Assembly (NCBI GenBank): GCA_021735645.1
Contig: JAIPGP010000043.1
Span: forward strand, 1-32,164
Reading direction: 5' to 3'
Source: Candidatus Cloacimonadota bacterium
GTDB lineage: Bacteria; Cloacimonadota; Cloacimonadia; Cloacimonadales; TCS61
Length of the DNA: 32,164 bases
Position 1 is the first letter of the stretch. The number at the start of each line of letters is the position of its first letter. A model generated the notes under the pieces. The model searched no databases. It saw only the letters and a program-made list of their open reading frames with translations, and was not told the origin of the DNA. Made by a program: the position numbers and the translations under genes. Below, in pieces: positions 1 to 32,164 of the stretch.

Positions 1-119
1 GTTCAAAAATAAAATGCTCATTCTCGAGCAAAAATGTCAATTTTGAATATTGACCCTATTTTAACAAAGATGTGCACTTAATGTGCCTAATATAGATTTT
101 GCTCTTTATAATTCAATTA
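1..119. other. Left-edge AT-rich sequence with nested inverted repeat
   Basis: No gene is visible. An inverted repeat spans 2-47: the outer arms TTCAAAA (2-8) and TTTTGAA (41-47) enclose inner arms TGCTC (15-19) and GAGCA (26-30). It could be the end of a terminator or element lying to the left, but no T-run follows directly and the sequence is cut by the window edge. Confidence 0.3.
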
Positions 120-262
120 CTTAGATTAAACAGTCTCATAATTCCCCTTTTTATTTGCTAAATATCAAATTCCCCCATCTCCCAAATATTCCAGTCCATA
201 TTGTCAATATTGTCCATAAAGCCCATTATAAAACCATTATCCGTGCAAATCAGTGAAATCCA

Positions 263-298
263 CCTGCCATATCGAACCTTGTTCGTAAGTGGTGGCTA
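263..298. repeat. Palindromic repeat, copy 1 (CGAAC-CTT-GTTCG)
   Basis: A perfect inverted repeat CGAAC/GTTCG with a CTT loop lies at 273-285. It is flanked by CCTGCCAT on the left and GTGGTGG then CTAAA on the right, so the stem can extend imperfectly. A second copy with the same flanks lies at 495-532. Confidence 0.65.
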
Positions 299-494
299 AA
301 TCTTAACCTGAATTAGTGAATTAAAATCCCCAAAGTAAGAAACCTTTTTATGAATTCCTTGATTTACTTCTTTTTATATTCCTTTTATTTCTTCTTCTAA
401 TCATATAATAATAATAATAAACACTCTCTATTTCACTATTTCACCTGCTGGAAAACAACCTCAGTACATTTCTCTGTGATCTCTGTGCCCTCTG

Positions 495-532
495 CCTGCC
501 ATGTCGAACCTTGTTCGTACAATGGTGGTAAA
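495..532. repeat. Palindromic repeat, copy 2 (CGAAC-CTT-GTTCG)
   Basis: Second copy of the 263-298 element. The identical core CGAAC-CTT-GTTCG is at 505-517, with CCTGCCATG on the left and ATGGTGG then TAAA on the right. The left and right flanks can pair (CCAT with ATGG), giving a longer hairpin than in copy 1. Confidence 0.65.
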
Positions 533-1041
533 ATAACCGTATTGCATTCTCTTCTAATTTTCCATTTTCAATTTTCAATTTTCAATTAATCTCCTTCCCT
601 CTGGATTTCGCAAAATAGTTTCCCCTTTAGCCAAAGATAATTCACTAATTCACCCAGCAGCCAAATATATTCCAGTTCGTTTTGTTAGTCTTGTTAGTTG
701 CTAAATAATCTTACATTACATTCCTCTGTGATCTCCGTGCCCTCTGTGGTAAATATCTTTACATTACATTCCAGTTCGCGCTTGTTCGCGTTTGTTCGCG
801 GCTAAATATCTTACATTTCATTATATTACATTCCAATTCACCATTCACTAATCACTGTTCACATATTAAAAATTCACATTCAATTTTACATTTTACATTT
901 TCAATTTTCAATTACGAAGTACTCCCTGTGGCTCCCCTGTGGCTTCTATCATAATATCCATCACAGAAAAAAGTTGTTCTTCATAACTCTTCAAATAATA
1001 ATAAGTTACACCATTATTAGTATAAATGTATAATATTTAAC

Positions 1042-1073
1042 TTGACAAGATATTGCCATCACTTAAATATTGT
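1042..1073 (+). promoter_or_regulatory. Candidate promoter of the 1187 gene
   Basis: A perfect -35 TTGACA (1042-1047) is followed after 17 bases by AAATAT (1065-1070), with TATTGT three bases further on as an alternative -10. Just downstream is a 10-bp palindrome GTAAGCTTAC (1078-1087), which could bind a regulator. This is a motif match only; the -10 is weak. Confidence 0.4.
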
Positions 1074-1120
1074 AAACGTAAGCTTACATTAGTAGTTGTT
1101 TATCTTAAATCGTTCACCCT

Positions 1121-1162
1121 GTCAGCAGCAACAGAATTATTGGGGAATAATGATCTGCTGAC
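1121..1162 (+). promoter_or_regulatory. Nested leader hairpin before the 1187 gene
   Basis: Outer arms GTCAGCAG (1121-1128) and CTGCTGAC (1155-1162) are perfectly complementary. Inside them ATTATT (1136-1141) and AATAAT (1146-1151) pair around a GGGG loop (1142-1145). The structure ends ten bases before the Shine-Dalgarno GAAAGGAG (1172-1179), so it would form in the 5' UTR without covering the ribosome site. It may stabilise the message or be a protein or ligand site. Confidence 0.5.
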
Positions 1163-1186
1163 GCAACACACGAAAGGAGCCTCATA

Positions 1187-1666
1187 ATGAAGGCAAAACT
1201 TGTAACCCCATATCGCACCGTAACCGGTCGCGATGGAGAAAAAGTGGCTTATGGCTGGTTAAACCTGGATGTCACTTTTCTACGTCAATACACTGTACCC
1301 GACAATCCGACAGGCGAAGCTGCATTCGCCTCCAAAACAACCGCTGTTATCGATACCTGGAAGGATGCTTCCGAAGGCTTTGTCAATGACATCATCACCT
1401 ATACGCAAGCCTGGAATGAAACTCAGCTTGATGGACGCACTCAAATCCCTTACAACAAGCTCAATATCTTCCTTAAAGCCTGCTTTGCAGTTGCTAAGCT
1501 CTCTGCTTTTGATATTTCCACCCTTACTGTGGATAATTTCGGTGGTGAGGCTGGCGACCTGCTGGGCACAGCAGAGCCAAATGTAGGAAATCTGATCACT
1601 GCTGCCGGTATGCCGGCTTGCGGTCTTGACCTTGAAACCCTGGACAGCTCTATAGAGACTGTTTAA
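1187..1666 (+). CDS. Small orphan protein of unknown function
   Basis: Encodes 159 residues that I do not recognise as a named family. A strong Shine-Dalgarno GAAAGGAG (1172-1179) stands seven bases before the ATG, and a promoter-like site, a structured leader and a terminator frame the gene, so it is probably a real, well-expressed single-gene unit. There is no signal peptide or membrane segment. The N-terminal part has a layout of basic/aromatic residues, then R-Q-Y-x-V-P-D-N-P-T-G (about 33-43), then a Trp-containing helix (VIDTWKDA, about 54-61) and AWNE (about 75-78). This resembles the R-x-Y-x-x-P-x-N-P-x-T...W...W-N pattern of many small uncharacterised bacterial and phage-associated proteins; that likeness comes from memory and is weak. 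The C-terminal third is acidic and Gly/Ala rich. It sits alone between repeat-rich non-coding stretches. Confidence 0.8.
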   Translation: MKAKLVTPYRTVTGRDGEKVAYGWLNLDVTFLRQYTVPDNPTGEAAFASKTTAVIDTWKDASEGFVNDIITYTQAWNETQLDGRTQIPYNKLNIFLKACFAVAKLSAFDISTLTVDNFGGEAGDLLGTAEPNVGNLITAAGMPACGLDLETLDSSIETV

Positions 1667-1691
1667 AAAAAGGGGCGGAAGCCCCTTTTTT
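1666..1691 (+). terminator. Rho-independent terminator of the 1187 gene
   Basis: GGGGC (1672-1676) and GCCCC (1681-1685) pair around a GGAA tetraloop (1677-1680). An A-run on the left pairs with a T-run of six (1686-1691). It begins at the TAA stop. The A- and T-runs make it potentially active on either strand. Confidence 0.9.
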
Positions 1692-1918
1692 AATTTTGAA
1701 TTATGAGTTTTTAATGAAATGTAATGTAATCAGACAAGGGATGGTCTGGGTACGCATTTTCACATCTTCCCATTTTCTCATATTCCATTTAATCGTCTCC
1801 CGTCTCCCCATCTCCCGTCTCCCCTTCCCCCCTCTCCCATCTCCCCATTGTCCGCAATCTTTCAGTAACTAAATCAGGGAAATTTGTTAATTCTGTGGCA
1901 ACAGTAAAAAAAAAAGAC
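1692..1918. repeat. Gene-free stretch with pyrimidine-rich tandem words
   Basis: No gene is visible. From 1794 to 1847 the plus strand is almost pure C/T, made of variants of CGTCTCCC and CATCTCCC. A related word (CCCCCATCTCCC) occurs at 172-183 in the first repeat field, and ATGTAATGTAAT near 1722 is the inverse of the TTACATTACATT links there. The stretch therefore looks like part of the same repeat vocabulary on the other side of the orphan gene. Confidence 0.6.
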
Positions 1919-1983
1919 TTGACTGGTTTAGTGTGTTGGTTAATTAAGACACCGGTCAGTGCGAGACGATTTCGTACCGAAAT
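1919..1983 (+). promoter_or_regulatory. Candidate promoter and operator of the ABC/M1 operon
   Basis: TTGACT (1919-1924) and TAATTA (1941-1946) are spaced by 16 bases. TGACTGG (1920-1926) and CCGGTCA (1952-1958) form an imperfect inverted repeat around the -10. Downstream, ATTTCG (1969-1974) and CGAAAT (1978-1983) pair around a three-base loop. Together they suggest a regulated start site, but no regulator gene lies next to it. Confidence 0.4.
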
Positions 1984-2023
1984 ATGAGAATTGAATTTTA
2001 TAAAAATATTTGCTGGAGGGATT

Positions 2024-2917
2024 ATGTGTGGATCATTGAAGATCGTGGGATTGAGTAAGACTTATAGTAATGACGTGCAGGCACTATCAGATATAAATCT
2101 GGAGATCAAGGCAGGTATGTTTGGTCTTTTGGGGCCTAATGGAGCAGGTAAATCAACATTGATGCGGACAATTGCCACTTTACAGGAGCCTGATACAGGA
2201 ACAATATTTCTGGGAGATGTGGACGTGATCAAGCAGAAAGTGGAAATACGCAGGCGATTAGGTTATTTACCTCAGGAATTTGGGTTTTATCCCAAAGTGA
2301 GTGCCTGGGATATGCTGGATCATTTTGCCTCGCTAAAGGGAATATCCCGGAGTAAAGAGCGCAAGGCAGTAATAGGTGGGCTTTTGCAGAAGGTTCATTT
2401 ATATGAGCACCGCAAGAAGCGTTTGGGTGGATATTCCGGTGGCATGAGGCAGCGTTTTGGAATTGCCCAGGCATTGATAGGCGATCCTGATCTGATCATA
2501 GTGGATGAGCCTACTGCCGGACTTGATCCTAAGGAACGTAATCATTTTCATAACCTGCTAAGTGAGATAGGAGAAAATAAAATAGTGATCTTATCTACTC
2601 ATATAGTAGAAGATGTGAGCGAGTTATGCCAGGAAATGGCAATAATTCACAAAGGCAGAGTATTGATGCAGGGTAATCCTTTAGAAGCAGTAGCAGCAAT
2701 ACGAGGTAAGATGTGGAAGAAACTGATCGAGAAAGCAGAAACCCGCGATTATCAGGGCAGGTATAAGATAAGTTCTACCAGGCTGCAGGCAGGCAGGCAG
2801 CAGATAAATGTATATAGTGAGCAAAATCCGGGTGAAGGCTTCATCAGTAAGGATGCCAATCTGGAGGATGTATATTTTACGGCAATACCTTCTGACGAGA
2901 TAGCTGAGGGGGTATAA
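2024..2917 (+). CDS. ABC transporter ATP-binding protein
   Basis: Cytoplasmic ATPase of an ABC-2 type exporter. Counting from the ATG at 2024, it has Walker A GPNGAGKST (37-45), a Q-loop glutamine at 84, signature YSGGM (137-141), Walker B LIIVDEP (157-163) and the switch histidine H193. The reading frame is also open from a TTG at 1991. I prefer the ATG because GGAGGG (2015-2020) lies just upstream and family members normally start close to this point. About 297 residues is usual for this class. Its stop codon overlaps the start of the permease gene by one base (TAATG), so the two are translationally coupled and surely form one transporter. The substrate cannot be read from the sequence. The last 60 or so residues are a less conserved tail. 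Confidence 0.93.
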   Translation: MCGSLKIVGLSKTYSNDVQALSDINLEIKAGMFGLLGPNGAGKSTLMRTIATLQEPDTGTIFLGDVDVIKQKVEIRRRLGYLPQEFGFYPKVSAWDMLDHFASLKGISRSKERKAVIGGLLQKVHLYEHRKKRLGGYSGGMRQRFGIAQALIGDPDLIIVDEPTAGLDPKERNHFHNLLSEIGENKIVILSTHIVEDVSELCQEMAIIHKGRVLMQGNPLEAVAAIRGKMWKKLIEKAETRDYQGRYKISSTRLQAGRQQINVYSEQNPGEGFISKDANLEDVYFTAIPSDEIAEGV

Positions 2918-5900
2918 TGTTTGGGCATGTATTCAGTTTTGAGCTTAAGTACCGGTTCAGCAAATTATCCACCTGGATTTTTTTTGCCATATTCTTATTG
3001 CGGGGTGTGATATTGATAAATGCTCTGGGTGGAGCATTTACAGGTGCACGGATAATGCTCAGTTCCGAGAAAGTAAACCTTAATTCACCTTTCACCAATC
3101 AGTTAATGATAACAATATTCGGCTTATTCGGGATATTTATTGTTGCATCTGTGATGGGATTCAGTATTTATCGGGATTTTGAGTATAATACCTATCCGCT
3201 GTTTTTTACTAAACCCATAAGCAAAGCGTCTTATCTGCTGGGCAGGTATTTTGCCAACGCCGTGATCCTGTCCTTTATTTTGTCAGGAATCGGTTTAGGA
3301 TTGCTGGCAGGTCAATTTTCTCCCTGGCTGGATAAATCGATGTTTGGACCGGTAAATCTGTTTTCTTATATTTATCCCTATTTAGTGAATATATTGCCAA
3401 ATGTGTTATTTTCGGGAGCGATCTTTTTCTCTCTGGCATTTGCCACACGAAAAATGCTGCCGGTATATATCGCCGGTATCGTGATCTTTGTGGGTTATTT
3501 TATTGCGGTTTCGCTGTTTGGTCGTTTGGAGATGAAAGAGCTTTCTGCTTTGCTTGATCCTTTGGGAATGAATGCCATCCAAATAGTCACAGAGAATTTT
3601 TCCATAGCGGAGCGGAATACAAAACTACCGCCTTTTACAGGATTACTTTTACTAAACCGTCTGCTCTGGCTGTGTGCGGGTGGAGTGCTGATGCTGATAA
3701 CGTATTTGAAATTCAAATTCAGTCAGACTATAGTGCCTGGCAGCTCTAAAAAAGAGAAAGTTACTGAGACCAGTTATAAATTGATAACTATACCAGCAGT
3801 AAAAAGTGATTATTCGTGGCAGCAGAATCTGCGGCAATATCTTAGCTTTATCAAGCTGGAATTTAAAGAGATCGTCAGCAGTGCAAATTTTATCGCAATA
3901 ATGTTTGCCGGCATAATAATGCTGGTAGTATCATTATTTCAAAGTGGCAGGCTCTATGAAACACAGGTGCTGCCCCTCACTTATAACGTGATAGCCGTAA
4001 TCAACAGTAATTTTGCCATGATCTCGCTGATCATCCTGCTCATATACACGGGTGAGACCCTGTGGAAAGCCAGGGAACATAAAATGGACGGGATACTGGA
4101 CAGTCAGCCGATCCCTGACTGGGTATATCTGTTTTCCAAATTCACAGCTTTGATGCTGGTGCAGCTATGCATATTATTAATAGCCAGTGGACTGGGGATC
4201 ATATATCAAAATTATAAGGGTTTCGATCAGATCAATCTGGGATTATATACTGCAAATCTGGGTTTGAGCATGGTGCAGATATTGCTGTATGGAGCTTTGA
4301 TCTTTGTAGTGCATATACTGGCAAATAATAAATTTGCCGGTCATGCTTTAGCGATAGGAGCATATTTTTTGTTCAGGTTTATCGGGTCTTTAGGGTTGGA
4401 GCACCCTCTATTCAGTTATGGACGCGGTGGAGGCTGGATATATTCGGATATGAATGGCTTTGGTAATACTTTGCAGCGGTGGGGCAGTTACCGGATATAC
4501 TGGGGTTTTCTGGCAGCAATATTTCTGGTGATCAGTTTATTATTTTATCCCCGGGGCATGGATCGGCACTTCCGGCAGAGATGGCAGATATTTAAGCAGA
4601 AGTTTGGCAGAGCACCAAAAATATCATTTCTGATACTGCTGATCGGGTTTATAGGTATGGGCAGCTATATTTATTATAATGAAAATGAGATAGGAGATTT
4701 TAAACGGACCAAGACTAGAGAGCTGGAGCAGGTAAATTTTGAGAACACTTATAAACACTATGATGGCATAGCTCAGCCGCGTTATACTGATGTGTATGTG
4801 GAAGCAGACATTTATCCGGAGGATTACCGGGCAGAAATACAGGGAAAAATGCAGGCACTAAACAAGACATCAGAAGCAATAGATTCACTGGTTGTTATCT
4901 TTAATACAGATCTGGATTATGATTATTTTTCATTGGATAGAGAATACCGGGCGAATGTGGCAGATAGTGATTATGGATTTTTTACCTATATCTTTATGGA
5001 GCCATTATTACCGGGTGAAAGCTTGATGATCGAGTATAACTGCAGTATTGAGCAAAAGGGATTCTTTTCTTCCACAAGCGTTGTTGAAAATGGCACATTC
5101 TTTAACAGCATGACATTTTTCCCGCATTTGGGTTATTCAGATAATTATGAATTGATGAGCGAAGAGAAGAGGGAAAAGTATGAACTGGAGCCTAAACTGC
5201 GGATGGCAAAAGTAGATGATGAAGAAGCCAGAATGAATACCTATATCAGTGATGATGCAGACTGGGTGAATTATGAAGCAGTGCTATCCACCAGCAGTGA
5301 CCAGACAGCTATCACACCGGGGTATCTGCAAAAAGAATGGCAGGAAAAAGATAGAAAATATTTCCATTATAAAATGGACCATCCAGTGATGAACTTCTTC
5401 TGCTATGTTTCTGCCAGATATGAAGAGAAGCACCAGACCTGGCAGAATCCGGCTGGTGAAGATGTGGAACTCACTGTGTATTATGACCACAAGCATCCTT
5501 ATAATGTCGATAGAATGCTGAAAGCTTTGAACTGCGGACTGGATTACTACAGCACGAATTTTGGAGCTTATCCGGACAGGCAGGTGAGAGTGCTGGAATT
5601 TCCCCGCTATTCTTCTTATGCCCAGAGCTTTGTGAACACTATTCCATATTCTGAAAGTGTTGGATTCGTAGCAGACGTGCAGGAAGGCAAGGATGATATT
5701 GATTATCCATTCTTTGTGACAGCTCATGAACTGGGGCATCAATGGTGGGCACATCAGGTGATAGGTGCCAATGTGCAGGGTTGCGTATTGATGAGTGAGG
5801 CATTAGCACAATACAGTGCTTTAATGGTGATGGAAAAGGAATACGGCAAGCACCAGATCGGCAAGTTCCTGAAGCATGAGCTAAGTTCCTATTTAATGGG

Positions 5901-6558
5901 CAGAGGCACAGAATCAAGAGAAGAGCTGCCTTTGTATCTAGTGGAGAATCAGCAGTATATCCACTATAATAAAGGAGCTATCACCATGTATGCTCTGCGG
6001 GACTATTGTGGTGAGAAACAGGTGAATAAAGCTTTGAAAAACTACCTGCAGGCAACAGCCTATCAGCAGCCGCCATATACTAATTCACTGGAATTTATGC
6101 AGTATATAGAACCTGCTGTACCTGACAGCATGAACTATATTTTAGATGACTGGTTCCGTAAGATCACACTTTTCAGCAATAAGATGAAAAAAGCGGAATG
6201 CGTGCAGGAAGGCAAACGCAAATACCGCATTGACCTGGAATTTGAGACAGCAAAATATTATGCTGACGGCATGGGCAAAGAAACAGAAGCAGAGATGAAT
6301 GATCTGGTGGAAATTGTGATCATGGGCAATGCTTATGTAAATGGTGTGCAGGTGGAAAAGCCTATCTACAGGCATAAACATCGACTAAGTAGCGGAGAGC
6401 ATCAATTGACTGTTTATACAAAGCGACTGCCTTCTCAAGCAGCAATTGATGGCATGTATAAGCTTATTGACAAGAATATGTGGGATAATATGATCAAAGT
6501 GGAAATAACCGGAAGTTTAAAGCAGGATGGAGAAAACCAGCCGGAAGGAGAATTGTAA
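2917..6558 (+). CDS. ABC-2 permease fused to periplasmic M1 metallopeptidase
   Basis: A 1213-residue fusion. The first ~590 residues hold about a dozen hydrophobic segments in two sets (roughly 19-265 and 322-586), each like an ABC-2 permease half. The rest is soluble and should face the periplasm. That part is an M1 (gluzincin) peptidase: HELGH at 937-941 supplies two zinc ligands and the catalytic Glu938, Glu961 (in MSEALAQYS) is the third ligand, and Tyr1017 in YNKG matches the transition-state tyrosine. Nineteen residues separate HExxH from the third ligand, one more than in PepN or LTA4 hydrolase. No GAMEN motif is visible; FPRYSSYAQSF occupies the equivalent stretch. Such permease/aminopeptidase fusions are known mainly from Bacteroidetes-like genomes, always beside an ABC ATPase as here. 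Exported peptides may be its substrates; this is not shown. Confidence 0.92.
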   Translation: MFGHVFSFELKYRFSKLSTWIFFAIFLLRGVILINALGGAFTGARIMLSSEKVNLNSPFTNQLMITIFGLFGIFIVASVMGFSIYRDFEYNTYPLFFTKPISKASYLLGRYFANAVILSFILSGIGLGLLAGQFSPWLDKSMFGPVNLFSYIYPYLVNILPNVLFSGAIFFSLAFATRKMLPVYIAGIVIFVGYFIAVSLFGRLEMKELSALLDPLGMNAIQIVTENFSIAERNTKLPPFTGLLLLNRLLWLCAGGVLMLITYLKFKFSQTIVPGSSKKEKVTETSYKLITIPAVKSDYSWQQNLRQYLSFIKLEFKEIVSSANFIAIMFAGIIMLVVSLFQSGRLYETQVLPLTYNVIAVINSNFAMISLIILLIYTGETLWKAREHKMDGILDSQPIPDWVYLFSKFTALMLVQLCILLIASGLGIIYQNYKGFDQINLGLYTANLGLSMVQILLYGALIFVVHILANNKFAGHALAIGAYFLFRFIGSLGLEHPLFSYGRGGGWIYSDMNGFGNTLQRWGSYRIYWGFLAAIFLVISLLFYPRGMDRHFRQRWQIFKQKFGRAPKISFLILLIGFIGMGSYIYYNENEIGDFKRTKTRELEQVNFENTYKHYDGIAQPRYTDVYVEADIYPEDYRAEIQGKMQALNKTSEAIDSLVVIFNTDLDYDYFSLDREYRANVADSDYGFFTYIFMEPLLPGESLMIEYNCSIEQKGFFSSTSVVENGTFFNSMTFFPHLGYSDNYELMSEEKREKYELEPKLRMAKVDDEEARMNTYISDDADWVNYEAVLSTSSDQTAITPGYLQKEWQEKDRKYFHYKMDHPVMNFFCYVSARYEEKHQTWQNPAGEDVELTVYYDHKHPYNVDRMLKALNCGLDYYSTNFGAYPDRQVRVLEFPRYSSYAQSFVNTIPYSESVGFVADVQEGKDDIDYPFFVTAHELGHQWWAHQVIGANVQGCVLMSEALAQYSALMVMEKEYGKHQIGKFLKHELSSYLMGRGTESREELPLYLVENQQYIHYNKGAITMYALRDYCGEKQVNKALKNYLQATAYQQPPYTNSLEFMQYIEPAVPDSMNYILDDWFRKITLFSNKMKKAECVQEGKRKYRIDLEFETAKYYADGMGKETEAEMNDLVEIVIMGNAYVNGVQVEKPIYRHKHRLSSGEHQLTVYTKRLPSQAAIDGMYKLIDKNMWDNMIKVEITGSLKQDGENQPEGEL

Positions 6559-7259
6559 TGAGAATAAGTATGATTATCGCGTTATTGCTGATTCTGCTGA
6601 CATTGCAGGCAGATGACAGCTCAGATGAGTTATGGCAGAAAGCCAAAGCAATAGCTGAAGCTAACTGGAACTGGGTAGCTGGCGAAATGGAGCTAAACGT
6701 ATCTGTTCTGGATGATAATTCTTCAGAGCTGATGACCAGCTCACTGATGTTCAGCTATGAACTGGAAGATGGCGAAATATGTGGCTACTATGAAGGAGGA
6801 ACCCGATCAGGAGACCTGATCCCGGAAAGCGATCAGGTTGTGCAGCAGATGCTTAGCCAAGATATGCTGCCGGACAGCAGCTCGATTTTTTATAATAATG
6901 CAGACTGGGGTCTGGAAGTGAAACGCACTGGCAATACTGATAAAATAGCAAAGCGGCAATGTGCTGAATTTGAATTTAAAGGCAATAGACCCGGAGAAGA
7001 TGACCAGCCAATCCCAATGGAGGGAAGTGTCTGGCTGGAACTTGAAACAGGCATCCCGGTATTTATGACTCAAACCATTTACCCGCCTGTAGAAATGGTG
7101 AATAAAGTTGAGAATAAGGTCACTTATCAATATAAAAAAGAGGCACTAACCATTAAAAAACTGGAATCTATCACTTCTGCTGAGGCAATGGGACAGAAAG
7201 TGCGCATGAAACAGGTAGCCAAGTTCAATAAATACTGGCGTTATATAGAGGAAGATTGA
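6558..7259 (+). CDS. Small exported protein of the ABC/M1 operon
   Basis: Encodes 233 residues. The N-terminus is a signal peptide (basic start, hydrophobic core about 4-17, then QADDS), with no lipobox Cys, so the product should be periplasmic. The start overlaps the stop of the fusion gene by one base (TAATG), so it belongs to the same transcript. The mature part is acidic and probably beta-rich. GSVWLELETGIPVFM (about residues 155-169) resembles the strand-turn W-x-D/E-x-x-T-G-x-P of LolA-like and outer-membrane lipoprotein-sorting folds, so a lipid- or peptide-binding periplasmic partner is possible. That is a weak, fold-level guess, and I do not recognise a named family. Confidence 0.85.
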   Translation: MRISMIIALLLILLTLQADDSSDELWQKAKAIAEANWNWVAGEMELNVSVLDDNSSELMTSSLMFSYELEDGEICGYYEGGTRSGDLIPESDQVVQQMLSQDMLPDSSSIFYNNADWGLEVKRTGNTDKIAKRQCAEFEFKGNRPGEDDQPIPMEGSVWLELETGIPVFMTQTIYPPVEMVNKVENKVTYQYKKEALTIKKLESITSAEAMGQKVRMKQVAKFNKYWRYIEED

Positions 7260-7274
7260 TCTGAAAGTGTAAAT

Positions 7275-7302
7275 ATAGGGAAGTCCTGATGGACTTCCCT
7301 AT
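7275..7302. terminator. Bidirectional terminator between convergent genes
   Basis: A perfect 12-bp stem, ATAGGGAAGTCC (7275-7286) with its complement (7291-7302), closes a TGAT loop. It lies in the 48-base gap between the plus-strand ABC/M1 operon and the minus-strand asparaginase gene, so it can serve both. The T-run on the plus side is short (CTTATTC), so termination may be partial. Confidence 0.8.
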
Positions 7303-7307
7303 CTTAT

Positions 7308-8288
7308 TCAGTCATTAGAATTCAGGAGATATTTTCTCACGAGGTCGGGATTATTGTATTTGCCAAACAGCACCATGAGTTTAATCCTCATTTTATGACC
7401 TCGCAGATCTCCACCTAAGATAACACCCATTTTCTGCAGGTATTTACCACCGCCTTCGTAGCCATATTCAGGAAGAACACGTCCAGTATATGAACGGGAT
7501 ACTGCTACCACAATCACATTCTTTTCAAGGGCTTTTTTAAGGGCAGGGATCAGGCTGGGAGGAACATTTCCTCTCCCAAACGCTTCTATCACCAGAGCTT
7601 TGGCATTATTGGAAAGGGAGCAGTTTATATAGCGGTCATCCATACCGCACACGCAGCGGATCAAATCTATATTAGTTTCCAGAGAGTCAGTAGGAATCTT
7701 TTCGTTAATTACTGAATCCCGAAAAAATATCACTTTATCAGGGTCTATGATCCCTAAAGGACCATAAGAAAGGCTTATAAATGAATTAGTTTTACCGGTA
7801 TCTGTTTTCACAACATCCCGGGCACTGTCTATCTCGTCATTCATTACCACCAGAACACCTTTATTTCTGGCTTGCTCAGCACTGGCAACGCGCACAGCAC
7901 CCACAATGTTACGGGGACCATCCAGACCCAGGTCTGTCCCTGATCGCATGGCAGCGGTGAGTACAACGGGTTTGCGGGTAGTGAGCACCAGGTCCAGGAG
8001 ATAAGCAGTTTCTTCCAGAGTATCTGTACCGTGTGTGATGATAACCCCATCATATTCAATGATCTTTTCTTCCACCAGTTTAGCTAATTTGAACATTATT
8101 TCGGGGCTGATGTAGGGAGAGGGAATATTTGTAAACTCCATTACATCAATATCAGCGACATTTCTAATCTGGGGAAAATTGAGGAGATAATCACTCATCT
8201 CATCATTCTGGATAATGCCGAACACCTCATCATACTTCATTGCTATTGTACCACCCGTAGTGATAATCAGCAAATTTTTCTTCTTCAT
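7308..8288 (-). CDS. ansA: L-asparaginase, type I-like
   Basis: Hydrolyses L-asparagine to aspartate and ammonia. The 326-residue length fits the cytoplasmic bacterial type I family. The first active-site block TTGGTIA carries the nucleophile-equivalent Thr14, with Tyr19 following. The second block GVIITHGTDT (81-90) carries Thr88 and Asp89. Lys161 in VVKTDTG matches the catalytic lysine. There is no signal peptide, consistent with a cytosolic enzyme. A Shine-Dalgarno GAGGTG lies five to six bases before the ATG at 8288. It stands as a single gene, convergent to the ABC/M1 operon and divergent from the acyltransferase gene. The family also contains amidases with Gln activity, so strict Asn specificity is inferred. 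The symbol is given by family likeness. Confidence 0.93.
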   Translation of the reverse strand: MKKKNLLIITTGGTIAMKYDEVFGIIQNDEMSDYLLNFPQIRNVADIDVMEFTNIPSPYISPEIMFKLAKLVEEKIIEYDGVIITHGTDTLEETAYLLDLVLTTRKPVVLTAAMRSGTDLGLDGPRNIVGAVRVASAEQARNKGVLVVMNDEIDSARDVVKTDTGKTNSFISLSYGPLGIIDPDKVIFFRDSVINEKIPTDSLETNIDLIRCVCGMDDRYINCSLSNNAKALVIEAFGRGNVPPSLIPALKKALEKNVIVVAVSRSYTGRVLPEYGYEGGGKYLQKMGVILGGDLRGHKMRIKLMVLFGKYNNPDLVRKYLLNSND

Positions 8289-8304
8289 AATTCACCTCAA
8301 ACGC

Positions 8305-8334
8305 AAAATCCTCAAGGCGGCTTTCATTGTCAAG
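8305..8334 (-). promoter_or_regulatory. Candidate promoter of the asparaginase gene
   Basis: On the minus strand TTGACA (8334-8329) is followed after 18 bases by GATTTT (8310-8305), ending about 20 bases before the ATG. The -35 is perfect and the -10 weak. Confidence 0.35.
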
Positions 8335-8363
8335 GACAGCCCTGAGAACAGGAAGAGATAAAT

Positions 8364-8392
8364 TTGCTTGACTATATTATCAGGCTGATAAT
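8364..8392 (+). promoter_or_regulatory. Candidate promoter of the 8437-15129 gene run
   Basis: TTGCTT (8364-8369) and GATAAT (8387-8392) are separated by 17 bases, 44 bases before the GTG start at 8437. A TTGACT overlaps the -35 but is badly spaced. It faces away from the asparaginase promoter in the 148-base divergent gap. Confidence 0.4.
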
Positions 8393-8436
8393 GGGTAACG
8401 GTCAAAGGTAATAAAAATGGAGTTTGGAGAAAAATA

Positions 8437-9354
8437 GTGATCAATAAAAGTAAAATATTTAAGAAACTCAGTAATCTGATGGAATATGGTCTTCTGAGAG
8501 CAGCAATCTTTCTGGCACAGCCACTGCCGGCGGTATTCTTACGTAGATCGGCGATGTGGCTTTTTACTCTGGTGCAATTCAGGAGAAAGACTGCTGAGAA
8601 TAATTTAAAGATGGTATTTCCTGAAATGAGCCAGCCGGAAAGTAAGAGAATATTAAAAGCAATGTATAAGAATATGGGATTAATGGCAGTAGAATCATAT
8701 CTGGAGAAAGCGGAGAAAGTATTTGAGAAACTGGAATTTGTGGGCTGGGAAGAAGTAGAGAAGATCAGGGCAAAAGGTAAAGGTGTGATAATTGCCTCGG
8801 GGCATTTGGGTAATTTTGAGATGTCTGGCAGGCTGATGGCACATCAGGCACCGCTTTGCGTAATCGTTAAAAAACAATCTAATCCCTATTTTGACAGATA
8901 CACAAATACTTTGCGGCTAAAGGAAAACTGCGAGCCAGTTCAACCGGGAAATGCTTTGAAACCGATTTTGAGGAAGCTCAAGCAGAATGGACTGGTAGTG
9001 GTAATGGTTGACCAGAATGCCAGATATCAGGGATATCAACTTAAGTTTTTGGGACATACAGCTTCTACGCATATTTCAGCTGCCAAGATAGCAATCAGAA
9101 CGCAAACACCCGTGATAATAGCAGGAATAACCCGTGGAGAAAATGGTTATCCGCTGCTCAAATATTCAGAGACTATCTATACCAGCGAGTACGAAAACAA
9201 TTTGGCAGGGCATATTGCCTTGATGCAGCGGATACTGGACGGTTTTGGCAAATTAGTGATAGCCAGCCCGGAGCACTGGTTTTGGGTGCATAACCGCTGG
9301 AAAAATCCCCAACTGGCAAAACCACTTTCTGAAAGCGAATTATATGACAGTTAA
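8437..9354 (+). CDS. LpxL/HtrB-type lysophospholipid acyltransferase
   Basis: A 305-residue member of the bacterial lipid A biosynthesis acyltransferase family, which transfers an acyl chain from acyl-ACP to a lipid A precursor or related lipid at the inner membrane. The catalytic H-x4-D/E box is HLGNFE (His123, Glu128) within IIASGHLGNFEMSG. Further marks are NNLKMVFPEMS (about 55-65), which matches the family's N-L-...-F-P element, and VMVDQNAR (about 188-195). The N-terminal helix region (about 16-45) probably anchors it to the membrane. The GTG start is chosen because GGAG (8426-8429) lies seven bases upstream; an in-frame ATG at codon 16 has no such site. It leads the gene run to 15129. 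Lipid A itself cannot be proven as the acceptor. Confidence 0.9.
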   Translation: MINKSKIFKKLSNLMEYGLLRAAIFLAQPLPAVFLRRSAMWLFTLVQFRRKTAENNLKMVFPEMSQPESKRILKAMYKNMGLMAVESYLEKAEKVFEKLEFVGWEEVEKIRAKGKGVIIASGHLGNFEMSGRLMAHQAPLCVIVKKQSNPYFDRYTNTLRLKENCEPVQPGNALKPILRKLKQNGLVVVMVDQNARYQGYQLKFLGHTASTHISAAKIAIRTQTPVIIAGITRGENGYPLLKYSETIYTSEYENNLAGHIALMQRILDGFGKLVIASPEHWFWVHNRWKNPQLAKPLSESELYDS

Positions 9355-9435
9355 GGTCACCGGACCGAAGAACCCGGTTGTATGAAAAAACTTTACAGAA
9401 TTAATACTGTAATGACTTTTGCATTGGAGAAAAAT

Positions 9436-11358
9436 ATGAGAGCATTAATGATATTGAGTTTTTTACTGCTTTGGACAGCAGGGTGGGGTTTACAGTTTGA
9501 AACAGGCAGCGGATTGGATGTCACCCGGATAGAGCGGGAAAATGAAGCCTATTACCACACAGGTGAAGATGACAGACATTTTTATTTTACTTATGAATAT
9601 GCCGCCGATCATCGCTGGGCAGTGAAATATGATTTCCGCACTTATTACAGCAATATAGATACTTTGTATTTTGCTCCCCAAAGTGTCTGGGTCTATCTGC
9701 CCAATCCAACGGTCAGTGGAAATTTAACAGTGGGTTTATACGAGCCGGCTGTAGTGGGACCTGGAGAATTAATCATCGAAAACGCAATATCACCCAGCAA
9801 TTTAATAGCTGGCTGGAACGAAGTGGAACTGGCAGCAGCATCGGACACGCTTTTCTGGCTGGTAGTGAATTACCCTACCGGACTGGGTAATTCGCAGTAT
9901 GTATCCGGCTCCAATGGTGATGGCACTCACAGTTATTTCTGGGATCCTTATTATGGAGCAGAGGGCAGCTGGAGAAACATGTCAGCGAATGGATTTAATA
10001 ACGAGTTTTTATTCAGCCTGACCGGCGAATTCACTTTTATCAATATTGATCTTGAGATAGCAGATTTGCTATTAGATGGGACATTTGCTCCAGGTGAGGA
10101 GATAATTCCCAGAGCAATATTGCACAATAATTCCGCCGTAAACGTTGATAGCATCACAGTGATATTTAAGAAAGAGTTTCCTGGAGATACCCGGAATGAC
10201 ACTCTCACAATAGCAGGAATTGAAGCTGGAGCAGATATTGAAATTGATCTTGCTGAAATGGGAGGGGTCAGCTATATCCTGAGCGATAGTCCCGGACAAT
10301 ATAAATTTACAGTAACGCTAAATTGCGAATCAGATGCTCAATTTACTAATAATAGTCTCATGATAGAGCGAAACACCTTTAATTTTGAGCAAACCAGAAT
10401 TTTTATCGAGAATATGGTAGAGCTGGAAGATACTTATACAAACGGGATATGGCTAAGGCAGTCTGAAATGACGGATTACCAGTTGCTTCCGATCAATTAT
10501 TTTCCCAATTATCAGGATGTGATATATTATAATTCTCTAGCAGAAGAGCGTTTTCATTACTACCAGATTTATAATCTGCCGGCAACTGTGATCAGCGGAA
10601 ACCCTTTAATTGGCTATAATGCCAATGCATATCCGGCTCAGCTTCTATCACATTGTGAAGCGATCAGTGAAAAAAACAGCTTTGTGGAAATCTCCGAAAT
10701 TGAAGCACTGGTGGATACGTTGGAAAATGTGCATGTGACGGTGACGCTTTCTACAGGTTTGAATCAGATATTGCCCAGTCTGGCGGCAAATTGCGAGATT
10801 TTTGGCATGATCTACGAAGAAGGTCTGATATTGAATGATCAGTTTAATGGGAAAGTGTTCCTTGATACGCTGCAGTTTGCCATACCTGACCTGGTGACCC
10901 TGGCAAATTCGGGAACTGCTACAAAGCGAACTGTTTTTAATCAGTTATATAAATTTACCCCAATCGGAGGTGATTTAGCTGATTGTCGTCTGCTTTTCTG
11001 GGTACAGAACACAGAAGATAATATGGTGTGGGCAACGGCTGAACTGTCATTTGCAGATTTTGGCATAGTTGATAATACAGAGGATGAAATAGAGCCAGTC
11101 AGAAATTTTTACGCTTATCCTAATCCCTTTAATCTTAAAAGCAGTCTGCAGATACAGGTACCAGAAACCCTGAGCCGCGGCGTTGTCCAAATGAATATTT
11201 ATAATATCAGGGGACAGGTAATCCGGCGACCTGCAGCAGGAGAGCAAGCCTGGGATGGTAGAGACCTGGGTGGCAGAGAAGTCGTAAATGGGATATATTT
11301 CATGCAGATAAGTCATTCACAAGGTAGTGATTGGCTCAAAATAATGGTAATTAAATAA
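9436..11358 (+). CDS. Secreted protein with type-A (T9SS-like) C-terminal sorting domain
   Basis: The frame is open from an ATG at 9382, but I place the start at 9436. GGAG (9426-9429) is correctly spaced there and the protein then begins with a clean signal peptide (MRALMILSFLLLWTAGWG). That gives 640 residues. The N-terminal part is beta-rich. A middle part is CARDB/Ig-like: LLDGTFAPGEEIIPRAILHN, near residues 205-225. A later segment (IFIENMVE, then about 80 residues, then YQIYNLPATVISG) looks like the Omp28 or thioredoxin-like domain, but the usual Cys pair is absent. The last ~80 residues form a FlgD-like sorting domain (YPNPFN, YNIRGQVI, WDGRD, GGREVVNGIYF). Such tails target proteins to the cell surface through type IX or related secretion. 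No secretion genes are in the window. Its role is unknown. Confidence 0.88.
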   Translation: MRALMILSFLLLWTAGWGLQFETGSGLDVTRIERENEAYYHTGEDDRHFYFTYEYAADHRWAVKYDFRTYYSNIDTLYFAPQSVWVYLPNPTVSGNLTVGLYEPAVVGPGELIIENAISPSNLIAGWNEVELAAASDTLFWLVVNYPTGLGNSQYVSGSNGDGTHSYFWDPYYGAEGSWRNMSANGFNNEFLFSLTGEFTFINIDLEIADLLLDGTFAPGEEIIPRAILHNNSAVNVDSITVIFKKEFPGDTRNDTLTIAGIEAGADIEIDLAEMGGVSYILSDSPGQYKFTVTLNCESDAQFTNNSLMIERNTFNFEQTRIFIENMVELEDTYTNGIWLRQSEMTDYQLLPINYFPNYQDVIYYNSLAEERFHYYQIYNLPATVISGNPLIGYNANAYPAQLLSHCEAISEKNSFVEISEIEALVDTLENVHVTVTLSTGLNQILPSLAANCEIFGMIYEEGLILNDQFNGKVFLDTLQFAIPDLVTLANSGTATKRTVFNQLYKFTPIGGDLADCRLLFWVQNTEDNMVWATAELSFADFGIVDNTEDEIEPVRNFYAYPNPFNLKSSLQIQVPETLSRGVVQMNIYNIRGQVIRRPAAGEQAWDGRDLGGREVVNGIYFMQISHSQGSDWLKIMVIK

Positions 11359-11361
11359 GCA

Positions 11362-12411
11362 ATGTATCAGCGGAATATATTTAAAAGGAATTACCGGGAA
11401 CTGACCGGCTGCCTGCATGTGCATACGGAATATTCTTTTGATTCCCGCACACCGGTACAGCAGGTTGTGAAGGCAGCCCATCGGCACAAACTTGATTATC
11501 TGGGCATCAATGACCACCTCTGCAATTCTGCTAAAGATGATATTAACCTGAAAAATGAGAAACAACTGATAATTATCCCGGGACTGGAAATTAATGATCC
11601 TGGTAATAATAACCATTTACTGGTTTATGGCTGCGGGGAAGTACTGGAAAATAAGCCTGCTTCGGAGTATGTACCTTACTATCGTGAAAGAGGAGCCACC
11701 ACCTTTGCAGCTCATCCCTTTGAAAGGCGATCTTCACGGCAGATCAGGAGATATATCTGGACTGATACTGAGATAGATCAGTTTTCCGGGCTGGAAATCT
11801 GGAATGCATTATCAAACTGGGTATCAAAGATACGCCCGAGCATAAATGGATTGTTATGGGTGCTTCTGGCACATAATTTCATCAGACGCGGTTCACGGGC
11901 AGCTATAAGATGGTGGGATAAAATGAATAATGCCGGTGTGCGTAAAGCTGCCATAGGTTCAGTAGATGCCCATGGTTTGATCTTTAAGAAAATGGGTTTA
12001 AGCTTTACTCTGCTGAAACATAAATTTATGTTTAACACTGTGCGCACCAATGTGCTGCTGCCGGAAGACTGGCCAATAGACCAGGAACATATATTAAAAG
12101 CTCTGGCAGCAGGAAGAAGTTATATAATAAATTATCATCGTGGTATTCCATATAATTTTTATGCCGGGGTAGCAGTGAAAAATGAGCCGGGAGTAAGTTT
12201 TGGAGAAGAGATCGCCTATACTGAAGGTATGCATTACTATTATCGGCTACCCAAAATAGCCAGAGTGCGATTGTATCGTAATGGTGAGTTTTTTGCTCAG
12301 CAACTTGATGAAAAAGGCAAATTTGCCTTGTCAGGTTCTGGTAATTACCGTTTAGAAATTCTTCTGCACAGATTAGGCTGGATTTATACAAATAATATAT
12401 ACGTAAAATGA
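11362..12411 (+). CDS. PHP-domain metal-dependent phosphoesterase
   Basis: A 349-residue PHP-superfamily protein. The metal-binding signature is complete: HVH (His19, His21) with Asp27, NDH (Asp51, His52), Glu76 in PGLEI, His118 in AAHPF, and Asp202/His204 in SVDAH. These ligands bind two or three metal ions and hydrolyse phosphoesters; the substrate could be a nucleoside bisphosphate, a sugar phosphate or nucleic acid. The region after residue ~215 is less conserved and beta-rich. The gene starts three bases after the preceding stop with no clear Shine-Dalgarno, so translation is probably coupled. It precedes a YhaM-like nuclease and a metallo-beta-lactamase nuclease, which hints at RNA or nucleotide turnover. 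Confidence 0.85.
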   Translation: MYQRNIFKRNYRELTGCLHVHTEYSFDSRTPVQQVVKAAHRHKLDYLGINDHLCNSAKDDINLKNEKQLIIIPGLEINDPGNNNHLLVYGCGEVLENKPASEYVPYYRERGATTFAAHPFERRSSRQIRRYIWTDTEIDQFSGLEIWNALSNWVSKIRPSINGLLWVLLAHNFIRRGSRAAIRWWDKMNNAGVRKAAIGSVDAHGLIFKKMGLSFTLLKHKFMFNTVRTNVLLPEDWPIDQEHILKALAAGRSYIINYHRGIPYNFYAGVAVKNEPGVSFGEEIAYTEGMHYYYRLPKIARVRLYRNGEFFAQQLDEKGKFALSGSGNYRLEILLHRLGWIYTNNIYVK

Positions 12412-12418
12412 GGTATTT

Positions 12419-13393
12419 ATGGAAAAGGTAGTAAAGATATTTCGTGATGAATTACCAGAGTATTTGAATAAGGAAATAGAAACCTGTTTTCTGGTAACAG
12501 ACAAGGAACTGCGGGAGAGCAAAAATGGAAATTATCTACGTTTGCGTTTGGCAGATACAACGGGTAATGTAATGGGAAATGTCTGGAATAATGCTATTTC
12601 GATAGCAGAGAAATTTGAAAGTGGCGATATCGTAAAAATAAAAGGAACTGTGATCAGTTATCGTGATCAGCTTCAGGTAACTGTTCAGAAAGCCAGAAAA
12701 GTGCAGGACGAGGAAATTGATCTAACGGATTTTATTATTGCAACGGATAAAGATGTTCATAAACTCACGGAACGGTTATTTGAATTGCTGGATTCTGTTT
12801 CCAGCGAGCCTTTAAAGGAGTTACTGAAATCTATCTTTGAAGATAAGGAATTTCTAGCGAAATTTGCTCAGGCACCTGCGGCAAAAAGCTGGCATCATAA
12901 TTATCTGGGTGGTTTGCTGGAGCATACCATTGCCGTGGCAAACCTGTGCGAATTCGCCGCTCATTCTTATAATGTTGACCGTGATCTTTTACTTACAGGT
13001 GCTCTGATACACGATCTGGGTAAAGTACAGGAATACACTGCTCCACCAGCGATCAATTTCACCGATGCCGGCAGATTGATTGGCCACATCATCATTGCTG
13101 ACCAGATAATTTGCGAGAAAGCAGCCACGATCAATAATTTCCCGGCGGAACTGCTGATGAAACTGCGGCATCTGGTACTCTCTCACCATGGTGAATTTGA
13201 AAAGGGTTCTGCCCGGTTACCTCAGATTCTGGAAGCAGTTATTCTGCATCATTCAGATAATCTGGACGCACAGGCTACCGGAGTAAGCCAGGTGATAAAT
13301 TCCAGCTCCAATCTTTCCGGGAACTGGAGTGAATTCGATAAATTAAATAATAAATATTATTATATCGGAAAAGAAGAAGAAGGGACAGATTAA
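12419..13393 (+). CDS. yhaM: YhaM-like 3'-5' exoribonuclease (OB fold plus HD domain)
   Basis: 324 residues, the usual length for the YhaM family of 3'-to-5' exonucleases. The N-terminal part (about 15-95) is an OB-fold nucleic-acid-binding domain: FLVTDKELRESKNGNYL, then GDIVKIKGTVISY. The C-terminal part is an HD phosphohydrolase domain: WHHNYLGGLLEHT supplies the first histidines and ALIHDLGK carries the His198-Asp199 pair; LSHHGEFEKGS follows. The ATG at 12419 uses GAGG, which overlaps the upstream stop region. It lies seven bases after the PHP gene and abuts the next gene. Family members act on RNA and on single-stranded DNA; which applies here is inference. Confidence 0.9.
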   Translation: MEKVVKIFRDELPEYLNKEIETCFLVTDKELRESKNGNYLRLRLADTTGNVMGNVWNNAISIAEKFESGDIVKIKGTVISYRDQLQVTVQKARKVQDEEIDLTDFIIATDKDVHKLTERLFELLDSVSSEPLKELLKSIFEDKEFLAKFAQAPAAKSWHHNYLGGLLEHTIAVANLCEFAAHSYNVDRDLLLTGALIHDLGKVQEYTAPPAINFTDAGRLIGHIIIADQIICEKAATINNFPAELLMKLRHLVLSHHGEFEKGSARLPQILEAVILHHSDNLDAQATGVSQVINSSSNLSGNWSEFDKLNNKYYYIGKEEEGTD

Positions 13394-14179
13394 ATGTTTC
13401 AAGTAGGTGTGATAGCAAGTGGCAGCAAAGGAAACTGCCTGGTAGTGAAAAGCGATGCAGGGGCAATATTACTGGATGCGGGATTAACTGGGGCAAAGAT
13501 ACTCTCTGGTCTGGAACTGCTGGGAATAAAACCAGAGGAATTGAAAGGGCTGGTGATCAGTCATGAACATTCAGATCACATCTCAGGAGCAGGGATCATC
13601 TGCCGAAAGCTGGATTTACCACTCTATATCAGCCCGGACACCTATGCCTGTTCAGCTGCAAAACTCGGTAGATTACCGCAGGGCGTAATCTATTTTGAAC
13701 ATGGTAAAGATTTTAGGATCAATGATCTAAATATAAATCCCTTTGCGTCATCACATGATGCTGTGGAAAGCAGTAATTTCATTCTCGCTCAAGCTGATAA
13801 TCCCAATGCCAGATTGGGAATCGCCACAGATTGCGGTTACCTGACGCGTTTAATGAAAGAAAGACTGCAAAATTGCACTACTCTGGTTCTGGAAAGCAAT
13901 CATGATGAGGTACTATTACTGACAGGTTCCTATCCCTGGCATCTGAAACAGCGAGTGAAAGGCAGACAGGGGCACCTCTCAAACCGGCAGGCTGTAAGTG
14001 TGATCAGTCAGGTAATTCATCCTGGTCTGAAAAATCTTATTCTGGCTCACCTGAGTGAAAATAATAATACACCTGAATTAGCTGAAAGCGAAATGAGACG
14101 TTATCTGAAAATAGTTAATCACGAATTAGACCTGTATATTGCCAGACAACATATTGGCATTAAAATGCTGGATGTTTAG
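13394..14179 (+). CDS. Metallo-beta-lactamase fold hydrolase, WalJ/YycJ-like
   Basis: 261 residues of MBL fold. The N-terminus VGVIASGSKGNC is typical of the YycJ/WalJ group. The zinc motif HEHSDH spans 57-62 (His57, His59, Asp61, His62). A third histidine is in SSHDA, the aspartate in IATDCGY, and HLSENNNTPE lies near the C-terminus. Characterised relatives act as exonucleases or affect cell-wall and replication control; E. coli has none. The ATG directly follows the preceding TAA with no gap, and an AAGAAG-rich stretch serves as the ribosome site. Placement after a YhaM-like nuclease supports a nucleic-acid role. Confidence 0.9.
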   Translation: MFQVGVIASGSKGNCLVVKSDAGAILLDAGLTGAKILSGLELLGIKPEELKGLVISHEHSDHISGAGIICRKLDLPLYISPDTYACSAAKLGRLPQGVIYFEHGKDFRINDLNINPFASSHDAVESSNFILAQADNPNARLGIATDCGYLTRLMKERLQNCTTLVLESNHDEVLLLTGSYPWHLKQRVKGRQGHLSNRQAVSVISQVIHPGLKNLILAHLSENNNTPELAESEMRRYLKIVNHELDLYIARQHIGIKMLDV

Positions 14180-14187
14180 GAGAATTA

Positions 14188-15129
14188 ATGGGATTTAATA
14201 TATTACTTCTGATTGTTGGATTTGTTTCATTGATCAAAGGAGCAGATTTCTTGATTGATGGAGCAGTATCATTAGCTAAGAAGTTTCATACTTCAGAAAT
14301 TGCCATTGGTTTGACCATTGTAGCGTTTGGCACTTCAGCCCCTGAACTGATTGTGAATATAGTATCTGCTTTTAAAAATCATCCTGAAATCTGCTATGGG
14401 AATATAATCGGCAGTAATATGTTTAATACTCTGGTAGTATTAGGTATAGCAGGATTGTTCAAGCCTATATTCCTGCAGAAAGCTACGGTTCGCAAAGAGA
14501 TACCATTTGTTTTTTTTGGTACATTATTAATAATAGTGCTCTCTAACGATTTCTGGGTGGAAGGAAACATCCTCTCCAGATACGATGGGATTATCCTGAT
14601 AGCCTGTCTGGTTTTCTTTATTCTCTATGTACTGCGAATACCACATCAACAGATTACTGCTGAATACACTGACCTGTCAGTTTTTAAAACAACGGTATTT
14701 CTATTAATAGGCATTACAGGTCTGTTTATTGGTGGGGAATTAGTAGTTAAAAATGCAGTAGATATAGCCAAACATTTTGGAGTAACTGAGAAGCTGATAT
14801 CTTTGACTATTGTGGCACTTGGTACCAGTTTACCGGAGCTGGTTACTTCGCTTATCGCTTTGAAGAAGAAATCTGCCGATATAGCCGTGGGAAATGTGAT
14901 CGGCTCTAATTTATTCAATATATTTATGGTTTTAGGCGCTACTTCATTGATAAAACCGGTAGTGTTTAATCTGGAGCTGAATATTGATCTTGCAATTCTT
15001 GCCTTGATCACTTTAATTCTTTTCCTGCTGGTATTTGTAGGCAAAGTTAGCAAATTGAATAAAACTGAGGCAGTAATTTTATTATTATGTTATGCTGGTT
15101 ATATGTATTTCTTACTGCAGAGAGGTTAG
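14188..15129 (+). CDS. Calcium/sodium antiporter of the CaCA family
   Basis: A 313-residue inner-membrane cation exchanger with about ten hydrophobic segments. The two inverted alpha repeats are clear: GTSAPE at 48-53 with GNIIGSNMFN at 71-80, and GTSLPE at 212-217 with GNVIGSNLFN at 235-244. The glutamates Glu53 and Glu217 are the expected ion ligands. The length and topology match the bacterial YrbG-type K+-independent Na+/Ca2+ exchangers. The start is supported by AGGAG (14178-14182) five bases upstream. It is the last gene of the plus-strand run. Its stop lies four bases from the stop of the convergent gene, so no separate terminator fits between them. Confidence 0.93.
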   Translation: MGFNILLLIVGFVSLIKGADFLIDGAVSLAKKFHTSEIAIGLTIVAFGTSAPELIVNIVSAFKNHPEICYGNIIGSNMFNTLVVLGIAGLFKPIFLQKATVRKEIPFVFFGTLLIIVLSNDFWVEGNILSRYDGIILIACLVFFILYVLRIPHQQITAEYTDLSVFKTTVFLLIGITGLFIGGELVVKNAVDIAKHFGVTEKLISLTIVALGTSLPELVTSLIALKKKSADIAVGNVIGSNLFNIFMVLGATSLIKPVVFNLELNIDLAILALITLILFLLVFVGKVSKLNKTEAVILLLCYAGYMYFLLQRG

Positions 15130-15133
15130 TTTA

Positions 15134-17125
15134 CTAAAGTAATCCCCAGCGTTTTCTGAAGAATATTTCCAGGCAGAAACTCAGCAGGAAAATAGCAATC
15201 ACATACCATTTTTTGTATAATGGAATTTCATGGTAAGTAGTTTTATAGGCTGTCTCTGCTTGAGGATAATCATTAAAATCCTCAGTCCTGGTGAATTCTT
15301 TGCCGTTAGTCTGTTTTGCCAGAAATTTTAATAAAGCAGAATTTGTCCCTCGGTCTCTTGTCTCAGAACTGGCAGACTCAATAAGGAATTTACCTTCTGT
15401 TTCCTGGTTCCCCTCAGTATTGATGATTTTGTATTTGTATTCTCCTGGTTCACTGGCAGTAAAACTGAAGTTATAATTATCGTTTGCCTTATTCATAAAG
15501 TCACGTAGATACTCTTGACCATCCTGGCTGATAACGATCTCTGCCTGTAAATCGCTCATGGGTGCATATTTTTCATCAAAAGCGGCTAAATTGATCTTGG
15601 CTTCTTCTCCCAGTAAATAGCTGTTTTGTTCACTCCAGGCAAAAAAGTTCTCTGCTTTTGCATAACTCAACCATTGTAAAATATTATTAGCAAAAACCTC
15701 ATAATGACTCTCTTCGCCCCAAAGCTGCCATTTCCATAAATCAAGAAAACTCACGTACAGCACTTTCCCGTTCCCATATTCCTGGAAAACTATTGCCGGA
15801 GGTGTCTGCTCAGCAGGGAAGTCAGCTAAAAGTGTTCCTGACCTCAGAAGCTCGGTGTAATAGAACCTGACTGGTGGAATCTCTTCCAGATTTTCTTTCA
15901 AAACCTTAAAACTCTGATAATTCGAGCTTTCTGGAGTCAGTCTGAATTTGCCCTCAAACTCTCGTCTAATACCTGTGCTGCGAACTGGCAGAATTCCTTC
16001 CAGCCCCGGCAGGGGCTGACCCAGATAAAGAAGTCCTCCACCATTTGTTACATACCGGTCTATCAATTCAATCTGAGCATTGGAAAAACTCAACTTCCCG
16101 TAATTGACCAGGCATAATACCTGGCAGTTTTCAATTTCTGCACCCATTTGCACAATCTCACGCTCTTTGTGTAATTCATTATCTTTTTGCAGATAGGTAA
16201 CTTCAAACCTTTCTTCCCGGGCTGCTGCCTGTACAAGATAGCGACCTTCCCAGGATAGACGATCAGAAATGATCTTAACGGCTGCTTTTTCTTCCAGAAC
16301 AAGCACTGCTCCAGGGAAACTATTGTTTTCTGTTTCGGTTTCCTCTAAACTATCGGAGCGAACTTCAACACGGATGGGCTGCAAACCTGTCGTGAGAAAC
16401 TCATGCTCAAAAATTATCTGCTGGTATTTCTCCTGACTGAAATCTAACTGGCTGGATTGAATTTTTTGCTCAGAGATATAGAAATCCACTTCAGCTTTAC
16501 CATTATAATTTGTGGCAGAAACATCTACAATAAATGGATTTAAATCCTTTAACCAGGCTCGCTGATTATACTTGAGTCTGTTAATCTGCAAATCAAAGTC
16601 CGGTGCCTGAAAATCTGTCTGATAAACCTGCAATGGAAACTGAATGTTTTGGATAAATTCGGGATCACTGTCATCAAACCAGCCATCAGAAAACAGGAAA
16701 ATGTCCTTAACATTCCGCAGCCTGTCCTGGTCATGCAGATCTGCCATAGTTTTTGCCAGTCGCGAAGATTCCTGATCTCCGGCAATGCCATCAGCAAAAG
16801 TTACAGTCTCACATTCATAACCCTTATCCTGCAGCAGCTTCTTCACTTGGGCTTCTGCTTCTTGATATACCTGATACTTTATCTCTGATCCGGATTTTTC
16901 CTCCATTGATAAGGAATTATCCAGCAACAGCAATTGCCTGGTTTGAATCGGCTGGTTACGGGAATAGCGTATTATGGGGTTAAATAGTAAAATCATCACT
17001 ACTGCCAGGGCAATCCACCTCAAGGCAGCGAGGGCATAGCGCCTTCCGCTGCTGATCTCTGGCATTGTCTGCCAGTAGAAATATATTGTTACGCCAGTTA
17101 TGGCAATTAATCCAAGATATACCAT
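15134..17125 (-). CDS. Membrane protein with VWA-type and GATase-like regions
   Basis: 663 residues. Two hydrophobic segments sit at the N-terminus (about 3-18 and 30-50) and one near the C-terminus (about 640-657), so the bulk is periplasmic. LLLLDNSLSM (65-74) gives a MIDAS D-x-S-x-S (Asp69, Ser71, Ser73) and FLFSDG (144-149) is the matching later strand of a von Willebrand A fold. A middle part (about 340-410: CLVNYGKLS, then IDRYVTNGGGLLYLGQPLPG) resembles the class I glutamine-amidotransferase-like domain seen in such proteins. The organisation resembles BatA-like or PF07090-type membrane proteins of Bacteroidetes. It is the last gene of the fatty-acid operon, three bases after the radical SAM gene. 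Its function is not known. Confidence 0.8.
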   Translation of the reverse strand: MVYLGLIAITGVTIYFYWQTMPEISSGRRYALAALRWIALAVVMILLFNPIIRYSRNQPIQTRQLLLLDNSLSMEEKSGSEIKYQVYQEAEAQVKKLLQDKGYECETVTFADGIAGDQESSRLAKTMADLHDQDRLRNVKDIFLFSDGWFDDSDPEFIQNIQFPLQVYQTDFQAPDFDLQINRLKYNQRAWLKDLNPFIVDVSATNYNGKAEVDFYISEQKIQSSQLDFSQEKYQQIIFEHEFLTTGLQPIRVEVRSDSLEETETENNSFPGAVLVLEEKAAVKIISDRLSWEGRYLVQAAAREERFEVTYLQKDNELHKEREIVQMGAEIENCQVLCLVNYGKLSFSNAQIELIDRYVTNGGGLLYLGQPLPGLEGILPVRSTGIRREFEGKFRLTPESSNYQSFKVLKENLEEIPPVRFYYTELLRSGTLLADFPAEQTPPAIVFQEYGNGKVLYVSFLDLWKWQLWGEESHYEVFANNILQWLSYAKAENFFAWSEQNSYLLGEEAKINLAAFDEKYAPMSDLQAEIVISQDGQEYLRDFMNKANDNYNFSFTASEPGEYKYKIINTEGNQETEGKFLIESASSETRDRGTNSALLKFLAKQTNGKEFTRTEDFNDYPQAETAYKTTYHEIPLYKKWYVIAIFLLSFCLEIFFRKRWGLL

Positions 17126-17128
17126 TTT

Positions 17129-18115
17129 CTACCAGTAATATTGAGCCTTTACTTTTTTAAATACATATTCAATATCTCTGTTTTCTTTATTTATTGTTAC
17201 AGCTATTTTGTCCAGCAGTAATTTCTTTTTTAGCATATTCACCAGTTTTCTGCCATGACCCAGAAACAAAGACTTTTTATTTCCCGGGATTTCCAGAGTC
17301 ATATCAGGCTGCCATTTGCTGATCAATTCATCATACAATAATTCTATCTGAACTAATTCGCCAATAGCTGGATGATGAGGTCCTGCCACGATATCTATAG
17401 CCCTAAGGTCTGAATGTAATCCTGTTTTAATTACATTTATCCCTGCCAAAGAGCAGCGGGATTGGCCGGTCTTTAGCCAGGAGATAGCCTCTTCAAGGCT
17501 TAAAGGTGCGTATTTGCCGGCTGCATACCAGTCTGCCAGCCTTGTACCCTCTAATACTACCGTGGGATATAGCCTGATTCCCTGAGGCTGCAGCTCAATA
17601 GCTTGGTCTATTGTCGCAGAAAAACTGCTAAAAGTATCTGACGGCAAGCCAGGCATTAATTGTATCACCAGATCAAAACCAGCAGTTTTCACACTCTCAC
17701 AGGCAGAGACTGCTGTTTTGGCGGAATAACCTCTTCTTGAGGCAATAAGTACTTCATCGCTAAAACTTTGAATACCAAGCTCAATTGTACTCACACCTCT
17801 ATCTTTCAAAAATTTATATCCATCTGCACTTAAAGCATCTGGACGAGTTGACAGCCGTATTCCTCTCAAGCTTGATATATATGGTGCTGCCAGATCAAAG
17901 TATTCTTCCTGTAATTCACGTGATAGTGCAGTAAAGGTTCCGCCAAAAAAAGCTACTTCTTTATCAGCTGCAGTATTTTGGTGACAGAAATCAGCGATAA
18001 GTTTCTGAAAATAGGCAATGGATTCGTCTTTGCTTTGAGTAATGGAAAACTGATTACAGTAAATGCAGGCAAAGGGGCAACCCTGATGCGGAATAAACAG
18101 TGGCAGAATCCTCAT
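17129..18115 (-). CDS. Elp3-like radical SAM protein
   Basis: 328 residues. The iron-sulfur motif C-x3-C-x2-C is at Cys13, Cys17 and Cys20 in the block HQGCPFACIYCNQ. AFFGGTFTAL (about 54-63) is the usual glycine-rich strand, and RLSTRPDAL and ELGIQSFSD (about 91-120) match the SAM-binding core of the Elp3/COG1243 group. It lacks the C-terminal acetyltransferase domain of true Elp3. A gene of this type directly after rnc is a recurring arrangement in many Clostridia (there followed by smc and ftsY), which supports the call; smc and ftsY do not follow here. It overlaps rnc by four bases (ATGA). The reaction it catalyses is not established. Confidence 0.87.
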   Translation of the reverse strand: MRILPLFIPHQGCPFACIYCNQFSITQSKDESIAYFQKLIADFCHQNTAADKEVAFFGGTFTALSRELQEEYFDLAAPYISSLRGIRLSTRPDALSADGYKFLKDRGVSTIELGIQSFSDEVLIASRRGYSAKTAVSACESVKTAGFDLVIQLMPGLPSDTFSSFSATIDQAIELQPQGIRLYPTVVLEGTRLADWYAAGKYAPLSLEEAISWLKTGQSRCSLAGINVIKTGLHSDLRAIDIVAGPHHPAIGELVQIELLYDELISKWQPDMTLEIPGNKKSLFLGHGRKLVNMLKKKLLLDKIAVTINKENRDIEYVFKKVKAQYYW

Positions 18116-18861
18116 ATCTTAAGTGTCTTACATGCCATTTTTGCTGCTTTCTGCTGGGCTTCCTTCTTGGTATGACCCTCACCACTGCCGACTACTGTGT
18201 TATTTACTTCTACTTCGATAACAAATGTTTTATCATGGTCAGGACCCGTTTCTTCTATCAAATTATATTCTGGTAATTCTTGACTTTCAAGCTGAGTAAA
18301 TTCCTGCAGCCTGCTTTTATAATTTATTAGATCCTGCTCTTCAAAAATCTCTCTATATCCGGTAAACAAATTCGTGGTGATAAATTCTCGGGCTGCTTCT
18401 AAATCACCATCCAGATAGATAGCACAAATTATTGCTTCCATAGCATCAGCCAGAATGGAGCTGTTATCTCTGCCGCCGCTTCTTTCGGCTTCACTGCTTA
18501 AGATCAAATGTCTGCCAATTCCCAGCTTACGGGCAACTGTAGAAAGAAAATCCCTTGATACTACTTTCGCTTTTAGTTTAGAAAGCTCTCCTTCTGTATA
18601 ATCCGGAAACTTCTCAAAAACTGATTCTGCAATGATCAAACCCAAAATGGAATCTCCCAGAAACTCCATTCTTTCAAATGAAGAGCTTTCTCCTTCCTTG
18701 CAAATAACCGATGTATGAGTTATCGCCGAAAAGAGAAGCTCTTCTGTTTTAAACTTATAATTAAGAATATTCATTAAAGGGGTCAGTTCTGTGAACTCCT
18801 CCCTTTTAAGTAATGAATTACCTAATAAACTACTGATCAGTTTCTTCATGTCAGCGATCAT
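18112..18861 (-). CDS. rnc: Ribonuclease III
   Basis: 249 residues; cleaves double-stranded RNA during rRNA and mRNA maturation. The catalytic domain carries the signature ERMEFLGDS (63-71), with Glu66 and Asp70, and a second metal-binding pair Asp139 and Glu142 in LADAMEAI. The double-stranded RNA-binding domain occupies about 180-249 (KSRLQEFTQ, then GSGEGHTKKEAQQKAA). The length is slightly above the E. coli enzyme because of extra residues at the N-terminus. The start is ambiguous: the ATG at 18861 overlaps the end of fabF by 11 bases, and an in-frame ATG at 18849 lies just after the fabF stop. Neither has a strong Shine-Dalgarno, so translation is probably coupled to fabF. Confidence 0.96.
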   Translation of the reverse strand: MIADMKKLISSLLGNSLLKREEFTELTPLMNILNYKFKTEELLFSAITHTSVICKEGESSSFERMEFLGDSILGLIIAESVFEKFPDYTEGELSKLKAKVVSRDFLSTVARKLGIGRHLILSSEAERSGGRDNSSILADAMEAIICAIYLDGDLEAAREFITTNLFTGYREIFEEQDLINYKSRLQEFTQLESQELPEYNLIEETGPDHDKTFVIEVEVNNTVVGSGEGHTKKEAQQKAAKMACKTLKI

Positions 18862-20098
18862 ATCTGCAGAATATCAGCACCCCATTATGACCACCGAACC
18901 CCAGGGAATTGCTCATGGCAACCCTCACCGGAAAATCTTCAGCAGTATTGGCTATAAAATCAAGATCACACTCAGGATCAGGATTTGTAAGGTTCATTGT
19001 TGCATGTAATTTGCCTGTCTGAATACTTTTGCAGCATACTACGGCTTCTATGCCAGCAGCTGCCCCTAGTGTATGACCAACCATAGATTTGGTGGAATTA
19101 ATCTTTAATTTATAAGCATATTCCCCAAAAACTGTCTTAATTGATTTTGCTTCATTTACATCATTCAAGGGTGTGGAAGTTCCATGGGCATTGATATATT
19201 CAATATCTTCCGGCTGCATACCAGCATCCTTGATTGCCATCTGCATTGCTCTGGCTCCACCTTCCCCACCTTCTGCCGGTGCTGTGATATGATAGGCATC
19301 GCAGGTAGCTCCATAGCCCACCAGTTCTGCGTATATATGTGCTCCCCGGCTTAGGGCATGCTCCAGCTCTTCCAGTATTACTACTCCGGCTCCTTCTGCT
19401 AAAATAAATCCATCTCGCTCAGCATCGAAAGGGCGACAGGCTGTTTCCGGAGATTCATTTCTGGTGCTTAATGCTTTCATGTTACCAAATCCGGCAAATG
19501 TTAAAGGTGTAACTGCTGCTTCAGCACCGCCACAGACGATTAAATCTGCATCACCATACTGAATCGATCTGTAAGCTGTTCCTATGCCATGATTTGCACT
19601 GGCACAGGCAGAGGATATATTGAAATTTATTCCCTTTAAATTGTTCTCAATTGCCACTTCTGCCGCTCCGGCATTAGCAATCATCTTTGGTATGAAAAAG
19701 GGACTTACCCGACGTGCTCCTACCTGATAATGTTTGGCACATTCTGTCTCGTAAGTGTACATACCGCCAATTCCTGTGCATAAAATGCAGCCACTTCTTT
19801 CAGGATCATAGCTTCCCTCAGACAAGCAGGCATCTTCCATGGCTTCTTTTGCTGCCCATAAGGCAAATTTTGTATATCGATCAAGCTTTTTCAATCGCTT
19901 CTTCTCAAAATATTCTTCCGGGGCAAAGTGTCTTACTTCACCGGCTATCCTGCTGTTATATTCTTCACCTAATTCAAAATGTTTCACGAGGGCTATTCCG
20001 CTTTCTCCCTGCAGCAGATTTTCCCAGAATTCATCAACATTATGGGCTAAAGCATTGATAGTCCCCAAGCCCGTTACCACAACTCTTCGCTTGCTCAT
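18851..20098 (-). CDS. fabF: Beta-ketoacyl-ACP synthase II
   Basis: 415 residues; condenses malonyl-ACP with acyl-ACP during fatty-acid elongation. The Cys-His-His triad is present: Cys165 in SSACASANHG, His305 in NAHGTSTPLND and His342 in SMVGHTLGA. The C-terminus SNSLGFGGHNGVL is typical of FabF rather than FabH. The Shine-Dalgarno GAGAGG is seven bases before the ATG. The start lies 68 bases from the end of acpP, a gap that holds a terminator-like hairpin, so its level may be set below that of acpP. Confidence 0.97.
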   Translation of the reverse strand: MSKRRVVVTGLGTINALAHNVDEFWENLLQGESGIALVKHFELGEEYNSRIAGEVRHFAPEEYFEKKRLKKLDRYTKFALWAAKEAMEDACLSEGSYDPERSGCILCTGIGGMYTYETECAKHYQVGARRVSPFFIPKMIANAGAAEVAIENNLKGINFNISSACASANHGIGTAYRSIQYGDADLIVCGGAEAAVTPLTFAGFGNMKALSTRNESPETACRPFDAERDGFILAEGAGVVILEELEHALSRGAHIYAELVGYGATCDAYHITAPAEGGEGGARAMQMAIKDAGMQPEDIEYINAHGTSTPLNDVNEAKSIKTVFGEYAYKLKINSTKSMVGHTLGAAAGIEAVVCCKSIQTGKLHATMNLTNPDPECDLDFIANTAEDFPVRVAMSNSLGFGGHNGVLIFCRYDR

Positions 20099-20117
20099 TT
20101 TTTATCCTCTCTGTACT

Positions 20118-20145
20118 AAAAAGCGGATGAGCATACCCATCCGCT
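20118..20145 (-). terminator. Terminator-like hairpin between acpP and fabF
   Basis: On the minus strand an 8-bp stem AGCGGATG/CATCCGCT (20145-20138 with 20129-20122) closes an 8-base loop. It is followed at once by five T (20122-20118). This is the form of an intrinsic terminator, placed inside the operon just after acpP. It could act as a partial terminator or as a 3' end that protects an acpP-enriched message. Confidence 0.75.
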
Positions 20146-20166
20146 ACATTTCTACTAAAAGTTGTA

Positions 20167-20400
20167 CTACTGCTGTTTTCCTTTCAGGTAATTGATTGCT
20201 TCACCTACAGTGGTGAGCTTTTCAGCGTCTTCATCTTCGATTTCCAGATCAAATTCCTCTTCAAACTTCATGATCAGTTCCACGGTATCAAGTGAATCTG
20301 CTCCTAAATCTTCGATGAATTTTGCTTCCAGAGTCACTTCGCTTGCATCAACTCCTAATTCTTCAACAATAATCTCTTTAACTTTTGCTGTTACGTCCAT
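20167..20400 (-). CDS. acpP: Acyl carrier protein
   Basis: 77 residues from the ATG at 20400, which has GGAGG five bases upstream; the frame is open 13 codons further but that extension is basic and unlike ACP. The phosphopantetheine site is Ser36 in the motif [12 protein letters not shown]. The protein is very acidic with the four-helix pattern of ACP. It carries the growing acyl chain for the Fab enzymes encoded around it and probably donates acyl groups to PlsX and the LpxL-like acyltransferase. It lies between fabG and fabF, the classical order. Confidence 0.97.
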
Positions 20401-20484
20401 TTTATCCTCCAGTTTTTTCTTATTTTCAGGCTTACCCACTTTCTCAGGTTCCCAATTTATATCTCAGCTTTCAGGCTGATTGAT

Positions 20485-21228
20485 TTACTGCATTACTAAT
20501 CCACCATCTACATTTATTACCTGACCGGTAATATACGAGCTCATATCAGATGCCAGAAACAAACACAGATCAGCTATGTCTTGAGGAGTTCCCATACGCT
20601 TCAGGGGAATTGCTTCCGCATAACTGCTCACTACCTCCGGCGGGAGATTTTCTGTCATTTCTGTCCTGATAAATCCAGGAGCTATGGCATTGCACCGCAT
20701 TTCCCTGGCAGCAAACTCTTTTGCTACTGATTTTGTCAAACCAATTATTCCAGCCTTCGAAGCTGCATAATTTGCCTGACCCGTATTTCCGATTAATCCT
20801 ATCACTGAAGCAAGATTAATTATGGAGCTGCCTGGCTGTTTCATCATATATCTGCTGGCTTTCTGAATACAAATAAATGTACCCTTCAAGTTCACATCTA
20901 ATACCGCATCCCAATCTGCTTCTTTCATCTTCAGGATCAGTTTGTCTTTGGTTATTCCGGCATTATTGACCAGAACATCTATACTACCGGTTTTCTGATA
21001 TATTTCTTTAAATATTTCGCTGATTTTTTCAGAATCAGTTACATTCCCCACAAATCCTAAACAGTTATAACCCTTCTCGGTGAATTCGCTTAATATAGAA
21101 TTTACACCTTCTTCCATCAGATCCAGGATACAGATTGTAGCTCCTTTTGCGGCAAATGCCTCAGCTATTGCTTTGCCTATCCCTCTGGATGATCCGGTCA
21201 CAATGACTGTCTTTCCTTTAAAATCCAT
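20485..21228 (-). CDS. fabG: 3-oxoacyl-ACP reductase
   Basis: 247 residues of the short-chain dehydrogenase family; reduces 3-ketoacyl-ACP with NADPH. The cofactor loop is TGSSRGIG (11-18), NNAG is at 88-91, and the catalytic tetrad is Asn113, Ser141, Tyr154 and Lys158 (NLASVIG, then NYAASKAG). I choose the ATG at 21228: GGAGAAG precedes it by about eight bases and the length then equals that of E. coli FabG. An upstream ATG at 21243 would overlap fabD by 14 bases. In the chosen form it begins one base after the fabD stop. The 84 bases to acpP contain a minor stem (CAGC/GCTG) only. Confidence 0.96.
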   Translation of the reverse strand: MDFKGKTVIVTGSSRGIGKAIAEAFAAKGATICILDLMEEGVNSILSEFTEKGYNCLGFVGNVTDSEKISEIFKEIYQKTGSIDVLVNNAGITKDKLILKMKEADWDAVLDVNLKGTFICIQKASRYMMKQPGSSIINLASVIGLIGNTGQANYAASKAGIIGLTKSVAKEFAAREMRCNAIAPGFIRTEMTENLPPEVVSSYAEAIPLKRMGTPQDIADLCLFLASDMSSYITGQVINVDGGLVMQ

Positions 21229-21229
21229 A

Positions 21230-22177
21230 TTATTCTTCTCCATTATTTATTAATTCTATCAATTTACCAATATCTTCCGGCTTCTCCAGATTCATGGTTG
21301 TCAGGTTTTTATCTATCTTACGCAGCATCCCGCCAAGCACTTTCTGAGGTCCAAATTCGATGAACAGACCCACTCCCGCAGTACTCATATAATTCACACT
21401 CTCCACCCAGCGAACTGATGACGTTACCTGCTTTGCCAAATTTTCCTTGATCTTAGCTGAGTCTGTCCACGGCAGGGCATCTACATTAGACACTACCGGA
21501 ATATCCGTTGACTTGAAATCGATATCAGCCATTTCCTCTTCCAGCCACTGCGCAGCTTCTGCCACTAAAGGAGAATGAAATGCACCACCCACAACCAGCG
21601 GAATTATTCGCTTTGCACCGGCTGACTCTGCCAGAGCCATTGCTGCCTGCACACCAGCTTCACTGCCTGATATCACCGTCTGAACCGGCGTATTAAAGTT
21701 AGCAGCTATCACAATTCCCGCTTCTGAAGCCTGCTCACACAACTCTTCCACTTTCTCGGGAGCTAATCCTATTATTGCCGTCATCCCAAATGGCGCTCCG
21801 GCACTGGCTCTTATCATAAACTCACCTCGCTTATGCACCAGATACATCGCATCAGATAATTCCAATACACCACTCGCTACTAATGCCGAAAATTCACCCA
21901 GAGAATGACCTGCCACAAAATCTGGCGTTATCGAGCTTTCCTTCTGCCATAAGCGTAAGGCTGCTATGGAATGAAACAGGATTGCCGGTTGAGTGAACCT
22001 GGTCTCCTTCAGCTTCTCCTCAGGACCATTAAGCATGATATCCTGCAGATCATAACCAGTTCGCGCCTTAAACTTTTCCAGATACACAATATTTTCTGAA
22101 TCAGCTTCAATTAATTCCCGGCTCATACCTACGTATTGAGCACCTTGTCCAGGAAAGATATAAGCAATCTTTCGCAT
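21230..22177 (-). CDS. fabD: Malonyl-CoA:ACP transacylase
   Basis: 315 residues; loads malonyl groups onto ACP. The oxyanion-hole motif FPGQGAQ is at 8-14, the nucleophile Ser92 is in AGHSLGEF with His91 beside it, Arg117 (carboxylate binding) is in HKRGEFM, and the catalytic His201 is in GAFHSPLV. GPQKVL near the C-terminus is also typical. The length matches the family. It lies 25 bases after fabH and is followed at once by fabG, as in many fatty-acid operons. The ribosome site is a modest GGGGAT. Confidence 0.97.
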   Translation of the reverse strand: MRKIAYIFPGQGAQYVGMSRELIEADSENIVYLEKFKARTGYDLQDIMLNGPEEKLKETRFTQPAILFHSIAALRLWQKESSITPDFVAGHSLGEFSALVASGVLELSDAMYLVHKRGEFMIRASAGAPFGMTAIIGLAPEKVEELCEQASEAGIVIAANFNTPVQTVISGSEAGVQAAMALAESAGAKRIIPLVVGGAFHSPLVAEAAQWLEEEMADIDFKSTDIPVVSNVDALPWTDSAKIKENLAKQVTSSVRWVESVNYMSTAGVGLFIEFGPQKVLGGMLRKIDKNLTTMNLEKPEDIGKLIELINNGEE

Positions 22178-22202
22178 AATATCCCCACTATATATTTATC
22201 TG

Positions 22203-23195
22203 TTAAATTCTCACTAATACGCTTCCCGAGGTTAAACCTGCCCCGAAGGAAGTCATCAATACTATATCACCGTGCCTGATTTTACCGCTCCTGATCACTT
22301 CATCCAAAGCCACAGGAATAGTAGCCGCCGAGGTATTACCATATTTCTCAATATTGATAATTACCTTTTTCATGTCCACTTTCAGTTTTTTAGCAAGTGC
22401 ATCAATGATACGCATATTCGCTTGATGAGGTATCACCCAGTCAACAGAATTGGTATCCATATTGTTTCTTTTCAACACGGTTTCACAGGAATTATACATA
22501 GAACGAACAGCCAGCTTGAAAACTTTGTTGCCTTCCATAACGATAGTGTGCTGACGCTCACGCACAGTATTGTAACTTGCCGGTGTTCTGGAACCTCCGG
22601 CAGGTTGAACCAGCAGGTCCCAGTAATTTCCATCAGCAGATATATCAGAGTCGATCAGTCGGGAAATATCCTTGTCTTCCGCTCGTGATATCACGGTAGC
22701 TCCCGCAGCATCACCAAACAATACACAAGTATTCCTGTCTTTATAATTCGTGATCTTTGTCAGCATATCCACGCCTACTACCAGAATATTTTCACAGGTG
22801 CCATTCTCTATGTATTGTTTTGCAATATTCATGGTAAATATCCAGCCTGGGCAACCGGCAGAAATATCAAATCCGGGCATATTCTTGATCCCCAGATTTT
22901 TCATGATCAGACAAGCGGTGGAAGGAAAAGCATGATCAGGTGTCACAGTTCCCACTATCACCATATCAATATCTTTAGCATGAAGTTCCGCCATCTGCAA
23001 AGCCTGTTCCGCAGCTGCTGTAGCATAATCACTGGAAGCTTTATCATCTGCTGAGACCCGCCTCTCAGACATCCCGGTTCGAGTCTTTATCCACTCATCG
23101 GAAGTCTCCACCAGTTTCTCAAGATCGAAATTATTCAAAATCTTTTCTGGTAGTGAACGTCCGGTTCCCTTTATTTTAGCACTATATCGCATCAT
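22203..23195 (-). CDS. fabH: Beta-ketoacyl-ACP synthase III
   Basis: 330 residues; starts fatty-acid synthesis by condensing an acyl-CoA with malonyl-ACP. The catalytic triad is Cys115 (ISAGCPGW), His257 (WVIPHQAN) and Asn287 (KYGNTSAATIP). The N-terminal TSDEWIKTRTG is a FabH hallmark. Around the active Cys the sequence reads SAGCPGW instead of the common AACAGF, which may affect primer choice. Two ATG codons lie in tandem at 23195 and 23192; the first directly follows the plsX stop. Confidence 0.96.
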   Translation of the reverse strand: MMRYSAKIKGTGRSLPEKILNNFDLEKLVETSDEWIKTRTGMSERRVSADDKASSDYATAAAEQALQMAELHAKDIDMVIVGTVTPDHAFPSTACLIMKNLGIKNMPGFDISAGCPGWIFTMNIAKQYIENGTCENILVVGVDMLTKITNYKDRNTCVLFGDAAGATVISRAEDKDISRLIDSDISADGNYWDLLVQPAGGSRTPASYNTVRERQHTIVMEGNKVFKLAVRSMYNSCETVLKRNNMDTNSVDWVIPHQANMRIIDALAKKLKVDMKKVIINIEKYGNTSAATIPVALDEVIRSGKIRHGDIVLMTSFGAGLTSGSVLVRI

Positions 23196-24206
23196 TTATT
23201 TACTCTCATAATATTCCCTCGCATGTTCAAGAAATTTTGAATTAACCATACGCACTGCTGTTTTTATCGCATTCTTTATCGCTTTTGCATCAGACCTGCC
23301 ATGGGCTACAACTGAAAGACCATTCAGTCCAACCAATAATGCTCCACCGTATTCCCGATGGTCAACCTTTTTCTTTAAAAACGCAAAAGCAGGATATGCC
23401 AAAAGTGCTCCGAGCTTACTTATCCAGTCCTGATTGAATTGCTCTTTTAGTATCTTGAACATAGAACTGGCAGCCCCTTCCACAGTCTTTAAAACGATAT
23501 TGCCGGTAAAGCCATCACTCACGATCACATCCACGTCACCTTTTAATAAGTCCTTGCCTTCTACATTACCTGCAAAATTTAAATCCGGATGCTTTGACAA
23601 CAATTGATAAGTTAATTTATATAGCTCATTGCCTTTACTGCTTTCTTCACCGATATTGATCAATCCGATTCGGGGGGAATCTATTTTAAAAAAATGCTCT
23701 GTATATAAACTGCCTGCTTCGGCAAATTGCACTAAATTATCTGCGCTGCACTCGGTATTTGCACCTACATCTAATAAAAGTTCCACTCCCTTGATCGTTG
23801 GAAACAGAGTTGCTATTGCCGGTCGTAAAAAATTCTTCAACCTGCCATAAATGAACAACGAAGTGGACATCACGGCACCTGTGCTGCCTGCAGAAACTGC
23901 CACCTGCACCTTGCCGTCACGGCAGTCAGTGATCAATCTCACCAGAGACGAATCTTTCTTCTGCCGCAGAATTTTGGCTGGAGCATCATCCATTAGCACT
24001 CTTTCTGTGCAATGAACTATCTCCAGTTTCGACTTGTCATAAAAATATTTGCTCAGCTCTCTGCTTAATATTTCGGAATCACCATATAGCAGAATTCTGT
24101 CACAAATATCCTCCTTTAGTGCAATAATTGCACCTTCCACTTCCGGGTAAGGTGCATTATCACTGCCAAAGGCGTCTAACCCTACGGTTATTTTTGTGCC
24201 CTGCAT
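23196..24206 (-). CDS. plsX: Phosphate acyltransferase PlsX
   Basis: 336 residues, typical length. PlsX converts acyl-ACP and phosphate to acyl-phosphate for phospholipid synthesis at the membrane. The N-terminal motif reads GLDAFGSDNAPYPEVEGA; most homologues have GGD where this has GSD. Other family blocks are SAGSTGAVM (about 105-113), LLDVGAN (about 148-154), NIGEE (about 181-185), VSDGFTGN (about 226-233) and YGGALLVGLNG (about 287-297). It lies 20 bases after rpmF and its stop abuts fabH, the widespread rpmF-plsX-fab order. Confidence 0.96.
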   Translation of the reverse strand: MQGTKITVGLDAFGSDNAPYPEVEGAIIALKEDICDRILLYGDSEILSRELSKYFYDKSKLEIVHCTERVLMDDAPAKILRQKKDSSLVRLITDCRDGKVQVAVSAGSTGAVMSTSLFIYGRLKNFLRPAIATLFPTIKGVELLLDVGANTECSADNLVQFAEAGSLYTEHFFKIDSPRIGLINIGEESSKGNELYKLTYQLLSKHPDLNFAGNVEGKDLLKGDVDVIVSDGFTGNIVLKTVEGAASSMFKILKEQFNQDWISKLGALLAYPAFAFLKKKVDHREYGGALLVGLNGLSVVAHGRSDAKAIKNAIKTAVRMVNSKFLEHAREYYESK

Positions 24207-24226
24207 ACCTGATTACTCAGGAAATC

Positions 24227-24409
24227 TTATTCCTTCTCCGTCTTCAGAACTTCACGACCATTATAGAATCCGCATTTCTTGCAGATGTTATGAGGACGCA
24301 TGGGTTCTCCGCAATTTGAGCAGGTACTGATTGCTGGGGCAACTGCCTTATAATGTGTCCGCCTTTTATCGCGACGTGACTTAGATGTCTTTCTCTTTGG
24401 TACAGCCAT
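24227..24409 (-). CDS. rpmF: 50S ribosomal protein L32
   Basis: 60 residues from the second of two adjacent ATG codons. The AAAGGAG site is five bases from the ATG at 24409 but only two from the one at 24412, and MAVPKRKTSKSRRD is the family start. The C-terminal half is a zinc ribbon with CSNC and CKKC. It is the first gene of the fatty-acid operon; the yceD-like gene often found before rpmF is missing here. Confidence 0.96.
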   Translation of the reverse strand: MAVPKRKTSKSRRDKRRTHYKAVAPAISTCSNCGEPMRPHNICKKCGFYNGREVLKTEKE

Positions 24410-24436
24410 CATTACTCCTTTATCTATATATTTCTC

Positions 24437-24493
24437 ATTATCCTAAATCTAACCTGAAAAAATCAACTAATTTTTTATCCTCTTTCATGTCAA
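24437..24493 (-). promoter_or_regulatory. Candidate promoters of the rpmF-fab operon
   Basis: Minus strand. One candidate has -35 TTGATT (24466-24461), an 18-base spacer and -10 GATAAT (24442-24437), about 28 bases before the rpmF start. A perfect TTGACA (24493-24488) lies further up with a weak -10 TTAGTT 17 bases on. Either or both may drive the operon. Confidence 0.45.
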
Positions 24494-24556
24494 GCAGATA
24501 AATCTTAACACCTTCTTAACCTGAAATATTCTCACTTTTTTTGCTGAATACAATCC

Positions 24557-24580
24557 GGGGCAGACTACTTTGTCTGCCCC
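24557..24580 (-). terminator. Hairpin after the RND pump gene
   Basis: A perfect 9-bp stem GGGGCAGAC/GTCTGCCCC closes a 6-base loop, nine bases beyond the end of the pump gene. The sequence that follows on the minus strand is not T-rich, so it is either a weak intrinsic terminator or an mRNA 3'-end stabiliser that separates the efflux operon from rpmF. Confidence 0.6.
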
Positions 24581-24588
24581 TGTATGAT

Positions 24589-27500
24589 TTATTCACTCGC
24601 TGCTATTACCCGCTTTCGCGTCTTTTTACTGCCCAGGTATTCTACTACTATATAAATTACCGGTATCACAACCAGGGTCAATATGGTTGTGGTAAAAAGC
24701 CCTCCTATCACTGAACGTGCCAGCGGTGCCCATAACTCTGCTCCGGATCCTATTTCCAGTGCCAGAGGCACCATCCCGAATATTGTGGTGAATGCTGTCA
24801 TCAGCACCGGACGCATCCTCGCTTTTCCCGCTTTCTCTACCGCTTCATATACTCCCAGTCCCCGCTCTCGTAACTGGTTTATATAATCCACCAGCACAAT
24901 GCCATTATTAACCGCTATTCCCACCAGCATAACCACTCCTACCATTGACATAATGCTCAGCTTTGTTCCGGTGATAAAGAGTATCAAAAATACTCCTATC
25001 AGCGATAGCGGAATAGTAAAGAAGATGATAAAGGGATCAATTAAAGACTCAAATTGCGATGCCATCACCATATATACCAGTACAATTGCTACAGCAAAAG
25101 CGATCATCAGCCAGAAATTGGATTCCTGCTGGTCTTCTGCCTGTCCCCCGATCAGCACCGTGAATTCAGATGGAATAGGAGTATCATCCAATATCTCTTT
25201 CAGATAACGCTTTGCCTTATTCAAATCAAGTTTCATCTTCAAATTACAATTCACGCTCACTACCCGTTCCTGGTTCTCCCTGCCGATACTGGGCGGGGCT
25301 ATCGTCTCTTCAATGCTGCCTAATTGACGCAAGGGTATATTTGCCCCTGTCATAGTGGGGATCATCAATTGCTCTAAAGCTTCCCGATCATTACGGTACT
25401 TCTTATCGAGCTGCACATGAATATTGTATTCCTCACCTTCTTCCCGATATTGCTGAGCCGTTACTCCCTGCACTGAATAAGAAATAATACTCGCTACCTG
25501 CATGGCAGATAAACCATATTCATTCATCACATCCTGATTAAGATTCACATCCAGCCGCGGAGATTGTTCTTTGATGCTTTTTTCTATATCCACAAATCCT
25601 TCCACTTTCTGCATCTTCTGATATATCTGATCGGCTATTTCCTCTCCCTTCACCAGATCATTACCTATCAGTTTCACCTCAATTGCTTTCTCAGCGCCCA
25701 TCATATTACCCTGAGTAATATTATATGAGATTCCAGGAATTTTATCAAAACGCTCACGTAAAGCTGTTTCGATATCCTTCTGACTGCGGATTCGCTCGCT
25801 TTCACTCTTTAATTTCAAGTGAATTTCTATATTGTTAGGAGCAGAATCGAAAGCCATTAAGCCTTCCTGAGCTCCATAACGCAGATAAGATGCTTCTATC
25901 TCAGGTGCAGTCTCCCGCATCGCTGTCTCCACTTCTATTGCCAGTCGTTCCATCTCATCATAAGGTATTCCACGCCTGCCTTCCACATACACCTGAATAT
26001 GTCCCTGATCTGTTTCTGGCATGAATTCGCCACCTATCACAGGTATCAATGCCAGAGAACCGGCAAACATCACAAACACTATGGTCAGCACTTTTCGCTT
26101 ATTATTGATCGCCCAGTGCAATACTCTGGCATATTTATTTTCCAGCCAGACAAAAAATTTATTCAGTTGCTTCACTAATAGATTTTGCTTCCTGGCATCT
26201 TCTTCTGCCTGGGTGCGGATCAATCGCGATGCCAGCATCGGCACAAGTGTGAGTGCCACCACCAGCGAAACTGCCAGCGAACAGGTGATAGTTATCACCA
26301 TATCACCAAATATCTGACCCGTGATGCCCGGCACAAACAGCACTGGCAGGAATACACAAATCGTGGTGATAGTAGATGCCACAATGGCATTAGTTACTTC
26401 CGTGGCTCCCATACTGGCTGCTTCCCGCTTGCTGTAGCCTTCTTCACGGTGCCGGTAGATATTCTCCAGCACCACTACGGAATTATCCACCAGCATACCT
26501 ATTGCCAGCGCCAGTCCTGCCATGGAAATTATATTCAAGGTCAATCCATTTACATATAATACTGCAAAGGTAAATATCACTGATACAGGCATCGATATCG
26601 CCATGATCACACTGCCACGCAGATTCCGTAAAAATAGATAGATAACCACGCAGCAGATCAAAAATGCCAGTCCTCCGGTCATCGATAAGTTATTTACCGA
26701 ATCCTCGATAAATTCACTCTGGTCAAACATTATACCATAATTTGTGCCTTCCGGCAGCAGTTCCAGGATCCGCTCCAGTTCTTTCTCAACTCCATTACAG
26801 GCTTGCACGGTATTGGCATCGCTCTGCTTCTGGATGATCAGCGTTACGCCCTGCATACCATCTACCCGCACATTGCTTTTCAATTCCTTAAAATCATCTT
26901 CCACTTCCGCAATATCACTCACCTTCACTGCCCTGCCGCCAAAATAACCCACTACCACATTCTCCAGTTGATCCAGACTGCTGTATTCAGAATATACCCT
27001 GATGCTGTAGCTCTTAGTGGACGTGTCTATATTTCCCGCCGGCATCAATCCGGCTTGTGAGCCTATAGCTCCCACTATCTGCTGCGAACTCACGCCATAG
27101 GCAGACATCCGCACCGGATCAAGGTTCACATTTATTTGACGCTCCAAACCGCCCAAAGTGCTCACCGCCGCCACTCCATCTACCCGCTCCAGCATCGCCT
27201 CGATCCGATCCTGAGATAATTCCAGCAGCTCTGCCAGTCCCAGATTCTCATTCGTCAGCGAAATGAACATGATCGGCATCATGGAAGGATCAAACTTAAA
27301 TACCAGCGGGTCGGAAACATCCTCCGGCAGGTAATCACGCACAAAGTCTATGTTATTACGCACATTGGTATCTGCCTGATCCATATCTGTGCCCCAGTTA
27401 AATTCCAGCATCACTATCGATGCTCCTTCTGAGGATTGCGAAGTTACATTCTTCACATTCTCCGCACTGATCACAGCCTCCTCAATCGGTCGCGTTACCA

Positions 27501-27684
27501 GATTCTCGATGTCCTCAGGTCCCGCCCCGGGATAAGTTGTGATCACTGCCACTATCGGGAAATCTATATCTGGATACAAATCCAGCTTCAATTGCGTTAA
27601 GGCAAAGCCTCCAAATCCCACTATCAATATATAGATCATGGAAATCAGAACTATTCGCTTAATTGATACATCTATTAATTTCAT
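24589..27684 (-). CDS. RND efflux pump (AcrB/HAE-like inner-membrane transporter)
   Basis: 1031 residues, the usual length. A proton-driven trimeric transporter that moves drugs or lipophilic compounds out through the adaptor and TolC-like duct encoded upstream. The N-terminal transmembrane helix is followed by the porter-domain mark LDLYPDIDFPIV (about 35-46). Asp400 in GMLVDNSVVVLENIYRHR is the proton-relay aspartate of the fourth transmembrane helix. The AcrB-type DD pair is DN here, as in many non-proteobacterial pumps. The C-terminal half repeats the layout (VGIAVNNGIVLVDYIN). Twelve membrane segments and two large periplasmic loops are evident. GGAG lies five bases before the ATG. It is the last gene of a tetR-tolC-adaptor-pump operon. 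The substrate is unknown. Confidence 0.95.
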   Translation of the reverse strand: MKLIDVSIKRIVLISMIYILIVGFGGFALTQLKLDLYPDIDFPIVAVITTYPGAGPEDIENLVTRPIEEAVISAENVKNVTSQSSEGASIVMLEFNWGTDMDQADTNVRNNIDFVRDYLPEDVSDPLVFKFDPSMMPIMFISLTNENLGLAELLELSQDRIEAMLERVDGVAAVSTLGGLERQINVNLDPVRMSAYGVSSQQIVGAIGSQAGLMPAGNIDTSTKSYSIRVYSEYSSLDQLENVVVGYFGGRAVKVSDIAEVEDDFKELKSNVRVDGMQGVTLIIQKQSDANTVQACNGVEKELERILELLPEGTNYGIMFDQSEFIEDSVNNLSMTGGLAFLICCVVIYLFLRNLRGSVIMAISMPVSVIFTFAVLYVNGLTLNIISMAGLALAIGMLVDNSVVVLENIYRHREEGYSKREAASMGATEVTNAIVASTITTICVFLPVLFVPGITGQIFGDMVITITCSLAVSLVVALTLVPMLASRLIRTQAEEDARKQNLLVKQLNKFFVWLENKYARVLHWAINNKRKVLTIVFVMFAGSLALIPVIGGEFMPETDQGHIQVYVEGRRGIPYDEMERLAIEVETAMRETAPEIEASYLRYGAQEGLMAFDSAPNNIEIHLKLKSESERIRSQKDIETALRERFDKIPGISYNITQGNMMGAEKAIEVKLIGNDLVKGEEIADQIYQKMQKVEGFVDIEKSIKEQSPRLDVNLNQDVMNEYGLSAMQVASIISYSVQGVTAQQYREEGEEYNIHVQLDKKYRNDREALEQLMIPTMTGANIPLRQLGSIEETIAPPSIGRENQERVVSVNCNLKMKLDLNKAKRYLKEILDDTPIPSEFTVLIGGQAEDQQESNFWLMIAFAVAIVLVYMVMASQFESLIDPFIIFFTIPLSLIGVFLILFITGTKLSIMSMVGVVMLVGIAVNNGIVLVDYINQLRERGLGVYEAVEKAGKARMRPVLMTAFTTIFGMVPLALEIGSGAELWAPLARSVIGGLFTTTILTLVVIPVIYIVVEYLGSKKTRKRVIAASE

Positions 27685-27697
27685 CTCTGCTCCATTC

Positions 27698-28798
27698 CTA
27701 ATTAACTATCCTGATCTCATCTCCAGCTTTCACGATGTTTTGCCCTACCACTATCACCTGCTCACCCATTGCCAGTCCATCCACTATCTCTAATCTGCCC
27801 AAAGAATGAATACCGGTTTTCACTGGTCGCATCGCTGCCTTGCCATCAACTGCCATAAATACATAGTACTCTTTTTCCGCTATCTGCTTACCGTTTTTAT
27901 CTATCCTCAGCTTGGTCTGAGTCATAATAGCAGAATCGGTTAGCACTATCACTCCTTCTCTGGCTTTGGTTATCATGCGGAATTCGCCATACATTCCGGA
28001 ACGTAATTGATCCATTCCGTTTGTCAAAGCCACTTTCACTTCCAGTGTCCGCGTGACTGGACTAATGGCACTGTCTATGCTGATCACCTTCCCCTGAAAT
28101 TCCTCTTCTCCAAAAGCAGGAAAACGGGCTATTACATCTTGACCTACATACAATTTTACCAGATCCACTTCCACTGCCTGCAAACGTGCCACCATACTGC
28201 GGTTATTTACCAGCTTGAATACAGGAACTCCTGCCGGGACCATATCTCCTACTTCATAATTGATCATCGCCACTTCTCCAGCTGCCGGAGCAAACACTTT
28301 TGTGTAATTCAATTGCTGCCTTGCCTGTTCCAATTGAGCTTCTGCTAATTCCAAGCCCGCAGTTGCTGCACTTTTCTGCATCTCTATCTGATCAAACTGC
28401 TGCTGCGTGATCGCCTTCTCTGCCAAAAGCTTCTGCATCCGGATATATTCCTTCTCTGCCAGATCATTCTGTGCCCGGGCTGCATTTGCTCCCGCCAGTC
28501 CCAGCTTCACGCTTTCCTGCGCCATATCACTTACCTGCTCCATCAGCAATTGCCCTGCAGACACCTTCTCACCTTCATGCACATGCAGCTTTTTGATCTT
28601 TTCGCTGCTCATGGAATACAGATCAAGGTCTGTAGTGGCTTCCAGCCCGCCATTTAATTTCAAATAACTCGCGATCTCATCTGGATGGGTAGTGTAAATC
28701 ATCACCGGAATAGATTTCTTCACTTCGTCGTTTTTGTCCTGATCACAACCCGTGAGCAGAACTAATAATAATATGCTGATTATGATTATTTTCTTCAT
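27698..28798 (-). CDS. RND efflux periplasmic adaptor lipoprotein
   Basis: 366 residues of the membrane-fusion (HlyD/AcrA) family. It links the pump to the outer-membrane channel. The lipobox LLTG-Cys18 after a short hydrophobic leader shows it is a lipoprotein, anchored in the inner membrane. Next come a lipoyl half (KLHVHEGEKVSAGQLL), a long coiled-coil hairpin rich in Ala, Glu, Gln and Leu (about 90-165), and a second lipoyl half (VFAPAAGEVAMINYEVGD, VPAGVPVFKL). A beta-barrel region with SPVTRTLEVKVAL and a membrane-proximal end close the protein. It sits 14 bases after the channel gene and 13 before the pump gene. Confidence 0.95.
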   Translation of the reverse strand: MKKIIIISILLLVLLTGCDQDKNDEVKKSIPVMIYTTHPDEIASYLKLNGGLEATTDLDLYSMSSEKIKKLHVHEGEKVSAGQLLMEQVSDMAQESVKLGLAGANAARAQNDLAEKEYIRMQKLLAEKAITQQQFDQIEMQKSAATAGLELAEAQLEQARQQLNYTKVFAPAAGEVAMINYEVGDMVPAGVPVFKLVNNRSMVARLQAVEVDLVKLYVGQDVIARFPAFGEEEFQGKVISIDSAISPVTRTLEVKVALTNGMDQLRSGMYGEFRMITKAREGVIVLTDSAIMTQTKLRIDKNGKQIAEKEYYVFMAVDGKAAMRPVKTGIHSLGRLEIVDGLAMGEQVIVVGQNIVKAGDEIRIVN

Positions 28799-28812
28799 TG
28801 TTCTTCCTCGCT

Positions 28813-30138
28813 TTATTTTTTCCAGATACTTGCCAGATCGCCGATGGCGCGTAATAATCCTAACTGGCTGGTATTATAATTATATATCCCGCTCGTTAGA
28901 GCTGCCCGGTTATTGGTATAGCTTAATTGAGCACCTAATACTTCCGTCTGGGTCACCATACCTTCCGTAAAATACAGATTCGCCAATCGTAAACTCTCCT
29001 CAGCCGTTGCCAATGCTTCTTCCTGGCTCTTCAAATTGTCCTTCGCTTCCAGATAGGCATAATAGCTCTGCTCCGCTTCCAGCTCCACCTGGTTAATGGT
29101 CAATTCCTTCGCTAAGGCCATCTTTTTACTGGCATAGCCTGCTTCCTGACTGTCAAACCACCGGCTGCCACCCTGGAATATCGGCATCTGCACTACCAGA
29201 CCTACACTGTTATAGGCGGCAAAATCATCTTTGCCTATCCACCAGTCATCGCTATATGCATAAAAATTTCTACCGGCTGTTAATACCACTTTCGGCATAA
29301 ATTGACTGGCTGCTAATAACTTCTGCTGGCTGACTGCTTTGCTCTGGTTATGGATTTGTACCACTTCTGCCCGGTTATCCCGCGCTAGATTCTTATATTC
29401 CTCTATCTGCAAACGGGCATATCCACCCAAAAATTCCTCGCGACTTAAAGTATCTTTCACCAGTACACTATCTGCTGCCGGAATATTTAAAAGCATCTTT
29501 AACTGGTTTAAGGCTGCTTTTCTCTGATTTCTGGCACTCTCCAGTTGCGGTATGCTCTCAAAATACCGCGTCCGTGCCTGCATCACTTCCAGCTCAGTTG
29601 CCGTGCCCACGCCCTCAAAACTCTCCACCTGACTTAAATTACGCTCCGCAAGTCCCATCGCCTCTGTATATACTTCCACCAGACTACCTGCCAATATTAC
29701 GCCAAAATATGCCTGCAGACTATTCAGCACCACATCGCTCTCCAAACCCTCCAGTTCCGCTGCCATCGATTTCTGTAAATGCTGCTGCATCTTCAAATTC
29801 GCATAACGCGCCCCGCCAACAAATAAGGGATAAGTCATACTTATGCTGTGACCAAACATATTATCAGCAGGTACCGGCATCTGAGCCTGAGTTAGCTCAT
29901 CATCGCTCCACAACCACTGATAATCCAGACTGGGCAAAAAACTGCCCCATGCCTTCTTCACCTCTGCAGCGGCTGTCTTATTATCAAGCTCCGCCATCTG
30001 CAAACTGAGATTATCTAACCTCACTATGCCTGCTACTTCGTCCCAGCTCAATTCTATCACCTTTATTTCTTCACTGTGTAATTGAGTAACTGAGAACATT
30101 AATAGTAATATTACTAAAATCCCAAATTTAGCTCTCAT
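28813..30138 (-). CDS. TolC-like outer-membrane efflux protein
   Basis: 441 residues of the outer-membrane efflux (OEP) family, which forms the trimeric exit duct of the pump. A signal peptide (MRAKFGILVILLLMFSVTQLHS) leads the protein. Two long alpha-helical repeats follow: the first has heptad stretches and GTATELEVMQARTRY (about 176-190), and the second has YLEAKDNLKSQEEALATAEESL and EGMVTQTEVLGAQLSY (about 370-410). These T-x-x-E/D-V-L/M-x-A repeats are diagnostic. The strong AGGAGGT site lies four bases before the ATG. It overlaps the regulator gene by four bases (ATGA), so the regulator and the duct are co-expressed. Confidence 0.94.
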   Translation of the reverse strand: MRAKFGILVILLLMFSVTQLHSEEIKVIELSWDEVAGIVRLDNLSLQMAELDNKTAAAEVKKAWGSFLPSLDYQWLWSDDELTQAQMPVPADNMFGHSISMTYPLFVGGARYANLKMQQHLQKSMAAELEGLESDVVLNSLQAYFGVILAGSLVEVYTEAMGLAERNLSQVESFEGVGTATELEVMQARTRYFESIPQLESARNQRKAALNQLKMLLNIPAADSVLVKDTLSREEFLGGYARLQIEEYKNLARDNRAEVVQIHNQSKAVSQQKLLAASQFMPKVVLTAGRNFYAYSDDWWIGKDDFAAYNSVGLVVQMPIFQGGSRWFDSQEAGYASKKMALAKELTINQVELEAEQSYYAYLEAKDNLKSQEEALATAEESLRLANLYFTEGMVTQTEVLGAQLSYTNNRAALTSGIYNYNTSQLGLLRAIGDLASIWKK

Positions 30139-30740
30139 TTGACCTCCTGTAATTCTGCCTGTATATTATCTAAATTATTGATTATAGCTATAAATGACCT
30201 GCAAATAAACATTTTATTCCTCTCCAGCACTTTCTCATCTTTGTGATAGGTCGCTATCACCATTGCCTGCAAACTCCGCACTGCCAGCCAGACAACTTCA
30301 TCGCTGTGTCCCTGCAGTTGCGGAAAACCTTTCTTAAAATATTTTATAACTCTCTCCCTTTCCCTTAGATGTTCTTTTTCCAGCCTGGATATCTCTGACT
30401 CCTCCTGTGATAGCAGGTAGATAAAAAAGTCCTTCCCTAATTTCCCTATCCGCTCTATTATATAGTGCATCTCACCCACTATCATACAAACCAGCTCATA
30501 GCTGTCATTTGTCCTGGCAAATTTAGCAGCAAAATCCTCATAACCTTTCTGCTTGATCAAGCGCAATATTTCTATCAGCAAATCCCACTTTGTAGGAAAA
30601 TAATTAAACAGCGTCCCTGCTGCAATATTACATTCCTGAGCTATTCTACTGGTCTTCACCTGATCATAGCCCTCTTTTATAAAAAGATAATAAGCTTTCT
30701 CAATGATCACCTCACGCACATTCTCGATTATTTTCGGCAT
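30135..30740 (-). CDS. TetR-family repressor of the efflux operon
   Basis: 201 residues from the ATG at 30740; a TTG just before it could add one residue, and a GGGGG ribosome site lies seven bases upstream. The N-terminal helix-turn-helix of the TetR family spans about 8-55: EKAYYLFIKEGYDQVKTSRI, then AGTLFNYFPTKWDLL. The C-terminal ligand-binding domain is all helical and unconserved. It is the first gene of the operon it probably represses. Two inverted repeats over the promoter (30756-30770, 30778-30792) fit autoregulation with induction by an exported compound. The inducer is unknown. Confidence 0.92.
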   Translation of the reverse strand: MPKIIENVREVIIEKAYYLFIKEGYDQVKTSRIAQECNIAAGTLFNYFPTKWDLLIEILRLIKQKGYEDFAAKFARTNDSYELVCMIVGEMHYIIERIGKLGKDFFIYLLSQEESEISRLEKEHLRERERVIKYFKKGFPQLQGHSDEVVWLAVRSLQAMVIATYHKDEKVLERNKMFICRSFIAIINNLDNIQAELQEVK

Positions 30741-30755
30741 CAATTAACCCCCTAT

Positions 30756-30797
30756 ATGAGTCACGCTCATTTCTTTTATGAGTGCCACTCATGTCAA
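30756..30797 (-). promoter_or_regulatory. Efflux operon promoter with two TetR operator candidates
   Basis: On the minus strand -35 TTGACA is at 30797-30792 and a weak -10 AGAAAT at 30774-30769 (17-base spacer). A perfect 15-bp palindrome, ATGAGTG-C-CACTCAT, occupies 30778-30792 inside the spacer. A second site, ATGAG-N5-CTCAT, occupies 30756-30770 over the end of the -10 and the likely start. Centres are 22 bp apart, about two helical turns, so two dimers could bind on the same face. Confidence 0.7.
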
Positions 30798-31140
30798 GAA
30801 CTTTTTTATTGCCCACATCCCCCCGAAATTTCCCAGGTTGCTCTTCACCCTGAAAGGGTTGGACTATCATAGCCATGGGTTTTAACCCATGAATTTAAAA
30901 TCACATGAAATCCCCACCCCTTCCCGTTTTCGGTTTTTCCGAAAACGGGAAAGGGTGGGGAGAATTTGCATTCTTTTTTCCACGGGTTTCATCTAGATTT
31001 ATCGGGACTATTAGGTTTTGCCGTAATATCACCTCGTCAGGACGTAATTGAATTTGATTAATTTGCCTGATGTAACATATTTAAATCAAATTACTTATGA
31101 TATTATATATTAAGATAAACCGGGGGATGCCAGCTTTTTT
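30798..31140. other. Gene-free stretch between efflux operon and HTH gene
   Basis: No gene is visible. It contains a short word CATCCCCCCGAAATT (30816-30830) shared with the right-hand repeats, the first copy of a hairpin-rich repeat (30847-30989), a 9-bp inverted repeat AATTTGATT/AATCAAATT (31051-31059, 31084-31092), and GGGGGATGCC (31122-31131). The last forms an inverted pair, GATGCCA/TGGCATC (31126-31132, 31149-31155), across the stop of the HTH gene. Confidence 0.6.
30847..30989. repeat. Hairpin-rich repeat element, copy A
   Basis: Three palindromes in a fixed order: ACCCT-GAA-AGGGT (30847-30859), CATGGGTT-TT-AACCCATG (30874-30891), and a 23-bp stem with one mismatch around a TTTTT loop (30911-30961; arms begin TCCCCACCCC and end GGGTGGGGA). 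Linkers such as AAAATCACATGAAAT are shared with copy B at 32023-32164, in the same orientation. No ORF lies inside. The form is that of a MITE- or REP-like non-coding element. Confidence 0.8.
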
Positions 31141-31584
31141 TTACTGAATGGCATCAATCTCACTGAGACTTAGCATCATATCTGCAATAAAAAGAGCATC
31201 TCCGCGAAATACCAGTTTTGCCCTCCGCTCTTTTTCATAATACAAAAACTCAAAATCGGAACGACGATAATTGTTATTCCCGCCATGTAATGCCCCAATG
31301 ATCATATTAGAATATGAAGACGCTTCCTCAAAATCTCTAACTGCTATCTCAACCTCTGCCCGGCAGTCAAATTTACGAATATTTCCTGATATTGACACTG
31401 CATCTTCTGATGCCATCCGATAGTTCTCGCCTTCCAGAAATTTACTTAGTTCATTACCTGAAACCCGCCATTCTCTACCAATCTTCACTGCCTCCAGTTT
31501 CCCTTCCCGCATAAATTTCTGCACAGTTTTCAAATGCAGTCCAACCTTCTCTGCCACCTCTTTGGAATTAAAATAAGTACCCAT
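31141..31584 (-). CDS. Excisionase-type (HTH_17) DNA-binding protein
   Basis: 147 residues. The N-terminal ~55 residues form a MerR/excisionase-like winged helix: FNSKEVAEKVGLHLKTVQKF, then REGKLEAVKIGREWRV and ELSKFLEGE. This is the helix-turn-helix-17 pattern used by excisionases and small regulators. The C-terminal ~90 residues are a separate, unrecognised domain that ends RAKLVFRGDALFIADMMLSLSEI, so this is not a bare excisionase but may be a small regulator with a sensing or dimerisation domain. AGGAGG precedes the ATG. A promoter-like site with a palindrome lies just upstream. The gene stands alone between two direct copies of a hairpin repeat, with no integrase beside it. DNA binding is well supported; targets are not known. 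Confidence 0.85.
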   Translation of the reverse strand: MGTYFNSKEVAEKVGLHLKTVQKFMREGKLEAVKIGREWRVSGNELSKFLEGENYRMASEDAVSISGNIRKFDCRAEVEIAVRDFEEASSYSNMIIGALHGGNNNYRRSDFEFLYYEKERRAKLVFRGDALFIADMMLSLSEIDAIQ

Positions 31585-31612
31585 TATTACCTCCTGTTAC
31601 TTTATAAGGTAT

Positions 31613-31642
31613 CTATAAGTAATATTAAGGAATTCCTGTCAA
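31613..31642 (-). promoter_or_regulatory. Candidate promoter and operator of the HTH gene
   Basis: Minus strand: -35 TTGACA at 31642-31637, an 18-base spacer, and -10 TTATAG at 31618-31613. A perfect 10-bp palindrome AGGAATTCCT (31628-31637) lies in the spacer and touches the -35. It is a natural site for autoregulation by the HTH protein. Confidence 0.5.
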
Positions 31643-31645
31643 GTA

Positions 31646-31690
31646 TTTTTTCCTATCGAAAGCTCGCATCCCCCTGAAATTAAAAAAAAA
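31646..31690. repeat. Short repeat unit, copy 1 (CCTATCGAAAGCT)
   Basis: TTTTTTCCTATCGAAAGCT (31646-31664) followed by CGCATCCCCC, TGAAATT and an A-run. The same order is found at 31964-32005, and a shorter form (CATCCCCCCGAAATT) is at 30816-30830. This copy lies directly upstream of the -35 box of the HTH gene. Confidence 0.7.
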
Positions 31691-31950
31691 CACTTCTGCC
31701 GCTAAGTTAGCCGTGCACCGCCGGGTATTTCCAGGTGGGGCGCAGATAACGACCGCTATCACTCATTCCCTGAAAATAAACTTGCTGCGGTGAAAAACAT
31801 AGATAGCTGCTGATAACTGCTCGTAGTTCTCGCCCCTCGCAGACCGTCCATAGCCTTGGGGGAGGATGGACTTCTCGCTACCGTTAGCGGTGCAAGTCCT
31901 ACTTATCAGGTCAATTATCATCAAGATTTCCGATTTGAAAAAAGAAATAC
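31691..31950. other. Structured non-coding stretch
   Basis: No convincing gene. It is dense in inverted repeats: GCTAAGTTAGC (31701-31711), GTCCAT/ATGGAC (31846-31851 with 31866-31871), and a two-tier hairpin GGACTT/AAGTCC (31868-31873 with 31894-31899) enclosing CGCTA/TAGCG (31876-31880 with 31885-31889). The last two stems share GGAC and exclude one another. It may be a structured RNA or the remains of a mobile element. Confidence 0.45.
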
Positions 31951-31951
31951 A

Positions 31952-32005
31952 GGGGGATGCCTGTTTTTTCCTATCGAAAGCTGGCATCACCCCGAAATTA
32001 AAAAA
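31952..32005. repeat. Short repeat unit, copy 2, within a hairpin
   Basis: GGGGGATGCC (31952-31961) pairs with GGCATC-A-CCCC (31983-31993) around a loop that holds most of TTTTTTCCTATCGAAAGCT (31964-31982). CGAAATTAAAAAA follows. It matches 31646-31690, and its left arm also matches 31122-31131. Confidence 0.7.
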
Positions 32006-32022
32006 TTAGCTGACTTCCAAAA

Positions 32023-32164
32023 TGCCCTGAAAGGGCATAACTTTAATAGTCATGGGTTTCAACCCATGGATTCAAAATCACATGAAATCCCCACCCCCCT
32101 GCCGTTTTCGACTTCGTCGAAAACGGCAGGGGGTGGGGTAAATTGGTTTCTTTATTTTCCATGG
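32023..32164. repeat. Hairpin-rich repeat element, copy B (runs off the window)
   Basis: Direct copy of 30847-30989 with the same three palindromes: TGCCCT-GAA-AGGGCA (32023-32037), CATGGGTT-TC-AACCCATG (32051-32068), and a long stem (32089-32138) with one bulged C. The arms of copy B differ from copy A but keep complementarity (CTGCCG with CGGCAG in place of TTCCCG with CGGGAA), which suggests selection on structure. The right end is cut by the window. Confidence 0.8.

Follow-up and report, generated by a model that had tools for sequence, protein, structure and literature searches.

Two hairpin-rich copies, at 30847-30989 and 32023-32164 of the window (the whole 32,164-nt stretch of DNA analysed, which is the entire contig C37 of a 3.77 Mb assembly of 151 contigs), are most probably the interiors of MITE-like elements (family A in the present study). 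These elements would insert in one orientation upstream of TTGACA promoters through the action of an enzyme supplied in trans, and would carry REPs of a Y1 transposase class inside (probability about 0.76). The initial annotation had described the copies as a direct pair with the same order of three palindromes and common linkers, and this was confirmed, with an identity of 86% over the first 73 nt and 71% over the next 68 nt. The positions that it gave are right but cover only part of the repeated unit: the first copy lies within a unit at 30812-31133, while the second is truncated, running off the contig end because the window is a complete contig. The annotation had overlooked the inverted repeats at the termini, the duplicated targets and, between the two copies, a third element with a different interior. 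Further genomic copies, which it had proposed to collect, are plentiful, a BLAST search with the first copy against its own assembly giving 44 matches at roughly 25 places.

The full unit (30812-31133) is about 320 bp long, with double-hairpin REPs in mutually inverted orientation on the two sides of a GC-rich central stem. It is bounded by 12-bp terminal inverted repeats, CTGGCATCCCCC...GGGGGATGCSAG, which recur in dozens of copies. The features of the window are as follows, L denoting the promoter-side end of an element and R the other end.

30135..30743, - strand: TetR-type regulator gene (PF00440, 50 bits), with element 1 in its promoter region
30792-30797, - strand: TTGACA of element 1, with 3 nt (TTC) between duplication and box
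30801..30811, - strand: promoter-side copy of the element 1 target duplication, CAATAAAAAAG, decayed (score 8/11)
30812..31133, - strand: element 1 (family A), complete, bounded by GGGGGATGC / GCATCCCCC pairing and by the same boundaries in other copies
30812-30823 and 31122-31133: L end and R end of element 1
30847..30892, + strand: L-side REP of element 1, with covarying helices 1 and 2, similar to the REPs of the transposase on contig C120
30847-30859: short hairpin of this REP, ACCCTGAAAGGGT
30869-30872: foot of this REP, ATAG
30873-30892: longer hairpin of this REP, CCATGGGTTTTAACCCATGA
30911..30961, + strand: central GC-rich stem of element 1, arms 30911-30933 and 30939-30961
30975..31044, - strand: R-side inverted REP of element 1, decayed (alignment A1)
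31134..31146, - strand: distal copy of the element 1 target duplication, CAGTAAAAAAAAG (- strand), overlapping the 3' end of the HTH gene
31141..31584, - strand: gene for a small HTH_17 (excisionase-type) DNA-binding protein (PF12728, 45 bits; TIGR01764, 37 bits)
31637-31642: TTGACA of element 2, 3 nt from the promoter-side duplication copy
31646..31662, - strand: promoter-side copy of the element 2 target duplication, CTTTCGATAGGAAAAAA (- strand)
31663..31963, - strand: element 2 (family B interior), with the same terminal repeats (31666-31960 plus flanking trinucleotides)
31964..31980, - strand: distal copy of the element 2 target duplication
31981..32164, + strand: element 3 (family A), represented by its L end and left half, laid out as in complete copies
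31984-31992: L end of element 3, GCATCACCC
32022..32069, + strand: L-side REP of element 3, with short hairpin ATGCCCTGAAAGGGCAT, foot ATAG (32046-32049) and longer hairpin TCATGGGTTTCAACCCATGG
32090..32138, + strand: central GC-rich stem of element 3, with compensated differences relative to 30911-30961

Element 3, which is cut by the contig end, contains the second of the two copies. The TetR-type gene is the first of a TolC / RND efflux operon, with RND permease and TolC-type genes downstream, and the HTH_17 gene stands isolated between elements 1 and 2.

Shared ends and unrelated interiors

In complete family A copies the order of parts is a short hairpin (CCCTGAAAGGG), the foot ATAG, a longer hairpin (CCATGGG..CCCATGG), the central stem, and then both hairpins inverted. 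The R-side REP, decayed in element 1, is intact in other copies (CCATGGG..CCCATGG-CTAT..CCCTTTCAGGG; alignment A1). The family A interior is therefore an inverted REP dimer around a third palindrome, similar to a BIME. The word GGGGGATGC, inverted on the two sides, ends all family A copies with preserved flanks, and it occurs 123 times in the genome compared with two occurrences of the reversed control.

The same pair of ends is common to at least four unrelated interiors in this genome, families A, B, C and D, and to further interiors in relatives. Family A is the interior of the two copies first annotated, family B occupies 31663-31963 between them, and family C consists of four other hairpins. 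Units range from 155 to 793 bp in length (mostly 254-357 bp), and their interiors are palindrome-rich and, by inspection, non-coding. Family B has nine members in the genome sample; its palindrome-rich interior (..GGACTTGCACCGCTGGCGGTA..GGGGCGAGAACTACGA..) was seen at 31663-31963 of the window and on contigs C108, C26, C59, C70 and C111, and a version in the relative G015 (L281) has long internal inverted repeats. At two other loci of G015 (L265 and L271) a family C-like hairpin set sits in the loop of the central GC-rich stem of another unit, an arrangement that suggests nested capture of REP arrays. A different repeat at C63:2304, C20:5950 and C96:23894 has GGGGGATGC internally, followed by a conserved CAGAAACTTGGTGCTATTTGTGAAATCCTACTGC, and is not of the promoter-side type.

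Many contigs of G000 start or stop within elements (e.g. C2, C17, C65, C73, C77, C84 and C113). Because contigs end inside them, the elements have fragmented the assembly and their copy number is underestimated. An assembly artefact was rejected as the source of the repeats, copies being found on many contigs with different flanks and also in other genomes.

Insertion upstream of TTGACA

From the L end (..AATTTCGGGGGGATGC) a TTGACA lies 15-25 nt onward, with a mode of 19-20, and the R end (..AAAACAGGGGGATGC) has no TTGACA after it. Among unselected GGGGGATGC sites (G000), an exact TTGACA was found beside 27 of the 42 L ends, compared with 1 of the 52 R ends; this is the only set in which the frequency of L ends beside TTGACA can be measured, because the sample from relatives was chosen by the presence of TTGACA near L ends. 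The arrangement GGGGGATGC-N13-25-TTGACA occurs 33 times in the genome under study and never in the control; across the phylum it is present in 38 of 125 genomes, where the control gave hardly any hits. The units have one orientation relative to the downstream TTGACA, and the tandem layout of the window recurs on other contigs.

Target duplications were assessed by matching a slice between the L end and the TTGACA box, fixed in advance, and were found at ≥80% match in 41 of 70 elements, whereas 200 permutations averaged 0.1 and never exceeded 1; the other 29 of the 70 showed no clear duplication. In a position-free test, 42 elements share an exact word of at least 9 nt, which in 31 of the 42 ends exactly 3 nt before TTGACA. 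The duplications are 10-18 bp long (mode 13-14), and their promoter-side edge usually lies exactly 3 nt upstream of TTGACA. That of element 2 is identical at 17 of 17 nt (31646-31662 versus 31964-31980) and was also detected as direct repeat D4; given this perfect 17-nt duplication, 3 nt from TTGACA, element 2 entered the interval that separates element 3 from the HTH gene promoter.

A same-strand open reading frame starts within 300 nt of the TTGACA box in 56 of 61 cases, 50 of them at 30-150 nt. A search downstream of TTGACA for the -10 consensus found no enrichment, and it is therefore from position, gene context and the conservation of two loci that we infer TTGACA to be the -35 hexamer of working promoters. 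It may instead be a mere target word, with surviving insertions biased toward intergenic sites.

Both of these conserved loci are empty in relatives. The promoter of the TetR/TolC/RND operon, directly upstream of which element 1 lies in this genome, is conserved around TTGACATGAGTGGCA-TCAT in G002 (same genus) and G015 (same family), where the element is absent. The promoter on contig C26, beside which the element has a 13/13 duplication, is conserved and empty in G015. The insertion polymorphism that the initial annotation had proposed to look for was thereby found at two sites, the genomes of the relatives being draft assemblies too.

The tight spacing between GGGGGATGC and TTGACA would also suit a global operator, that is, an activator site about 20 nt upstream of -35, with the repeats being regulatory cassettes upstream of promoters rather than insertions. 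We consider this highly unlikely, since the same word, inverted, closes the far side of the element away from any promoter, direct duplications flank the element, orthologous promoters lack GGGGGATGC, and the interiors differ.

Conserved hairpins and the Y1 transposase

In the long stems of the two copies, the 23-nt arms show 96% and 91% complementarity. The compensated changes first noted in these stems are borne out by this pairing and by double changes that persist over 18 copies, where the covariation previously suggested as a check is evident. In the alignment of the 18 copies, 95.7% of the cells of 36 pairs are paired, with double changes at 9 pairs and 31 cells compared with 4.7 and 8.3 in shuffles; control registers slid by 1-3 columns gave at most three double-change cells or pairs. 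Within the central GC-rich stem, double changes occur at 7 of 23 pairs. Examples of covarying columns are 100/122 (C-G in 11 copies, T-A in 4), 98/124 (C-G and G-C), 96/126 (T-A, C-G and A-T) and 8/20 (A-T in 11, G-C in 7). Relative to 200 dinucleotide shuffles, the folding z scores of the two copies are -6.2 and -8.1 on the + strand and -8.5 and -9.4 on the - strand; the stems fold equally well or better on either strand, like inverted repeats in DNA.

The compensatory changes indicate that the hairpins are preserved as inverted repeats, whether in DNA or in RNA. The earlier proposal that structure is selected stands insofar as the inverted repeats are kept as such, but covariation by itself does not tell selection on RNA from selection on DNA, because a DNA palindrome can keep its symmetry by template-directed correction from the other arm. 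A structured RNA, either a riboregulator or a 3' element resembling a terminator, that is preserved because it functions as RNA would account for the compensatory changes over 18 copies and for the very stable folds. We judge it very unlikely given that correction of palindromic DNA can also hold the symmetry, that both strands fold at least equally well, and that an Rfam search of the window returned no family at gathering score. The copies are, moreover, dispersed among unrelated genes, bear marks of mobility and are absent from two orthologous sites.

A matching transposase, another check proposed initially, is present. The genome has one strong Y1 transposase, on contig C120 (PF01797, 87.8 bits; NCBIfam IS200/IS605 transposase), and several double hairpins resembling those of family A lie on either side of its gene. 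The nearest solved structures to the protein are IS200/IS605 transposases such as ISHp608 TnpA, and its closest named relative, at 62% identity, is from a Candidatus Cloacimonadota MAG. The protein has the signature Y---Q--HH as YIKNQQEHH and gave one match in its own genome, as expected of a low-copy gene. The same signature was found in 75 of 77 related transposase loci from Bacteroidota, Verrucomicrobiota, Neomarinimicrobiota, Planctomycetota and others. Hairpins lie within 300-350 nt at all 77 loci, with a density of 5.85 per kb compared with 0.44 at least 1 kb away, and hairpins with a TAG/TAA foot are enriched 28-fold beside the transposases (2.1 versus 0.075 per kb). As in a REPtron, inverted REP copies flank the Y1 gene, both at C120 and as an orientation bias of the footed hairpins at the 77 loci (34:12 upstream and 41:16 downstream).

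The family A foot is ATAG/AATAG, in place of the GTAG of canonical REPs, with TAATAG nearly invariant across the 18 copies. Because the same design flanks the C120 gene and the 77 related loci, we accept the family A hairpins, from their design and sequence, as putative REPs of this Y1 transposase class. We further infer that the C120 protein would be their cognate single-strand nuclease, acting on the hairpins and not on the terminal repeats. In the sampled stretches, family A REPs are almost always within units with terminal repeats, the exceptions being the transposase flanks and fragments at contig ends.

The initial suggestion of REP/RAYT-type elements is accordingly upheld for the hairpins, which match the Y1-flanking REPs, but not for the unit as a whole, which has 12-bp terminal repeats and duplications of 10-18 bp. 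A plain REP/BIME (REPIN), in which the whole unit is a REP dimer spread by the Y1 transposase alone, would explain why the interior consists of two TAG-footed REPs in inverted orientation that resemble the ones beside the Y1 gene. We consider this quite improbable: the terminal repeats of family A copies with preserved flanks also bound unrelated interiors, and the duplications lie at a fixed distance from TTGACA. IS200/IS605 enzymes use a single-strand mechanism that leaves no target duplication, and the Y1 enzyme is therefore unlikely to move a unit with perfect terminal repeats and duplications of this kind.

The genome has three other Y1 (RAYT-like) genes, for which no links to family A hairpins were found. 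One of these (L034, contig C42, 2-523) contains six in-frame 11-residue repeats, NLRRGRRSSQG, between its HUH region and its C-terminal NPVKAGL region, and these resemble the in-gene REP insertions described for subclass 2.4 (PMC6006769). The other two (L032 on C103 and L033 on C52) are bordered by tandem repeats with periods of about 88 bp and 149-200 bp, in which no similarity to family A hairpins was found.

Known relatives and the proposed mobilising enzyme

The MITE-like unit is probably moved by an enzyme other than Y1; a second enzyme is needed because the units duplicate their target and because interiors need not contain this REP. Such a trans-acting enzyme, working on the terminal repeats, would recognise the -35 region, cutting first 3 nt upstream of -35 and a second time 10-18 nt further off. 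The element, and later further tandem elements, would in this way be placed without destroying the promoter core, and the Y1 transposase would act separately on the REP hairpins.

Literature searches for MITEs targeted to -35 sequences found nothing specific. To our knowledge, no known bacterial transposon chooses its target by a promoter element with single-nucleotide precision and in one orientation. We call the units MITEs in kind, and new in aiming at the -35 hexamer while carrying REP dimers. Other features that we regard as new are the target 3 nt upstream of TTGACA with one-sided anchoring of a variable duplication, the use of a single pair of ends by interiors of unrelated content, and the double-hairpin REP associated with subclass 1.2 transposases.

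Like bacterial MITEs such as Correia/NEMIS, RUP, ERIC and BrickBuilt (reviewed in PMC10969869), the units are short, without coding capacity, intergenic and present in many copies, with terminal inverted repeats, target duplications and internal hairpins. They differ in their fixed orientation and distance to TTGACA, in the long, variable duplication with one anchored edge and in the unrelated interiors on one pair of ends, and no parent IS was found. With REP/BIME/REPIN systems and their RAYT or TnpA-REP proteins (PMC2817692, PMC3116915, PMC6006769), the units share footed inverted palindrome dimers that flank a Y1 gene and occur in many copies. Unlike in those systems, the REP here is a double hairpin with an (A)TAG/TAA foot instead of GTAG, and in this genome it travels in units that have terminal repeats and a target duplication of their own. 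The C120 protein resembles TnpA-Y1 subclass 1.2 of Quentin et al. (2018, PMC6006769) in its Y---Q--HH signature, small size, low copy number and proximity to IS200/IS605 TnpA. Those authors report subclass 1.2 as generally without terminal secondary structures and, in the sections consulted, describe no REPs for it, unlike the flanking hairpins at 77 of 77 loci here. In targeting, the units come closest to the ISAjo2/IS1202 group, whose members enter 5 bp from the XerC site of dif; a single orientation and a fixed distance from a protein-binding site are common to both. Another IS1202 subgroup has unusually long duplications of 16-28 bp (PMC10132070). IS1202 is, however, a 1.5 kb autonomous IS with TGT/ACA ends and a dif target, in contrast to the CTGGCATCCCCC ends and -35 box found here (PMC10132070).

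If the proposed reading is true, a parasite could multiply beside genes while leaving them intact, and targeting of this kind would systematically rewrite intergenic DNA as well as the UP elements and activator sites ahead of -35 boxes. Promoter targeting also gives a concrete prediction on the missing transposase, and the Y---Q--HH Y1 transposases of several phyla gain a testable substrate in the flanking double-hairpin REP.

In three relatives (G015, G007 and G001), the surroundings of about 40 L ends, out to 7 kb, yielded neither an autonomous copy nor a transposase for the terminal repeats, and pairs of ends 1-6 kb apart were absent among the listed sites of three genomes. No unit above 793 bp had a matching duplication, longer ones being nested or tandem units. 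The missing autonomous copy is weak evidence, because draft assemblies break at repeats.

The long, variable duplication with one fixed edge raises the alternative that the same units are inserted by an unusual integrase, either Cas1-like or working by target-primed reverse transcription of a short RNA. DDE transposases as a rule give a near-constant duplication length, and variable duplications of 10-18 bp with one anchored edge are atypical of them. Against this alternative, which we consider improbable, the ends are perfect inverted repeats, as in DNA transposons. A casposon or Cas1 origin was rejected: the sole Cas1 of this genome belongs to a type I CRISPR-Cas operon of the ordinary kind, accompanied by a long array, and no Cas1 match was obtained in G015, the relative richest in sites (34; 97% complete). 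Casposons and their MITEs have duplications of about 14 bp and insert adjacent to a motif; the units are like them in both respects, and unlike them in having no element-associated Cas1. An origin by reverse transcription was likewise rejected: reverse transcriptases occur in element-rich and element-poor genomes alike, unrelated to element number, and the ones inspected resemble group II intron or diversity-generating retroelement types.

A bolder reading, which we regard as doubtful but possible, is a previously undescribed integration system that reads the -35 region, perhaps via a sigma-like domain or RNA polymerase, with a fixed first cut 3 nt before TTGACA and a loosely measured second one, and that stacks unrelated non-coding cassettes one way against the upstream side of promoters. 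Because duplication length is variable, its enzyme would fall outside the usual DDE transposases.

The reverse transcriptases at L332 (G007), L333 (G015) and L334 (G001) have an IGNLTSQ motif and look like those of diversity-generating retroelements. A large CRISPR array with the repeat GTTTCAATTCCTTAAAGGTCTGATTAAAAG extends over 950-13000 of L209 (contig C123), adjoining a type I cas operon.
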